DNA of 56,948 nucleotides from Secundilactobacillus hailunensis (GTDB lineage Bacteria; Bacillota; Bacilli; Lactobacillales; Lactobacillaceae). This document shows positions 1-56,948 of the stretch, piece by piece. The translations under genes were made by a program, and so were the position numbers. The stretch is from the NCBI RefSeq assembly GCF_005405185.1, contig NZ_BJDO01000011.1:1-56948 (forward strand), given 5' to 3'. Each line of letters starts with the position of its first letter. Position 1 is the stretch's first letter. The notes below the pieces were generated by a model that was not told the DNA's origin, ran no database searches, and saw nothing but the letters and a program-made list of their open reading frames with translations.

Positions 1-99
1 ATGTCATCAAGGTTCATAGCAATTTAATTCAAGGAAAAAGTGGGCTTAGAATAGATTAGTGAACTGCCTGAGCTATATTACGAAACTAGCACTACGCGT
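1..99. repeat. Left terminal copy of a 99-bp perfect inverted repeat
   Basis: These 99 bases are the exact reverse complement of the last 99 bases of the window (56850-56948). Identity stops at base 100. This is seen directly. A perfect match of this length with divergent inner flanks is what an assembly graph gives when a contig ends at a repeated node of that overlap length. The repeat is therefore probably longer than what is shown. The reading frame inside it (3-59) suggests the 3' end of an insertion sequence. Confidence 0.9.
3..59 (+). mobile_element. C-terminal fragment of a probable transposase
   Basis: An open frame enters from the window edge and gives 18 residues ending in SGLRID before TAG at 57-59. 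About 40 bases then remain before identity with the other end stops, as expected for an insertion sequence whose transposase stops shortly before its terminal repeat. The same fragment is present, inverted, at the far end. I do not recognise the family from so few residues. Calling it a transposase is an inference from the repeated, contig-terminal context. Confidence 0.4.
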
Positions 100-125
100 T
101 AGCTGAATAGTAAAATTGTAGACTC

Positions 126-167
126 AAAATAACCCACAGGCCTGTTTTGGGTCTGCGGGTTATTTTA
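126..167. terminator. Bidirectional Rho-independent terminator
   Basis: The stem AATAACCCACAG pairs with CTGCGGGTTATT with one mismatch and has A/T runs on both sides. It lies just past the stop of the minus-strand MarR-GNAT gene. Confidence 0.8.
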
Positions 168-195
168 CTCGATTGATGAGACTTGGATAACGATG

Positions 196-1110
196 TTAAT
201 CCTGAGCGTCCGGTGCATAATCCCAGCGTTCTTCCGTGACAACATCATCTTTCCACTCGTGATTGGGTTTGGTTTCAACGCAATGAAACCCGTTGCGCGC
301 ATAAATACTTCTGGCGGCCTCTAATTCGCTAACCGTCCAGAGATACATGCGAGAAATATCATGAGCTGCTGCGTACTTAACCAGCGTGGCGATGAGTTGT
401 TTGCCTAAGCCATGGCCTTGATAGGCGGAATCTACGACGAACCAGCGTACTTGCCAGGCGCCATCGGTTGTCTCGACTAGGCTAACGGTTCCGGCCCGAG
501 TGCCATCTACGGTTGCGATGAAGGTGACGCCGTTAAGCCCTGATTTGGCGTATTCGGCTAAGGCACCCAGTACATAATATTGAAAAATGGTGTGATAGTG
601 GCGAGCCGTATAAACGCGAGCATGAAGATCAGCGATATAGCCGATATCCGCCACACCAGCTGTTTCGATAGCAACTTTGTGTTGATTAGTTAGCGTGTTC
701 TTAATGAGATGCATCGCCGAACTCACTCGGTCTAACTGTTGGGAACTGTAGGGAGCAACGAACTCATTTAAACCTTTTTGAACGGTATGGACTTGTTGAT
801 CCTGTAAACGTTCACCTTTTTCAGTCAGGTTGATTAACATGGATCGTTTGTCCTTAGGGTTGATTGAGCGTTGGACAACATCTTGGTTTTCCATTTTTGT
901 GAGAATTTTGCTCAATTGGCTTTTATTCAAGTTGAGTTTCTCGCTGATATCGTTGGGGTTGGTGACGCCTGCGACCTTGATTGCGGTTATGACGCGATCT
1001 TCGATTAGGGAGAAGGGATTGCCGTATAGCGTGCGGTCAAATCCTGATAACAAGTTTGAGTAATAGCGGTTAAAAAGACGAAATTTTTCGATGAAATGTT
1101 CTGGTGTCAT
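196..1110 (-). CDS. MarR-type regulator fused to a GNAT acetyltransferase
   Basis: The 304-residue product has an N-terminal MarR winged-helix domain (about residues 1-140, with the helix segment LNLNKSQLSKILTKME) and a C-terminal GNAT domain (about 150-295). The GNAT acetyl-CoA loop is visible as YQGHGLGKQL. This two-domain architecture is known in bacteria and is thought to couple DNA binding to acetylation of an unknown substrate. An upstream start would add 24 hydrophobic residues. I chose ATG 1110 because GGAGG lies 6 bases before it and because the earlier start would lie inside the promoter. Two palindromes in the promoter suggest autoregulation. Confidence 0.85.
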   Translation of the reverse strand: MTPEHFIEKFRLFNRYYSNLLSGFDRTLYGNPFSLIEDRVITAIKVAGVTNPNDISEKLNLNKSQLSKILTKMENQDVVQRSINPKDKRSMLINLTEKGERLQDQQVHTVQKGLNEFVAPYSSQQLDRVSSAMHLIKNTLTNQHKVAIETAGVADIGYIADLHARVYTARHYHTIFQYYVLGALAEYAKSGLNGVTFIATVDGTRAGTVSLVETTDGAWQVRWFVVDSAYQGHGLGKQLIATLVKYAAAHDISRMYLWTVSELEAARSIYARNGFHCVETKPNHEWKDDVVTEERWDYAPDAQD

Positions 1111-1127
1111 GTGTGGCCTCCAATTAG

Positions 1128-1172
1128 TTTGCAATGCAAAATATAAGTATACAGCAATGCAAATAATTTGCA
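1128..1172. promoter_or_regulatory. Promoter and twin palindromic operators of the MarR-GNAT gene
   Basis: Two palindromes share the half-site TTGCA: TTTGCA-A-TGCAAA at 1128-1140 and TGCAAAT-A-ATTTGCA at 1158-1172. On the minus strand a TTGCAA -35 is followed after 16 bases by a TATACT -10, so one palindrome covers the -35 and the other lies just downstream of the start point. Such placement is typical of MarR autorepression. Binding by this protein is inferred. Confidence 0.7.
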
Positions 1173-1182
1173 ATGTCAACAA

Positions 1183-1623
1183 TATTTAAGGAGTTTTCTT
1201 GGTGATTGAGGTCTGAGGCGTTGTTGAATATAGAAAAAATGAGGCTGGAAAAATTAGAACTTTTTCCCAGTCTCTTTTCATTGCCCTTACTAACTTTCGG
1301 AGGGGTACATATATTTACGCGTGGTGCTAGTTAAATATGTAAATATAAGGGAAATTGGTAAAAATCTATTAGCTATTCAATTTGTGAAATTGAAAAGTTA
1401 ATTGTTGAGAGGTTATTTCCAAATAATTTGAAAACCTTCCCTAACACTTCAAAACGCGTGTCCTCCGAAATCTGCCCTATACTATAAGTAAGTAACCATT
1501 TTAAAGAAATGGCTGAATAATAAAAAGAGGCGAGCGTCCCTTTCAGATACTATAGATTAGGGATTTAAACGGAATATAGCGGCTATTAGTAAGATAGAAA
1601 TTCGTTATTTGGAGGCAATCAAT
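1183..1623. other. Gene-free region with hairpins and an insertion-sequence-end-like motif
   Basis: No convincing gene is seen. A hairpin at 1241-1274 (GAGGCTGG with CCAGTCTC) resembles the terminators near 9.2 and 12.3 kb. Arms TTTCGGAGG (1295-1303) and CCTCCGAAA (1462-1470) form an inverted repeat around about 160 A/T-rich bases. Inside it, TATATTTAC and GTAAATATA (1310-1318, 1339-1347) form another. Bases 1317-1332 match the inner end of the window's terminal repeat at 15 of 16 positions. The last 120 bases should hold the lplA promoter. Confidence 0.5.
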
Positions 1624-2646
1624 ATGTTCTTTATCGATACAAGTCGAAATGGAAAATCAGTATACGATGCAACGGTTAATCAATCCTTGGACAATTATTT
1701 GGCAAATGATTTACACAAGAAGGGGCACGGTTTAATCGTGTATATCAACCAGCCCTCAGTCATTATTGGGGTCAATCAAAATGCGTATGCGGAAGTGGAT
1801 CTGCCATATCTAAAGAAGCACGGTATCAGTCTGGTGCGCAGAACATCCGGCGGTGGCGCGGTTTACCATGATTTTGGCAACATTATTTTTGAAAATATCG
1901 TGGTGGGTGATACGGCAGACTTTGGCAACTATGAAGCCATTGCGAACCCAATCTTGGACGCATTGCACGATTTTGGTGCGACCGGTGCGCAGCTTCATGG
2001 GCGCAACGATTTAACCATTGATGGAATGAAATTCTCTGGCATGACCATGTTTAAAGTCGGCGATGCCTATGCTGCCGGCGGAACCTTGATGTATGATCTC
2101 AACATGGACGCTGCTGACGAAGTACTCACGCCAGAAAAGGATAAGCTCAGTTCAAAGGGGGTCGCCTCAGTTGATAAACGGGTGACTAACATTAAGCCTT
2201 ATTTGAAGCCGGAATATCAAAAATGGACGGCTGAAGAATTCAAGACCCATTTAATTTGCCATATGTTTGGGGTGGATAGTCTGGATCAGATTGACACCTA
2301 TCATCTCAATGACCACGACTGGCAGATTATTGATCAGCGTCTGAAGGGTAAATATGACACCGAGGAATGGAACTTTGGGACCAATCCAGGATTCAAGTAC
2401 TATCGGTCTAAGCACTTTGACATTGGGACGATCGCCTTTAATTTCAACGTGGATAACAACGTTGTGACTGATTTTAAGATTTACGGCGACTTTATTACCG
2501 GTGGCGATATTACCATTATTGAAAAGAATACTATTGGAACAGCCTTTGATCAGAACAGCCTGGCAAAAGCCTTTGATAAGAGTGATCTGGCTACTAATAT
2601 CGGGAAAATTAGTGGTGCGGAATTGGCAGAGTTGATGCTTTCATAA
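1624..2646 (+). CDS. lplA: Lipoate-protein ligase
   Basis: The 340-residue enzyme activates lipoate with ATP and attaches it to lysines of 2-oxoacid dehydrogenase E2 subunits or GcvH in the cytoplasm. Family motifs are visible: RRTSGGGAVYHD near residue 72, GRNDLTIDGMKFSG with the catalytic lysine near 130, and a C-terminal accessory domain from about 245. Length fits bacterial LplA. The start is ATG 1624 because TTTGGAGG sits 7-8 bases upstream; an upstream in-frame ATG overlaps that ribosome site. No lipoylated complex is encoded in this window, so it probably acts in salvage for targets elsewhere. Confidence 0.93.
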   Translation: MFFIDTSRNGKSVYDATVNQSLDNYLANDLHKKGHGLIVYINQPSVIIGVNQNAYAEVDLPYLKKHGISLVRRTSGGGAVYHDFGNIIFENIVVGDTADFGNYEAIANPILDALHDFGATGAQLHGRNDLTIDGMKFSGMTMFKVGDAYAAGGTLMYDLNMDAADEVLTPEKDKLSSKGVASVDKRVTNIKPYLKPEYQKWTAEEFKTHLICHMFGVDSLDQIDTYHLNDHDWQIIDQRLKGKYDTEEWNFGTNPGFKYYRSKHFDIGTIAFNFNVDNNVVTDFKIYGDFITGGDITIIEKNTIGTAFDQNSLAKAFDKSDLATNIGKISGAELAELMLS

Positions 2647-2714
2647 ATTATCTTGTATCGAAAATAGACATTCGGACAGCCTTTAATTGCTTGTTCAAGA
2701 AGATATAGGGAAGT

Positions 2715-2756
2715 ACAGTAAAGGAGCGGTGCAGTTGTACATCGCTCTTTTACTGT
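2715..2756 (+). terminator. Hairpin after lplA
   Basis: ACAGTAAAGGAGCGGTG pairs with CATCGCTCTTTTACTGT over about 16 positions, using G-U pairs. No long T run follows, so termination strength is uncertain. Confidence 0.5.
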
Positions 2757-2910
2757 CTATTAACTTTAGTAGTCTGTTAATTTATTGGACATATAGACGT
2801 TTTTAGTACACAATCATTTCCCCAATGGAATGCCAACCCTAAATAAATTTATAACCGGCAAAATCCGTGCCATGGGTGTTTTTGGTTCACGTAATCGAAC
2901 TTGTGTTCAA

Positions 2911-2958
2911 ACACTGCATATTGATATTTAATCCCGACCACGATACTATATATGGTGT
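2911..2958 (+). promoter_or_regulatory. Tandem NrdR boxes overlapping the nrdJ promoter
   Basis: Box 1 is ACACTGCATATTGATA (2911-2926) and box 2 is ATACTATATATGGTGT (2943-2958). Both resemble the NrdR consensus and their starts are 32 bases apart, three helical turns, as is usual for NrdR. A TTGATA -35 (2921-2926) and TACTAT -10 (2944-2949) with 17-base spacing lie inside the two boxes, so NrdR bound here would block polymerase. The rest of 2757-2910 shows nothing I can name; no cobalamin riboswitch was recognised. Confidence 0.75.
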
Positions 2959-2976
2959 CGAGAAAGGGGAATTGCT

Positions 2977-5226
2977 ATGCAAGTTGCAGTTAAACGTTTA
3001 ATAACATTATCAAATGATTTTATTGAAAAGGTCAAAGCCGAGATCACACCACATTGGGGTCCACTGGGCTGGGTCACTTACAAACGTACATATTCACGTT
3101 GGATCGAGTCAGAAAACCGTCATGAAGAGTGGGATGAAACCGTTAAGCGGGTCGTGGAAGGTAACGTTAACCTGGATCCACGCCTCCACGAAGATCACAT
3201 CGACCCAGAAGTGATCAGTGAACTTGAGACCGAAGCACAGGATCTCTTTAAATTAGTTTATAGCCTTTCCGCTACACCATCGGGCCGCAACTTGTGGATT
3301 TCTGGGACACCGTATCAAGAACGTAACGGCGATGCATTAAACAACTGCTGGTTTGTCGCAGTTCGGCCGCAACCATACGGCGACAGCCACATTGTGCCGG
3401 AATACCTTGATCAAGACCAGCCAGCGGTTTCAATGCCGTATTCGTTCATGTTCGACCAGTTGATGAAGGGCGGCGGTGTCGGCTTTTCAGTTGTTCAGGA
3501 TAACGTACGCCAGATTCCAGCCGTGGACAACAACATTACCTTAACGATTTTAGTCGATAAGGCCAGTCAGTCTTACAAGGATTCCGTTGCGCTGGGCGCC
3601 ACCGATAAGCAGCAGTGGTTAGCTGACCACACCTTGGACGACGGTCGTTACTACAAATTACTAGATACGCGCGAAGGCTGGGTTTTAGCGAACGCCAACC
3701 TGATAGATATGCACTTCAACGGAACTAACCCGGACCGCAAGACCAACCTGATCTTAGATGTTAGTGATATTCGGCCAAAGGGTGCCAAAATCAAGGGCTT
3801 TGGCGGTACCGCCTCTGGTCCAATGCCGTTGATCGAAATGTTATTTGATATTAATACCTTACTAAATTCTCGTGTCGGTCACAAGTTAACGTCGGTTGAC
3901 TGCACTGATGTGGGTAATCTGATTGGTAAAACGGTAGTGGCTGGGAATGTGCGGCGCTCTGCTGAGTTAGCCTTGGGTTCCAGTGACGACGATGCCTTCA
4001 TTACCATGAAGCAGGATCAAAAAAAGCTTTACCACCATCGCTGGGCATCTAATAACAGTGTGGCAGTTGATACGCATAAACAGGATTACACCGCGGTTGC
4101 CGATTCCATTTTACACAATGGTGAACCGGGGATCGTTAACCTAGAATTGTCTAAAAATTACGGTCGGCTAGTCGATGGTCGTCAGGAAAACATTGACGGC
4201 GCCGTTGAAGGGACGAACCCCTGTGGCGAGATCTCACTGGCTAACGGTGAGCCTTGCAACCTCTTTGAAGTCTTTCCTTCCGTCGCAATGGAACAGGGCT
4301 TTGACCTTGACCGAGCCTTCACGTTAGGGACCCGTTTCGCTAAGCGGGTGACCTTTAGTGACTACGATTGGGAAGTTTCCCGCAACGTCATTAAGCAGAA
4401 TCATCGGATTGGCATCTCCATGTCAGGTATTCAGGACTGGATCTTAAAGGCCTTTGGTAATCGAGTAGTCCGTGGCTTTAAGGATGGCATCGACCCCGAG
4501 ACTCACGAAGCCATCAAGGAACCCATTTACGATCAACGGGTAGTGGCTAAATTTGATGAACTGTACCATGCTATCGTGTCAGCCGACAACAACTATTCTG
4601 AAGTATTGGGCTGTGCACCTTCCCTGAAGCATACTACTGTTAAGCCATCCGGGACCGTTGCCAAATTAGCCGGCGTTTCCGAAGGGATGCACTTCCACTA
4701 CGCCGGGTACCTGATTCAACGGATTCGGTTCCAAGATAGTGACCCGCTGCTACCAGCATTACGGCTGTCTGGCTACAAGATGGAACCAGATATTTACACG
4801 AAGAATACCGTTTGTGTTGAGTTCCCGGTTCGGGCCGCTCACGCTGACAGTAAAGAGTTCGCTTCAGCAGGGACTGTATCGATTGCGGAGCAGTTTGCCA
4901 CCCAGGCCTTCTTACAGAAGTACTGGTCAGATAACGCCGTCAGCTGCACGATCACCTTCCAGTTGAAGAGGGAGAGTGACCAGATTGCTGGCTTGATGAA
5001 GCAATATCGGTTCAGTATCAAGTCCACTTCATTGTTGCCATATAGTGGCAGTGGTCTGAAGCAGGCACCTAAGGAACCAATTTCTAAGAACGTTTATGAG
5101 CAACGCAAAGCTCAGATCACTAATAACGTGAAGGACGTCTACACCTCACTGAATACGATGGATAAGAAGGATCTGGAACTGATCGACCAGTCCGACTGCA
5201 TCGGGGGCGCTTGCCCAGTTCGGTAG
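2977..5226 (+). CDS. nrdJ: Adenosylcobalamin-dependent ribonucleoside-triphosphate reductase (class II)
   Basis: The 749-residue monomeric enzyme reduces ribonucleoside triphosphates to deoxy forms, using coenzyme B12 to create a thiyl radical. It needs no oxygen. Features match the L. leichmannii enzyme: the early segment WGPLGWVTYKRTYSRW, the N-terminal reducible cysteine in NNCWF, the active-site pair in NPCGEI and EPCNLFE, and the shuttle cysteines at the end in CIGGACPVR. Start ATG 2977 follows AAAGGGG. The upstream NrdR boxes indicate repression when dNTP levels are high. It has a functional partner in nrdD-nrdG 36 kb away and needs cobalamin, consistent with CobT downstream. Confidence 0.96.
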   Translation: MQVAVKRLITLSNDFIEKVKAEITPHWGPLGWVTYKRTYSRWIESENRHEEWDETVKRVVEGNVNLDPRLHEDHIDPEVISELETEAQDLFKLVYSLSATPSGRNLWISGTPYQERNGDALNNCWFVAVRPQPYGDSHIVPEYLDQDQPAVSMPYSFMFDQLMKGGGVGFSVVQDNVRQIPAVDNNITLTILVDKASQSYKDSVALGATDKQQWLADHTLDDGRYYKLLDTREGWVLANANLIDMHFNGTNPDRKTNLILDVSDIRPKGAKIKGFGGTASGPMPLIEMLFDINTLLNSRVGHKLTSVDCTDVGNLIGKTVVAGNVRRSAELALGSSDDDAFITMKQDQKKLYHHRWASNNSVAVDTHKQDYTAVADSILHNGEPGIVNLELSKNYGRLVDGRQENIDGAVEGTNPCGEISLANGEPCNLFEVFPSVAMEQGFDLDRAFTLGTRFAKRVTFSDYDWEVSRNVIKQNHRIGISMSGIQDWILKAFGNRVVRGFKDGIDPETHEAIKEPIYDQRVVAKFDELYHAIVSADNNYSEVLGCAPSLKHTTVKPSGTVAKLAGVSEGMHFHYAGYLIQRIRFQDSDPLLPALRLSGYKMEPDIYTKNTVCVEFPVRAAHADSKEFASAGTVSIAEQFATQAFLQKYWSDNAVSCTITFQLKRESDQIAGLMKQYRFSIKSTSLLPYSGSGLKQAPKEPISKNVYEQRKAQITNNVKDVYTSLNTMDKKDLELIDQSDCIGGACPVR

Positions 5227-5289
5227 ATTTTGGTCACAACGATTAATGTCATGGCACCAATTATTGTAGTAAATTAAACGCATTTAAAC

Positions 5290-5326
5290 AAAAACGTTCT
5301 AGCTATATCGGCTGGGACGTTTTTTG
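5290..5326 (+). terminator. Terminator of nrdJ
   Basis: AAACGTTCTAGC pairs imperfectly with GCTGGGACGTTT and a T6 run follows. Confidence 0.75.
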
Positions 5327-5331
5327 GCTGT

Positions 5332-5375
5332 AAAAAAAGACCATCACGGGTAGCGACCGCAACGGCTTGTGATGA
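5332..5375 (-). terminator. Terminator of the 50-residue membrane peptide gene
   Basis: On the minus strand CATCAC pairs with GTGATG around an inner GC-rich hairpin, followed by a T7 run. Confidence 0.65.
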
Positions 5376-5417
5376 CTTTGCAACAATTTGATATAACTGT
5401 TTTCTACGCTGCCATGA

Positions 5418-5570
5418 TTAACTATTTCCAATATTAGTTAGCATTCCCCAGCCAATATAAAAAATAAGCCCAACTATGAAAAGCATCACAATTGAAAGGA
5501 AGCCGTAACCAATGCAACCTAGACATGAATCTATTACGCCAAAACAGCCTTCTGGTTCGTCATCATCCAC
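5418..5570 (-). CDS. Small cysteine-containing membrane peptide (50 residues)
   Basis: This gene is too short for ordinary ORF calling. It starts with GTG 5570, six bases after AGAGGGGG, and ends with TAA at 5418-5420. The N-terminus is acidic (DDDEPEG), followed by three cysteines in GCFGVIDSCLGCIGYG and one hydrophobic helix of about 20 residues (roughly 23-42). Upstream on the same strand is a promoter-like TTGAAT, 17 bases, TATAGT, and downstream is a T7 terminator, so the unit is complete. I do not recognise a family. It is convergent with nrdJ. A membrane-anchored metal- or redox-sensitive role is only a guess. Confidence 0.65.
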   Translation of the reverse strand: MDDDEPEGCFGVIDSCLGCIGYGFLSIVMLFIVGLIFYIGWGMLTNIGNS

Positions 5571-5740
5571 ACTTATCCCCCTCTTTCTAAATGGCGTTAC
5601 AGCGTTATTTCAAACAATTACTCGTATAACTATACCGAATGAGCCGTAGTTATTCAATGTATCATTATTCGTTAGCTGATGCTGTGTTTTTGGGGTAAAC
5701 TATTTAGTAGTAGCATGATTAATTATAAAGGAGATAAGTT

Positions 5741-6139
5741 ATGACAATGACGACTCAAAAAATTACTGATTTTCTAGCTGCAAATAACGTGGATCCCAAC
5801 ACATTAGGTGGATTCGCTGTGCAAAATAACTTTGGTGATGATTTGGTGATCGATGAAAAACCAGTCGATGATTTTTACACCTGTTTACAGGTTACTCGCC
5901 AGCAATTCGAAGAAAAGGCAACTAAAACTAAAATGGTTACCGCTTACAATAATTCGAAAATTGAAATCGTGCTTTTTAGCTGGCGTAAGGAACGGGCAGC
6001 GGGCACACCTAAGTACACCGATAGCGGTGATACTGGGGTCATTGTTAATACTGGTGCTGCGGTTTACGTCGACGTCTTTTCAGATAAAGACTTAAACAAA
6101 CAGTTAGGTTCGTTGATCAGCAACTATATCGTTAAATAG
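5741..6139 (+). CDS. Hypothetical protein, 132 residues
   Basis: The product is soluble in appearance, with no signal peptide or membrane segment. It is of mixed charge and holds a central segment with IEIVLFSWRKERAAG. A good ribosome site (AAAGGAG, about 8 bases before ATG 5741) and a complete frame support a real gene. A second ATG two codons later (5747) would be slightly further from that site. I do not recognise the family. It stands alone between the small membrane peptide (divergent) and cobT; about 130 bases separate it from cobT, so co-transcription is possible but not evident. Confidence 0.75.
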   Translation: MTMTTQKITDFLAANNVDPNTLGGFAVQNNFGDDLVIDEKPVDDFYTCLQVTRQQFEEKATKTKMVTAYNNSKIEIVLFSWRKERAAGTPKYTDSGDTGVIVNTGAAVYVDVFSDKDLNKQLGSLISNYIVK

Positions 6140-6269
6140 ATGTCTCATTGATAGGGGTGCTGGGTTAGAGCGCTGGCAGCTTTTTGAATTTACTCAAGCC
6201 AATCATCTTTGAAAGCCCTAACATGGTATACTTAACAAGATAATTAATTATTGTTTGGAGGATGGTTTA

Positions 6270-7307
6270 ATGCACACTTATGCGATAAAGTCGATTTCAC
6301 AGACGGACAGAGAAGCTATGCAACAAAAGCTTGACCAGCTTGCTAAGCCCATAGCCGGTTTAGGCCGTTTGGAAGAATTAGCGGTGACGATAGCTGGGAT
6401 TCAACACCAGTCTGAATTATCGGTATCAAAACGGTGCTGTCTGGTCTTTGCGGCCGATCATGGTGTTGCCAGTGAAGGTGTTTCAGCTACTCCTCAAAAG
6501 GTAACTGCCATTCAGTCCGTTAATTTGCTTAACGGGCATACCGCTGCCGGGGCGATGGCTGCTAGTGTTCATTGTGGCCTAGAAGTCATCGACATGGGTG
6601 TCCGCGCTTCCCTGCCAGATAAGCGCATTATCCATCGCAAGATTCGCTGGGGGACCCGGGACATGCTGGTAGAACCAGCCATGACGCGCGACGAAGCGCA
6701 GCAGTCTATCGAAACTGGGCGAGAAGTCGCCAAGCAAGCGATTGCGGATGGCAACCGGGTGCTGTTACTAGGCGAGCTGGGTATTGCGAACACGACTGCG
6801 GCGGCGGCCATTTTAGCTGCCCGCTACGCCCTTTCTCCAGCCCAAACGGTTGGTTACGGCTCCAATATTTCTGAGAAACGTTATCAGCATAAAATTGACG
6901 TGGTGACCCAAGCACTTCACAAATGGCAGCCGGCTAGTGATGACGCGCTTGAGATTTTGCGGACGGTTGGCGGTTATGAAATTGGTGGTAATGCAGGTGC
7001 CATCATTGGTGCTGCGGAAGAGGGTGTGCCCATTATACTAGATGGGTTTATTTCTTACGCTGCCTTGTCCTTGGCCGAATTATTGGTTCCAGGAATCGAG
7101 CAGCACGTGATCGCTTCGCACGCCTCCAAGGAAAGTGGCACGGCATTAGTCACCAATCTGTTAAACATTAACCCGTTATTAGACTTGAACTTAGCGGTTG
7201 GTGAAGGTACTGGTGCACTTTTAGTATTGCCATTGATCGATGCCATTCAAAGTGTGTTGACCCAAATGAATACGCAAACGGATATGCAGTTTGGGTATCA
7301 ACCGTAG
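6270..7307 (+). CDS. cobT: Nicotinate-nucleotide-dimethylbenzimidazole phosphoribosyltransferase
   Basis: The 345-residue enzyme makes alpha-ribazole phosphate from nicotinate mononucleotide and a lower-ligand base for the cobamide nucleotide loop. Visible family features are PIAGLGRLEELA near residue 30, FAADHGVASEGVSATP near 70, GELGIANTTAAAA near 170, and the C-terminal GEGTGALL segment with the catalytic-type glutamate near 315. ATG 6270 is preferred over an upstream TTG because GGAGG lies eight bases before it. No other cobamide gene is in the window, so it may serve salvage or remodelling, or belong to a pathway elsewhere. The nearby B12-dependent nrdJ is a plausible consumer. Confidence 0.94.
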   Translation: MHTYAIKSISQTDREAMQQKLDQLAKPIAGLGRLEELAVTIAGIQHQSELSVSKRCCLVFAADHGVASEGVSATPQKVTAIQSVNLLNGHTAAGAMAASVHCGLEVIDMGVRASLPDKRIIHRKIRWGTRDMLVEPAMTRDEAQQSIETGREVAKQAIADGNRVLLLGELGIANTTAAAAILAARYALSPAQTVGYGSNISEKRYQHKIDVVTQALHKWQPASDDALEILRTVGGYEIGGNAGAIIGAAEEGVPIILDGFISYAALSLAELLVPGIEQHVIASHASKESGTALVTNLLNINPLLDLNLAVGEGTGALLVLPLIDAIQSVLTQMNTQTDMQFGYQP

Positions 7308-7356
7308 AGAGTATGATGGAGCTGCTGATTTAGGACCATAAAATCTTATACATGAA

Positions 7357-7392
7357 GGCTATTGTGCTAGACAATGACAATAGTCTTTTTTA
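7357..7392 (+). terminator. Terminator of cobT
   Basis: GGCTATTGT pairs with ACAATAGTC and is followed by a T6 run. Confidence 0.75.
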
Positions 7393-7500
7393 TTTCTGAT
7401 TGAATGGGCCATTAATAGGCATTTTGCTTGAATCAATAATTAATCATATAATATGACGTATATTGTACTTAATAAACTACATATTTGGAGGTACCACTTG

Positions 7501-7977
7501 ATGAAAATTCGTCCCATTGAACCCAAGGATAATCAGCCGTTAAAGACTATTATTCAATCAGCAATTCGCGAGTATGGCAATAATTTACCCAACTCGCCGT
7601 ACTATGATACGGTTTTAGATCATCTGGCAGAGCATTATGCAGCCCAAGATAAAGCCAAGTATTGGGTGGCAGAAGTTAACGGTGAACTGGTCGGTGGCGC
7701 GGGTTTAGGCCCATTCGGCTACCCGAAGACCGCGGAATTTCAAAAACTATACTTATCACCGAAGGCCCGAGGACATCACATTGGGCATCAACTAGAAATT
7801 ACAGCTGAAAAGGCTGCTAAAGAGTTTGGTTACGAAAAATTCTATATTGAAACCTTCATGAACTATACCGCGGCTCGGGGGCTATACAAGCACGTTGGTT
7901 TTAAACAGCTGGATAAACCGTTAGCAAAACCTTCTCATAGTGCCTGCGATGCTTGGTATGTTAAGGATATTAAATAA
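7501..7977 (+). CDS. GNAT-family N-acetyltransferase
   Basis: The 158-residue single-domain protein begins with the typical beta strand MKIRPIE and carries the acetyl-CoA binding loop in LSPKARGHHIGHQL (near residue 85). A late strand and helix, ARGLYKHVGF, occurs near 128. The substrate cannot be told from sequence. ATG 7501 has TTTGGAGG 10 bases upstream; a longer frame would start inside the promoter. It ends directly at a strong bidirectional terminator and is likely monocistronic. Confidence 0.85.
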   Translation: MKIRPIEPKDNQPLKTIIQSAIREYGNNLPNSPYYDTVLDHLAEHYAAQDKAKYWVAEVNGELVGGAGLGPFGYPKTAEFQKLYLSPKARGHHIGHQLEITAEKAAKEFGYEKFYIETFMNYTAARGLYKHVGFKQLDKPLAKPSHSACDAWYVKDIK

Positions 7978-8020
7978 AAAATAGCGATTATTCTGCTTGC
8001 TCAGGATAATCGCTATTTTA
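7976..8020. terminator. Bidirectional terminator
   Basis: AAAATAGCGATTAT and ATAATCGCTATTTT form a perfect 14-bp stem between two convergent genes. Confidence 0.9.
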
Positions 8021-8053
8021 GTCTGAATTGAATAGGGAAACATTAGCCTTAAT

Positions 8054-8386
8054 TTAAAGTTTTTGATTTTTGCTTTTCTTGGGCTTAGGAGCGGGCAATG
8101 CCTCACAAGTTGCAGTTGCGAGTTTACAAAGAAGTTCCTTGTTATCAAGTTCTGAGATTAAAAATTGTGGTTTCGCTCCCGGATAAGAAGAAGCAGTTTC
8201 TTGATCTGGCACTATTTTAGATCCGGCAGCCGTTATTTTAACAAACAGCTGATCGTCACAAACACTGGCGAAATATTTACCGTTACAGTAGAGACCGTAC
8301 TCACCGAACATTTTCTTGTAAGTTATGGTTCCCGCATCGCTAAACTGTTCTGCGATATACTGCGTAAATGCTTCACTTGAGGCCAT
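8054..8386 (-). CDS. TfoX N-terminal-domain protein
   Basis: The 110-residue protein matches the TfoX N-terminal domain alone, seen in TYKKMFGEYGLYCNGKYFAS (near residue 22) and SYPGAKPQF (near 66). In gamma-proteobacteria TfoX regulates competence. In Firmicutes short TfoX-domain proteins are common and their role is not established, so no competence function is claimed. The C-terminus is basic (PKPKKSKNQK). The start at 8386 has AAAGGAGGT seven bases upstream. It is divergent from the B3/B4 protein. Confidence 0.85.
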   Translation of the reverse strand: MASSEAFTQYIAEQFSDAGTITYKKMFGEYGLYCNGKYFASVCDDQLFVKITAAGSKIVPDQETASSYPGAKPQFLISELDNKELLCKLATATCEALPAPKPKKSKNQKL

Positions 8387-8520
8387 TGGGTTTACCTCCT
8401 TTAATGTATTTTCTAAATTTTACAGTCATAAATTTGAAGCGTCGATACCATTACTGTAAGATTAACAGCAAACGGTACTTGCATAAAGAGTTACCAATCT
8501 TTAATTTAGGGTGTGACAAA

Positions 8521-9213
8521 ATGGCAAATTTAGTAGTCGATTCAGCGTTTTGGAAACTATTTCCAGACGCACAGATCAGTGCGTTGTCCGTTCACGGACT
8601 GAATAACACCGTTGACGAGACAAGAAAGCCGCATTTCCAAGCGTTGTTAAATGACGCGATGGACAAGTCCCGCCAGTATTTAACGGCCAATCCGTTTCGT
8701 AGTAATCCAGTGGTTGCGCAATGGCGCGAGGCTTACACGAAATTCAAGAAGAAGCGGGGTGCTCGCTCATCGATCGAAGCATTACTGAAACGGGTCGATC
8801 AGGGGAAAAGCCTTTCACCAATCAACCCCTTAGTCGATGTGTATAACAGTGTTTCTCTGGAATTTGGTGTCCCTTGCGGCGGCGAAAATTTGGCGGCGAT
8901 GGCCGGCCCGATGCATCTGGGCGTTGCCAAAGGTGGCGAAGCCTTTAAACCGCTGGGTGAAGACGAGGACGAACCAGCCCTGCCAGGCGAAGTGATCTAC
9001 TATGATCAGATCGGTGCGATTTGTCGCTGCTTTAATTGGCGCGATGGTGAACGCACGATGCTAACTAATCAGACCACGGATGCGATTTTAGTAATTGAAG
9101 CTATTAATCAAGAACAGCGCGTGCGCCAGGCTGAAGCGGTGACCGCGATGAAGGCGCGGATCAAAGCTGAATTTGGTGTTGATGCTGAAGTTGACGCGTT
9201 GACGGCTGAATAA
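8521..9213 (+). CDS. B3/B4 tRNA-binding-domain protein
   Basis: The 230-residue protein resembles the stand-alone B3/B4 domain of phenylalanyl-tRNA synthetase beta chain (PheT). Supporting segments are YTKFKKKRGARSSIEALLKR near residue 68, NPLVDVYNSVSL near 100 and PCGGENLAAM near 117. Stand-alone members are often linked to editing of mischarged tRNA, but substrate and activity are not established. ATG 8521 is preferred to a 51-codon extension that would cover the intergenic region; only a weak AGGGTGTGA lies before it. It ends at the terminator shared in type with the pdx locus. Confidence 0.8.
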   Translation: MANLVVDSAFWKLFPDAQISALSVHGLNNTVDETRKPHFQALLNDAMDKSRQYLTANPFRSNPVVAQWREAYTKFKKKRGARSSIEALLKRVDQGKSLSPINPLVDVYNSVSLEFGVPCGGENLAAMAGPMHLGVAKGGEAFKPLGEDEDEPALPGEVIYYDQIGAICRCFNWRDGERTMLTNQTTDAILVIEAINQEQRVRQAEAVTAMKARIKAEFGVDAEVDALTAE

Positions 9214-9225
9214 ATAATTTTAAAT

Positions 9226-9273
9226 AATAAGTGCCCAGTTTCATCTTTTGTGATGAGACTGGGCACTTATTTT
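9226..9273. terminator. Bidirectional terminator, copy 1 of a pair flanking the pdx locus
   Basis: AAGTGCCCAGTTTCATC pairs with GATGAGACTGGGCACTT. A near-identical copy ends the pdxT side at 12340-12383. Confidence 0.9.
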
Positions 9274-9297
9274 AGTTGAATAAAGCAACGGTTAAGT

Positions 9298-10731
9298 CTA
9301 TAACTCCGATAAAATCAGCCGTAGCCGTTCCTGCAATTGCGGGATTTGGGCCGAATTCAAATCAGCGAACCCCATACGCAGCTTATTTTGATGCGCGCCA
9401 AATAGAAAATCAGGCTGTACCAGCACCTTTTGCTTGAGAAATAACGTATAGTCCGTGACGTTTAGCCGGCGTGTCAGCTGTAAATGCACCCAGAAACTAT
9501 TGCCGTTAACGGGGAGCTGGTAAGTCAATTGGCCCTGATCGACAAAGGGCTGCAGGGCCTGTTGCAGCAAGGCTTGCTGTTGCTGCAGACGGTTGGCTTG
9601 ACGCTGAATCTGCTGGTACAGGTCAGGCTGTGCTAAGAACTGGGCAGCGATGATCTGGGGAAAGATACTCATGCCGGCTTCCATTTGCTGGCGAATATCG
9701 GCTAGCTGATCCACGATAAATGCCGGTGCCAATAACCAGCCGACCCGCGCGTGGTTGCCGACCAGTGAAGACAGTGAGCCGACATACAGCACGTTATTAG
9801 GATCCAGGGCCTTTAGCAATGGCACCGATGCGGGCGCGTCAAAGGAGTTGGCGATACCAAACGGATCATCTTCGACAATGGGGAGCTTCAGGGTTTGGCA
9901 GACTTTGATCAAGGCTTTTCGTTTAGCCAGTGGCATCATTTGTCCAGTTGGGTTTTGACCGTTGGGGTTAACGAACAGAAAACGAAATCGGTGTTTGTAG
10001 TATTCTTGCTGGAGCCGGTTCAAGTCCAGACTGCCATCTGCCAGTAAGGGGATACCGTAGACCCGGATCCCGGCCACTTGAAAGAAGGTCAGCTGGTAAA
10101 AGTAAGAGGGTTTTTCAATGGCAATCGCGTCACCATAGGAGAGTAAGCCCTGTGTGATTAAATAAAAGGCCTGCTGTGCGCCTGAAGTAATCAGTAGCTG
10201 GTTAGCGGCGACGGGTTGCTGCAATAACGTCGACAGCCGGGAAATTAATTGTGATTTAAGGGAGGCAATGCCGCTGATATCGACTTGGTTTTCCTGTTCC
10301 ACCACTTGCTTGGCCGAAATGTGGTTGGGCGAAATGGGTAGTGCCATGGTGCTGGGAATCTTAAAATTGGTCAGGTTAATGGCCTGCGGATCTGACTCTA
10401 GATTACGCAGTTGTGTCAGGTAATTTTCAGGGTCGCTGAAGCGGTTAGCAGCGAGGTAAGTACGCCAATTAACGCTTTCGTTTAAAACGCCCCATTTATC
10501 CGTACTGACCCAGGTACCGCTGCCACGTTTGCGCGACAATAAGCCGTTACTGACGAGTTCGTTTAACGCCCGTTGAATGGTCGACCGGTTAACGGTGAGC
10601 ATCTGGGCTAATTTGCGTTCGGCCGGCAGTTGCTGGCCAGGTAATAGATTACCGGTATTGATGGCATTAGTGATCAGAGTAATGACTTTCACGTATAACG
10701 ATTGGTTACCGCTGGGGAGCTGCCAATTCAT
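9298..10731 (-). CDS. pdxR: MocR/GntR-type regulator, PdxR-like, lacking the PLP lysine
   Basis: The 477-residue protein has an N-terminal GntR winged helix (residues 1-75, AERKLAQMLTVNRSTIQRAL) and a fold-type I aminotransferase-like domain (about 110-475, NPNGQNPTG, VEDDPFG). Divergent placement next to pdxST is the known arrangement of PdxR, which senses PLP and controls PLP synthesis. The usual PLP-lysine motif (S-F/L-S-K) reads GSLSSLVGNHARVGW here, with serine where lysine is expected. PLP could then bind only noncovalently, or another ligand is sensed. The start at 10731 is preceded by GAAGGTGA. The assignment rests on context and fold. Confidence 0.82.
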   Translation of the reverse strand: MNWQLPSGNQSLYVKVITLITNAINTGNLLPGQQLPAERKLAQMLTVNRSTIQRALNELVSNGLLSRKRGSGTWVSTDKWGVLNESVNWRTYLAANRFSDPENYLTQLRNLESDPQAINLTNFKIPSTMALPISPNHISAKQVVEQENQVDISGIASLKSQLISRLSTLLQQPVAANQLLITSGAQQAFYLITQGLLSYGDAIAIEKPSYFYQLTFFQVAGIRVYGIPLLADGSLDLNRLQQEYYKHRFRFLFVNPNGQNPTGQMMPLAKRKALIKVCQTLKLPIVEDDPFGIANSFDAPASVPLLKALDPNNVLYVGSLSSLVGNHARVGWLLAPAFIVDQLADIRQQMEAGMSIFPQIIAAQFLAQPDLYQQIQRQANRLQQQQALLQQALQPFVDQGQLTYQLPVNGNSFWVHLQLTRRLNVTDYTLFLKQKVLVQPDFLFGAHQNKLRMGFADLNSAQIPQLQERLRLILSEL

Positions 10732-10751
10732 GCTGTCACCTTCTTTTTTAA

Positions 10752-10779
10752 AATTGGATGGTTAATTTACCACCCAATT
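10752..10779. promoter_or_regulatory. Inverted repeat operator between the MocR gene and pdxS
   Basis: AATTGGATGGT (10752-10762) and ACCACCCAATT (10769-10779) match as inverted arms at 10 of 11 positions around a 6-base centre. A TATAGT -10 for pdxS follows at 10792-10797 with no good -35, as expected for an activated promoter. PdxR binding is inferred. Confidence 0.65.
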
Positions 10780-10844
10780 GGTTGCTGTCATTATAGTTGT
10801 TCAGCCTTAGTATGTAAATAATTTAAAGAGATGGAGGAATGATG

Positions 10845-11729
10845 ATGAAAGAAACAGGAACAACAACGGTTAAACGTGGTATGGCGCAGATGCAAAAGGG
10901 CGGCGTCATTATGGATGTCGCTAACGTGGAACAGGCGAAGATTGCGGAGAATGCTGGTGCGGTTGCCGTCATGGCGCTGGAACGGGTCCCTTCAGATATT
11001 CGCGCAGCCGGTGGTGTAGCCCGGATGTCTGACCCAGCAATGATCAAGGCAATTATGGCCGCAGTGACGATTCCAGTCATGGCGAAGGTCCGCATTGGTC
11101 ACATTGCTGAAGCGCGAATTCTAGAAGCCATTGGTGTTGATTACATAGATGAAAGTGAAGTATTGACGCCAGCTGATGATAACTATCACATTAATAAAAA
11201 CGATTACAAGGTACCCTTTGTTTGCGGCTGCCGGGATTTAGGCGAAGCTTTACGCCGAATCGGTGAAGGCGCCTCCATGATGCGGACCAAAGGTGAACCG
11301 GGGACTGGTAACATTATCGAAGCGGTGCGCCACATGGAAAAGGTCAACGAACAGATCGGTCACGTCAAGGTGGCTGATCCGGATCAGCTGATGACTATTA
11401 GCCGGGATCTTAAGGCACCTTACGAATTGGTCAAGCAGGTGCATGATCTAGGCAAATTGCCCGTTGTAAACTTTGCGGCCGGCGGGGTCTCAACACCAGC
11501 GGATGCAGCCCTCATGATGAACTTAGGCGCTGACGGGATCTTCGTTGGTTCCGGAATCTTTAAGTCGGAGAACCCCGCTAAGTTCGCGAAGGCTATCGTG
11601 ACCGCCACGGCGCACCCAACGGACTACGCGTTGATTGCCAAGGTATCCGAACATTTGGGCAAACCAATGAAAGGTATCGATATTTCAACGTTGACGGAAG
11701 ATCAAAAGATGGCGGATCGCGGTATCTAA
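10845..11729 (+). CDS. pdxS: Pyridoxal 5'-phosphate synthase, lyase subunit PdxS
   Basis: The 294-residue TIM-barrel subunit condenses ribose 5-phosphate, glyceraldehyde 3-phosphate and ammonia into PLP, in a 12+12 complex with PdxT. Hallmarks are [34 protein letters not shown] with the first active-site lysine just after, [10 protein letters not shown] with the second, and the phosphate loop in [14 protein letters not shown]. Three ATGs stand in a row; the third (10845) has the best spacing (7 bases) from GGAGG. It lies 16 bases before pdxT. De novo PLP synthesis is uncommon in lactobacilli. Confidence 0.97.
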
Positions 11730-11745
11730 AAGGGGGGCAATGCGT

Positions 11746-12318
11746 GTGAAAATTGGTGTTTTAGCACTTCAAGGTGCGGCCAGCGAACATTTGGATATAC
11801 TAACGGCTTGCGGCGTCACCGCACGTCCCGTTAAAGAACAGCCGGATCTTACCGGTCTCGATGGACTGGTGATTCCTGGCGGTGAAAGTACCACGATGCG
11901 TAAGCTGTTGGTTCGTGAACAGCTGTTATCGCCAATAAAGGCACTGGTTCAGCAGGGCTTCCCGATCTTTGGCACCTGTGCTGGATTAGTCCTGCTCGCC
12001 CAGCCGGAATCGCTAGATGGCTTGAACGGCACGGTGGTGCGCAATGGCTTTGGCCGGCAGCGTGAAAGTTTTGAAACGGCGCTGACGGTTAAAGGCTGGT
12101 CAAAACCGTATCATGGTATTTTTATCCGGGCACCGTACCTGTCCGAGGTGAACCAGCCGGCAGAAGCGTTGGTGACGCTAACGGATGGTCAAATCGTTGC
12201 TGCTCAGCAGGGAAACGTGCTGGTCACATCATTTCATCCGGAGTTAACGTTAGATAAGCGGTTCCATCAGTATTTTATTGATCAGATGGTGGCAAAACGA
12301 TCGGATCAAGTGAGTTAA
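11746..12318 (+). CDS. pdxT: Pyridoxal 5'-phosphate synthase, glutaminase subunit PdxT
   Basis: The 190-residue class I glutamine amidotransferase releases ammonia for PdxS. The catalytic cysteine is in FGTCAGLVLLA, the His/Glu pair in SFHPELT near the C-terminus, and the oxyanion/specificity segment in PGGESTTMRKL. An ATG at 11740 is only two bases from the GGGGGG ribosome site. GTG 11746, eight bases away, gives the usual N-terminus MKIGVLALQGA and is preferred. It is co-transcribed with pdxS and ends at a strong terminator. Confidence 0.96.
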   Translation: MKIGVLALQGAASEHLDILTACGVTARPVKEQPDLTGLDGLVIPGGESTTMRKLLVREQLLSPIKALVQQGFPIFGTCAGLVLLAQPESLDGLNGTVVRNGFGRQRESFETALTVKGWSKPYHGIFIRAPYLSEVNQPAEALVTLTDGQIVAAQQGNVLVTSFHPELTLDKRFHQYFIDQMVAKRSDQVS

Positions 12319-12339
12319 AATGATATAGCTTAAATGATT

Positions 12340-12383
12340 AGTGCCCAGTTTCATCATTTTTTGATGAGACTGGGCACTTATTC
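12340..12383. terminator. Bidirectional terminator, copy 2 of the pair flanking the pdx locus
   Basis: AGTGCCCAGTTTCATC and GATGAGACTGGGCACT form a perfect stem like the one at 9226-9273, with a different loop. Confidence 0.9.
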
Positions 12384-13841
12384 TTAATCATTTATTTTTC
12401 TTATAATTCCCCGGTTCTTGCTGATTAACAAGACACCCCAGACAATTGCGATAAGGCCAATGACTAAGAAGTAGGCCGCTTCGTGTCCCTTGGTATAAAA
12501 GTTGGCGGCGATTGCTGACAGGCCGGATCCGGCAGCTTGTGAAAGGGTGAAAATGGTCATCATTTGCGTCATAAATGCGGTGGGGGCGACCTCACTGGCC
12601 ATTGCCCGGCCAACTGGGGACGTGAAGGTTTCACCAGCGATGATCAGCGCGTAGAAAGTGATGATCCATAATGGCGATACTTTAACGTTGCTCGGAAAAA
12701 GGGATAATGGTAGAACCATAAATAGTGGGCCAGCACCCCAAAGCAGCAGGCCGATGCCAAACTTTAAGCCGTCATTGGGCTGATGAGACCCCAGTTTACC
12801 CCAGATTTGGCTGCTAATGGTGCCAAATAAAACGGCGAAAACGGCTGGGAACGTTTGAAAACTGGCAGCGGAGAGATGGATTCCCCAGACGGTTAAATTA
12901 ACGTGGTCCAGCGTATAAAGTGAGAGTATCCCGGTTGCCTGACCGGAGACCAGCATGCTGATGGTTGTCCCAATCAGGAAAATACCATACGTTTTAACGC
13001 GGCTAGCTTCCCGGTGCGTTACCTTAGGGCTGCGAACAATTTTAAGCACGTATCCCACCGGCAAGACGATGCCAATGAGACCAACAGCACTGCTGAAACT
13101 TTTGGCGGTCAACCAGCCTAGATGGATGAGTATTCCGACTAAAATGATGACTATCGCAGTGATTACCAGTAACCGTTTTGCTAGCAGGCGGCGTTCTGAC
13201 GGTTGCATCGGGTCTGGTGGCACCATACCGAGATCACCGAAGTAACGATGATTCAAGAAAATGTAGGGCAGAGTCGTCAGTAATAGTACAACGACGGCCA
13301 CTAAAAAGCCGGCGTTGTAGCCAAATTTCAGTGCCACGGCACCGGTAATGATCGGCCCCGCCGCACCTACGTTATTCATGATGTAGATCAGGGTAAACGC
13401 CGTATTGCGCATGGTGCCCATTTGCCGATAGATCAGGCCTACTAGGGCGTAGAGGCTTTGCCCGGTGATACCGGAAGCAATGATCTGCAGGGCCAAACTC
13501 GTGAAGAACAGGGGCAGTCCGCCATGGGGTACGACGAGTAACGAGATGGCCACGACGTTCAGCAGGGTCCCGTACAGATACGGTTTGCGCAGCCCAATCA
13601 GCCGATCAGCGGCGTAACTGCCAGCGATACCGGCGAAGTAGCCCAGTGAAGAGAACACCGCCATGATCTGGGTAGCGGTGATGCGGTCGATCTCCAAACC
13701 GCCAAGATGCAGCGGTTCGTAAAGATATAAAATCATGATGGCGCTGACGGCGTAGGTTGCGAACCCGGACCCCAGTGCGGCTAACGCCATTAATCGAAAT
13801 GACTTTGGTTGTTTTGTGCCAATGCTTTTCTGGTTTGCCAA
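12384..13841 (-). CDS. POT-family proton-dependent peptide transporter
   Basis: The 485-residue membrane protein has about 12-14 hydrophobic helices. Features of the peptide:H+ symporter (PTR2/POT) family are GYFAGIAGSYAADRLIGLRK in the first third and IYIMNNVGAAGPIITGAV near residue 145. It is expected to take up di- and tripeptides across the cytoplasmic membrane. The start is a TTG at 13841 with AGGGG nine bases upstream; no ATG lies nearby in frame. It is convergent with pdxT. Confidence 0.88.
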   Translation of the reverse strand: MANQKSIGTKQPKSFRLMALAALGSGFATYAVSAIMILYLYEPLHLGGLEIDRITATQIMAVFSSLGYFAGIAGSYAADRLIGLRKPYLYGTLLNVVAISLLVVPHGGLPLFFTSLALQIIASGITGQSLYALVGLIYRQMGTMRNTAFTLIYIMNNVGAAGPIITGAVALKFGYNAGFLVAVVVLLLTTLPYIFLNHRYFGDLGMVPPDPMQPSERRLLAKRLLVITAIVIILVGILIHLGWLTAKSFSSAVGLIGIVLPVGYVLKIVRSPKVTHREASRVKTYGIFLIGTTISMLVSGQATGILSLYTLDHVNLTVWGIHLSAASFQTFPAVFAVLFGTISSQIWGKLGSHQPNDGLKFGIGLLLWGAGPLFMVLPLSLFPSNVKVSPLWIITFYALIIAGETFTSPVGRAMASEVAPTAFMTQMMTIFTLSQAAGSGLSAIAANFYTKGHEAAYFLVIGLIAIVWGVLLISKNRGIIRKIND

Positions 13842-13965
13842 TATGTAGTTCCCCTATGTATAAGATTTTTGCTAACCAAATAGCATACCACAAATTTAAA
13901 CTTCAATGATAGGGATAGGGCGATTTAGTTGTTGGCTCTGCTTCGACAAAATGCAGGTAAAATAA

Positions 13966-14008
13966 AAAGATGATTTAAGAACGTTTGACGGTTCTAAATC
14001 ATCTTTAT
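13966..14008. terminator. Bidirectional hairpin
   Basis: AAGATGATTTAGAACC-type arms (13967-13983, 13991-14004) form a near-perfect stem just after the phosphatase stop. Confidence 0.75.
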
Positions 14009-14023
14009 TGGAATTCACCGCAA

Positions 14024-14884
14024 TTACTTTGTTAAGTAATGCTGTTTTAACTGGGCAAGGTCACTAGCTGATAAGCCCAATCCTTTAGTTAAATAGCCAG
14101 TTAAGGAGCCATATTTTTTATCAGCTGCTTGGTAGGCTGCATCTAAATAGGATTTTTTTACTAACAAAGTATCTTGCTTGCGCGTAATAGCACCGTTGGA
14201 ATAACCATGGTGCTTCATCGCGGAGACTTGCTGGCTGATCAATCCGTGATTGTAATGATTAGAAGCGAGGTAATCTTGATAAACAGTTTTTTTAGGAACG
14301 CCCAGTGCGGTTAAGACTAAGGCTGACGCGAAGCCAGTGCGGTCTTTGCCTTCACTGCAGTGCCATAAAATAGCGTGATTACTGGGCGCTTTTAAGAGTT
14401 GTTCAAACAGCTGTCGATAGGCGTGACGAGCTTGTTGGGTTGTCACAAAGGACTGATAAAGTTTGATCATTGAGCGCGAGCCGCTCGTTTGCGCTACTCG
14501 ATTAACGCTAGCCATGGTGTTATCGGATACTACTGGATTCTTCATTAATTTTACACTGGGTATTGTGGCGTCTGGTGTTGCTTTGATGACCGCTGGTGTC
14601 CGCAGATCGACCACGGTCTTTAAATGATATTGGTGGGTCAGCAGGCGTTTATCGCTGGCGGTTAAATGGGCTAATTTTGCTGACCGCAGCAGTAAGCGCG
14701 GCTTCACCGTTTGCTTCGTGGCGGTTTGATAGCCACCAAGGTCGCGAGCATTATTAGTGCCCCTTAATTTGATTTGATGACTGGCTTGAACAGTAGTCAT
14801 CAATGGCGCTGGCTGCGTCATGGGCACGCCCAGGCCGACTGCTAAACCCAATGCCATCATTAAGCTTGTAAGTATTTTTTTCAT
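14024..14884 (-). CDS. Secreted tyrosine-protein phosphatase
   Basis: The 286-residue product begins with a signal peptide (MKKILTSLMMALGLAVGLGV, with cleavage likely after VQA near residue 35). The rest is a PTP domain of the Y_phosphatase3 type, with ARDLGGYQT near 47 and the complete CX5R signature HCSEGKDRTG near 176; TVVDLRT near 92 supplies a family aspartate. Related secreted enzymes (Listeria LipA type) dephosphorylate proteins or phosphoinositides. The substrate here is unknown. AAGGGAT lies 6-7 bases before the ATG. It stands alone between two terminators. Confidence 0.88.
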   Translation of the reverse strand: MKKILTSLMMALGLAVGLGVPMTQPAPLMTTVQASHQIKLRGTNNARDLGGYQTATKQTVKPRLLLRSAKLAHLTASDKRLLTHQYHLKTVVDLRTPAVIKATPDATIPSVKLMKNPVVSDNTMASVNRVAQTSGSRSMIKLYQSFVTTQQARHAYRQLFEQLLKAPSNHAILWHCSEGKDRTGFASALVLTALGVPKKTVYQDYLASNHYNHGLISQQVSAMKHHGYSNGAITRKQDTLLVKKSYLDAAYQAADKKYGSLTGYLTKGLGLSASDLAQLKQHYLTK

Positions 14885-15044
14885 GTTGTTATCCCTTCAT
14901 CATTTTAGTTAACTGCACTTACTGTAATAGCTGAACGGTTGGTTGGCAAGTCTGGTGGCGTTAGCGATGGAAGATTCCAAATCAGGTAAGGTTATTAAGC
15001 CAATTTTGGTGATGACAGAATAGTAAAAAATTAAGCACAGTATA

Positions 15045-15093
15045 AAAGAAGCAGTTTTAAGGATGCTTGACGTTCTTAAAACTGCTTCTTTTT
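15045..15093. terminator. Bidirectional terminator
   Basis: AAGAAGCAGTTTTAAG pairs with CTTAAAACTGCTTCTT. It follows the GntR gene on the minus strand. Confidence 0.85.
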
Positions 15094-15106
15094 GTGTCAA
15101 AATGAG

Positions 15107-15805
15107 TTATGCCCGCATTAAATCTCGAAAACTCCACTCAATCAATGAGTGATCTAGTTCTACGGCTAATTTTTCATCATTATCACTGATGGCATCTAAA
15201 AGTGCCTGATTGCGTTTAATAAACTCCGTATTGCCACCATCTTTGCTATTCCATTCGGCTAACTTCAAATACATCGGCCGAAAACTATTAATGATCAATG
15301 GATAAACCTGGTTTTGGGAGGCCAAAGCTAGGGCATGGAAGAAATCGAAGGTGGTTAATGACCATTCTTGCAGGGTATTACGCTGTTTAAATTGATCTAA
15401 AGCGGTTTGAGCCAACCGCAAACTGGGCTTGTCTTGGCGCTTCGCAGCTAACGTCACGATGTTTTCTTCCGTGACTTGGCGAAATTCATAAATTGATTGG
15501 AGTAGTGAGGGCTGATAATAGCCGCCATCAAAGGAGACGACTTGATTCAACGTTTCCAGAGTACCTTCAGAGCGATAATCGGCCACGATAGCGCCTTGCC
15601 GTGGCTGAATGTGGATGAAGTGCAGTTGCTGCAGGCGACTTAATCCGGTATTAATGACAGAACGGCTGACATTCATGGTTTCTGAGAGTTCCCGTTCATG
15701 GGGCAATTTTTCGCCAGGCTTTAATTGACCAGCGATAATGGCATTCTTAATTTGCGTGACGAATAAGTCCGTTGCACTAGGGGCCTCGATTGGTTTAAAT
15801 TTCAT
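15107..15805 (-). CDS. GntR-family regulator, FCD (FadR-like) type
   Basis: The 232-residue protein has a GntR winged helix (residues 10-75, LPHERELSETMNVSRSVINT) and an all-helical C-terminal domain (about 90-225) of FCD type, which in the family binds organic acids, often through a metal. The frame could extend 30 codons upstream, but AAGGAGGAG lies six bases before ATG 15805 and the extension covers the promoter. It is divergent from the 3-hydroxyacyl-CoA dehydrogenase, its likely target. Confidence 0.88.
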   Translation of the reverse strand: MKFKPIEAPSATDLFVTQIKNAIIAGQLKPGEKLPHERELSETMNVSRSVINTGLSRLQQLHFIHIQPRQGAIVADYRSEGTLETLNQVVSFDGGYYQPSLLQSIYEFRQVTEENIVTLAAKRQDKPSLRLAQTALDQFKQRNTLQEWSLTTFDFFHALALASQNQVYPLIINSFRPMYLKLAEWNSKDGGNTEFIKRNQALLDAISDNDEKLAVELDHSLIEWSFRDLMRA

Positions 15806-15824
15806 GAAAGTCTCCTCCTTGTAT

Positions 15825-15835
15825 TGGTCATACCA
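15825..15835. promoter_or_regulatory. FCD-type operator
   Basis: TGGTCATACCA is a perfect TGGT-N3-ACCA palindrome, the classic FadR/FCD-type site. It lies between the regulator and its divergent neighbour, and a further ACCA half follows at 15839-15842. Confidence 0.6.
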
Positions 15836-15948
15836 GATACCAAGAACCATTTTAGCACCGAAAATGGGAAATTGATTGAATGTGTATTTACTCACAAATT
15901 AAAACTATTTATCCTGTAATTAACTAAGAGAATACGGAGGGACTCACC

Positions 15949-16845
15949 ATGACAATTGAACAGGTAACCGTGATTGGCGGTGGCATTTTGGGCAGCCAGA
16001 TTGCTTATCAAACAGCTTTTAAGGGACTTAAAGTTGTCCTTTATGATATTAATGATGAAGCAATGAAGGCAGCTAAACAGCATATTAAACTGTTAAAAGC
16101 GGATTATCAGCGTGATTTGAAGATTACGGATGGTGCGTTTGAACAGGGGTTGGAACAATTAAGCTACTCAACCGATTTAGCGGATGCAGTCAAAAATGCT
16201 GATTTAGTGATTGAAGCGATTCCTGAAAAGATTGCAATCAAGCAATCATTTTATGAGTCATTAGCCAAAGTTGCACCAGCCAAGACGATCTTCGCCAGTA
16301 ACTCTTCAACGTTGTTGCCTAGCCAGTTAAAAGATTTCACTGGTCGGCCAAAACAATACTTGCACATTCATTTTGCTAATCAAATCTGGATTCGTAATAC
16401 TGCTGAAGTAATGGGCTCACCTGAAACTGATCCAGAGGTTTTTAATCAAGCGGTGGCTTTTGCCAAGACGATCGGTATGGTGCCCATTCCGTTGAAGAAG
16501 GAACAGCCGCGCTACGTGCTCAATACCATGCTGATTCCGTGGCTGAATGCTGCTTTGATTCTCTGGGCTAAAGGGGTTGCGGAACCGGCAACAATTGATA
16601 AAACCTGGATGATTGATCTGGGTGTTGCCGTGGGTCCCTTTGCTGTCCTTGATGTGATTGGGATGAAGACCCACTACAACATTGTGGTGACTGAGGCTGA
16701 AGCTACTGACAATGATGATCTCAGACTGGTCGCAAAAAAGATGAAGGAACGCATTGATGCTAACAAGCTTGGACCAACTACCGGTGAAGGCTTCTATCAC
16801 TGGCCAAATCCAGAATTCATGGCACCTGATTTTTTAATGGATTAA
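15949..16845 (+). CDS. 3-hydroxyacyl-CoA dehydrogenase family protein
   Basis: The 298-residue protein has an N-terminal Rossmann fold (VTVIGGGILGSQIA, residues 6-19; acidic Asp at the end of strand 2, LYDIND) and a C-terminal helical domain from about 185. It has family features ASNSSTLLPSQL and the catalytic-type histidine region YLHIHFANQIW. Members oxidise 3-hydroxyacyl-CoA or related hydroxy acids with NAD. No other beta-oxidation gene is near, so the true substrate may be a small hydroxy acid. ACGGAGGG lies seven bases before the ATG. The FCD regulator and operator upstream suggest substrate-controlled expression. Confidence 0.85.
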   Translation: MTIEQVTVIGGGILGSQIAYQTAFKGLKVVLYDINDEAMKAAKQHIKLLKADYQRDLKITDGAFEQGLEQLSYSTDLADAVKNADLVIEAIPEKIAIKQSFYESLAKVAPAKTIFASNSSTLLPSQLKDFTGRPKQYLHIHFANQIWIRNTAEVMGSPETDPEVFNQAVAFAKTIGMVPIPLKKEQPRYVLNTMLIPWLNAALILWAKGVAEPATIDKTWMIDLGVAVGPFAVLDVIGMKTHYNIVVTEAEATDNDDLRLVAKKMKERIDANKLGPTTGEGFYHWPNPEFMAPDFLMD

Positions 16846-16945
16846 GCCACGGACTACGGCTTCACAGTTCACATAAAAAGACGTATTCAATAAGTAGGAA
16901 CACCCCATGTGGTCCGCCATCAGTAGACAACGTGATTTAAAATAG

Positions 16946-16974
16946 TCGAAAATGAGCTATAGCCATGCTATAAT
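16946..16974 (+). promoter_or_regulatory. Promoter of the antisense RNA
   Basis: TCGAAA at 16946-16951 is followed after exactly 17 bases by a perfect TATAAT (16969-16974). Transcription should begin near 16981. Confidence 0.7.
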
Positions 16975-16980
16975 GTGGTT

Positions 16981-17099
16981 AAGAAAAAGGAAGCCCTGAG
17001 CGAACAGGACTTCCCGTGTAGAGCCGTTAAAGACGGTGGCATAACTTAATACGATTAAATAACCGCTAGCTCTGCCAAGCTAAGGCGGTTATTTTTTTT
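16981..17099 (+). ncRNA. Antisense RNA antitoxin of a type I locus
   Basis: An RNA of about 120 bases is predicted from promoter to terminator. It folds into hairpins GGAAGCCCTG/CAGGACTTCC (about 16990-17014), CCGT/ACGG (17024-17036) and the terminator AATAACCGC/GCGGTTATT with eight T residues. Its 3' part overlaps the last bases and terminator of the small toxin gene on the other strand. This tail-to-tail arrangement is known from RatA/txpA-type systems. The segment GTAGAGCCGTTAAAGACGGT is, from memory, common in lactobacillus loci of this type. Confidence 0.7.
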
Positions 17100-17193
17100 G
17101 TTGATTTTTAATCAACTCAACAATTAATGCAATGAGGGCCACGATAAAAGTACCGAAAGCCAACATTAATTGTAAAGCGTCCGATACGGACAC
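17089..17193 (-). CDS. Type I toxin, Hol_Tox (holin-like) family, 34 residues
   Basis: The peptide begins MSVSDALQLMLAFGTFIVAL and continues as one hydrophobic helix ending in a short lysine-rich tail (KNQQKK). This is the pattern of the putative holin-like toxins that insert in the membrane. Start GTG 17193 has AAAGGAGT seven bases upstream. The mRNA begins from a TATAAT (about 17300-17305 on the minus strand), giving a leader of about 100 bases. The leader segment TAAGGCGGT is exactly complementary to the terminator region at the 3' end, so the full-length mRNA may be folded into an untranslated form. Confidence 0.82.
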   Translation of the reverse strand: MSVSDALQLMLAFGTFIVALIALIVELIKNQQKK

Positions 17194-17320
17194 TTAGGCT
17201 ACTCCTTTCGCTAGGATTTATGGGCTTTAAAGGTTTAACACCATAAGCACCATCTCCAATCGGAAATAGCCACCGCCTTAATTTCTCTACAAAAATTAAT
17301 TATACAGGAGGAATAAAAAA

Positions 17321-17434
17321 TTGGCTACGTTATAAGGAATCATTGTAGAATCTAAAAATAATAAAGAGTACATACGAATTGACGTGAGAGAGGAAATCTT
17401 TCCCCTTTCAATAATCGCACAAAGTAGCCATTAG
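17321..17434 (+). pseudogene. Short frame interrupted by a stop, with its own ribosome site and terminator
   Basis: AGGAGG (17306-17311) precedes a TTG at 17321 that reads four residues, MATL, to TAA. In the same frame, reading continues for 32 more residues, starting GIIVESKNNKEYIRIDV, until TAG at 17432. The stop lies in a perfect terminator (GCCATTAG/CTAATGGC plus T7). This could be a decayed small gene, a leader peptide with a downstream cistron lacking a start, or a sequencing error. I do not recognise the peptide. The rest of 17194-17576 shows only the divergent toxin leader and this unit. Confidence 0.35.
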
Positions 17435-17459
17435 GATATGCTCTAATGGCCGTTTTTTT
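17427..17459 (+). terminator. Rho-independent terminator
   Basis: GCCATTAG pairs perfectly with CTAATGGC and T7 follows. Confidence 0.85.
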
Positions 17460-17576
17460 GTTTCATATTATATAAGTATCAAGCTAAAAGCGAACGTAAA
17501 CGGGCTAGTGTCCATGGTGAAAGCCACGATATTTAGCCTATTGTTTGTTTATACACCTGAACCCAGGTTTATTACT

Positions 17577-17801
17577 TCACCTGTTTATGATGTTCCCAAG
17601 CATACTGATTGCCTCTATTAGCGCAAAGAACACAGCGGAACCGGCCATACTTCTAAGAAACAACAGCCAGTAGTGAAAGAGGTAGAGCTGACCAGTTGTA
17701 AACAGGTCAACGGCACCCTTAATTAGGATTAAAACGATAAGCAGAAGCAATATGAGTAGCAAATCAAAAAGATAGCTACTGATGTGTTTACGCCAATTCA
17801 T
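17577..17801 (-). CDS. Small membrane protein, 74 residues
   Basis: The protein has two hydrophobic helices (about residues 8-31, dominated by Leu/Ile, and 42-66) separated by a short loop, with a basic N-terminus (MNWRKH). I do not recognise a family; the shape fits small bacterial membrane proteins of the DUF3021 or YhfC kind only loosely. ATG 17801 is preferred to a GTG four codons earlier because that GTG overlaps the AAGGAG ribosome site. It lies downstream of the TetR gene on the same strand, about 100 bases away, and could share its transcript. Confidence 0.6.
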   Translation of the reverse strand: MNWRKHISSYLFDLLLILLLLIVLILIKGAVDLFTTGQLYLFHYWLLFLRSMAGSAVFFALIEAISMLGNIINR

Positions 17802-17904
17802 AATGGTTTTCACTCCTTAACTAATCTACTTTCATATTATCAAGGACAGTTAAATCGAGTCAATCATCACCACAAACGGGATTGTATATTAACGATGCGA
17901 GAAC

Positions 17905-18462
17905 TCACTTAATACCTTGAATCACTAAATTCAAAATATCATCTAGGGCTTCTTTACCCTGTGTTTTGCCATCTTGAAAGAAGTGATTGCGGTCATTCAA
18001 GACAAAGCCAACAAACGCCGACAGAAGTGTTCGCTTGTAGAGCTGAATTTGTTCGGAATCGGCAATCATACCAGCTAACAGTTGATGAAGGATCTGAATA
18101 ACAGCGTGAAAAGATTGATCTAATTTGTCAGAATTTTCTTTGCCGGGTAAAAAGAAGATTTCATAGAATTGTTTATATTCGAGGCAAAAGGCGTAGAAAA
18201 TCGTAAAGTAGGCTTTAATTGCCGCCTTACCCGTTAAGCCAACAAGATCTTCTAATAAGCGCGTTTTTAAAGCACTAAAAAGCGCAATACTCATATTGGT
18301 CTTAACTTCATTCAAATTACTGACGTGGTTATAGAGCGATTGGGATTTGATACCCAAAGCTTTAGCGATTTTGGGCATGGTTAAACTGGCCAGTCCATCT
18401 TGCTTAGTGATGGCAATGGCGCTTGCTGTGATTGATTCGGTACTAATTCCGCGATGTTGCAT
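17905..18462 (-). CDS. TetR/AcrR-family regulator
   Basis: The 185-residue protein has an N-terminal TetR helix-turn-helix (residues 8-52, LTMPKIAKALGIKSQSLYNHV) and a ligand domain resembling TetR_C_33/WHG types. A 27-codon upstream extension runs through the promoter and is rejected; GAGGTG lies six bases before ATG 18462. It is divergent from a DHA2 exporter and likely represses it through the split palindrome in the shared promoter. Confidence 0.87.
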   Translation of the reverse strand: MQHRGISTESITASAIAITKQDGLASLTMPKIAKALGIKSQSLYNHVSNLNEVKTNMSIALFSALKTRLLEDLVGLTGKAAIKAYFTIFYAFCLEYKQFYEIFFLPGKENSDKLDQSFHAVIQILHQLLAGMIADSEQIQLYKRTLLSAFVGFVLNDRNHFFQDGKTQGKEALDDILNLVIQGIK

Positions 18463-18502
18463 GATATTCACCTCAAATACAGTATAAATTAAAAAAAAAC
18501 AT

Positions 18503-18568
18503 TTCACAATTACAAGATAACGTGTTAAACTACACCTTGCCAAATAAATACTTCATAGTGTAGTTTAA
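18503..18568 (+). promoter_or_regulatory. Exporter promoter with split TetR operator
   Basis: A -35 TTCACA (18503-18508), 17 bases, and -10 TAAACT (18526-18531) precede the exporter gene. Perfect 11-base inverted arms TTAAACTACAC (18525-18535) and GTGTAGTTTAA (18558-18568) flank a 22-base centre. The left arm covers the -10 and the right arm touches the AAGGAG ribosome site. Repressor identity is inferred. Confidence 0.7.
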
Positions 18569-18579
18569 GGAGACCTTGA

Positions 18580-20049
18580 ATGAATAATCAAGCAAAAGTG
18601 TTGGACGTTAAAGGCAAACCGTATAGCCGAATGATCCTGGTGCTGGTCATGTCGCTAGGCAGCTTTACCACCACCATGACCGTTACCATGTTACTAAATG
18701 CTTTTCCAAACTTAATGAGTGCGTTTAATATTTCAGCCGATACCGTTGAATGGCTGACGAACGGATCAATGCTAGTATTGGGTGTAATGGTGCCCATCAG
18801 CGCATTTTTGATCAATAAAGTGCCAACTAAGACGTTATATCTGTCGGCCTTGGTATTTTTCAACGTGGGGCTGGCTATGAGTGCCATTTCCACTAACTTT
18901 GCCACGCTACTGACTGGGCGGCTGATTGCCGCGGTTGGTGTCGGGGTCATGGCACCGTTGATGCAGACCACGTTACTGGTGATTTTCCCGGTTGAAGAAC
19001 GGGGAATGGCCATGGGGCTCAATGGCCTAGTGGTGGCGTTAGCGCCCGCAGTGGGGCCGACACTTTCTGGTTGGCTGCTGCTGCATTATTCATGGCGGAT
19101 GCTGTTTTGGGCAATCTTAGTGCTTGGGGTGCTCGTCTTTGTTTTAGCGCTGTTCACTATGCGTAATGTGCTGCCCAACACGGCTGCCAGTCTTGACGTC
19201 ATATCGGTCATTGAATCCACGCTGGGTTTTGGCCTATTACTGTACGCCTTCACTGAAGTGGGGACTTGGGGCTGGACCAGTGGCAAGTTCTTTGTCTATC
19301 TGGTGATCAGTCTATTAGTGATCCTGCTATTTGGTTACCGGCAGCTTAAGCTTGATAAGCCAGTTCTAGATCTAAGCGTGTTAAAATCCAAAAAATTCAC
19401 CCTTTCAATTATCATTGTGGCAATCAATTACGCCGCCATGATAGGGGTTCAAACCCTATTTACGTTATACATTCAACAGGTCCGGGGCGAATCAGCTTTC
19501 CATGCCGGATTATTACTGTTCCCAGGTGCCATTGCCGTGGCCATCACCTCACTGATTTCCGGTCGAACGTTTGACCGACTGGGCGCCAAAGGGATGGGCG
19601 TTGCTGGTTTTAGTTTGCTGATTATCGGTAGTTTAGCGATGACCCAATTGGATGCGCAGTCGTCATTGGTTGTGATCATGACGCTGTATGCTGTTCGAAT
19701 GATCGGGATTGGACTGGTACTGATGCCGATTACAACGTCAGGCATGAACGAGCTGCCTATCAACAAAATGGGTGATGGCACCAGTGTGAACAACACCTTG
19801 CGGCAAATTGCCGGGGCGGTTGGGACCGCAGTCTTGATGAGTATTTTAACCAACGAAGCCAAGCAGAATTTACCGGGGAAGCATATCTTGAAGACGACTC
19901 CGTTGAAATACAAACATTTAGCAGATAATGCTGTCCTGACTGGCTATCACACAGCCTTTCTAGTGTGCGCATTGTTCTGTATTCTAGGGCTAGTTTTAGT
20001 TATGTTTTTGTCCAATAACAAACAGCAGAAGGAGGGAGAGCAAGCATGA
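18580..20049 (+). CDS. DHA2-family (EmrB/QacA) MFS exporter
   Basis: The 489-residue protein has about 14 hydrophobic helices. It carries DHA2 features: WLTNGSMLVLGVMVPISAFL near residue 48, GRLIAAVGVGVMAPLMQTT near 108, and APAVGPTLSGWLL (the motif C antiporter signature) near 150. It should export drugs or toxic small molecules in exchange for protons. ATG 18580 follows AAGGAG. The next gene begins within its last four bases (ATGA), so the two are translationally coupled. Confidence 0.92.
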   Translation: MNNQAKVLDVKGKPYSRMILVLVMSLGSFTTTMTVTMLLNAFPNLMSAFNISADTVEWLTNGSMLVLGVMVPISAFLINKVPTKTLYLSALVFFNVGLAMSAISTNFATLLTGRLIAAVGVGVMAPLMQTTLLVIFPVEERGMAMGLNGLVVALAPAVGPTLSGWLLLHYSWRMLFWAILVLGVLVFVLALFTMRNVLPNTAASLDVISVIESTLGFGLLLYAFTEVGTWGWTSGKFFVYLVISLLVILLFGYRQLKLDKPVLDLSVLKSKKFTLSIIIVAINYAAMIGVQTLFTLYIQQVRGESAFHAGLLLFPGAIAVAITSLISGRTFDRLGAKGMGVAGFSLLIIGSLAMTQLDAQSSLVVIMTLYAVRMIGIGLVLMPITTSGMNELPINKMGDGTSVNNTLRQIAGAVGTAVLMSILTNEAKQNLPGKHILKTTPLKYKHLADNAVLTGYHTAFLVCALFCILGLVLVMFLSNNKQQKEGEQA

Positions 20050-20912
20050 TCTACATTTTCCTCTTTGTCATAATCACGGCCTTTTGTATCAGTGCCGTGG
20101 CCATGTTTCTGAATAAACGCTACATCGGCACAACTCTTCTGACACTGTTATTGGTGATTGGTTCGCTTGGGCTGATTGCTAAAAATGATAATGATCACCT
20201 GGGTATGCACGTGACTGAAAGTACGACCACTACAAAACTGGCCAGCAGTTATCGCAGTCAGTTGCCATTTCTAGTGTACAAACAATTAGGTACCACGAAA
20301 CAGATGTCAGAACGGGTGTACAGTTATCGAATTGCTGGGCAATCAAAGCGCCAGCAAACCAAACTCGACCATTTTCAGATTCGGGTCATTCGGAAGAATC
20401 AATCTGGTGGTCACGCTAAGTTAGTGAAGACGGTCAAACAGTATCAATATAAAAATAATTGGTGGCACGGTCTCTTCTTGGGAAGCAAGGCCAAGCGGAC
20501 CAAGTCGACCAGCTACGTTTTTGAAGTGCCACAAGACTGGTTAGTGCTGGAGAGCAAGCAAGCGAAACGCTTACCAACAGTTGCTAAGAAACTGCAAGCC
20601 CAAGCCACTCAAACTGGGGAGCAAGCAGTGAAACATCAGGTAACGCAACTTGTGACCCAGCAAGTGAAGGCGCAAGCGCCAGCAGCGGTTACTGCACAGG
20701 TGAAGGCTCAGGTCAGCGCTGATCCTGCTGTGATGCAGAATCAAACGCAGTACCGAGCACTGCAGCAGCGAGTGACCGCTCAAGTGACAGCGAACTTGAC
20801 CCGTCAGGTAACTAAGCAGGTGGAGACTAAGCAGCTACCCCAAATCAAGCGTCAGGTGACTGCCAAGGCGAAGTCTAAATTAATTCAGACGCTGCGACAG
20901 GAACTGGAGTAA
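20046..20912 (+). CDS. DUF4811-type membrane-anchored protein
   Basis: The 288-residue protein has two N-terminal hydrophobic helices (residues 1-19 and 29-46), a central domain (about 60-170, with KNNWWHGLFLGSKAK), and a long Gln/Val/Ala/Lys-rich tail (about 175-288). The tail is built from short repeats such as VTAQVKAQV and VTKQVETKQ and should form a coiled coil. DUF4811 proteins regularly accompany DHA2 exporters in lactobacilli; function is unknown. The four-base overlap with the exporter gene supports a joint role, for instance as an accessory or anchoring subunit. Confidence 0.78.
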   Translation: MIYIFLFVIITAFCISAVAMFLNKRYIGTTLLTLLLVIGSLGLIAKNDNDHLGMHVTESTTTTKLASSYRSQLPFLVYKQLGTTKQMSERVYSYRIAGQSKRQQTKLDHFQIRVIRKNQSGGHAKLVKTVKQYQYKNNWWHGLFLGSKAKRTKSTSYVFEVPQDWLVLESKQAKRLPTVAKKLQAQATQTGEQAVKHQVTQLVTQQVKAQAPAAVTAQVKAQVSADPAVMQNQTQYRALQQRVTAQVTANLTRQVTKQVETKQLPQIKRQVTAKAKSKLIQTLRQELE

Positions 20913-20926
20913 CAACAAATAATAAT

Positions 20927-20971
20927 TAAAAGTGAGTCCGGACAACTATTGGCTGTTCGGACTCACTTTTG
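20927..20971 (+). terminator. Terminator of the exporter operon
   Basis: AAAGTGAGTCCGGACAA-type arms pair with GTTCGGACTCACTTT over about 15 bp. Confidence 0.85.
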
Positions 20972-20988
20972 TTTATCAGGACACGTTT

Positions 20989-21030
20989 TTGACTTTAATC
21001 GCTCAATTAGATATAGTTAGTATACTAACT
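20989..21030 (+). promoter_or_regulatory. Promoter and palindromic operator of the MarR-NmrA operon
   Basis: TTGACT (20989-20994), 17 bases, TATAGT (21012-21017). The perfect 16-base palindrome AGTTAGTATACTAACT (21015-21030) overlaps the end of the -10, a position suited to repression by the MarR protein just downstream. Confidence 0.75.
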
Positions 21031-21049
21031 AATTAAAAAGGAGCCCACT

Positions 21050-21469
21050 ATGAATAACTTTGGCTATCTGATGATGGATGTGGCTAAGAAATTGCGCTAT
21101 CAGCTTAACACTGCGCTTGAAAAAGAGGGCATCACTAGCGGTCAGTGGGCAGTGCTCGCTCAGATGGGGTTGGCTAAAGCTCCCTTAACTGCCACAGAGA
21201 TTGCGGAGGTTGTTGGGATGGATCGGGCAACGATCTCTGGCGTGGTTAAGCGACTGGCAGGTAAACAACTGGTTGAAAGCCAGCCTTCTAATAAAGATCA
21301 TCGCGCCCATGTTTTAAACTTAACGGCCAGCGGTGAAAAGATGTTTACCCAGTGTGAGCGAATTGCTGACGTCCAAATGTCGGCCTTTGCCACACCGCTA
21401 GAGCAAGACGAGCAAGAAACGCTGGTTCACTTATTGATCAAATTGGAAGAGGGACATCATAATGGATAA
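21050..21469 (+). CDS. MarR-family regulator
   Basis: The 139-residue protein is a standard MarR winged-helix regulator: LTATEIAEVVGMDRATISGV forms the recognition helices (near residue 45) and KDHRAHVLNLTASGE the wing (near 83). Start ATG 21050 follows AAAGGAGCCCACT. Its last eight bases overlap the NmrA-like gene, so the operon is tight. The palindrome in its promoter is the expected autoregulatory site. The ligand is unknown; such pairs often respond to electrophiles or oxidants. Confidence 0.9.
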   Translation: MNNFGYLMMDVAKKLRYQLNTALEKEGITSGQWAVLAQMGLAKAPLTATEIAEVVGMDRATISGVVKRLAGKQLVESQPSNKDHRAHVLNLTASGEKMFTQCERIADVQMSAFATPLEQDEQETLVHLLIKLEEGHHNG

Positions 21470-22325
21470 GATTTTAGTTTTAGGCAGTACGGGTAACATT
21501 GGCTGGCCAATCGTTAAACAGCTGGCAGCGGAGGACGATGTTGACGTGGTTGCGGGTATTTACCACACGGCATCAGAGGCCATGAAACAACTAGGGGTTG
21601 AGACTCGGCACTTTGATTTCTTGAATAGTGCTACTTTTGAAGTGGCACTAAAGGGGGTCAATAAAATTTTCTTTGTCCGGCCACCAGAACTGGCAAAACC
21701 CCAGAAGGATATGCTGCCATTTTTGACGGCGGTAAAGAAACACGGTATCGATCAAATTGTATTCGTGTCTTTGATTGGCGTCGAGAAGAATCCCATGGTC
21801 CCGCACCGCAAAATTGAACGGATGATCACGGACATGGATCTGCCGCACACCTTTATTCGGCCCAGTTTTTTTATGCAGAATTTAACGAGCACTCACTTGC
21901 AAGACATTCAGCAAAACCGTGACTTATTTGTACCAGCCGGGCATTCTAAGACGAGTTTTATCGATGCACGAGACATTGCGGCTGTCGCAGTGACGGTTTT
22001 GCGTGACCCGAAGTACCTTGGCCAAGCGTTAGCAATTACTGGTCCAGAAGCAATTACTTACAAGCAGGCGGCTCAGATCATGACCACCGAGTTAGGGGTG
22101 CCGATCACCTACAGCAAGCCGAGTCTACTCAAATTCCGCCACACGATGATTCAGCGCGGCATCAAAAAAGAGTTCGTCAATGTCATGGTGATGTTATACG
22201 TCATTACACAACTGGGGAATGCCAAGACGGTGAATCACACGATTGAAACGGTCTTGCACCGGCCGGCTACGACCTTTACCGAATTTGTGCGGGACAATCG
22301 GAAATTATTCTTAAATCAACAATAA
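21462..22325 (+). CDS. NmrA-like NAD(P)-binding reductase
   Basis: The 287-residue protein is an atypical short-chain dehydrogenase. The nucleotide-binding motif is VLGSTGNIGWPI (residues 5-16), FVSLIGVEKNPMVPHRKIER (near 100) is the region seen in NmrA/QOR2-type proteins, and TFIRPSFFMQN (near 130) is typical. The tyrosine-lysine catalytic pair of classical SDRs is absent. Members act as quinone reductases or redox sensors. It is co-transcribed with the overlapping MarR gene. Confidence 0.87.
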   Translation: MDKILVLGSTGNIGWPIVKQLAAEDDVDVVAGIYHTASEAMKQLGVETRHFDFLNSATFEVALKGVNKIFFVRPPELAKPQKDMLPFLTAVKKHGIDQIVFVSLIGVEKNPMVPHRKIERMITDMDLPHTFIRPSFFMQNLTSTHLQDIQQNRDLFVPAGHSKTSFIDARDIAAVAVTVLRDPKYLGQALAITGPEAITYKQAAQIMTTELGVPITYSKPSLLKFRHTMIQRGIKKEFVNVMVMLYVITQLGNAKTVNHTIETVLHRPATTFTEFVRDNRKLFLNQQ

Positions 22326-22346
22326 GCGTTAAAAATGAATAAAAAA

Positions 22347-22379
22347 ACACCGCGATGTAATCATCGCGGCGCTTTTTTA
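22347..22379. terminator. Terminator between convergent genes
   Basis: CCGCGATG and CATCGCGG form a perfect stem with a four-base loop, followed by T6. Confidence 0.9.
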
Positions 22380-22388
22380 CTATTTTGG

Positions 22389-23114
22389 CTACATGGTGAA
22401 TTTTACCGCAGCAATGATTTTTTGGTCAGCACCGATAATATCGCCGTTGTGGTCCTTGCCATCGAACATGATCGCCATCATCTGTTCACCAGCTTCTTGA
22501 ACGGTTTTCATAAACTTGCCAGTCCGGTTATTGTTGATATCCGTCGTGACACCGCCAGGGAAGATACCGTAGATTTCAACGGGATCCTTTTCATTATAGA
22601 AGTCAATGGCAATTGATTGAATCAAGCCATTCAGCGCAATCTTGGAAACTCGATAAGCGGCTGGGTTGTAGAATGGTGTGGCGAAGTTAGGACCAGATAG
22701 GTTGACGATTTGGCTTTGATGCTTTTTTAAGACGGGGACTAATTGCTGAATGACTTGTAAGGTGCCCAGTACATTCACGTTCCAGGTTGCTTGGTATTCA
22801 GCTGGCGTAGTGGCCAGAGTGGCTTTTTGCATATCACCAGCGATGCCGGCGTTATTGACCAGTAAGTCTAGATCGGGATGGTTCTCGGCAATGTAGCCGG
22901 CAGCTTTTTTGATCGAGTCGGCGTCGTTGAGATCAATCAAAACGTGATCGATTTGTTTAGGGTCGATGCCATCAGTGACTAAGGTCTGTTTCGTTTGAGT
23001 GGCGTGGGCTTCGGTTCTAACGCCAAGGATCACGAAGAGTCCTTTGTGGGCTAACCGTTTCGTCAGTTCCAGTCCAATACCGCGATTGGCGCCAGTAATA
23101 AATGCTTTTTTCAT
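22389..23114 (-). CDS. Short-chain dehydrogenase/reductase
   Basis: The 241-residue classical SDR has the TGANRGIG cofactor motif (residues 7-14), LLVNNAGIAG (near 84), the serine in IVNLSGPNF (near 137) and the catalytic YRVSK (near 154). It would reduce a carbonyl substrate that the sequence does not reveal. The start at 23114 follows AAAGGGAG. It is convergent with the NmrA-like gene. Confidence 0.9.
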   Translation of the reverse strand: MKKAFITGANRGIGLELTKRLAHKGLFVILGVRTEAHATQTKQTLVTDGIDPKQIDHVLIDLNDADSIKKAAGYIAENHPDLDLLVNNAGIAGDMQKATLATTPAEYQATWNVNVLGTLQVIQQLVPVLKKHQSQIVNLSGPNFATPFYNPAAYRVSKIALNGLIQSIAIDFYNEKDPVEIYGIFPGGVTTDINNNRTGKFMKTVQEAGEQMMAIMFDGKDHNGDIIGADQKIIAAVKFTM

Positions 23115-23480
23115 GATTTTGTACTCCCTTTAGTTGTAATAATAAGCTTTTGTTTTAACGTATTATACAACCCTGACTGGTAAATGAAAGCCCAATTGTG
23201 AGACAAATGGTACTGCTATGTTGCATAGCTGATGGCTACAGGGTTGGCAGCGCTATCATGTGAATAAATAATCAAATTAACTGTTTTTAATCATCAGTTG
23301 GTGATAATATATTAAGGGTAAATGATACTCATAAGCAATTTTTCATTTTTATTCGAGTTTGATTCTCGAAGAACATATTGGTAATATTTAACTTCGGGCG
23401 TAATGATTCGGTAGTTACCGGCATTACGCCCAATTTTAAGTAAACTAATCATTTTGTTAAGTTGGAGAGGCTGTTAGTTG
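23115..23480. other. Gene-free leader region with two strong hairpins before the permease
   Basis: TTCGAG/CTCGAA (23352-23357, 23365-23370) and a long hairpin GGGCGTAATG/CATTACGCCC (23396-23405, 23422-23431) with a nested CGGT/ACCG lie 30-110 bases before the permease ribosome site. The second hairpin is followed only by a short A/T stretch. They could form a leader attenuator or end a short transcript. No T-box consensus is seen. The first 200 bases show the SDR promoter side and nothing else I can name. Confidence 0.5.
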
Positions 23481-24869
23481 ATGAAACGAAAAGTAAAAGA
23501 GTCACCGGCGTTACGGCGTTCGATGACGGCGGGTCAAATGGAGATGATTTCTCTAGGTGGCGCGATCGGTGTTGGGCTGTTTATGGGTTCCACGTCTACC
23601 ATCAAGTGGACCGGACCTTCCGTATTGCTGGCCTATATGTTTGTCGGTTTAATTTTGTACATCGTCATGCGGGCGTTGGGGGAAATGATCTACATTAACC
23701 CTGGGACCGGTTCCTTTGCGGATTATGCCACTGAGTACGTGCATCCCTTGGCAGGTTATCTGGCCAAATGGGCGAACGTCTTTGAATACATCGTGGTGGG
23801 TATGTCAGAAGTGGTGGCGGCGACCCAGTATCTGCAATACTGGTGGCCGCACATTAATACCTTTACGGTGGGGGTTATCATCATCGTCTTTCTGGTAGCG
23901 GCCAACTTGGCTAGTGCCAAGGCGTACGGCTCACTGGAATTCTGGTTTGCCATGATCAAAGTGATCACGATCATTATGATGATTATTTTGGGCTTGCTGG
24001 TGATCTTCTTTGGTCTCGGTAACGGCGGCCATCCGGTTGGGTTCAGTAATCTCTGGTCGCACGGCGGTTTCTTCACCGGTGGCGTTAAAGGATTCTTCTT
24101 CTCAATGTCGATCATCGTTGGTTCATATGAAGGTATCGAATTGCTGGGGATCACGGCTGGTGAAGTTGCCAACCCGCAAGAAGCCATTGTTAAATCGGTT
24201 AAGTCAGTTCTGTTACGGATCTTGATCTTCTACGTGGGTGCGATCTTCGTCATCGTCACGATCTATCCTTGGAACCGGTTAAGCGCGATTGGGTCACCAT
24301 TCGTATCGACCTTCGCTAAGGTTGGAATTAGCGCGGCGGCTTCCGTAATTAACTTCGTGGTGCTGACTGCAGCCTTATCTAGTGCCAATTCTGGTATCTA
24401 CTCTTCAAGTCGGATGCTGTTTAAGCTGGCACACGAAAATGATGCCCCGAAGATTTTTGGGCGTTTGTCTAAACGAGTGGTTCCTGATGCTGCTATTTTA
24501 GGGATTTCCAGTGGTATTTTCTTAGGTTTCCTGTTAGACATTATCTTTTCAGCTTATAACAAGTCTACCTCGAACCTGTTCGTGGTGGTCTTCAGTTCAT
24601 CAGTGCTGCCAGGGATGATTCCGTGGTTCGTGATCCTGCTGGCTGAGCTGCGGTTCCGAAAGAATAATGCGTTGGTCATGAAAGACCATCCGTTCAAACT
24701 ACCGCTTTACCCATTCTCAAACTACTTCGCAATGGCCGTGCTAGTGGTCATCGTTGGGTTCATGTTCGTTAACCCCGATACGCGAATCTCCGTTATTGTA
24801 GGTGCGGGCGTCTTAGTGATTGCCACACTGTTCTATCTGGTTCGGCATCGTAATGGGCGATTGGATTAA
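23481..24869 (+). CDS. Amino acid permease, APC superfamily (AAT type)
   Basis: The 462-residue membrane protein has about 12 helices. The first contains the family substrate motif GGAIGVGLFMGSTSTI, and MRALGEMIYINPGTGSFADY follows near residue 60. The family imports amino acids by proton symport; the specific substrate is not clear. GGAGAGG lies 10 bases before ATG 23481 and 7 before an adjacent TTG, so either may be used. Monocistronic, ending in a strong terminator; the leader carries two hairpins. Confidence 0.9.
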   Translation: MKRKVKESPALRRSMTAGQMEMISLGGAIGVGLFMGSTSTIKWTGPSVLLAYMFVGLILYIVMRALGEMIYINPGTGSFADYATEYVHPLAGYLAKWANVFEYIVVGMSEVVAATQYLQYWWPHINTFTVGVIIIVFLVAANLASAKAYGSLEFWFAMIKVITIIMMIILGLLVIFFGLGNGGHPVGFSNLWSHGGFFTGGVKGFFFSMSIIVGSYEGIELLGITAGEVANPQEAIVKSVKSVLLRILIFYVGAIFVIVTIYPWNRLSAIGSPFVSTFAKVGISAAASVINFVVLTAALSSANSGIYSSSRMLFKLAHENDAPKIFGRLSKRVVPDAAILGISSGIFLGFLLDIIFSAYNKSTSNLFVVVFSSSVLPGMIPWFVILLAELRFRKNNALVMKDHPFKLPLYPFSNYFAMAVLVVIVGFMFVNPDTRISVIVGAGVLVIATLFYLVRHRNGRLD

Positions 24870-24883
24870 AAAATATAACTAAT

Positions 24884-24922
24884 AAAAGACATCAATCTGA
24901 TTAGCAGACTGGTGTCTTTTTT
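24884..24922 (+). terminator. Terminator of the permease gene
   Basis: AAAAGACATCA pairs with TGGTGTCTTTT and a T run follows. Confidence 0.8.
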
Positions 24923-24935
24923 ACGCTGTTACAAA

Positions 24936-26750
24936 TTATTTTTCTTGGTTTTCAAAGGGGAGAACTCTGGCTGGAACAAAATAGTCGTTGATCTGTTTGA
25001 TCTTGTCTGGATCGACCTTAAATTGACGATCATAAGTCAACAGACCATTGATTTCTTGCTCAACGTCACAAAGCTGGGTGTAGCAGAAGCCAACAATGCT
25101 TTGCGATTTAGCGATACCGTTAATGACCTGCTGGTATTCATGCAGATAGTCATCATCAGAGGAGGCTGAGGTGTATCCCCAGCCGTCTTTATCGGCATCC
25201 TTTTTATAACCGATTCCGCCACATTCACTTAAAACGATTGGCTGACCGGTGTAATGATAACCCTTAGCGAAGATGCTCCAAACACCAGGTGGTTGAGAAA
25301 TTAACTTACGCCAGTTAGACAGGGTATCAACAAAGTAATCGTATTTCTGCGGTTCATCCTGATTGCCTTGGGCGTAGTTATGGATTCCGCAAACATCGGT
25401 CTCGGTCTGTTCCCAGCCATCGTTAGATTCAACTAGCCGGGTGTCATCTAGTGCGTGGATCAGGTGGTAGAGTGTCTGGGTGTAGTGCTGCTGCATTCGG
25501 TCACTGTGAACTTGCGGAACACCCCAGCTTTCATTGATTGGGACCCAGTTAATAATTGAAGGGTGGTTGAAGTCGCGGTCAATGATTTCTTCCCATTCGC
25601 TGGTCGTCCGACCAATGGAGGTACTGGTAAAGGCTGGCGCAGCGGCACATTCACCCCAAACAAGGTAGCCTAATTTATCAGCCCAGTACAGGAACCGGGG
25701 ATCCTCAACCTTTTGGTGTTTACGACAGCCGTTAAAACCCATCTGTTTGGTCATTTCGATGTCTTTTTTAAAGGCAGCATCGTCTGGCGCGGTTAATAAT
25801 CCTTCAGGCCAGTAACCCTGATCAAGAACCAGCTTTTGATAAAGTGGACGGTTATTAAGGAAGATCGAACCGTTTTCGGCATGAATCTTACGCATACCAA
25901 AGTATGATTTGACCGTATCCTGATTTTGTTTATTATTTGACAGTGTTACCTGACAGTCAAACAGGGTTGGATTTGCTGGTGTCCAAGTCCAGCCATCATT
26001 ATGAAACGTGGTTCTAAAGATATGATGGTCAAAGAGATTCACTGTCATATCAAAGTTAGCGGCCTCTGGTTTGAGACTGGCAACTATCAGCTGCGTATCT
26101 TTGTATGAAATGGTCGCCTGAACTTCATCACCGGGTTTAAAACCGGTGATTTTACCAGTAATGTTGACAGTACCTTTATCGATATCCGGATAAAACTTAA
26201 GGGTGTTAATCCGTTGCTGACTGACGGGTTCCAGCCAAACGGTCTGCCAGATCCCAGTTGTGCCGGTATAGAAGATGGAAAAACTGTGACCGACCCAGTT
26301 CTGCTTACCACGGGGTTGTTCTTCATCTTTGACGGGATCCTTGGCGCGGACAACTAGTGAATGCTCTTTCGTGGTCGTTAAATAAGGAGCGATGTTAAAG
26401 GTAAAGCTGGTTTCACCACCCGTATGCGTGCCCACGAGCTGACCATCCACCCAAACAGTAGCCGTATAATCAACTGCGCCAAAGTGCAGCAGCAGGTCTT
26501 GCCCATTTTGATTATCATAGGTAAATTGACGCTGGTACCAGACAACTTCATGGGGTGCTAGATCATGGATGCCGCTTAACTTACTTTGGTAAGCAAAGGG
26601 GACTTCGATCATTTTTGAAAAGTGATGGTTCAGCCACCACTTTTCGGTTAAGCCAGCGTTTGTATCATCGTAGTCAAACGCCCACTGGCCATTTAAATTT
26701 TGCCACTCTGTTCGTTCAAATTGTGGTCTTGGATATTCTGTTCTTAGCAT
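24936..26750 (-). CDS. Glycoside hydrolase family 2 enzyme
   Basis: The 604-residue protein has an N-terminal jelly-roll sugar-binding domain (YPRPQF..LNGQWAFDYDD; residues 1-175), an immunoglobulin-like domain (to about 280) and a TIM barrel. The acid/base glutamate lies in WVPINESWGVPQ (near 410) and the nucleophile in IVLSECGGIG (near 505). There is no signal peptide, so it acts in the cytoplasm on an imported beta-glycoside. The family includes beta-galactosidases and beta-glucuronidases; this shorter form cannot be assigned a substrate. It is 23 bases downstream of the transporter gene and co-transcribed with it. Confidence 0.88.
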   Translation of the reverse strand: MLRTEYPRPQFERTEWQNLNGQWAFDYDDTNAGLTEKWWLNHHFSKMIEVPFAYQSKLSGIHDLAPHEVVWYQRQFTYDNQNGQDLLLHFGAVDYTATVWVDGQLVGTHTGGETSFTFNIAPYLTTTKEHSLVVRAKDPVKDEEQPRGKQNWVGHSFSIFYTGTTGIWQTVWLEPVSQQRINTLKFYPDIDKGTVNITGKITGFKPGDEVQATISYKDTQLIVASLKPEAANFDMTVNLFDHHIFRTTFHNDGWTWTPANPTLFDCQVTLSNNKQNQDTVKSYFGMRKIHAENGSIFLNNRPLYQKLVLDQGYWPEGLLTAPDDAAFKKDIEMTKQMGFNGCRKHQKVEDPRFLYWADKLGYLVWGECAAAPAFTSTSIGRTTSEWEEIIDRDFNHPSIINWVPINESWGVPQVHSDRMQQHYTQTLYHLIHALDDTRLVESNDGWEQTETDVCGIHNYAQGNQDEPQKYDYFVDTLSNWRKLISQPPGVWSIFAKGYHYTGQPIVLSECGGIGYKKDADKDGWGYTSASSDDDYLHEYQQVINGIAKSQSIVGFCYTQLCDVEQEINGLLTYDRQFKVDPDKIKQINDYFVPARVLPFENQEK

Positions 26751-26773
26751 AATGTGTCACCTTCACTTATTAA

Positions 26774-28030
26774 CTATTTAACACTCTTGATCAACATAAT
26801 AATGCCACCGCCGATGAAGCAGATCAAAGTTTCAACCGGGAAGATAGCGTGATAACCTGCGACTGAAATGATCAAAGCGGCGACGATTGGTCCAAGGACC
26901 ATACCAGCAGTGTTAGCCAAGTTGATAATACCAAGGTCCTTAGCGGCGTTTTGCTTGCTAGGTAAAACTTGGATATTCAATACTTGGTCAACAGAACTAT
27001 AACAGCCCATCCCGATACCGGCAATGACACCGTAAGCAATCATTGTCCAAGGCTTGGGATCAAGGAATGGTAAAAAGGCACCAACTCCGAGCAGACCAGT
27101 GGTAATCGCAACTGGTAATTTAACCCGGTGAAGTTTATCGGTGATCGGACCGATGATAGCGGGACAGAAAATACCAGTAATCATAAGGCAAGTTGACATG
27201 ATGGTCAATGTTCGAGCTGAAGCAGAAGCGTTTAATTTCATGTAATCTTTTAAAATATAAAGTTGATAACCAACAATGATGTATTGACCAGTGACCATCA
27301 ATAATTTACCGACCAGTGCCATATAGTAATCTTTAGCATTATGGGTAGGAACTTTAAAGTTGGCGAGGAGCTCTTTAGCGGACACCTTAGTCCGTTCGGC
27401 TTCTACATTAGATGGTTCGTGGGCTAACCAAGCGGAAATTAAACCTAAGATCAGTGCCCAACCAGCGAAGAAGACGATTCCTTTTTGCACGCTGTTTAAG
27501 AACTGTGCAGCAATTACACCTGAGCCATAGTTCCCGACGGCCATCCCAACGGCATAGAACGATGAAATCGATCCTTGCCACTTCTTGGGAACCCGGTCAG
27601 AAATTTGGGCAACCATTGGGGCTACCACACCATTTGAAGCAATTTCGAATAACGCCCACATGAATAACATCGGCATGATGCTCTTTGAAAATGCCAGTAA
27701 AACTAGAAAAATAGCTGAAACCAGTGAATTACCAATGATCCAAGGGGTTCGCCGACCATGTTTGCTACGGGTCATATCAGATAAGGCACCAAAGACGATG
27801 TTAGCAATCGTTGAAACAGTCATCGCAACGGTTGAAAAGAGGGCGACTAAAGCAACCTTATGTGCGGGGTTGATTACACCAATTTGACTTGGCAAAAGAG
27901 TTGCTGCCAAACCAACGTATGAGCCCAGCCAACCAGCAGGACCAATTAATAGCGCCAGTCCTAAACGTGATGGAAATTTTGAGTTTTTACTGGTAACGCT
28001 ATGTTTTTGTAAATCATTGTTAGCTTCCAT
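26774..28030 (-). CDS. MFS sugar transporter (SLC45-like)
   Basis: The 418-residue protein has about 12 helices. The loop between helices 2 and 3 reads GALSDMTRSKHGRRTPWI, close to the D-R-GRR-PW motif of SLC45/GPH-type sugar transporters. It probably imports the glycoside cleaved by the GH2 enzyme encoded just downstream. The start at 28030 has ATGGAG seven bases upstream. The promoter shows a cre-like site over the -35 and a palindrome near the transcription start, indicating catabolite repression and local regulation. Confidence 0.86.
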   Translation of the reverse strand: MEANNDLQKHSVTSKNSKFPSRLGLALLIGPAGWLGSYVGLAATLLPSQIGVINPAHKVALVALFSTVAMTVSTIANIVFGALSDMTRSKHGRRTPWIIGNSLVSAIFLVLLAFSKSIMPMLFMWALFEIASNGVVAPMVAQISDRVPKKWQGSISSFYAVGMAVGNYGSGVIAAQFLNSVQKGIVFFAGWALILGLISAWLAHEPSNVEAERTKVSAKELLANFKVPTHNAKDYYMALVGKLLMVTGQYIIVGYQLYILKDYMKLNASASARTLTIMSTCLMITGIFCPAIIGPITDKLHRVKLPVAITTGLLGVGAFLPFLDPKPWTMIAYGVIAGIGMGCYSSVDQVLNIQVLPSKQNAAKDLGIINLANTAGMVLGPIVAALIISVAGYHAIFPVETLICFIGGGIIMLIKSVK

Positions 28031-28054
28031 AATTTATCTCCATGTCCTTTACTT

Positions 28055-28068
28055 AATAGTTAACTATT
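28055..28068. promoter_or_regulatory. Candidate operator of the GH2-transporter operon
   Basis: AATAGTTAACTATT is a perfect 14-base palindrome, about 20 bases downstream of the expected transcription start of the minus-strand operon. It is a plausible site for the divergent ArsR-like regulator. Confidence 0.5.
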
Positions 28069-28091
28069 TATTATTTTTTCGGCCTGAATTA

Positions 28092-28120
28092 AAAATAGCA
28101 TTTAATGAAAACAATTTCAA
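28092..28120 (-). promoter_or_regulatory. Promoter with cre-like site
   Basis: On the minus strand TTGAAA (28120-28115), 17 bases, TATTTT (28097-28092). TGAAAACAATTTCA (28106-28119) fits the CcpA cre consensus TGWAANCGNTNWCA except for one central base and overlaps the -35, which would give glucose repression. Confidence 0.6.
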
Positions 28121-28224
28121 TGCTATCATGACAATGATTAACGATATTCTAAAAGATTCAAATACTCAGTAATTTAAGTCATAGTTATCAAATTTACTTA
28201 ACTAAAATAGAAAGGGTGTTGATT

Positions 28225-29136
28225 ATGGAACTGGATGTGACTAATGTATCGTTGCCGGTTTTTCAAGCTTTAGCGTCGGAAATCAGGCTAGAGATTATTC
28301 GTCGGGTAGCCAGTGGAACGCACACAGCGGCTCAGCTTTCGAAAGAGATGTCGTTAAGTGAATCGGCCATTTCTAAAAATTTGAATATCCTCATTAACGC
28401 GGGGCTATTAACTAAGAAAGCGACCAAGGATAACCGCAAAAATGATTTGGAACTTTCGGTTCAGCAAATTAACGTTCAGTTACCATCACTGTTATTTCCA
28501 AAGTATCGAAAATTTACCTATACCATTCCCATTGGTAGTTATTTTCAGGTAACGGATGTTGAATCAAGCTGTGGTCTAGCCAGCAATGAAAACGTGATCG
28601 GTAAGCTGGATGATCCCAACGCGTTCTTATCGCCGGATCGATTTAAGGCAGAACTGTTATGGTTTACTAACGGCAAAGTGATGTATCAGATACCCAATGA
28701 GATTCCCCAAAATGCAACGGTCAAATTAATTGAGATTTCGTGTGAAATTGCTTCTGAATTTCCGCGATCGAACAATAATTGGCCATCTAAAATTGGGTGC
28801 TGGATCAATGATCAGCTGGTAGGTGACGTGGTTGTGTCCGGTAACTTTTCGGATGTTAGAGGGCGACTAACACCTAAGTGGTGGGGCAGTGATTTCAGTC
28901 AGTATGGACAATTAAAGCATCTGCGAATCAATGATGAAAGTACTGGCGTAAATGGTCAGCGGATATCTGATATTCAATTAAACCAGCTCAACTTAAAGAA
29001 CTCACCTACCATTAGCTTAGCTTTAGGGGTGCAGCAAACAAATGGTGAGAGGCATGGGTTAACATTATTCGGTAAAGGATTCGGCAACTATAAGCAAGAT
29101 ATTGATGTGTCCATCTACTATTCAGTCGATGATTAA
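28225..29136 (+). CDS. ArsR-type HTH regulator with a large unknown C-terminal domain
   Basis: The 303-residue protein has an ArsR winged helix (residues 1-85, ALASEIRLEIIRRVASG and MSLSESAISKNLNILINAG) and a 215-residue C-terminal domain rich in beta strands that I do not recognise. Classical ArsR repressors end near residue 110. A possible role of the extra domain is sugar sensing, given the divergent glycosidase-transporter operon; this is inference. ATG 28225 is preferred to a TTG three codons earlier because AAAGGG lies eight bases before it. Confidence 0.75.
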   Translation: MELDVTNVSLPVFQALASEIRLEIIRRVASGTHTAAQLSKEMSLSESAISKNLNILINAGLLTKKATKDNRKNDLELSVQQINVQLPSLLFPKYRKFTYTIPIGSYFQVTDVESSCGLASNENVIGKLDDPNAFLSPDRFKAELLWFTNGKVMYQIPNEIPQNATVKLIEISCEIASEFPRSNNNWPSKIGCWINDQLVGDVVVSGNFSDVRGRLTPKWWGSDFSQYGQLKHLRINDESTGVNGQRISDIQLNQLNLKNSPTISLALGVQQTNGERHGLTLFGKGFGNYKQDIDVSIYYSVDD

Positions 29137-29304
29137 TGACTGTTTAATGGCAAAAAAATAATCTTTTTAATACAACTATAATAATGTGTGATATAATAAT
29201 GGTCAATTACTGTATGTGCAGTAACAAGCATGCTAAAGATGTTTCGCGTGCAGGACATATGTTTTTGGTGACATTGATTAATTACATATAGAGGAGTGTT
29301 TTTA

Positions 29305-30504
29305 ATGACATATAAATTTTCTGATCGTGTTCCTGATCCAAAGAACGACGCTGTTGGTGACATTTTAAAGGCTGCTGCTGATCCTAAAGTCACTTCGTTT
29401 GCTGGTGGGTTACCAGCTCCTGAACTATTTCCCGTTCAAGGGGTTAAGGCTGCTGCTGATAAAGTGTTAGATGAAAAGGGCCCAGCTGCGTTGCAATATG
29501 GCTCTGCTCAAGGGGTGCCAGAACTGCGGAACGTCATCTTGAAGCGGTTGGAAGTTGAAGGTATCCACACCACCGCTGATCATGTGATGGTCGCGACCGG
29601 TTCACAGCAATCAATCGATTTAACGGGTAAGATGTTCCTTGATGAAGGCGATGTTGTCATCGTTGAAAAACCAACTTACTTAACTGCCGTTGATGTTTTC
29701 CGTTCATATGGTGCACGGTTTGTCGGTGTTGATATGGATGAAGACGGGATGAAGATGGATTCGCTTGAAGAGGCGTTAAAAAACAATCCTAGAGCGCGTT
29801 TGATCTATACGGTACCAACGTTCCAAAACCCAACTGGTCGGACGATGACCCTAGAACGGCGCAAAAAGTTAGTTGAATTAGCTGACAAATACGACGTCAT
29901 GGTTCTGGAAGATAACCCTTACGGTGCGATCCGCTGGGAAGGCGAGAACTTACCTTCATTGAAATCATTAGATAAGACTGGCCACGTCATCTACATGGGC
30001 ACCATGTCGAAGATTTTCTCACCAGGCTTACGGCTTGGCTGGGTAGTGGCTGAGCCTGAACTGCTCAAACGTTACACGATGATGAAGCAATCAGCTGACT
30101 TACACACTGATAGTTTTTCACAGTATGTCTGTGCCCAATATTTCACTGATAATGACATCAATGACCACATCAAGAAGATCACCGCGCTTTATCACAAGCG
30201 TGAGCAGCTCATGATGAAAGCCATTGATAAGTACTTCCCTAAGGGTGTTCAGCATAGCAATCCGCAAGGCGGGATGTTCCTGTGGGTCATGGTACCTGGC
30301 GTTAAGGACTCCAAAGAGTTGTTTGATGCAGCTTTGAAGCGTAACGTTGCTGTGGTTCCTGGTGATCCATTCTACGGGAGTGATCCAGTTCCTGGGACGT
30401 TTAGAATGAACTACTCCAACACCCCTGAAGACGGTATCGTCGATGGTGTGAAGCAGTTAGCTGCCGCACTGGATGAAGTGATGGCAGTTCCAGCCGATAA
30501 ATAA
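29305..30504 (+). CDS. PLP-dependent class I/II aminotransferase
   Basis: The 399-residue enzyme belongs to the fold-type I subgroup of aromatic/2-aminoadipate aminotransferases. Seen are TSFAGGLPAPELFP (near residue 30), VPTFQNPTG (near 170), VLEDNPYG (near 202) and the intact PLP-lysine motif YMGTMSKIFSPGLRLGW (near 228). It likely transaminates aromatic or branched amino acids with 2-oxoglutarate, a source of flavour compounds. ATG 29305 with GAGGAG upstream is preferred over a GTG three codons earlier. Monocistronic with a strong terminator. Confidence 0.9.
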   Translation: MTYKFSDRVPDPKNDAVGDILKAAADPKVTSFAGGLPAPELFPVQGVKAAADKVLDEKGPAALQYGSAQGVPELRNVILKRLEVEGIHTTADHVMVATGSQQSIDLTGKMFLDEGDVVIVEKPTYLTAVDVFRSYGARFVGVDMDEDGMKMDSLEEALKNNPRARLIYTVPTFQNPTGRTMTLERRKKLVELADKYDVMVLEDNPYGAIRWEGENLPSLKSLDKTGHVIYMGTMSKIFSPGLRLGWVVAEPELLKRYTMMKQSADLHTDSFSQYVCAQYFTDNDINDHIKKITALYHKREQLMMKAIDKYFPKGVQHSNPQGGMFLWVMVPGVKDSKELFDAALKRNVAVVPGDPFYGSDPVPGTFRMNYSNTPEDGIVDGVKQLAAALDEVMAVPADK

Positions 30505-30522
30505 TTGAATCTATGGTTTAAT

Positions 30523-30586
30523 AAAGAGCACTGTGATTGCTGTACTTCCAAATTTGGAGGTATGTGGCAATCACAGTGCCTTTTTA
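30523..30586 (+). terminator. Terminator of the aminotransferase gene
   Basis: AAAGAGCACTGTGATTGC pairs with GCAATCACAGTGCCTTTTT around an inner small hairpin. Confidence 0.85.
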
Positions 30587-30735
30587 TGGTTTCGGCTATG
30601 CTGATCAATGTAGATAAGCAGAAGTCCATCGACACATAATGAAAATTGCCTCGACTTGAAGTATGATTAATGTGAATTTGATTCTCCATAATGTGATGAT
30701 ACACAATAAATTAATATTTCTGGGAGGAAAAAGGG

Positions 30736-31563
30736 ATGGCTAAAAATTTCGGGAGAAAAACGGGGCCTGCGTTATTTGCAGCCCTTACCTTTGCGTTAAC
30801 TGCCGGTCTGGTACCAGCAACGCAGGCGACTGCCAAAACTAAAATTCATTATCAAAAGATGACGGCAGTAACTTTTACTGTATTAAAGAAAAATGCCACT
30901 GTTTATTCATCGGCATTTTTAACCCATAAAAAGGGCAATATGAAATCATTTGGCAATAAAGTGACCGGGTATAACACAGCTCGGGTAACTAAGAATGGCA
31001 AAACGGCTCTTTACTATCAATTCAAAGTAGGTAAAAAAGGGGGCTGGATTTGGCATGGCTATTTAAAAAAAGGTTCTCAATCAATAAAAAAGCCAGTAAC
31101 TCAACCAGTAACCAAGCAAGGTCAGTCTGTTAAATTTAATGAAGGCAAAGTGGATGCCCGTTTTCTAGAATTGATCAATCAACAAAGAGTGAAAGCTGGG
31201 TCTAAGCCAGTTAAAGTTGATCAAAATCTATTTAATAAAGTGACGACGATTAGAGCACATCAGATTGTTTCGCGCTTCAGTCATTATGATTCTCACAGGA
31301 AGTTCATTGCTGAGGGATTAGCAAAGAAGAAGGGTCTTTCACCACATATTAGTGAAAACATTGCTTATTATCCGTATGATGGTGAGGGTACAAAAGTCGC
31401 TGACGATACTTTCAATGGGTATTTTTACCATGATGCGGATTCGAACTGGGGGCATCGCGATAATATTCTTGATCCTAGTATGAATCGTGTCGCAATTGCT
31501 TCTGTTTACCATGACGGCTATGTTTATAACGTGATGAATTTTACTTCGACTGATGGTAAATGA
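30736..31563 (+). CDS. Secreted CAP-domain protein
   Basis: The 275-residue protein has a signal peptide (residues 1-33, cleavage likely after ATQA or ATAK). Next comes an SH3/SLAP-like repeat region (about 40-120) with basic residues suited to cell-wall binding. The C-terminal CAP/SCP domain (about 135-275) shows FLELINQQRVKAG, ISENIAYYP and GHRDNILDPSMNRVAIA. CAP domains occur in extracellular bacterial proteins, with unclear activity. There is no LPXTG motif. GGGAGG lies about nine bases before the ATG. Confidence 0.85.
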   Translation: MAKNFGRKTGPALFAALTFALTAGLVPATQATAKTKIHYQKMTAVTFTVLKKNATVYSSAFLTHKKGNMKSFGNKVTGYNTARVTKNGKTALYYQFKVGKKGGWIWHGYLKKGSQSIKKPVTQPVTKQGQSVKFNEGKVDARFLELINQQRVKAGSKPVKVDQNLFNKVTTIRAHQIVSRFSHYDSHRKFIAEGLAKKKGLSPHISENIAYYPYDGEGTKVADDTFNGYFYHDADSNWGHRDNILDPSMNRVAIASVYHDGYVYNVMNFTSTDGK

Positions 31564-31634
31564 TTGGAAGTAAAGTTAGTTAGGCTACTGTTATAATGAG
31601 TTTAAACCACAAGGAGAAAGGTTAATCAGTAAAA

Positions 31635-32243
31635 ATGAATTTAGACGAAAAATTTGCTTATATGGCAACTGGACAGCCCTATGATGACGTTGATCCCAAG
31701 CTGATGAAAGTTAGGGAACAGGCAACTGCCATCACGCAGAAACTCAACAACACCATTGATCCGACTAAACGAAACGCACAATTTACCCAGTTAGTGGGTC
31801 ACGCTGGCAAGGATCCCTTTATCGAACCTAATTTTCGGTGCGAATTTGGCCGTAACATCACGGTTGGCGACCATTTTTATGCCAACTACGATTGTGTCAT
31901 GCTGGATGGTGCGCCCATTACCATTGGAACTCACGTGCTATTTGGACCTAAAGTGGGGCTGTATACCAGCAACCATTTATTTGACCCCGTTGAACGGCGG
32001 ACCGGTGGCTGTACGGCCCAGCCGATAACTATCGGCAACGATGTTTGGCTGGCAGCTAACGTTACGGTTTTGCCTGGTGTCACCATTGGCAGTAACGTCA
32101 TCATTGGCGGTGGCAGCGTGGTTACTAAGAATATTCCGGACAACGTGATTGCGGCTGGCAATCCTTGTCGGGTATTACGACCAATTACGGCTGCGGATAA
32201 GACCGGTTTTAACGGGCAGGATCTTTCAGCAAATAAGGCATAA
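31635..32243 (+). CDS. Maltose/galactoside-type O-acetyltransferase
   Basis: The 202-residue protein is a left-handed beta-helix acetyltransferase of the Maa/LacA group. It has the N-terminal Mac segment MNLDEKFAYMATGQPYDD, then hexapeptide repeats with the catalytic histidine in YTSNHLFDP and the end motif NPCRVLR. It transfers acetyl from acetyl-CoA to a sugar hydroxyl. It is probably read with the following aldo/keto reductase, 64 bases downstream. AAGGAG lies somewhat far (about 17 bases) before the ATG, with a nearer AAAGG. Confidence 0.92.
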   Translation: MNLDEKFAYMATGQPYDDVDPKLMKVREQATAITQKLNNTIDPTKRNAQFTQLVGHAGKDPFIEPNFRCEFGRNITVGDHFYANYDCVMLDGAPITIGTHVLFGPKVGLYTSNHLFDPVERRTGGCTAQPITIGNDVWLAANVTVLPGVTIGSNVIIGGGSVVTKNIPDNVIAAGNPCRVLRPITAADKTGFNGQDLSANKA

Positions 32244-32307
32244 GGGTTGCCTTAGTCCTACTGTAAAGGAATATACTAAAAGATATAATGGATAAGGAGG
32301 ATTTCAA

Positions 32308-33153
32308 TTGACTACAATTACGGATACATTTGAATTAAACAATGGGTTAAAGATGCCCAAAGTTGGTTTTGGAACTTGGCAGACTAAGCCGGGTAAGGAA
32401 ACCGTTGATGCTGTTAGCAATGCACTAAAGGCGGGTTATCGTTTTATTGATACTGCTAAGGCTTATGGAAACGAAGCAAGTGTTGGCGAAGCTATCGCAG
32501 CGAGTGATGTGGCTCGCAAAGACATCTTTGTTCAAACTAAGCTCCCTGGTGAATCGAAGACCTACGATAAAACTATGGCTGATTTTGATAGCAGCTTGGC
32601 TGCGCTTGGTCTTGATTACGTTGATTCATATATCATTCACGCACCATGGCCATGGCAGCAAATGGGGTCCAATCACGATGCTGAAAACCGCGATGTTTGG
32701 CGGGCTATGCAGGATATCTACCTCAGCGGCCGGGCGAAATCAGTAGGGGTTTCTAACTTTAACTCCCATGATTTAGAGAATCTTTTAACCTGGGACGGAC
32801 TGACAGTCAAGCCGGCTGTGGATCAGATTCAGTACTATATTGGCTACACCCAGGATTCCATTGTGAAGACAGCTAAGGACAACGGTATCGTAGTTCAAGC
32901 CTACTCACCACTGGCAACCGGTGATCTAGTCAATGACCCAGACTTGAAGCGCATGGCTGGTAACTACCACGTTTCAATCCCGCAGTTAGCTTTGCGCTTC
33001 GTGATTCAAAACAATATTGCACCATTGCCAAAAGCGCGTTCAATGGCCCACGTTGAAGCCAACGCACAACTTGATTTTGAAATTAGCGATGCGGACATGG
33101 CAGTCTTAAAGCAGGTCAAGGCTGTGGATCATATCCATCCGGTTGGTGATTAA
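32308..33153 (+). CDS. Aldo/keto reductase
   Basis: The 281-residue NADPH-dependent oxidoreductase has all four catalytic residues: Asp and Tyr in FIDTAKAYGNE, Lys in VQTKLPG and His in YIIHAPWPW. The N-terminus shows LNNGLKMPKVGFGTW, and the phosphate-binding end LPKARSMAHVEAN is conserved. Substrates are small aldehydes or ketones, not predictable further. The start is TTG 32308, with AAGGAGG seven bases upstream; no ATG is better placed. Confidence 0.92.
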   Translation: MTTITDTFELNNGLKMPKVGFGTWQTKPGKETVDAVSNALKAGYRFIDTAKAYGNEASVGEAIAASDVARKDIFVQTKLPGESKTYDKTMADFDSSLAALGLDYVDSYIIHAPWPWQQMGSNHDAENRDVWRAMQDIYLSGRAKSVGVSNFNSHDLENLLTWDGLTVKPAVDQIQYYIGYTQDSIVKTAKDNGIVVQAYSPLATGDLVNDPDLKRMAGNYHVSIPQLALRFVIQNNIAPLPKARSMAHVEANAQLDFEISDADMAVLKQVKAVDHIHPVGD

Positions 33154-33289
33154 AAGTTTACGTGTCATAAATAGAGGGCAGTGCTGGTCTTTTGATAGTG
33201 GCACTGTTCTTTTTTGACTTATTAAGGGCGCTTAATTTCACGGGATTTTACCGAAAAAGACGGTAATTAAATTTAATTTGGTCTATAAA

Positions 33290-33684
33290 AGTGGTAAACT
33301 AATGGTACCCAAGGTAGTATTTAATGGGTATTCGGTGCCTCGAAAATAGCGGGATCACCGAGTTACCGTTCTGATAGTGATGATCAACTTTGTCGGTATT
33401 AGCGCGCGTTAACGTGTTACAAGTTGACTAGTCAACTTGGCTAACAAGCTTTAGATCTGAACTTTTGAACGGTCCTGTATCTTTTCTTAAAGAGCCACTG
33501 TAATTGAGAAAGCCGGTCGTTATAAGTCCTGACGAGATAAAATAAACTTCTCCCTGTAAATTTTAATAAACTAAGTGTTATTTCCCCCATAATAGATAAC
33601 CAATAGTTCTCGCGCAGGTTGATCAGGTGACTATTAATTATGGCGTTAAAGAGCTTCGAACCTCCCCAGTTCGGAGCTTTTTGT
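33290..33684 (+). ncRNA. Candidate structured noncoding RNA
   Basis: A plus-strand terminator (AGCTTCGAAC/GTTCGGAGCT followed by T5) ends at about 33684 with no gene before it for 500 bases, and a terminator already ends the upstream gene. This implies a promoter and a transcript inside the gap; TATAAA and TAAACT near 33285-33300 are possible -10 elements. The stretch has several long hairpins. I compared it by eye with RNase P, tmRNA, SRP RNA and 6S RNA core motifs and saw no match. Confidence 0.4.
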
Positions 33685-33705
33685 ATGGACTAAATAATAG
33701 CTAGT

Positions 33706-33750
33706 GAAAAGGGACCTGATACTTCGCTTTGAAGTACCAGGTCCCTTTGA
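33706..33750. terminator. Bidirectional terminator
   Basis: AAAGGGACCTG-TACTTC and GAAGTA-CAGGTCCCTTT form a 17-bp stem with one mismatch. It serves the nitroreductase gene on the minus strand. Confidence 0.9.
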
Positions 33751-33780
33751 GTTTTAGTAGATTAGCCTAATAAATTTCTG

Positions 33781-34308
33781 CTAATCAAGAATATTCGTTT
33801 TGATTCGATTCTTAGGAATATCACGGTCAGCGTAGGCATCGTCAGTTGGACCAACCACTAAACCGGCAACTGGTGTTAAGCCAGCGTCGATCTTCAGGGT
33901 TTGCTTTAATTGAGCGTCGTTAGCGACTGCGGCAATTGCACCCCAGATATGGCAAGCACCAAGATCGAGATCTACCGCTGCGAGGTTGAGATTTTCAATC
34001 ACCGTGGCGGCGTTTGAATATGGCGAATTGTCGCTGGCATCGCCCTTAACTTGGGTTGAAACAATGATCAGCATTGGTGCGCCGTACAGCATTTTTTCGT
34101 GACCGAATGCCTTGGCAGCCGTGTCATCGATCTGGGCTAATAGCTTAGAATCCTGAACCACGGTCAGTACAAGTGAATCGTATTGACCCATTGAGATTGG
34201 TGACGCGTATGCTGCTTTCAGCAACTGGTCACGTTGTTCAACCGTGACGGGATCACCCGTGTAACTCCGGACTGATTTCCGTTCTAACAAGGCTTTCATA
34301 GTGTTCAT
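33781..34308 (-). CDS. Nitroreductase-family flavoprotein
   Basis: The 175-residue protein is a short nitroreductase. The N-terminal FMN-contact motif is ERKSVRSYTGDPV, and a late ATVIENLNLAAVDLDLGACH segment is typical. It should bind FMN and reduce quinones, flavins or nitro compounds with NAD(P)H. The start at 34308 has AGGAAG eight bases upstream; an internal ATG three codons later has none. It is about 90 bases after the prolyl aminopeptidase gene on the same strand. Confidence 0.87.
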   Translation of the reverse strand: MNTMKALLERKSVRSYTGDPVTVEQRDQLLKAAYASPISMGQYDSLVLTVVQDSKLLAQIDDTAAKAFGHEKMLYGAPMLIIVSTQVKGDASDNSPYSNAATVIENLNLAAVDLDLGACHIWGAIAAVANDAQLKQTLKIDAGLTPVAGLVVGPTDDAYADRDIPKNRIKTNILD

Positions 34309-34395
34309 TCTTATCAGCTTCCTTTGCGTTCAGTCTATCACTAAAATAGGGTACTTGGAATTTAAACGTTTAATGTTTAAAGTGATTGGATTGAA

Positions 34396-35274
34396 TTAAT
34401 CGTTTTCCTTCAGCCAGTTATCCAGTACGCTAATAAATTCGTCGTGCTGATCCAGTAAGGCCAGGTGGCGACTATTTTCGAACAAGTGCCATTTAGCACC
34501 CGGAATATGATCATAGACGGACTTAGCAATGAGCGGTGTACATAAGTCATCCGTCCCATTAGTGACTAAAACGGGCACGTGAATTTTATGCAGGTCATCG
34601 GTCACGTCGTAATCGCTGATTGTCCCGTTTTCGGTAAATTCGTTAGGACCTTCAGCGATTAAACTAGCGCGCTTCCCGTTGGTTTCCCGACGCAGTGGTT
34701 CTGGTGAGTTTTCGTCGGGATCATCCCAGCAATAACGTTCCATGTAGCGGTCATTGGCAGCTAAGTATTTTGGACCGGTAAAGTCGCCGGTGCGCTCAGC
34801 TTCGGCAATCGCTTCGCGGTCTTCGTAGCTTAAGTAGGAAATTAAACGGTGCTGCTCTTTCGTCCAGAGCTTAATTGAAGCCGGGGAGCCATCGATCATG
34901 ACACTCTTGACCCCAGTTTGGTCGTATTGCGTCAGGTAGAGCATTTCCAGCATACCGCCCCATGATTGACCCAGCATATGGATTTGGTCCAAGTGCAAGT
35001 ATTTTCGCAGTGCAATCAGTTCTTCTGCCCAGGTTTCCTTAACGTAGACGCTTTTATCTTCCGGTAATGACGATTTACCGCAGCCAACTTGGTCGTACAT
35101 GATCAGCTGACGGCCAGTTTCGGCGTAGTCATCCAGCAATTCAAAATAGTTGTGAGATGAACCGGGACCACCGTGAATTAGCAGTAGTGGTGCCTTTCCA
35201 GGTGTTTTTTCACCCACGATACGATAGTAGGTTTTGTAGCCGTGAAATGGCATGTAGCCTTCCTTGATCTTCAT
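34396..35274 (-). CDS. Prolyl aminopeptidase (proline iminopeptidase)
   Basis: The 292-residue alpha/beta hydrolase of peptidase family S33 has the oxyanion motif LLLIHGGPGSSH (near residue 30) and the nucleophile serine in LGQSWGGML (near 103). The acid is in TNGTDDLCTP and the histidine in FENSRHLAL near the end. It removes N-terminal proline from peptides in the cytoplasm, completing casein peptide use. AAAGGGG lies 11 bases before the ATG. A long hairpin element separates it from the amidohydrolase upstream. Confidence 0.9.
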   Translation of the reverse strand: MKIKEGYMPFHGYKTYYRIVGEKTPGKAPLLLIHGGPGSSHNYFELLDDYAETGRQLIMYDQVGCGKSSLPEDKSVYVKETWAEELIALRKYLHLDQIHMLGQSWGGMLEMLYLTQYDQTGVKSVMIDGSPASIKLWTKEQHRLISYLSYEDREAIAEAERTGDFTGPKYLAANDRYMERYCWDDPDENSPEPLRRETNGKRASLIAEGPNEFTENGTISDYDVTDDLHKIHVPVLVTNGTDDLCTPLIAKSVYDHIPGAKWHLFENSRHLALLDQHDEFISVLDNWLKEND

Positions 35275-35384
35275 TGTTTATCGATCCCCTTTGTTATGTA
35301 GTTTCACTATCGATTGTACTCCTGATTTTGGTGGGTGTTGAGGGGCTTTGGGTGGTTGGTGGATTTATTTTACGTAGCTGAAAC

Positions 35385-35500
35385 GTGCAAAAACGGGCAT
35401 GCCCCGGCCATATAAGACAAAAAAACGAGTACCAGTCAAAAACCGACCGGTACTCGTTTTTTCGTCTTATATTCTGGGGCATTAACGCTCGTTTTTACAC
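35385..35500 (-). terminator. Long stop-codon hairpin element A
   Basis: A hairpin of about 116 bases starts two bases after the amidohydrolase TAG. On the minus strand the left arm runs GTGTAAAAACG...GCCCCAGAATATAAGAC...GAGTACCGGTC and the right arm mirrors it. It shares layout and bases with elements B and C. Arms hold about 45 pairs. Confidence 0.85.
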
Positions 35501-35501
35501 T

Positions 35502-36446
35502 CTACTTCTTTAACAACTCCTGCCCATTTTTCATAAAGATCCGCTGTTTCAACGCATCTGAAAGTAGGCCAGTAGTTTCCAGCTGTTTAGTTAATGATAA
35601 TACCGCTGGGGTTGGCGTATATGGTGTATCTGAAGCATACAACAATTTATTTGGATCGATCAATTCCAGCAAAGTTGGCAATTGCTGTGGCAGAACCATA
35701 CCAGCTACATCAAAGTACTGATTACTCATCACACTCATGATATCAACTTGATCATCAGTTAAATCATGGTTTAAGGCCTGCGTTAGATATTGGACTCGGC
35801 TTGCAACGATTGGTAGCACCGCACCCGCGTGAGGAATAATGAAGCGGATGTTTGGATAACGAGTGAAGATACCATTTTGCAGCATGTTTAAGACCGTTCG
35901 CGTGGTATCAAAGAAGAACTCCACGATTGGTGCTGGGATCTGGCTAGTAACCGTTGGATCTTCGACACCAGGCGCGTTGGGATGCAAAGCTACGATGGCA
36001 TGGTTGTCATCCAACGTCTGCATGATTGGATCAAGACGCTTATCGCCGAGGTAAATGCCGCGGGAGTTCGTTGGCAACGTGAACCCGGTAGCGTCATCAG
36101 CTAAAGCATCCTTGATTGCTTTTTGGCTGGCCTCCACGTATGGCAGTGGTAATGAAGCGAAGAAGCCAATCTTATCTTTATAATTTTGGTGTTGCTTAGC
36201 GGCGTATTCGTTAACTTCCTGCGCTAATTCAATGGTGCTGGATTTTTCACCGGTGTTGATGTGCGGTGACGAAATCGAAATGACAGAATAGTCAATGTTA
36301 ACTTGATCCATGATGGAAAGGGTCGTATCAATGGTGTATTCAGGCGTTGGCACACCATCACCCATGTCGTTGAACTGGTCTTTCAAATACTTCTTGTAAC
36401 CAGGTGAGAGATAGTGAGCGTGAAAGTCGATTTTGTGATAAGTCAT
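35502..36446 (-). CDS. ACMSD-type amidohydrolase
   Basis: The 314-residue metal-dependent TIM-barrel protein belongs to the amidohydrolase_2 group, related to aminocarboxymuconate-semialdehyde decarboxylase. Metal and catalytic positions are seen in IDFHAHYLS (HxH, residue 8-10), IVALHPNAPG (near 150), FIIPHAGAVLP (near 203) and YASDTPYTP (near 270). Members decarboxylate or hydrolyse aromatic and keto acids. It is 13 bases downstream of the alpha/beta hydrolase gene and forms an operon with it, under the divergent TetR protein. AGGAGG lies nine bases before ATG 36446. Confidence 0.86.
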   Translation of the reverse strand: MTYHKIDFHAHYLSPGYKKYLKDQFNDMGDGVPTPEYTIDTTLSIMDQVNIDYSVISISSPHINTGEKSSTIELAQEVNEYAAKQHQNYKDKIGFFASLPLPYVEASQKAIKDALADDATGFTLPTNSRGIYLGDKRLDPIMQTLDDNHAIVALHPNAPGVEDPTVTSQIPAPIVEFFFDTTRTVLNMLQNGIFTRYPNIRFIIPHAGAVLPIVASRVQYLTQALNHDLTDDQVDIMSVMSNQYFDVAGMVLPQQLPTLLELIDPNKLLYASDTPYTPTPAVLSLTKQLETTGLLSDALKQRIFMKNGQELLKK

Positions 36447-36459
36447 CTATAAAAACCTC

Positions 36460-37299
36460 CTATAATAAAACTGCTTCTAGCGTCGTTGCGAAACCTTCTG
36501 GCTTTTGAGCATAGCCCAAGTGACCGCCAGGAATATCGTAAATCGGTAGGTGCCAGTAGTTAGCCAGAAAAGCATTCACATCTTGTGGATAAGAACCAAC
36601 TGAATCGGTCCCATTAAGTAAATGAATTCGATCACTGTACTTAGCCAGCTTATCGATATCCATTTCACGGCTGGTATATTGACGGATCTCATACTGGAAC
36701 CAGTACTTCATGCCAGCAACGGCTGGGTCGTCATTACCGCTTAATGAAACGGCTGGTTTAGTCATCATTTTAGCATCTAAGTCACCAATGCGCATGGTTT
36801 GACCAAACTTTTTCATGGCGACACCCATATCCTGGTTAAAAGCTTCTTTGACGATTTCGTCATTATCAGCCTGATCCTTTTTGACAGTCGGTAAGAAGCT
36901 GTTGATTGGCGGTTCGTGGAAAGCAGCGCCTTTGATAATGTCTGGATAATCCTGCAGGGTTTCCATGGCGACGATTGAACCGGAACTAGAACCCATGATG
37001 TAAACGGGGTCGTTGGGGCTAAGCTTTTTAGCTAAGGCGGCCACGTCACTGGCATCTGTCTTCAAACGGTAAGTGCTGTGAATTTCGGATGCTTCATCTG
37101 GCAGCGGTTCAGTTAATTTACTGTTACCGTAACCGCGACGGTCATAGGTGACCACGGTAAACTTGTGCTGTAAGAACTTGGCAGCCCCTTGGAAGATGTT
37201 GCCGGTACCGTTAGCACCTGGAATTAAGATCAAAACGGGGCCGTTATTACCCGTTACGTTGTAGTCTAAGTTTGTACCAGTTTGGTTTAATGTTGTCAT
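36460..37299 (-). CDS. Alpha/beta hydrolase
   Basis: The 279-residue hydrolase has the oxyanion segment LILIPGANGTGNIFQ, VTYDRRGYGNS, the nucleophile serine in IMGSSSGSIVAME and the histidine in IPGGHLGYA. It is soluble and cytoplasmic. The substrate is unknown, but pairing with the amidohydrolase suggests a short catabolic or detoxifying route for an ester or ring-cleavage product. ATG 37299 is eight bases after AAAGGAG and is preferred to a TTG two codons earlier. Its promoter has an operator exactly between -35 and -10. Confidence 0.85.
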   Translation of the reverse strand: MTTLNQTGTNLDYNVTGNNGPVLILIPGANGTGNIFQGAAKFLQHKFTVVTYDRRGYGNSKLTEPLPDEASEIHSTYRLKTDASDVAALAKKLSPNDPVYIMGSSSGSIVAMETLQDYPDIIKGAAFHEPPINSFLPTVKKDQADNDEIVKEAFNQDMGVAMKKFGQTMRIGDLDAKMMTKPAVSLSGNDDPAVAGMKYWFQYEIRQYTSREMDIDKLAKYSDRIHLLNGTDSVGSYPQDVNAFLANYWHLPIYDIPGGHLGYAQKPEGFATTLEAVLL

Positions 37300-37352
37300 A
37301 TTCAAGACTCCTTTGATTGATTTAAGACTTGCTGAATCCAGTGATTTAAGAT

Positions 37353-37414
37353 AAACTCATGTCATGAGTTTTGAACTGTAAATGTATTATAAACTCATAC
37401 CATGAGTTTTGCAA
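37353..37414. promoter_or_regulatory. Twin TetR operators and hydrolase promoter
   Basis: AAACTCATG-T-CATGAGTTT (37353-37371) is a perfect palindrome, and AAACTCATACCATGAGTTT (37391-37409) is a near copy 38 bases away. On the minus strand TTGCAA, 17 bases, TATAAT forms a strong promoter for the hydrolase, and the second operator fills that spacer. Repression by the divergent TetR protein is inferred. Confidence 0.8.
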
Positions 37415-37430
37415 GCGAGGAGATTAAAAA

Positions 37431-37979
37431 ATGAAACGTGGACAATTATCCCGTGAGATCATCTTAGAAAAGGGGCTGGCAATCGCCAGTGAATCGGGGC
37501 TAAATGGCATTACCTATAATGGTTTAGCTCGCGATATTGGTATTCGGCCGCAGTCGATGTACCGGTACGTCAAGGATATTGCTACCGTTAAAAGCGGCAT
37601 TGTGGCGTTGTACGTTCAGCAATTAGTCACCTATTTAAAGCAGCAACTGAGTAAATTAACGGGCAAATCTGCGCTGCGACAGCTAGCGGTTGCCTTTATT
37701 GACTTCACTCAATCGGGAATGCCGTTTACTGATATGGTGTGGGGAATCTCTTATTATAGCGACGAAGCACCGGTAGCGGATGCCATGGCACAATTGCGGC
37801 AGTTGACTCAGGGACTGGTTGCTGAGGTGAGCGCGGACGAAAAATTGGTAAAGGCGAATACGGCCCTCTTTTTAGAATTTGTGATCGGTCATCTGGCACT
37901 GCTGACGGCCAGAAAAGAACCACAACGCGATCAGACGATTTTTGACCAGAACGTTGACCGGATCATTGATCAATTTTAG
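37431..37979 (+). CDS. TetR-family regulator
   Basis: The 182-residue protein has a TetR helix-turn-helix (residues 8-50, GITYNGLARDIGIRPQSMYRYV) and a WHG/TetR_C_33-like ligand domain. AGGAG lies nine to ten bases before ATG 37431. It is divergent from the hydrolase-amidohydrolase operon and shares with it two strong palindromes, so it probably represses both that operon and itself. The inducer is unknown. Confidence 0.88.
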   Translation: MKRGQLSREIILEKGLAIASESGLNGITYNGLARDIGIRPQSMYRYVKDIATVKSGIVALYVQQLVTYLKQQLSKLTGKSALRQLAVAFIDFTQSGMPFTDMVWGISYYSDEAPVADAMAQLRQLTQGLVAEVSADEKLVKANTALFLEFVIGHLALLTARKEPQRDQTIFDQNVDRIIDQF

Positions 37980-38073
37980 CGAGGGCAATGGCTGGAAATG
38001 CTAGGGATCGTATCGTAAAATGGTCTTAGTGATTTTGTACACAATACAGGGTGAAGGTATGGTGAGGCCAATC

Positions 38074-38601
38074 ATGGCAGATTCAGTGGTTCAGTTAACA
38101 ACGGCAGATGTGGCAAAGCTGCAAATGGTCAGTCAAGAAACGTTCAAAGATACTTTTGGAGCCTATAATACGGATGATGATATGGACTGGTATCTTAATA
38201 ATCAGCTCAGCATTCAACGGCTTGAAGAACAGCTCCAAACTGAGAATTCCTTTTTCTACTTTTTGGAAAAGAATCATCAGGTCGTGGGTTATCTGAAGCT
38301 AAATATTAATGATGCTCAGTCAGAAGATCAGGGCAAAGACGCCCTAGAAGTTGAGCGAATCTATGTCCGTCCAGACTATAAACGATTGGGGTATGGCCGT
38401 CAGTTAATGGATTATGCAGTGACGCGCGCCTATCAGCTGGATAAAAAATTTGTTTGGTTAGGCGTGTGGGAGTATAACCATGCTGCTCAAAAATTTTATG
38501 CGGCGTTAGGGTTTAGCGAATTTGGCGATCACTTGTTTACATTGGGTGGTGCCCGGCAGCGCGATGTGCTGATGAAAAAGGAATTGAGAGCGAGAGTGTA
38601 A
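38074..38601 (+). CDS. PaiA-like GNAT acetyltransferase
   Basis: The 175-residue protein resembles Bacillus PaiA, a polyamine (spermidine/spermine) N-acetyltransferase. Seen are ETFKDTFGAYN, LKLNINDAQSEDQGKDALEV, the acetyl-CoA loop YKRLGYGRQLM and WLGVWEYNHAAQKFYAALGF. Two starts are possible: ATG 38074 (GTGAGG upstream) and ATG 38059 (GTGAAGG upstream). I prefer the first because the usual family N-terminus begins close to it. The stop codon lies inside long hairpin element B. Confidence 0.82.
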   Translation: MADSVVQLTTADVAKLQMVSQETFKDTFGAYNTDDDMDWYLNNQLSIQRLEEQLQTENSFFYFLEKNHQVVGYLKLNINDAQSEDQGKDALEVERIYVRPDYKRLGYGRQLMDYAVTRAYQLDKKFVWLGVWEYNHAAQKFYAALGFSEFGDHLFTLGGARQRDVLMKKELRARV

Positions 38602-38711
38602 CAAGAGGCGTTGTGCCCCAGAGTATAAGACGAAAAAACAAGTACCGGTCGGTTTTTGACTGGTGCTTGTTTTTTCGTCTTATACGGCCGGGGCATGCCG
38701 ACTTGTTGCAC
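38596..38711 (+). terminator. Long stop-codon hairpin element B
   Basis: The left arm GTGTAACAAG...TGCCCCAGAGTATAAGACG...AAGTACCGGTC pairs with the right arm over about 45 positions around TTTTT. The TAA of the acetyltransferase gene is part of the arm. It is homologous to element A with many paired changes. A shared tail GCACGTTT...TAAAA continues to about 38728. Confidence 0.85.
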
Positions 38712-38846
38712 GTTTAGACAAGGTAAAAGTAACGAACCACAATGGTCTCCCCGGGCTTTCCTAAAATTATCATCGTTTTCCCCTCAAAACACTAATCGAT
38801 AACGGTAAAATAAAAGAAGTATTCTATGTAAAAGGGGAGAGCAACA

Positions 38847-40184
38847 ATGAACACGCAAAAACTAAGCAGTCGCAACCTAATCGTCATCGGCATGATGCTG
38901 TTTGGCCTCTTTTTTGGCGCGGGTAATTTGATTTTTCCCGTCTTTGTTGGCCAACAAGCTGGGACCCATTACTGGCCAGCCTTAATCGGTTTTTTAATTT
39001 CGGGAGTTGGACTGCCGCTGTTAGGCGTAGCCGCCATCGGGATTACGAAATCGGCGGGTGTTTTTCAATTGGCGCAGCGAGTTAACCGGTTTTACGCCTA
39101 TGGGTTCACCGTTTTACTGTATCTCTGTATTGGGCCACTATTTGCGTTACCGCGCCTGGCTTCAATTTCCTTTGAAGTGGGATTAAGCCCATTTGTGGCA
39201 CCGGCCCATCAAACTAGTGGGCTGCTGATCTATTCCATACTGTTCTTCCTAGCTGCTTGGTGGTTTGCCCGTAAGCCCGGTAAAATTATGGTCTACGTTG
39301 GCCAGTTTTTAACGCCAGCGTTTTTGATCTTACTGGCGGCCATTTTGATCTTAGTGGTGGTCAAACCCATGGGTAGCGGTCAAGCACCAGTTGGCGATTA
39401 CGTAAAGAGTCCAATCGTAGCAGGTTTTACAGCCGGCTATTCCACGATGGACGCCTTGGCAGCCTTAGCGTTTGGCATTATCGTGGTCAATGCTATTCGG
39501 GGATTAGGGATCACCGAGCCCACGCGAATCGCCGGTGATACCGTTCGAGCTGGCAGTATTGCAATCGTTTTGATGGCACTGATATACGGTTTGCTGGGCC
39601 TATTGGGACGCAATGCGTTAGGACAATTCAGCCGGGCCGCGAACGGTGGACCGGTATTAGCTAACGTTGCCCACTATTATTTTGGTGATTTTGGAAACTT
39701 ACTGTTAGCCTTGCTGGTAATTTTAGCGTGCTTGAAAACGGCAATTGGTCTCATAACAGCGTTTGGTGATACGTTTAAAGAATTGTTTCCCCGCGTACCT
39801 TACGCGGCATTGATTATTTTTGCCAGTGCCACGCCGTTGATCTTTGCAAACATCGGCTTAAACCGATTATTGACCTTTTCGACACCGCTACTGTACTTCA
39901 TTTATCCACTGGCCATTACGCTGATTTTAATGAGCTTACTGACCCCCATTTTAGGGGATTCGCGCTGGCTATTTGGCACGGTAACTATTTTTACGCTGAT
40001 TCCAGCATTGCTAGATGGGTTAAATGCTTTGCCAGCTAATCTGCATCAGGGCTGGATCAATAGTATCTTAACGGTTGGTCACTTACTGCCGGGCTTTAGC
40101 ATGGGCCTTGGCTGGACGGTGCCTTCATTGATTGGTCTAGCAGTCGGCTGGGGCTTGTCGGTGACGGTTGGTCGCCGCAATTAA
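38847..40184 (+). CDS. brnQ: Branched-chain amino acid transport carrier (LIVCS family)
   Basis: The 445-residue protein has about 12 helices and the family start LFFGAGNLIFPVFVGQQAG near residue 20. The segments ATPLIFANIGLNRLLTFS and MDALAALAFGIIVVNAIRG are also typical. It imports leucine, isoleucine and valine with sodium or protons. AAAAGGGGAG lies eight bases before the ATG. Monocistronic, closed by a strong terminator. Confidence 0.94.
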   Translation: MNTQKLSSRNLIVIGMMLFGLFFGAGNLIFPVFVGQQAGTHYWPALIGFLISGVGLPLLGVAAIGITKSAGVFQLAQRVNRFYAYGFTVLLYLCIGPLFALPRLASISFEVGLSPFVAPAHQTSGLLIYSILFFLAAWWFARKPGKIMVYVGQFLTPAFLILLAAILILVVVKPMGSGQAPVGDYVKSPIVAGFTAGYSTMDALAALAFGIIVVNAIRGLGITEPTRIAGDTVRAGSIAIVLMALIYGLLGLLGRNALGQFSRAANGGPVLANVAHYYFGDFGNLLLALLVILACLKTAIGLITAFGDTFKELFPRVPYAALIIFASATPLIFANIGLNRLLTFSTPLLYFIYPLAITLILMSLLTPILGDSRWLFGTVTIFTLIPALLDGLNALPANLHQGWINSILTVGHLLPGFSMGLGWTVPSLIGLAVGWGLSVTVGRRN

Positions 40185-40191
40185 GGGCAAA

Positions 40192-40227
40192 GAAAAAAGC
40201 ATTACGACCAGTGTCGTAATGCTTTTA
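40192..40227. terminator. Terminator between convergent genes
   Basis: AAAAAGCATTACGAC and GTCGTAATGCTTTT form a near-perfect stem with a short loop. Confidence 0.9.
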
Positions 40228-40248
40228 TAATCAAAGTTAGAGTTCAGT

Positions 40249-40893
40249 TTATAAAGCCCAGGCACCCATACCTTGTGCTTTGTAAAGTGAAACTGCAGCG
40301 TTCACTTGGGCGTTTACATCGCCGCCGTTAATGTGCATGTTTTGGAACAGACCGTAAGCACCAGATGAACTGTTACGGATGTTTGAGTTCCAGCCTGATT
40401 CACGGGTGATGATGGCGTTCCAAGTAGAAGCGGGAACACCGGTCCGTGAAGCCATTTGGCTCAAGACGTAGCTCTTAGTGCTGCCACCGTTGGTACTTGC
40501 TGCACCAGTGTTGCTAGTGGTTTGAGCAGCAGCCGTGTTAGTGTTGTTTGACTGTGCTTGGTAACCACTGTAGTTGCTGGTTTGGCTTTGAGTGTTGCCA
40601 GTATATGCTGAAGTTGATTGACTAGTAGCTGCTGGTTGAGTAGCAGTGGTTTGACTAGTCGTTGAGCCATCAGGGATCGTTAAGTTTTCACCGGGGTGAA
40701 TCATGTGAGCACTGATGTGGTTTGCTTGTTCGATTGAGTTCATCGAAGTATGGAAGATCTGTGAGATGCCCCATACTGAGTCACCTGACTTAACGGTGTA
40801 AGTCGTAGATGCGCTAGCGCCGGTTGCGCCAGCAAAGAACAATGCGACAGCTGCTGCGGATGTTGCTAAGATTGAAGTAACAAATTTTTTCAA
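40249..40893 (-). CDS. Secreted LysM protein, APF / transglycosylase-like
   Basis: The 214-residue protein has a signal peptide (residues 1-28, cleavage after ASA), a LysM peptidoglycan-binding domain (about 30-75, [17 protein letters not shown]), a Ser/Thr/Gln/Asn-rich linker (76-145), and a C-terminal lysozyme-like domain ([20 protein letters not shown] to the end GAWAL). This is the layout of lactobacillus aggregation-promoting factors, abundant wall proteins. The start is TTG 40893, nine bases after AGGAG. The long upstream gap suggests a long mRNA leader. Confidence 0.88.
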
Positions 40894-41380
40894 GTATATA
40901 CACTCCTATAATTTAAACCTGTAAGGTCCATCAATGTGTCGATTCATATCAATCAACAAAACTGAGTTTACATGGTTGGTATTACCTGGACGTATCACAG
41001 GTTTTAAGAAAATAAGTCACTATGCAACAAGAAATCAGGCTTTTGTAATATTTGAAATATTAAAGGTTCCATTAAGCAAAACGTATAAACGGGGTAGCTT
41101 CGAGTAAAGTCAACGCTTCCAAAATCAGTTATAGCTGAGGTAGATGTTAAATATATTACTGAAAAATGAATTTTAGAAACATAAAGGCCACTTGAAAATG
41201 TCAAAAAAGGGTTGATCTAAAAAAGATTGCCAGACATATTTCTAGAATACTATGATGAGGGATACTATATATTGTGGTAATATTGGAAAATTCTTTCGGA
41301 TTTCACACAATATATGGTTGCAGTGCGTGATGCAAGCCTATATTATGAACTTATGGCACTAAAAAATTGGAGTGATCGGA
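40894..41380. other. Divergent promoter region of the LysM gene and nrdD
   Basis: The left part is the probable long leader of the LysM gene; I see no riboswitch consensus there. The right part holds two NrdR boxes before nrdD. A 66-codon minus-strand frame at 41004-41204 has no ribosome site and is not accepted as a gene. Confidence 0.5.
41262..41320 (+). promoter_or_regulatory. Two NrdR boxes upstream of nrdD
   Basis: ATACTATATATTGTGG (41262-41277) and ACACAATATATGGTTG (41305-41320) resemble NrdR boxes. Their starts are 43 bases apart, about four helical turns. The first is almost identical to the second box of nrdJ. Confidence 0.72.
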
Positions 41381-43579
41381 ATGCAGGAACCAAAAGAACT
41401 AACGATTGAAACGTTAACAGTTCTCAAACGGGATGGTCGTGCCGTTAAGTTCGATACCAAAAAAATCGAACGGGCAATCAAACGCGCCGCTATCTCAGTG
41501 AATTCAGAACTAACAGATGAAGACCAGCACGCCATTGATGACGTGGTGGACGCTGTTTTGACTGAAATCAGCAGTCGCTTCAAAGAAAACGTCAAGATTT
41601 ACGAAATTCAAAGTATTGTAGAACATGAATTAATGGAACGTCAGCAGCTTGACTGGGCAAAAGCCTACATTAATTATCGGGCGCAAAAGGATCTCAAACG
41701 CAATCAAGCCACTGATATTAACTTTACGATTCAGAAACTGCTACATAAAGATGAGACAGTGGTCAACGAAAACGCCAATAAAGATAGTAACGTTTTTAAT
41801 ACGCAACGTGATCTAACGGCCGGCACGGTTGCTCGAACCATGGGGCTTAAAATGCTGCCACCGAAAGTTGCTAATGCGCACTTGAAGGGTGATATTCACT
41901 GGCATGATCTGGATTACCAGCCGTACAGTCCAATGACGAACTGCTGTCTGATTGATTTTAAAGAAATGCTGAATCACGGCTTTAAAATCGGTAACGCGGA
42001 GGTTGAACCGCCGCATTCGATCCAAACCGCCACGGCCCAAATGTCACAGATCATTGCTAACGTGGCTTCTAGTCAGTACGGTGGCTGTTCCGCTGACCGG
42101 GTCGATCAATTACTGGCACCATTTGCGCTGCGTAACTACGACAAGCACATGGTTGATGCTAAGGAATGGATCAAGGGCGAAGACAACCAAAAAGCCTTTG
42201 CTAAACAAAAGACGATCAAAGATATCGATGACGCCATGCAGGCTTTGGAATACGAAATCAACACGCTGTACTCATCTCAAGGACAGACGCCATTTACCAC
42301 ACTGGGGTTTGGCCTGGGCACTAGCTGGGTCGAACGAGAGATTCAAAAGGCCATTCTACACGTTCGAATTGAAGGTTTAGGTAAGGAGAAGCGAACGGCG
42401 ATCTTTCCGAAACTTGTCTTTACCATTAAACGCGGCTTGAATTTGAAGCCGGAAGATCCCAACTATGATATTAAGGAACTGGCTGTGGAATGTGCTACTA
42501 AGCGGATGTACCCCGACGTTTTAATGTACGATAAACTTGTTGAACTGACCGGTTCATTTAAAGCACCAATGGGCTGCCGCAGTTTTCTGCAGGGCTGGAA
42601 GGATGAAAATGGCAAGGAAGTCAACGCTGGGCGGATGAACCTAGGTGTTGTGACCCTGAACCTGCCTCGTATCGCGCTGGAATCAAAGGGTGATCAGGAT
42701 AAATTCTGGTCAATCTTGAAGGAACGTCTAAGCATCTGCAAAGAAGCCTTAGTCTTCAAGGTTAACCGCGCAAAGCAAGCCACACCGCAAAACGCACCGA
42801 TTCTGTATCAATACGGTGCTTTCGGCAAACGTCTGAAGCCAACTGATTCCGTGGACGAACTGTTTAAGAACCGCCGCGCAACGGTGTCACTGGGCTACAT
42901 TGGGCTTTACGAAGTTGGAACGGTTTTCTATGGGCCAACTTGGGAACACAATCCGGAAGCCAAACAGTTTACGGTCGATGTGGTTAAGAAACTCTATACC
43001 AGCTGCAAAGCCTGGGAGAATCAGTACGGTTATCACTTCAGTGTTTATGCCACACCTGCTGAAAGTCTGACCAACACCTTCTGCCAAGCTGATATCAAAA
43101 AGTTTGGTCGGGTCAAGGACGTGACGGATAAGGAATACTATACCAATAGCTTCCATTATGATGTCCGAAAAGCACCAACGCCATTTGAGAAGATCGATTT
43201 TGAAAAGGATTACCCGCCATACAGTGCCGGTGGGTTCATCCACTATTGCGAATATCCTAACTTAAAGCAAAACCCCAAGGCGCTAGAAGCTGTCTGGGAT
43301 TACGCTTATGACCGTATCGGTTATTTAGGAACCAACACCCCAATCGATCAATGCTTCAAGTGCGGCTTCAAGGGTGAATTTAAACCAACTGCTCGGGGTT
43401 TTTCCTGCCCGAAGTGTGGCAACACGGATCCGGCTACCTGTGACGTGGTCAAGCGGACTTGCGGTTATCTCGGTAACCCGAACCAGCGGCCAATGGTCCA
43501 TGGCCGGCACGTTGAAATTGCCAGCCGGGTCAAGCACATGACGTTAGGTAACGATCAAAACAACATTGCAAGACAGTAA
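41381..43579 (+). CDS. nrdD: Anaerobic ribonucleoside-triphosphate reductase (class III)
   Basis: The 732-residue glycyl-radical enzyme makes deoxyribonucleotides without oxygen. An ATP-cone lies at residues 10-100 (VLKRDGRAVKFDTKKIERAI). NCCLIDFKEMLNHG near 190 holds conserved cysteines. The C-terminal zinc site has CFKCG and CPKCG, and the radical glycine is in RTCGYLGNP near 708. ATG 41381 follows GGAG by eight bases; an upstream GTG overlaps that site. nrdG begins 10 bases after its stop. NrdR boxes lie upstream. Confidence 0.96.
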   Translation: MQEPKELTIETLTVLKRDGRAVKFDTKKIERAIKRAAISVNSELTDEDQHAIDDVVDAVLTEISSRFKENVKIYEIQSIVEHELMERQQLDWAKAYINYRAQKDLKRNQATDINFTIQKLLHKDETVVNENANKDSNVFNTQRDLTAGTVARTMGLKMLPPKVANAHLKGDIHWHDLDYQPYSPMTNCCLIDFKEMLNHGFKIGNAEVEPPHSIQTATAQMSQIIANVASSQYGGCSADRVDQLLAPFALRNYDKHMVDAKEWIKGEDNQKAFAKQKTIKDIDDAMQALEYEINTLYSSQGQTPFTTLGFGLGTSWVEREIQKAILHVRIEGLGKEKRTAIFPKLVFTIKRGLNLKPEDPNYDIKELAVECATKRMYPDVLMYDKLVELTGSFKAPMGCRSFLQGWKDENGKEVNAGRMNLGVVTLNLPRIALESKGDQDKFWSILKERLSICKEALVFKVNRAKQATPQNAPILYQYGAFGKRLKPTDSVDELFKNRRATVSLGYIGLYEVGTVFYGPTWEHNPEAKQFTVDVVKKLYTSCKAWENQYGYHFSVYATPAESLTNTFCQADIKKFGRVKDVTDKEYYTNSFHYDVRKAPTPFEKIDFEKDYPPYSAGGFIHYCEYPNLKQNPKALEAVWDYAYDRIGYLGTNTPIDQCFKCGFKGEFKPTARGFSCPKCGNTDPATCDVVKRTCGYLGNPNQRPMVHGRHVEIASRVKHMTLGNDQNNIARQ

Positions 43580-43589
43580 GGATGACAAT

Positions 43590-44174
43590 ATGCCGACAAA
43601 AAAAGTGAGATTACCCAATAACCCGCAACCGAAAGAATGGTTGGCGGATGATTTAAGTGAACAGCGGATTGCCAGCTATAAACCCTTTAACTTCGTTGAT
43701 GGCGAAGGGGTGCGTTGCAGTTTGTACGTGAGCGGCTGTAAGTTCAACTGCCCAGGTTGCTACAATAAAGTCGCCCAATCCTTTCATTTTGGGACGCCCT
43801 ATACGCAAGAACTGGAAGACCAGATCATTGAAGATCTCAGCCAGTCTTACGTTCAGGGGTTGACCTTATTGGGTGGTGAACCATTTTTAAATACCCAGGT
43901 CTGTCTCCGTCTGTGCCAGCGGGTTCGCAAAGAATTCGGCCATGACAAGGATATCTGGAGCTGGACGGGGTATAAATGGGAAGAACTCATGAAGGAATCT
44001 GACGACAAGAAGGAACTGCTCAGTCTGATCGATATTTTGATCGATGATAGATTCCTGCAGTCCAAAATGGATCTGACCCTCCAATTTCGGGGGAGCAGTA
44101 ACCAGCGGATCATTAACGTGCCTGAATCGTTGAAAAGTGGTCAGGTTGTGATTTGGGATAGATTAGTGAAGTAG
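43590..44174 (+). CDS. nrdG: Anaerobic ribonucleotide reductase activating protein
   Basis: The 194-residue radical SAM protein puts the glycyl radical on NrdD. The 4Fe-4S motif CX3CX2C reads SGCKFNCPGCYN (near residue 48), and GLTLLGGEPFLN (near 87) is the SAM-contact segment. ATG 43590 follows AAGGATG; a longer frame overlaps the end of nrdD and is less likely. The TAG stop is followed after one base by long hairpin element C, the likely operon end. Confidence 0.95.
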   Translation: MPTKKVRLPNNPQPKEWLADDLSEQRIASYKPFNFVDGEGVRCSLYVSGCKFNCPGCYNKVAQSFHFGTPYTQELEDQIIEDLSQSYVQGLTLLGGEPFLNTQVCLRLCQRVRKEFGHDKDIWSWTGYKWEELMKESDDKKELLSLIDILIDDRFLQSKMDLTLQFRGSSNQRIINVPESLKSGQVVIWDRLVK

Positions 44175-44175
44175 A

Positions 44176-44285
44176 GTGTGAAACAACACGGGTTGATTCC
44201 AGAATATAACAACAAAAAGCGGGTTCCCCGATTTTGGGAACTCGTTTTTTGTCGTTATATGGCCGGAATCAGTGTTGTGAAGCAC
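44176..44285 (+). terminator. Long stop-codon hairpin element C
   Basis: The left arm GTGTGAAACAACAC...GATTCCAGAATATAAC...GGGTTCCC pairs with the right arm GGGAACTCG...GTTATATGGCCGGAATC...GTGTTG. The layout and CCAGAATATAA core match elements A and B while many stem bases differ. The tail GCACGTTTTGACAAGCTAAAA follows. Confidence 0.82.
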
Positions 44286-44407
44286 GTTTTGACAAGCTAA
44301 AATTACTCCATCATGCCCTAACCTGCATTATTTTCCCCAAACAACTTATGTTTCTATCAAAAGTGTAGTAAGCTAGAAAAAGTAAAAAATTCGGGGAGGA
44401 CAAAAAA

Positions 44408-45598
44408 TTGAGCAAGTATCGTTTACAGGCAGTCGTCTTCGTGCTAGTGGCCTTCATGTTGGGCTGTAATGAATTTATGGTCGTGGGGGTTTTATCTGAC
44501 ATTGCCAGTCACCTGCACGTGTCAATTGCATTAGTCGGGTATCTGGTGACGATTTTTGCCACAGTGTATGCTGTGAGCACGCCATTTATTACCATCTTAA
44601 CCAGTAAGTACAGTCGTTATAAGACCTTGCTGGTGTTAATGGTCGTATTCCTAATTGGTAACACACTAAGCGGTTTGGCCACCAATTATTGGTCAATGTT
44701 AGTGTCACGTGTTATTACAGCGGCCGTTGCCGGTTCAATTATTTCGTTGATCATGACCTTTACCACGGTGGTTGCGCCGCGGGAAAAACGGGCCAACTTG
44801 GTTTCATGGGTCTCCGCGGGCTTCAGTATCGCCGCGGTTATTGGGATCCCCATTGGAACGACCATCAGCACCAACTATGGCTGGCGTTATGCCTTCTATG
44901 CGGTTTCAGTGATTACTGTGATGATTTTCTTTCTATTAGTATGGTTGCTGCCAAAACACGTTAAACAGGTTCAGGGATCGATCAAAGGGCAATTGAGCTT
45001 GCTGAAGGATCGCCGAATTTACCTAGCGGCGATGTTAGTGCTCTTCACAGCCGCTGCCATGTATGGGTATTACACTTATATTCGGCCATTGCTGACCACT
45101 ACATTAGGATTTAGTAATGCCAGTTTGAATATTTTGCTGTTTATCATCGGCTTTATGAGTATTATTAGCACGCGGTGGTCAGGGCGAATCGCAGACCATG
45201 GCGGCTTGCGTGTTATACCGAAATACTATGTGATCAATACGATTTTTCTAGTCCTTCTGCCATTAGCCTTATCAACTAAGGCGACTGGTCTGACACTGTT
45301 GCTGATGATCTCGTTGATCGTGACGATATTTAACACACCGGTTCAAATTCATTTTTTAAATGTCGCAGAACGGAACTATCCGCAATCGTTGGTATTAGCA
45401 TCGTCGCTCTATTCGATCTTCTTTAACTTTGGGATTTCGTTGGGTTCAGCCACGTCGTCCGTTTTAGTGGGCACGATTGGGCTGAAGAATATTAGCTTGG
45501 GGTCAGCAGTCTATGCACTGATCTCACTGGGACTCATAATTGGCTTAAACCGTGCTATTAAAGCTAGAAAAGCCAGTCGGCAGAACCTGTCAGCTTAA
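44408..45598 (+). CDS. MFS exporter, DHA1 / AraJ type
   Basis: The 396-residue protein has about 12 helices with DHA1 features: LGCNEFMVVGVLSDIASHL in the first helix region, LVSRVITAAVAGSIISL near residue 98 and a motif-C-like GFSIAAVIGIPIGTTIS near 137. Related proteins export sugars, arabinose or drugs. The start is TTG 44408 with GGGGAGG eight bases before it. No regulator is adjacent. Confidence 0.88.
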   Translation: MSKYRLQAVVFVLVAFMLGCNEFMVVGVLSDIASHLHVSIALVGYLVTIFATVYAVSTPFITILTSKYSRYKTLLVLMVVFLIGNTLSGLATNYWSMLVSRVITAAVAGSIISLIMTFTTVVAPREKRANLVSWVSAGFSIAAVIGIPIGTTISTNYGWRYAFYAVSVITVMIFFLLVWLLPKHVKQVQGSIKGQLSLLKDRRIYLAAMLVLFTAAAMYGYYTYIRPLLTTTLGFSNASLNILLFIIGFMSIISTRWSGRIADHGGLRVIPKYYVINTIFLVLLPLALSTKATGLTLLLMISLIVTIFNTPVQIHFLNVAERNYPQSLVLASSLYSIFFNFGISLGSATSSVLVGTIGLKNISLGSAVYALISLGLIIGLNRAIKARKASRQNLSA

Positions 45599-45600
45599 TC

Positions 45601-45656
45601 AAAAAATAAACCGCCTAGTAAATCAATTAAATGATTGACTAGACGGTTTATTTTTT
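45601..45656. terminator. Terminator between convergent genes
   Basis: AAAAAATAAACCG-CTAGT pairs with ACTAG-CGGTTTATTTTTT, a stem of about 18 bp. Confidence 0.9.
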
Positions 45657-46269
45657 ATTCAATGACGTCAAGGTTACTAGGTTTCTTTAAGTACGGAATC
45701 TCGAAAGCTTGAGTGGATTTTTTATTTGGGGCAGTTACGGTATAAGTTAAGTTTGATTTATACTGGGTCAATGGTAAATTAAAGACGACTTGTTTACTGC
45801 TACCGGTATTTTTAGTCTGCAGTAGCTGATTGCCACTAAAGAGTCGAACGGTTCGTAAGGTATCCAAGGTGTTCACGGTGATGGATGCATCTGACGCGGT
45901 CCGGACTTCACCAAAATCGATGACTTCGGTGGTGGCGTAAGCGGCACTGGAAAGTTTCTTCACTTGCGTAACCCGTTGATGGGCTTTAGAAGTGCCGTAG
46001 AGTTGAAACGTGTTGTAACCAGAGAACTTATAACTGAATGAAACAGCATTCTTCTTTAATTTGTAGTAACTGGTATGGTGCCCGTATTTAACTGCGAGCA
46101 GTTTTGCCGTTTGAGGGGTTTTGACCTGTGCATTTAATTTTGATGCTGTATACGTGACGTTCTGAGTGCTAAGCTTTGGCAAAGTCTTTGCTGAAGCTGA
46201 TGTTGAAGGAATAATGCTACCTCCGAACAGTACCAGAAACAGGCCAGAAATAAACAATAACTTTTTCAT
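45655..46269 (-). CDS. Secreted protein of unknown function
   Basis: The 204-residue product has a signal peptide (MKKLLFISGLFLVLFGGSII, cleavage likely after SASA near residue 27). The mature part is rich in beta strands, with basic and Thr/Ser-rich sequence and a C-terminal half that looks like an immunoglobulin-type fold (VTVNT-like strands, TYTVTAPNKKS). No cysteines and no LPXTG are seen. I do not recognise the family. AAAGGAG lies six bases before the ATG. Confidence 0.75.
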   Translation of the reverse strand: MKKLLFISGLFLVLFGGSIIPSTSASAKTLPKLSTQNVTYTASKLNAQVKTPQTAKLLAVKYGHHTSYYKLKKNAVSFSYKFSGYNTFQLYGTSKAHQRVTQVKKLSSAAYATTEVIDFGEVRTASDASITVNTLDTLRTVRLFSGNQLLQTKNTGSSKQVVFNLPLTQYKSNLTYTVTAPNKKSTQAFEIPYLKKPSNLDVIE

Positions 46270-46581
46270 GCACTCTCCTTTATTTAATCGTTAAGACAGC
46301 CGACAATCGCTATACTATCACATTGAAGATAGAAGGTAAAGAAAGCCTTAAGAATTCGTACCTACCAAAGGGCTCCATTATGTCACGATAAAGTTGAGAT
46401 AGCAAGCATCAGCTCCGATTTGGCACTTATAAAAAATAAGTTATTAATGAATTGGAACTCAGCGCCTTTTGGGAGTTTGTTTGAGTGGGCCTTATCATTC
46501 TGATTGGCAACAGCTAATCATTTTACCATTGTAGTCAAAAAACATATAATTAAGGAAATGACTCATGGGAGAGGTATTGTG
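46270..46581. other. Divergent intergenic region
   Basis: It separates the secreted-protein gene from the GGDEF gene. I see no palindrome or RNA motif. A plus-strand frame through its last 78 bases could extend the GGDEF protein but lacks a ribosome site. Confidence 0.5.
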
Positions 46582-47688
46582 ATGGGAATGGTAACGGCTA
46601 TTTTTCTGCTTAGTTTCATCAATATTGGGGTCATTGGGGTCCTGCAGCGATTAATGCATATGCTGGATCCAGATATTGAGGGCAATAATCCCTCGCCGTG
46701 GCGGACAGAGTTACTGTACACACTCTATTTTACGGCAGTCACTGCGTTTGTGTTTGTGATCGCGATTCGCTCATCATCGCTGGATCGGCTGATGTGGGTC
46801 AACCTCTCACTGGTCTTGATGATGAGTTATACGGATGCGGTGAAGACACGGTTAAATATCATTTTGCCGTTAATGATCACGGTGGCGCTGTTCTTTCTTA
46901 TTACGAAATCGTTTAGTTATTGGCTGGTCTTGACCCTAACAATCGGGATTATTTTACTGCTGATAGAGCGGCAGTGGTTTTTCCCGTTCGATAAACACCC
47001 AGTGATGATTTTTAGCGTTAAAGCAGGTGTCGGTGCGATCTCCTGGGCAGGGTTGGCAGCGATGCTACATCTGCCGCTGAAGGTCCCTGTTAGCATGTAT
47101 ATCGTGTATCTGGTGGTCACAGCCTTGACCTATGTCTACATGGTGCTGATGCGCCAAGAACACATTAATAACGTCGATACAGCTCGAAACCTGCTTTACG
47201 ATAATCTGACCCACGCCCGTAATTGGTTAAGCTTCCGGTCAGATTCTGAGGATTATTTTAAAAATGATCATCAGTTAGGAATTATTGCCCTAGACATTGA
47301 TCATTTTAAACAAATTAACGATACTTATGGTCATTTAGCAGGAAATACTATTCTGATTCACTTTTCAGACCGACTGGAGGAAATCTTAGCCGAACAAACG
47401 GAAGGGGCCCGGCTTTATCGCACTGGTGGTGAAGAATTTACGATCCTCTACCCTAACGCAACTGAAGTCAGCTTAGATCAAACAGCTGATAAAATCCAAA
47501 CAGCAATTCGTGGTCTACAAGTTAAAATTGACAAGGGCAGACAAATTAATGTTACAGCTTCGATGGGAGTTGAGAGGCGACATTCAGCGGATAAAAACGC
47601 TTTAGATATTTTTAAACGCGCGGATCGGCTGTTATATGAGTCCAAGCGCAAGGGCCGAAACCAAATTTCAATTGGAACAAAGCTTTAA
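46582..47688 (+). CDS. Membrane-bound diguanylate cyclase (GGDEF)
   Basis: The 368-residue protein has a membrane region of about six helices (residues 1-195) and a C-terminal GGDEF domain (about 215-365). The active site is an intact RTGGEEF, with IIALDIDHFKQINDTYGHLAG before it. It should make cyclic di-GMP from GTP. The RxxD inhibitory site normally five residues before GGEEF is absent, so product feedback may be missing. GAGAGG lies seven bases before ATG 46582; longer frames lack a proper site. No EAL or PilZ gene is in the window. Confidence 0.88.
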   Translation: MGMVTAIFLLSFINIGVIGVLQRLMHMLDPDIEGNNPSPWRTELLYTLYFTAVTAFVFVIAIRSSSLDRLMWVNLSLVLMMSYTDAVKTRLNIILPLMITVALFFLITKSFSYWLVLTLTIGIILLLIERQWFFPFDKHPVMIFSVKAGVGAISWAGLAAMLHLPLKVPVSMYIVYLVVTALTYVYMVLMRQEHINNVDTARNLLYDNLTHARNWLSFRSDSEDYFKNDHQLGIIALDIDHFKQINDTYGHLAGNTILIHFSDRLEEILAEQTEGARLYRTGGEEFTILYPNATEVSLDQTADKIQTAIRGLQVKIDKGRQINVTASMGVERRHSADKNALDIFKRADRLLYESKRKGRNQISIGTKL

Positions 47689-47759
47689 GTTTTGGTACAA
47701 TTAAAATGAAGTCAAAGTTCGTTTAACTTTTTACAATTTAAGAGAGGAAGCAGATTGGA

Positions 47760-48203
47760 ATGGCTGAATTAAATCCAAAGAAATTCAAGCACATTTTAGT
47801 TGGGGTCGATGATTCACCGGATGCGCAGTTAGCGTTTCGTTATGCGATGAACCGTGCTAAGGAAGATGATGCAGAGCTGACGATCACCTCGATTCTAGAA
47901 TCGGATGATATGAATGTGTACCAAGCTTTGAATAAAGACTTTGTGCACGGGCAACGTAATGATTTGGAAAAACACGTTTTAGGATATCAGGACTTAGCCA
48001 TGCGATTTGGTATTAAGAACGTCAACGTCATTATTGGCGAGGGCGATCCTGGCGAAACCATGGTTAAGCAGATTATTCCGGAAGTGCAACCTGATCTATT
48101 GATCGTGGGTTCATTGTCCAAAAAGGGTCTTCGCAAGCGCTTTGGTTCCCAAGCGGCTTACATGGCTAAGTACGCACCAATTTCGGTATTAGTGATCCGG
48201 TAA
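47760..48203 (+). CDS. Universal stress protein A family
   Basis: The 147-residue UspA-fold protein has the N-terminal strand HILVGVDDSPDAQLAFRYA (near residue 11) and the C-terminal LIVGSLSKKGLRKRFGSQA. The ATP-loop consensus G-x2-G-x9-G-S is not met here (serine replaces the second glycine and the spacing is short), so it may not bind ATP. Its role is in stress survival, with no defined reaction. AGAGGAAG lies 9-10 bases before the ATG. It is followed by a strong terminator. Confidence 0.9.
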   Translation: MAELNPKKFKHILVGVDDSPDAQLAFRYAMNRAKEDDAELTITSILESDDMNVYQALNKDFVHGQRNDLEKHVLGYQDLAMRFGIKNVNVIIGEGDPGETMVKQIIPEVQPDLLIVGSLSKKGLRKRFGSQAAYMAKYAPISVLVIR

Positions 48204-48245
48204 TCGTACTTAGTTAGTCTCGTTAAGTGAGTGTTAAACGCATAT

Positions 48246-48297
48246 AAAGAAGGATTGAATTTCCGTTAGTTGGAAATTCAATCCTTCTTATTTTTTG
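48246..48297. terminator. Terminator between convergent genes
   Basis: AAGAAGGATTGAATTTCC pairs perfectly with GGAAATTCAATCCTTCTT, followed by T6. Confidence 0.95.
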
Positions 48298-48818
48298 CGT
48301 CCCTTATTTTGCCAATACTTAGTCACGTAATAATTCTGCCGGCTGACGTAGTCGATGACCATCACATCTGATTTATCGATCAGCGTGGGTGCGCCAAAGG
48401 ATAAGGATTCGAAATCTACTAACTGCAACCCAATCTGATGGTCACTAATTAAGGAGATATGACCCGTATAAATTTCTGATTCAGTCACCAAACTGATCAG
48501 TCGCCGTTCATTTTGACATTCCACTAATAGCCGATCCATTGACTGCCAGCTGTGCGGTAATTGTTCTGCTAGTTGGAAGGGGTCGAAGATATTAGCGGCG
48601 TTATTTTCGGCAATCATTGACTGACAAAAGTCGAGATAAGACGAGTCAGTGACGATTTTAGATACGTGGGCGCGGCCAATCAGTTCAACGCTGTCCACCT
48701 GACCGTTGTCGTCAATGGCCACGATCAGGAGCTGCTGCGGCGTTTCAGCAACGGCGGTACCAACGACAAAGGAGTCGGCATCGTCTTCTAAGTAAAGTTC
48801 AAACAGATTATTGGCCAT
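48288..48818 (-). CDS. Unknown protein coupled to a permease
   Basis: The 176-residue soluble protein is acidic (LYLEDDADSF near the start) with a basic end (NKGRKK). It appears to contain two related beta-rich halves: VGTAVAETPQQLLIVAIDDNG (about 19-39) and YTGHISLISDHQIGLQLVD (about 116-134) have similar layout, which suggests an internal duplication of an Sm/PRC-barrel-like unit. I do not recognise a family. Its start overlaps the permease stop by 11 bases, so translation is coupled and a role in regulating or assembling that permease is likely. Confidence 0.7.
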   Translation of the reverse strand: MANNLFELYLEDDADSFVVGTAVAETPQQLLIVAIDDNGQVDSVELIGRAHVSKIVTDSSYLDFCQSMIAENNAANIFDPFQLAEQLPHSWQSMDRLLVECQNERRLISLVTESEIYTGHISLISDHQIGLQLVDFESLSFGAPTLIDKSDVMVIDYVSRQNYYVTKYWQNKGRKK

Positions 48819-50430
48819 CTTCTATCTCGCCTCGTTCCTTGGCTTCTTGGTTGAGTTTTTGCGCCTTATGGAAGTCTTCGGTCACAACGTAGCTACGGAT
48901 GCCCCACCAATAGAAGCCCAGCGATGCAATGATAATGACGACAAAGTCCAGCGGGTACGGAATCCAGTTTTGACCGTTAAACTGATGACTGCCGATGTAG
49001 GACATGATTGAAATGAAGATCAGGTAGCCGATCATCCAGCCACTGGCTTTAAAGGCCTGCTTCGTTGAAACGAAATGGTTGCGCCACTCGTAATAGAAGT
49101 AGAAGGGCAGCCCCAGTAAAATGATCAAGATCACTTCAACGGTGGTTGGCCACATGGCCCAGTAGGTTGCTAAAGAAGCTAGGACAAATGAAACGGGCGC
49201 GATCCATGGCAAGTTTTTCAAGCGAATCGGCCGGTAGAGCTTCGATCCCATTCTACGCAGTGAGACCGCGGTGACGGGGCCGGTCAAATAGGCGATCAGG
49301 GTTGCCGTTGACAAGACTGTTGCCAAGACGGCCCACGACCGGAACACGGAAACCATCACCATGCTCAGAACGGTATTGACCACCATGGCATTACGAGGAA
49401 TGCCATATTTTAAGTTAATTTTACCCAAGAAATGCGGTACGTGGCGGTTGCCCTCCATGGCAAACAGCGCCCGAGCGGTGTTGGCAACGAAGGAAACGCC
49501 GGTCCCAAATGGCGAAACGAAAGCGTCCATGTATAGCAGGACGGAAAGCCAATGGATCCCCAGCAAAATTGCCATGTCAGCAAAGGGTGAGTTGAATACG
49601 ATACCGTGCCAGCCAGTCGCCGCAATCATTTTCGGTGGGATGGCGGTAATGAAGGTAGATTGCAGGATCACGTACAGGATCCCGCTGATCAGCAGGGAAA
49701 TGGTGATGCCACGGCCGATATTTTTCTTTGGGTGTTCAATTTCACCGCCCATGTTAATGACGGTTTGAAAGGCATCAAAGGAGAAGATGATTCCAGCTGC
49801 CGAAGTGGCGGTGAATATGGGTGCGGAACCATAGGGCATGAATTCGTGTAGATTACTGCCGTAGTTCCCCGGATGGAAACCCGACATTGTCAGCATCACG
49901 ATGGTCAGCAACGGGATACCGATCTTAAACACGGAGATCAAACTGGTGAAACGGGTCAGAATCGTGACTGACCAGAAGTTGAGCGCGGTGAAGACCAAGA
50001 TGAACCCAAAAACGATCAGGAGGCCACTGTTGGTAATGACACCATTGCTGAGAAAATGGTGGGTCCAATGCGCCCACGACCACGGCCAGGTACTCATGTA
50101 CTGAACCGCCGCCACGGCTTCAATGGGAATCAACGTGATCAACGAGACCCAGTTAGCCCAAGCGGCGATGAAGCCTAACAGCGAACCGTGAGAATATTGG
50201 GCATACTTGCTCATGCCACCGGATTCGGGGAACATGGCGCCAATTTCAACGTAATCGTAGGCGATGGAGCCGATGACTAAGCCCCCAATGATCCAGGAAA
50301 AGATTGCCGCCGGTCCAGCAATTTTAGTGGCCTCCCACGAGCCGAACAGCCAGCCGGAACCAATTAATGATCCCAGTGCCAGCATGACTAACTGAAAGAG
50401 GTTTATTTTTTTGAATTTTGGTGCTTCCAT
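48808..50430 (-). CDS. APC-family amino acid permease
   Basis: The 540-residue protein has about 12-14 helices. The first contains LALGSLIGSGWLFGSWEA, the APC substrate motif, and GAMFPESGGMSKYAQYSHG follows near residue 65. The length exceeds most APC carriers (about 450-480), with an extended charged C-terminus (EAKERGEIEDGQ). The substrate is not clear. GGAGGG lies six bases before ATG 50430. It is coupled with the following unknown gene and lies between two universal stress protein genes. Confidence 0.9.
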   Translation of the reverse strand: MEAPKFKKINLFQLVMLALGSLIGSGWLFGSWEATKIAGPAAIFSWIIGGLVIGSIAYDYVEIGAMFPESGGMSKYAQYSHGSLLGFIAAWANWVSLITLIPIEAVAAVQYMSTWPWSWAHWTHHFLSNGVITNSGLLIVFGFILVFTALNFWSVTILTRFTSLISVFKIGIPLLTIVMLTMSGFHPGNYGSNLHEFMPYGSAPIFTATSAAGIIFSFDAFQTVINMGGEIEHPKKNIGRGITISLLISGILYVILQSTFITAIPPKMIAATGWHGIVFNSPFADMAILLGIHWLSVLLYMDAFVSPFGTGVSFVANTARALFAMEGNRHVPHFLGKINLKYGIPRNAMVVNTVLSMVMVSVFRSWAVLATVLSTATLIAYLTGPVTAVSLRRMGSKLYRPIRLKNLPWIAPVSFVLASLATYWAMWPTTVEVILIILLGLPFYFYYEWRNHFVSTKQAFKASGWMIGYLIFISIMSYIGSHQFNGQNWIPYPLDFVVIIIASLGFYWWGIRSYVVTEDFHKAQKLNQEAKERGEIEDGQ

Positions 50431-50482
50431 ATGTTGCCCTCCATGTTTTCATGTCCTATATGTTATTACTATGTATGAAAGA

Positions 50483-50519
50483 AGAGTCGAATTGAAAGGC
50501 TGCCAATTCGACTCTTCCA
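50483..50519. terminator. Terminator hairpin
   Basis: AAGAGTCGAATTG pairs perfectly with CAATTCGACTCTT. It ends the stress-protein gene on the minus strand. Confidence 0.9.
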
Positions 50520-50538
50520 GCTAATTCTAATTTGAGGC

Positions 50539-51054
50539 TTACTTTTTTTCTTTATCTGCATTCATTTTGGTTCGGAAGGGACTTTCAATTTTCTGTCCCG
50601 GTTCGTTAGTTAAATTAGTGCGGACAACCAGTACATCGCAAGTTGCATTACGGGTCACAAAATCGGTAACAGAGCCGTTCATCACGCGTTCCAAGGTCCC
50701 CATTCCTGAGGCCCCCATCATGACCAGATCATTTTGGTGATCCTTAGTGAAGTCAAACGCGATCACCGTCTTGGGATTACCAAAACGGATGTGGGTGCTA
50801 ATATCAGTTAACCCATATTTTTCCTTGATCTGACTGACTAATTCACTGAGGTATTCCGTCGCATCTTGTACGAGTGAATTCACAATGGCACCATTTGATA
50901 AGCCACCGTAGTAGTCAGACTGGTGGGTATCAATAATGCTCAGCAGATCTAGATGCGATTTATTTCGCGTTGCGACACCAATGGCCTTTGCGAGAGCCAG
51001 CTCAGCGAATTTTGAGGTATCTAATGGTACAACGATCGATTTGTATTTTAACAT
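50539..51054 (-). CDS. Universal stress protein A family, ATP-binding type
   Basis: The 171-residue protein begins with SIVVPLDTSKFAELALAKAI and has the complete ATP-loop consensus G-x2-G-x9-G-S in MMGASGMGTLERVMNGSV (near residue 115). A 15-residue basic tail (RTKMNADKEKK) follows the usual end. Together with the degenerate relative at 47760 it suggests divided roles. AAGGGAAG lies seven bases before the ATG. Confidence 0.92.
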   Translation of the reverse strand: MLKYKSIVVPLDTSKFAELALAKAIGVATRNKSHLDLLSIIDTHQSDYYGGLSNGAIVNSLVQDATEYLSELVSQIKEKYGLTDISTHIRFGNPKTVIAFDFTKDHQNDLVMMGASGMGTLERVMNGSVTDFVTRNATCDVLVVRTNLTNEPGQKIESPFRTKMNADKEKK

Positions 51055-51122
51055 CGCTCTTACTTCCCTTATATCAAGCGGGTTGGGCTTGGAATTAGAT
51101 GAACAGGTTTAAAATGGGTGAC

Positions 51123-51635
51123 CTATACCCGACCTAAAACAACTTGTGTGGCTTCCGCCAAGATGTGGCCAGCCATTGCGTCATGCAGCTGGTTGAGCCA
51201 AAAACCGTTTTCTAGTGGCAATTTCGTATCTAAGGCGTAGACCGTTACCGTGTAGTGATGATCTTTGTCTGGTGGTAGCGGACCGCTGTAATGCTGACTG
51301 GTCTGTGGATTTTGATTATTCACTAAGCCGCCAGCTGTGGAATTATTACCGAATGTCATGGGCACATCGCCACTTTGACTAGCATTTTCAGGAATCGTTG
51401 TTAAGTTACCCGGCAGGTTAGCAGCGACCCAGTGAATCCAAGTGAAACCGCCGACTGGAATGGCGTCGTGGTCGATCATGGTCACTGCGTAAGTTTCCGT
51501 TTCTGCGGGTGCGTCTTTAATGTCAATGGGAAATGACCGGGTAGGGCCGTTATCAATGCGATACTCTTTGGGTGCGTACTTACCGTAAATATCGGGCAAA
51601 TAACCATTTTCTTCTGGCACTTTGATTTGCATCAT
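51123..51635 (-). CDS. YbhB/YbcL family (PEBP / Raf-kinase-inhibitor-like) protein
   Basis: The 170-residue cytosolic protein has the PEBP core: FTWIHWVAANLPG (near residue 65), YSGPLPP (near 115) and VYALD (near 135). Bacterial members have no agreed function, though phosphate-containing ligands bind the conserved pocket. The frame extends 22 codons upstream, but AAAGGAG lies six bases before ATG 51635, which is preferred; a second ATG follows directly. It is divergent from the ArgE/DapE gene. Confidence 0.9.
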   Translation of the reverse strand: MMQIKVPEENGYLPDIYGKYAPKEYRIDNGPTRSFPIDIKDAPAETETYAVTMIDHDAIPVGGFTWIHWVAANLPGNLTTIPENASQSGDVPMTFGNNSTAGGLVNNQNPQTSQHYSGPLPPDKDHHYTVTVYALDTKLPLENGFWLNQLHDAMAGHILAEATQVVLGRV

Positions 51636-51788
51636 ACCACGCTCCTTTATCGAACTTATCTCCATTATTATAACGCATTTTAAAGGCAGTGCGACAACCA
51701 CTGTTCACCGAGTGTGGCAAAGGTGTATTGCAATCCTAGTTCAGAGCGGAGTATGCTGGTTTTAAATAACAATAAGGTGGCGTCTGCA

Positions 51789-52940
51789 GTGGAGAATACT
51801 GAAAAAATTGCGATATTACAAAAACTGATTCAAATTAAGTCGGTCAATGGTAATGAGGCCGCCGTTGCACGCTACATCGCTTCGTTATTTGCGCCTTATG
51901 AGCACCGGGCTAAGGTGGAAGCTGTTACTTATGCACCCGATCGTGATAATCTGGTGGTCACGATTGGTGATCCTGAGGGGCGACAGCTGGGCTTTTCCGG
52001 TCATGAAGACGTGGTGGATCCCGGTGATATCAGCGCTTGGCACCATGACCCATTTGCGGGTGAAATCGTCGATGGTAATCTGTATGGCCGTGGCGCTTCG
52101 GATATGAAATCTGGGCTGGCGGCGGTCGTGATCGCCATGCTGGAACTGCTTGAGGATGACGTGCCATTGAACGGCTCGATTCGCCTGCTGGCAACGGTGG
52201 GTGAAGAGACCGGTGAATACGGTGCTGCCCAGCTAACCAAGGGTGGTTACGCGGATCAGCTGGCTGGCTTGGTCATTGCAGAGCCAACTGGGTTAGACAA
52301 AATTGCCTACACCTCTCGTGGGGTGATCGACTACCATGTTGATTCGATCGGTAAATCGGTGCACAGCGCCCAGTCGTCTAAGGGCATCAATGCCATCGAT
52401 AATCTGATTGTCTTCTATAATGAAGTGACGGCTATCATGCAGCAGTTTGATAAGATCGACCCGGTACTGGGCGGTCTGCTGCACAACGTGGATTTGATCT
52501 CTGGTGGCGAGCAAATCAACAGTATTCCAGGTAAGGCTCGCTTATCAGCCAACGTGCGAACCATTCCGGCGTACCCGAACCAATTGATCTATGATACACT
52601 GGAAAAGCTTGTCCATCGCTTAAATGACCGGTCTGGCTTCCAATTGAAATTATCATACAGTTACCCGGAAGAGGCGATCCCTGGCCGGGCGGATGCACCG
52701 TTAGTTAAATTAGCCCAGAAAATCGGTCACCGCATCGTCGGTAACCGCGTAATGCCAGTGGGCGCTGGCGGTGCCAGTGACGCCTCGGAATTTTTACGGG
52801 CCAACGCTCGCTTTTCAGCAATCGTTTATGGACCGGGGACCGATACGTCTCACGAAGCGGATGAGTATGTTGAAGTTGAGCAATTTTTACAGGCAACGGT
52901 ACTGTATCGGAAGCTGGCGCTGGCGTTTTTGGCGGGGTGA
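51789..52940 (+). CDS. ArgE/DapE-family deacylase (M20 metallopeptidase)
   Basis: The 383-residue di-zinc hydrolase has the M20 ligands in FSGHEDVVDPGD, YGRGASDMKSGLAA, VGEETGEYG and IAEPTG, and the final His in SHEADEYV. A dimerisation domain lies at about 170-285. Members remove acyl groups from amino acids (acetylornithine, succinyl-diaminopimelate) or act as dipeptidases; the substrate here is open. A longer frame from 51714 is possible, but GTG 51789 has AAGGTGG eight bases upstream and gives the usual N-terminus. Confidence 0.88.
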   Translation: MENTEKIAILQKLIQIKSVNGNEAAVARYIASLFAPYEHRAKVEAVTYAPDRDNLVVTIGDPEGRQLGFSGHEDVVDPGDISAWHHDPFAGEIVDGNLYGRGASDMKSGLAAVVIAMLELLEDDVPLNGSIRLLATVGEETGEYGAAQLTKGGYADQLAGLVIAEPTGLDKIAYTSRGVIDYHVDSIGKSVHSAQSSKGINAIDNLIVFYNEVTAIMQQFDKIDPVLGGLLHNVDLISGGEQINSIPGKARLSANVRTIPAYPNQLIYDTLEKLVHRLNDRSGFQLKLSYSYPEEAIPGRADAPLVKLAQKIGHRIVGNRVMPVGAGGASDASEFLRANARFSAIVYGPGTDTSHEADEYVEVEQFLQATVLYRKLALAFLAG

Positions 52941-52974
52941 TATCTTATATTGTCTAATCGGGCTCCAGAAAGCA

Positions 52975-53051
52975 GAGAGCTGCATGTAAGCCCACTATGA
53001 CATAAATCCAAGCCCAGGATTTTTGCCATAGTGGGCTTACACTCCGCTCTC
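52975..53051 (+). terminator. Nested hairpin element D
   Basis: GAGAGC and GTAAGCCCACTATG (52975-52999) pair with CATAGTGGGCTTAC and GCTCTC (53027-53051), with an inner AATCC/GGATT hairpin. It resembles elements A-C in size and in a CTCCAGA before the stem, but the stem sequence is unrelated. Confidence 0.75.
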
Positions 53052-53092
53052 TAAGCGCTTTTCTCCGCACCTTACAATAGGAGGCACTATTC

Positions 53093-53980
53093 ATGCAAGT
53101 TTCAAAAGGACGCGCCAACTTAATGTTGCTGTTGGCCGCTATTATTTGGGGCGCTGGTTACATTTTTTCTAAAATGGCCACCAACGCCCACATGCAAGCC
53201 GGCTTGATCAACGCCATCCGAGGGTTCATCTACGCCGGCCTTGCCTTTATCTTTTTTCACAAATTCATTTTGAAAATGAACAGCGTTGACTTGCGAATCG
53301 GGTTAACGGCTGGGTTTATCAACTTTTTAGGGTATCAGTTTCAGACCTGGGGTTTACGGTTTACTACACCCTCTAATAACGCGTTTTTAACGGCGATCTA
53401 CGTGGTGATCATTCCCCTGATCGTGTGGGTGATGTTTCGGCGCCGGCCAGAAGCGAAGAGTTATCCAGCGATTATTGTGGCCATCATTGGCATGAGTTTT
53501 TTAACCAACATCGTGCAAAATGGGTTTACCTTACATATTGGCGATTTGCTGACTCTGATCTCGGCCTTTTTTTATGCGCTGCAAATCGTTTACTTCGGCA
53601 TGCGAACCACCAGCACCAGTCCCTTCGTGCTGTCATTTATGCTGGGGATCACGCAGGGGACTTTTGGCCTGATTTGGTCACTGTTATTTGAACAAACTTC
53701 CTACGGTGTAATTAATTGGCAGGCCGGTTTGTGGCCGGTGATCGTGTTAGGTATCCTGTCCTCATTTGGCGCGCAGACCCTACAGATTATCGGGCAGCGG
53801 TTTACGGATCCTACGCCAGCTGGCTTGATCTTAATGACCGAGTCCATGTTTGGCAGTATTTTCTCCGTGGTATTAGGGTTTGAGCCGTTTACCATGCATC
53901 TTTTGGTGGGAGGCGTCTTGATCGTGATTGCGATTTTGATCATGCAGCTCGACTTTTCCCGCTTTCGGTCAGTTAAATAG
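53093..53980 (+). CDS. EamA/DMT-family transporter
   Basis: The 295-residue protein has ten hydrophobic helices in two EamA repeats. Segments LAAIIWGAGYIFSKMA (helix 1) and FTTPSNNAFLTAIYVVIIPL (helix 4) are typical of the drug/metabolite transporter group. It probably exports an amino acid or other metabolite. TAGGAGG lies eight bases before the ATG. It ends at a strong terminator. Confidence 0.9.
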   Translation: MQVSKGRANLMLLLAAIIWGAGYIFSKMATNAHMQAGLINAIRGFIYAGLAFIFFHKFILKMNSVDLRIGLTAGFINFLGYQFQTWGLRFTTPSNNAFLTAIYVVIIPLIVWVMFRRRPEAKSYPAIIVAIIGMSFLTNIVQNGFTLHIGDLLTLISAFFYALQIVYFGMRTTSTSPFVLSFMLGITQGTFGLIWSLLFEQTSYGVINWQAGLWPVIVLGILSSFGAQTLQIIGQRFTDPTPAGLILMTESMFGSIFSVVLGFEPFTMHLLVGGVLIVIAILIMQLDFSRFRSVK

Positions 53981-53991
53981 GTCTTAAATTC

Positions 53992-54042
53992 AAAAACAGC
54001 GTTCGCAAAACACCAGATGGTGTCTCGTGAACGCTGTTTTTG
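53992..54042. terminator. Terminator between convergent genes
   Basis: AAAAACAGCGTTC pairs with GAACGCTGTTTTT around an inner ACACCA/TGGTGT hairpin. Confidence 0.9.
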
Positions 54043-54072
54043 ATCAAGTTCGACTGAATACTGCACGACTCA

Positions 54073-54774
54073 TTACTTCACGAAGCGAAGCACGTAGTTA
54101 CCCTGTGCATCTGAAGTAATCGTATAGGTAGAATATCCATCCTTCAGCCATTGCGATTTCGTGGCTTGGGCCCAACTCCTGGCGTCCGAGACGGAGGAGA
54201 AGGTATGAGACTGACTGAATGTGATGGATCCTGAGTTGTTCTTGTTGTTGTCGGTTTTCTTGGAAGATGACCCAGCAGAGTTAGAAGAAGTAGTATTGGC
54301 CGAGCTAGACGATTGCCGGGTATCGGACTTGGCTTTCGCGCCGTCTAGCTTTTTTTGTTCGCGGTTCTTAATTGTTGCATCTGATTCCTGATTAATCGAA
54401 CTTTGCAAAGAGCTTCGCTGAGATGAAGTGACCCCTTTATCAGCATACGTTGACCCATTCGATGGGGCAGCGTCAGAATTGTTAGACTCTGAATCGGCCG
54501 CATCGTTTTGTGATGTGCTATCAGATTCCGTGTGACTACTTGAACTATTATCATTAACAGATTGTTCGGTGTTTTGAGCACCATTTTCGACTTTAGTCGA
54601 GCGGTTAGCAAGCCAGACGCCAACGCCGACCACCAGCGCTAGTGTTACTAAAAAGCTGACGATGATCTGCCGCAAATGCTTAGGACGTTTCGGCCCCTTC
54701 CGCTTTGGCGACTGATTCTGATCGGTGTTGAAGTTATAGCGTTGCATACGCGATTGCGGTTCTTGATTATTCAC
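54073..54774 (-). CDS. Ser/Asn-rich membrane-anchored extracellular protein
   Basis: The 233-residue protein has a basic cytoplasmic N-terminus (PKRKGPKRPKHLRQ), one transmembrane helix (about residues 36-56), a long low-complexity Ser/Asn/Asp/Thr/Gln region (60-180), and a small C-terminal domain (about 187-233, SHTFSSVSDARSWAQ to YVLRFVK). The topology should be N-in, with the tail in the wall. I do not recognise a family; similar proteins occur in lactobacilli. The start GTG 54774 is eight bases after TTTGGAGG; a TTG five codons earlier lies in that site. Confidence 0.75.
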   Translation of the reverse strand: MNNQEPQSRMQRYNFNTDQNQSPKRKGPKRPKHLRQIIVSFLVTLALVVGVGVWLANRSTKVENGAQNTEQSVNDNSSSSHTESDSTSQNDAADSESNNSDAAPSNGSTYADKGVTSSQRSSLQSSINQESDATIKNREQKKLDGAKAKSDTRQSSSSANTTSSNSAGSSSKKTDNNKNNSGSITFSQSHTFSSVSDARSWAQATKSQWLKDGYSTYTITSDAQGNYVLRFVK

Positions 54775-54962
54775 GTAAAATACCTCCAAATATCAAGAAC
54801 GAGCGAACAAGCCATTAGAATACTACTAAGATTAGTTTAACTCATTTAGGCTTAAAGTTTACTATTTTTTACTCATTTTGTAAAATTTGCGTTAAATATA
54901 TTAAATGGTCAGTTTATGGTAAAATCAAATGTGACGGTGTGTAGGGGAAAGGGTTGATTTGA

Positions 54963-55946
54963 ATGTCTGCAACGATCAAGGATATTGCGGAGGCGGCTGG
55001 CGTTTCTGCCGCGACTGTTTCACGGGTACTGGCTAATAAAGAGGGGTTTTATTCACAGGCCACAGCAACGCGAGTACGTAAAATTGCGGTATCGCTAGAC
55101 TATGAAAAAAATACGAGTGCGGTTGAACTGGTTACTAGAAAAAGCCGTGTCATTGGGGTGATCATTTCGGCCACTAAGACCAACTTTTCCGATAAGATTA
55201 TTGAAGGTATTCACGCCGAAGCGATTCGGCATGGCCTCAGTGTGATTATGCTTTATGCGGGACAAAACGATCCGCAGTTGCAAGAACAGGCGTTACGCAC
55301 CCTGATTGAGCGCGCAGTAAAGGGCATCTTAGTAGTGGCCATTCAACTGGCTGATGAGAATTTAGCCTTATTGCAGGCGTCGCAGATTCCTTATCGTTTT
55401 TTGTCGACTTCATATAATAGTAATAAGCTCCCTTCGATCGCCTCGGATGATTATCAAATTGGCTATCAGGCAACTCAGCATCTGATTGAACGCGGACACC
55501 ATAAAATTGGGTTGGTCGCCATGGATACTAGCGGTCATATCGGTCAGCAGCGTGTTGCTGGTTATAAAGCAGCCATGATCCAAGCAGCGTTGTCGATCGA
55601 GGACGACTGGATCAAAGAGGGGATGTACACTTATGAAGATGGTGTGCGTGCCATGCAGACGTTTGGCCGACAGCCAGAGGTCACCGCAATCATTGGCGCC
55701 AGTGACCTGGCGGCAATTGGCGTCTTGAATCAAGCCATGCAGTATGGTATTCAAGTGCCCAAACAGCTGGCCATCATCAGTATTGATGGTACCTATCTCG
55801 CCCGCATCGTGCGGCCACAGTTAACAACGGTCACGCAGGCGTTTTATGAGATGGGGACTTTAGGGACGCAGATGTTACTGGACCAAACGCAGCAGACGGT
55901 CTCGCAATTCACACCCATTAAGATTGAAACGAGACAAAGTACATAA
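54963..55946 (+). CDS. LacI-family regulator
   Basis: The 327-residue protein has the LacI DNA-binding domain (residues 1-60, TIKDIAEAAGVSAATVSRVL) and a periplasmic-binding-like sugar domain (60-327, with IGVIISAT and IISIDGTYLARIVRPQLTTV). It should respond to a sugar or related ligand. AAAGGG lies about nine bases before the ATG. The aldo/keto reductase gene begins 21 bases after its stop and is probably co-transcribed; no sugar transporter is adjacent. Confidence 0.92.
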   Translation: MSATIKDIAEAAGVSAATVSRVLANKEGFYSQATATRVRKIAVSLDYEKNTSAVELVTRKSRVIGVIISATKTNFSDKIIEGIHAEAIRHGLSVIMLYAGQNDPQLQEQALRTLIERAVKGILVVAIQLADENLALLQASQIPYRFLSTSYNSNKLPSIASDDYQIGYQATQHLIERGHHKIGLVAMDTSGHIGQQRVAGYKAAMIQAALSIEDDWIKEGMYTYEDGVRAMQTFGRQPEVTAIIGASDLAAIGVLNQAMQYGIQVPKQLAIISIDGTYLARIVRPQLTTVTQAFYEMGTLGTQMLLDQTQQTVSQFTPIKIETRQST

Positions 55947-55967
55947 TTTGAAAGGTGGTTTTTTATT

Positions 55968-56831
55968 TTGCATAATGATATTCCGCAGATTCCGTTAGCA
56001 AATGGTCAAACGATTCCTCAACTAGGCTTAGGTGTTTTCCAAGTTGATAACGAAAACGACATTAAAAATTCAGTGAAGTGGGCGCTGGCAGCCGGCTATC
56101 GCCACATTGATACCGCTGCTTACTACGGTAACGAACAGTGGGTCGGCGAAGCCATCCGTGAAAGCGGTTTGGACCGTAAAGACCTCTTTGTGACGTCCAA
56201 GCTATGGAACAGCGTGCGCGGTTATGACGAAACTAAGCAGGCCTTTCAAGCTAGTCTGGATAAATTAGGACTGGATTACTTAGACCTCTACCTCATTCAC
56301 TGGCCAGCTCCAGGTTACGTTGACAGCTGGAAAGCCATGGAAGATTTGTACCGTGATGGTAAGATCAAAAACATCGGCGTTTCTAACTTTGAACAAAATC
56401 AACTAGAAGATTTGATGAGTAAAACTGAGATTAAGCCCGAGGTTGATCAGATTGAAACCCACCCTTACTTCCAGCAAAACGATATGCACACTTATCTGGA
56501 AAGCCAGGGTATCCAGCACGAAGCTTGGAGTCCCCTTGGTGGCGGTAATAATAACGCGATTAACGATCCGCTGATCAAAAAGTTAGCAGCTGTTCACAAC
56601 GTGACGCCAGCTCAAGTAATCTTACGCTGGCACGTACAACGTGAAGAAGTGGTCATTCCCAAGTCGATTCACGAAGATCGAGTTAAGGCTAACCGTAATA
56701 TCTTTGCGTGGGGTCTTGATGAAGATGAAATGGAAGCTATCGCTAAACTGGATCAAGGCAAGCGAGTTGGCCCAGATCCACAAGATGCGGCCTGGCTGAA
56801 AAAGTCACAAAGTTATAGTGGGCGTAAATAA
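55968..56831 (+). CDS. Aldo/keto reductase
   Basis: The 287-residue NADPH-dependent reductase has the full tetrad: Asp and Tyr in HIDTAAYYGNEQ, Lys in VTSKLWN and His in YLIHWPAPG. The end motif VVIPKSIHEDRVKAN binds the cofactor phosphate. It is a second member besides the one at 32308, and resembles 2,5-diketogluconate reductase-type enzymes. TTG 55968 has AAAGGTGG upstream. Downstream there are only 18 bases before the terminal repeat, so an insertion probably lies right behind it. Confidence 0.92.
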   Translation: MHNDIPQIPLANGQTIPQLGLGVFQVDNENDIKNSVKWALAAGYRHIDTAAYYGNEQWVGEAIRESGLDRKDLFVTSKLWNSVRGYDETKQAFQASLDKLGLDYLDLYLIHWPAPGYVDSWKAMEDLYRDGKIKNIGVSNFEQNQLEDLMSKTEIKPEVDQIETHPYFQQNDMHTYLESQGIQHEAWSPLGGGNNNAINDPLIKKLAAVHNVTPAQVILRWHVQREEVVIPKSIHEDRVKANRNIFAWGLDEDEMEAIAKLDQGKRVGPDPQDAAWLKKSQSYSGRK

Positions 56832-56849
56832 TAGTTAGAATCTAGTAGC

Positions 56850-56948
56850 ACGCGTAGTGCTAGTTTCGTAATATAGCTCAGGCAGTTCACTAATCTATTC
56901 TAAGCCCACTTTTTCCTTGAATTAAATTGCTATGAACCTTGATGACAT
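56850..56948. repeat. Right terminal copy of the 99-bp inverted repeat
   Basis: Exact reverse complement of bases 1-99. Identity stops at 56849. The minus-strand frame 56946-56890 repeats the 18-residue C-terminal fragment seen at the left end, so both copies read into the window. Confidence 0.9.

Follow-up and report, generated by a model that had tools for sequence, protein, structure and literature searches.

Four structured elements, A to D, lie in the window, by which we mean the whole 56,948-nt stretch of Secundilactobacillus hailunensis DNA that was analysed. Element A, of type I, occupies positions 35366..35503 on the minus strand and consists of a head, a nested hairpin and the tail GCACGTTTCAGCTACGTAAAAT, with an inner variable stem of 28-nt arms at 35410..35472 on the same strand. 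Its head starts with the AG of the TAG stop codon (35502..35504, minus strand) of an amidohydrolase-like gene at 35502-36446. Element B, likewise type I, is found on the plus strand at 38593..38730, with its inner variable stem of 28-nt arms at 38623..38685 (plus strand), and the TAA stop codon (38599..38601, plus strand) of a GNAT-family gene at 38020-38601 sits inside its head AGAGTGTAA. The third type I element, C (44173..44304, plus strand; inner stem 44203..44260, plus strand), has a head overlapped by the TAG stop codon (44172..44174, plus strand) of a gene at 43566-44174 assigned to Pfam Fer4_12. Element D, a type II copy with the head AAGGTGCG, was placed by the family model on the minus strand at 52941..53073 with a score of 54.9 bits, and its tail adjoins the stop codon of the plus-strand gene 51714-52940.

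The original prediction described A, B and C as hairpins that begin at or within two bases of a stop codon and are oriented with transcription. The three hairpins are present as claimed and fold far beyond dinucleotide shuffles: sense-strand z values are -10.4, -12.3 and -6.9 for A, B and C, respectively, with 0 of 200 shuffles equal, and the antisense strands are about equal to the sense strands (-10.8, -11.0 and -7.1). The starting position is accurate for A and C, where the stop codon is a T plus the AG of the head, and loose for B because the TAA is internal to the head. The orientation is as described for A, B and C; D, an overlooked fourth copy, departs from it by meeting the stop codon of the plus-strand gene tail first. 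Paired stem changes between the copies were borne out, as was the conserved tail GCACGTTT...TAAAA, which belongs to the family signature.

Elements A and B are 93% identical over 86 nt in inverted orientation, and the segment between these inverted copies (35504..38592) has the reverse orientation in S. pentosiphilus and S. mixtipabuli. Reading of the frames at site B places a TGA stop codon in the head in S. angelensis, and finds the element absent in S. folii. Orthologous copies at sites B and C are retained in several species. At site A, the element of S. silagei matches copies elsewhere at 92% and 87%, and its positional counterpart at 76%. No Rfam model matched A, B, C or D at gathering score in a scan of the window, and a relaxed scan of 35200-38800, covering A and B only, gave only sub-threshold matches, mostly to microRNA models.

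A repeat family of the Lactobacillaceae

A to D are members of a large Lactobacillaceae family of small repeated elements. A search with a model of the family, the kind of check suggested alongside the original prediction, found further copies in the genome and in other Lactobacillaceae. The model, built from seven S. hailunensis copies, led to 46 further places in that genome; among the 72 matches listed, 53 places were accepted after opposite-strand twins and matches below approximately 34.8 bits were excluded. There are 29-114 model matches per genome in eleven named Secundilactobacillus species (20 named genomes counted), and the other Lactobacillaceae searched have fewer matches than Secundilactobacillus, or none.

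The head (T)AGAGYGYG and the tail YRCGTTT are constant, are common to about 50 places in the S. hailunensis genome, and together close one long hairpin. The hairpin element is approximately 130 nt long, and GTAG stands in front of some copies only. Type III is a young subfamily of approximately 221 bp, with many near-identical copies and imperfect terminal inverted repeats GAGTGTGTGACA / TGTCACGGCCTC, which are confined to this type; in types I and II there is just the internal basal helix. Type III matches number 13 in S. hailunensis, at least 31-41 in each of six relatives and 0-3 in the remaining eight of 15 genomes. Tandem right halves also occur within the family.

Stop codons, paired change and internal terminators

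Of 53 S. hailunensis copies, 31 have a same-strand stop codon at -5 to +9 of the head, compared with a single copy on the tail side. In a wider set, 55 of 91 copies have a same-strand stop codon near the head, which in 33 of the 91 ends at +2 in the head. Only 4 of 51 ordinary terminator-like stems are placed in this way, and the ordinary intrinsic terminators found in these genomes start at scattered distances from the stop codon, whereas the elements are phased to it. Ordinary terminators likewise follow the stop codon with an A-tract and a T-tract, but they are short and show no visible relationship between the loci viewed.

Covariation among the aligned copies is strong. Standard pairs fill 94.1% of cells, against 61.2% in shuffles and 36.7-45.0% in slid controls, and double changes are found in 44 of 47 pairs; neither the pairing nor the double-change value is reached in any of 500 shuffles. 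In the basal helix, AGAG-X-G-Y-G pairs with Y'-C-X'-CGTTT, where X is T-A in 63 and C-G in 19 of 103 copies, and Y is T-A in 50, C-G in 20 and T.G in 19 of 103. Under symmetric scoring, with three short copies left out, inner-stem mismatches are 77 G.T and 8 A.C in the S. hailunensis copies and 56 G.T and 1 A.C in the type III copies, although the ratio is not a probability because the G.T cells are related by descent and some may stem from C-to-T change linked to transcription. The large excess of G.T over A.C points to selection acting on the sense RNA of the inner stem. Palindrome correction, in which the arms repair each other, is unlikely to be the sole cause of paired change, since G.T and A.C mismatches would then be expected equally. 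The original prediction had offered two readings, an RNA structure under selection and a mobile repeat with gene ends as its target. Strong covariation and the sense-strand G.T excess argue for the first, and the many gene-end copies with gain in single lineages argue for the second.

Each of the hairpins of A, B and C encloses a terminator made up of an A-tract, a stem and a T-tract. By a strict scan, an internal terminator is present in 14 of the 46 S. hailunensis copies tested (A, B, C and 11 others) and is not found in 32; type II copies mostly have none, with L047 as an exception. At L032, L040 and L044 the copy is followed by an ordinary terminator downstream, as judged by eye. The elements would be expected to terminate transcription. 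The contention that they represent something other than a simple terminator is only partly borne out, given the internal terminators and the young type III copies, which are often at terminator sites.

Type III elements at the sites of native terminators

At 12 of 15 orthologous gene ends, a type III element in S. silagei stands in the position of an ordinary terminator hairpin in S. hailunensis, and at these 12 sites the flanks of the native hairpin run into the element. When the 24 native arms are sought in the flanks of the S. silagei elements, 22 score no higher than the 95% level of shuffled arms; the right arms at L251 and L243 score just above shuffles. The native arm is undetectable even beside young near-identical copies, for example at L250. 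At L251 the left native arm keeps its base (AATAACCG), and at L238 the A-rich base is retained; the right boundary at L257 was set by eye. No clean swap was evident at L255, where both genomes have an element, at L244, where the S. hailunensis site is cut by a contig end, or at the ambiguous pair L240. Two swaps in the reverse direction, L026 and L030, occurred in the S. hailunensis lineage.

Outgroups were viewed by eye for ten of the 12 swap sites (L246 not included, and rows L344 and L351, both of site L257, left out); every one of these ten has an ordinary hairpin in at least one outgroup, and the outgroups for the most part retain such hairpins. At L250 and L242, an element resembling type III is present in S. 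mixtipabuli, oppositely oriented, as judged from a 190-nt view. In other cases (L214, L231 and L255) a type III copy follows an intact ordinary terminator. For types I and II, with empty sites in more distant species, the native hairpin was not found beside the element in five of six tests, with L034 marginal, in a test that has no positive control for divergence. Comparison between the genomes shows, at the level of sequence, that the element has taken the place of a hairpin at many type III sites and that elements have been gained in single lineages. A, B and C may have arrived by the same replacement.

Probable substitute terminators and a proposed exchange of stem-loops

We think it probable that this is a family of small, non-coding, mobile structured elements that act as substitute gene-end terminators. 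A typical copy would be read as the 3' end of the preceding gene, with the head often supplying or overlapping the stop codon and then pairing with the tail in the mRNA to close the nested hairpin. In type I copies (A, B and C, for instance) the A-tract, stem and T-tract would lie inside, and type III copies would close by their terminal repeats, usually beside T-rich sequence. In this way the elements could end transcription instead of the gene's own terminator, and some activity would appear to swap one stem-loop for another between the A-tract and the T-tract. More tentatively, we propose stem-loop exchange as a new mode of DNA movement, in which the mover would recognise the A-tract/stem/T-tract shape, the native stem-loop would be dropped and the mobile element copied in, in either orientation. 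The agent could be an enzyme; alternatively, forks that stall at hairpins could switch templates.

Among the other explanations, a classical MITE is unlikely, although it has the size (approximately 221 bp), imperfect terminal repeats and many near-identical copies of type III in its favour, a likeness to bacterial MITEs as described in the available part of PMC10969869. An unlinked DDE transposase would insert it anywhere, copies would survive only at gene ends, and native terminators would decay later; some copies do adjoin an intact terminator, and pneumococcal repeats are likewise enriched between convergent genes (PMC3049150, available portion). Against this, in 12 of 15 pairs the native-hairpin flanks run into the element with no duplicated target and with 22 of 24 arms undetectable, and remnants should be commoner if the native terminators had decayed after insertion. 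By eye, no target-site duplication was seen at the 12 swap pairs, and no transposase was recognised beside the ten right-end stretches examined. An ISL3 mover, suggested by the ends, is not supported, as no shared ends were found at the DDE_Tnp_ISL3 loci. Unlike the MITEs in the accessible text of PMC10969869, the elements showed no target duplication and no partner insertion sequence at the loci inspected, and the native stem-loop is gone at many sites. A plasmid or phage origin found no match for a type II copy against plasmids and phages or for a type III copy against plasmids.

Rather improbable, too, is a regulatory 3' UTR RNA with a role other than termination, such as protection from 3' exonucleases, whose spread would be secondary. 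The sense-strand G.T excess, the general lack of an internal terminator in type II and the position of L044, L040 and L032 between stop codon and ordinary terminator (by eye) are consistent with it, but it leaves the loss of native terminators at type III sites unexplained.

We consider it very unlikely that the family is REP-like, with an HUH (Y1) transposase that works on single-stranded hairpins as its mover. The imperfect hairpin with fixed bulges, the gene-end position and the GTAG before some copies recall REP elements and their RAYT transposases, which are also extragenic hairpins (PMC2817692, available part), and a single-strand enzyme would fit hairpin exchange. However, the GTAG is confined to some copies and there is the TAG stop codon following a G, and the REPs in Table 1 of PMC2817692, as far as its available text goes, are short (approximately 20-40 nt) and mostly start with GTAG or GTGG. 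None of the eight Y1 loci of the S. hailunensis genome scanned with the model is flanked by copies; only the overlapping pair L100/L103 is near a full copy, which is approximately 0.7-0.8 kb off, at another gene's stop codon. The integron attC site, a hairpin at a stop codon, may be a further likeness.

Divergence in place of ordinary intrinsic terminators, with no mobility, is hardly credible: the stem and T-tract in 14 of 46 copies and the orthologous B and C copies fit it, but it is already contradicted by the head and tail shared by about 50 places, by lineage-specific gain with unrelated ordinary hairpins in sister genomes and by the S. silagei site A element, which resembles copies elsewhere (92% and 87%) more than its counterpart at the same position (76%), and this reading would require vertically inherited type III copies.

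By description, the elements resemble the pneumococcal SPRITE, which is interspersed, folds like a Rho-independent terminator, is enriched near the 3' ends of convergent genes and has AAAA/TTTT ends (PMC3049150, available portion). SPRITE has a single duplex of 18 bp, is present in 30 copies in the genome examined and had no comparable empty site found there, whereas the hairpin of our elements is approximately 100 nt, nested and variable, and their empty sites display hairpin-for-element replacement. BOX, with 125 copies in that genome, encodes the stop codon in 36 of 58 overlapping CDSs and, as described there, is structured and modular, with internal modules that repeat, comparable to our tandem right halves; it differs in having TIRs and target duplications, and terminator replacement is absent from its description in the available text (PMC3049150). 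None of the open-access listings examined names either this family or a terminator-replacing element, an absence that is weak given open-access coverage only.

Terminators are usually regarded as fixed parts that are altered by point mutation. In the present case, a mobile element seems to occupy the terminator's place at many gene ends in more than one species. Terminator takeover would offer a selfish element a nearly harmless niche, and may be a source of new 3' UTRs and, as between A and B, a route for inversions. An enzymatic exchange would imply an enzyme that picks out stem-loops by their shape and not by their sequence. If stem-loop exchange is true, terminators would be a shared docking site that can be colonised without harm, with the elements bringing their own stop codon and terminator.

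The element family and its representatives in the window

The window, one complete contig, is by its sequence from a Secundilactobacillus close to S. silagei; the protein encoded at 38847-40184 shares 94% identity with its S. silagei counterpart. The long hairpins A (35366-35503, minus strand), B (38593-38730) and C (44173-44304) were present as the original prediction had described, and the analysis added a fourth, D (52941-53073, minus strand). A, B and C each fold into a single long nested hairpin with a stability far above that of shuffled sequences, and their antisense strands are about equally stable. An Rfam scan at A, B, C and D gave no family at gathering score, and with relaxed settings, applied to A and B, every match stayed below threshold.

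The covariance-model search proposed with the original prediction found further copies in the S. hailunensis genome and in other Lactobacillaceae. A model built from seven S. hailunensis copies listed 72 matches in that genome (E up to 10), and 53 places were kept after opposite-strand twins and rows below about 34.8 bits were left out. In 20 named genomes (E up to 1e-4, no more than 150 candidates scored in each), the matches listed, which may take in weak, opposite-strand and partial ones, numbered 114 in S. paracollinoides, 86 in S. pentosiphilus, 84 in S. silagei, 83 in S. collinoides, 82 in S. similis, 78 in S. mixtipabuli, 76 in S. angelensis, 73 in S. yichangensis, 67 in S. folii, 60 in S. 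odoratitofui and 29 in S. kimchicus. Beyond Secundilactobacillus, the matches listed numbered 31 in Lacticaseibacillus saniviri, 2 each in L. hulanensis and L. yichunensis, 19 in Lactiplantibacillus nangangensis, 10 in Loigolactobacillus binensis and 7 in Paucilactobacillus vaccinostercus, with 0 in Lacticaseibacillus sharpeae, L. mingshuiensis and Mesosutterella. The head, (T)AGAGYGYG, and the tail, YRCGTTT, are both present in the copies viewed from L. saniviri and L. nangangensis, and in variant form in L. yichunensis.

By reading of the sequences, the family appears to comprise three types with a common head and tail and different cores. Type I (A, B and C) has the core CCAGA-TATAA opposite GGCCGG. 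D and other copies make up type II, with stems of the GAGAGC type. Type III, about 221 bp long with imperfect terminal repeats, starts with AGAGTGTGTGACAAAACTC or AAGCTGTGACAAAACTC, continues through the same hairpin and a further tail, and closes with ACTTATGTCACGGCCTC. At some loci (copies L079, L085, L087, L159 and L161), whole elements stand in tandem or right halves, consisting of inner right arm, outer right arm and tail, are repeated, recalling the repeated modules of BOX. At L027, L031, L035, L081 and L079, IS-like sequence (TCTACCAAAAGACAACCC...) is joined right after the tail CGTTT, four copies being the same and the fifth a variant; this insertion sequence seems to take the element tail as its target.

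Other features of the window include a match to RatA antitoxin RNA (16971-17061, plus strand) adjoining a match to the Listeria sRNA rli28 (17124-17314, minus strand) in Rfam; together they may form an RNA toxin-antitoxin locus. Two further hairpins related to each other, at 9208-9285 and 12330-12400 (AAGTGCCCAGTTTCATC / GATGAGACTGGGCACTT), stand directly past the gene ends at 9213 and 12318 and are perhaps another spreading terminator. The contig ends (1-99 and 56850-56948) form a perfect 99-nt inverted repeat, an IS-like break; at the position corresponding to the right end, S. silagei has a type III element (L244).

Placement at gene ends and pairing of the arms

Of the 53 S. hailunensis copies, 31 have a long same-strand ORF ending at -5 to +9 of the head, and one, D, has such an end on the tail side. 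In a wider set the head placement holds for 55 of 91 copies, orthologues counted, and the stop lies at exactly +2, formed by T and the AG of the head, in 33. Ordinary terminator-like stems from 12 sequences, element stems still included, showed the same placement in 4 of 51. Element B is missing from S. folii, where the gene has a TAA stop of its own; in S. angelensis at site B, the frames give the TGA of the head as the stop.

The paired base changes of the original prediction were upheld in a wider alignment of 68 matches (62 distinct rows, a few opposite-strand), which is model-fitted and biased toward the structure: 44 of 47 pairs have double changes, the covariation score is 0.705 versus 0.181, and bases pair in 94.1% of the cells, compared with 61.2% for shuffled sequences and 36.7-45.0% when the partners are slid. 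This pairing is backed by an unfitted pattern search (AGAG-N-G-N-G, then N-C-N-CGTTT), which gave 103 hairpin segments; in most of them the two free positions of the head are paired with those of the tail: T-A 63 and C-G 19 at position X, and T-A 50, C-G 20 and T.G 19 at position Y. A register slip (AGAGAG) seems to account for the 18 rows that have A at X. When arms were aligned with equal penalty for G.T and A.C, the inner stem, within 25 nt of the loop, had 77 G.T versus 8 A.C in 50 S. hailunensis copies (three short ones left out) and 56 versus 1 in 37 type III copies; because G.T so far exceeds A.C there, the inner stem speaks for selection on the sense RNA. Outer stems had 38 G.T and 33 A.C in S. 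hailunensis copies and 2 and 34 in type III, the A.C frequency being put down to a fixed bulge.

Elements in place of terminators

For 20 S. silagei type III copies, taken from a longer list, 15 orthologous gene ends were located in S. hailunensis, and at 12 of these an ordinary hairpin terminator occupies the position that the element takes in S. silagei (L238, L242, L243, L245, L246, L249, L250, L251, L252, L254, L256 and L257). Of the remaining three pairs, L255 has the element in both genomes, the S. hailunensis copy having lost its inner stem; the contig end truncates L244, and L240 is ambiguous. The left flanks align up to 0-7 nt short of the element in 11 of the 12 (20 nt in L243), and the right flanks from 0-5 nt past it in nine (17 nt in L251, 20 nt in L246; set by eye in L257, where the automatic call failed). 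The S. hailunensis stretch between the flanks measures 27-47 nt at ten sites and 63 nt at L246, and has no defined length at L257. The clearest swap is L250, where ATATATGTTAAA before and TTTTATGGTTTTTAC after are identical in both genomes; one genome has 31 nt of hairpin between them, the other has the element.

Of the 24 native hairpin arms, 22 scored no higher in the S. silagei flanks than the 95% level of shuffled arms; the exceptions are the L251 and L243 right arms, each one point above it. The base of the left arm (AATAACCG) remains in L251, as does its A-rich base in L238. Because outgroups carry an ordinary hairpin, by eye in at least one at each of the ten swap sites viewed (all except L246 and L257), the hairpin appears to be the ancestral state and the element a later gain. 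S. mixtipabuli has a type III-like element in opposite orientation at two of these ten. The reverse swap, with the S. hailunensis lineage gaining the element, was found at L026 and L030. Replacement is frequent but not universal, since some type III copies (L214, L231 and L255) come after an intact terminator.

Evidence for replacement by types I and II is weaker, because the species compared are more distant. Empty counterparts of L022, L023, L028 and L034 in other species have ordinary terminators, and once S. folii at site B was included, five of six comparisons showed no native hairpin downstream of the S. hailunensis element, L034 being marginal. A strict scan of 46 S. hailunensis copies, which misses terminators visible by eye downstream of L032, L040 and L044, placed a terminator inside 14, within 100 nt downstream of 4, and in both positions in 0.

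Possible exchange between copies and proposed mode of spread

At site A, the S. silagei element resembles its positional counterpart A less (76%) than it does an S. hailunensis copy on contig C69 (92%) or an S. silagei copy elsewhere (87%). Orthologous copies, compared by eye, often diverge in both arms of the inner stem and stay alike in their outer parts. S. pentosiphilus and S. mixtipabuli have the segment framed by A and B (35504-38592) in inverted orientation, and the breakpoints lie at or close to A and B; S. pentosiphilus has an element at both ends, and S. mixtipabuli the B-side copy alone among the matches listed. The inversion is most simply explained by recombination between inverted copies.

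The open-access literature listings contained no mention of this element family or of terminator replacement. Among described repeats, pneumococcal SPRITE and BOX came closest (PMC3049150), and a MITE review calls MITE-driven termination conceivable (PMC10969869). No target duplication was seen at the swap pairs and no linked transposase was found at the loci examined; together with the two orientations and the flanks kept at A-rich and T-rich tracts, this suggests that stem-loops would be exchanged at these tracts, either enzymatically or through template switching. Most probably, the family consists of mobile structured elements that replace gene terminators and themselves serve as terminators.
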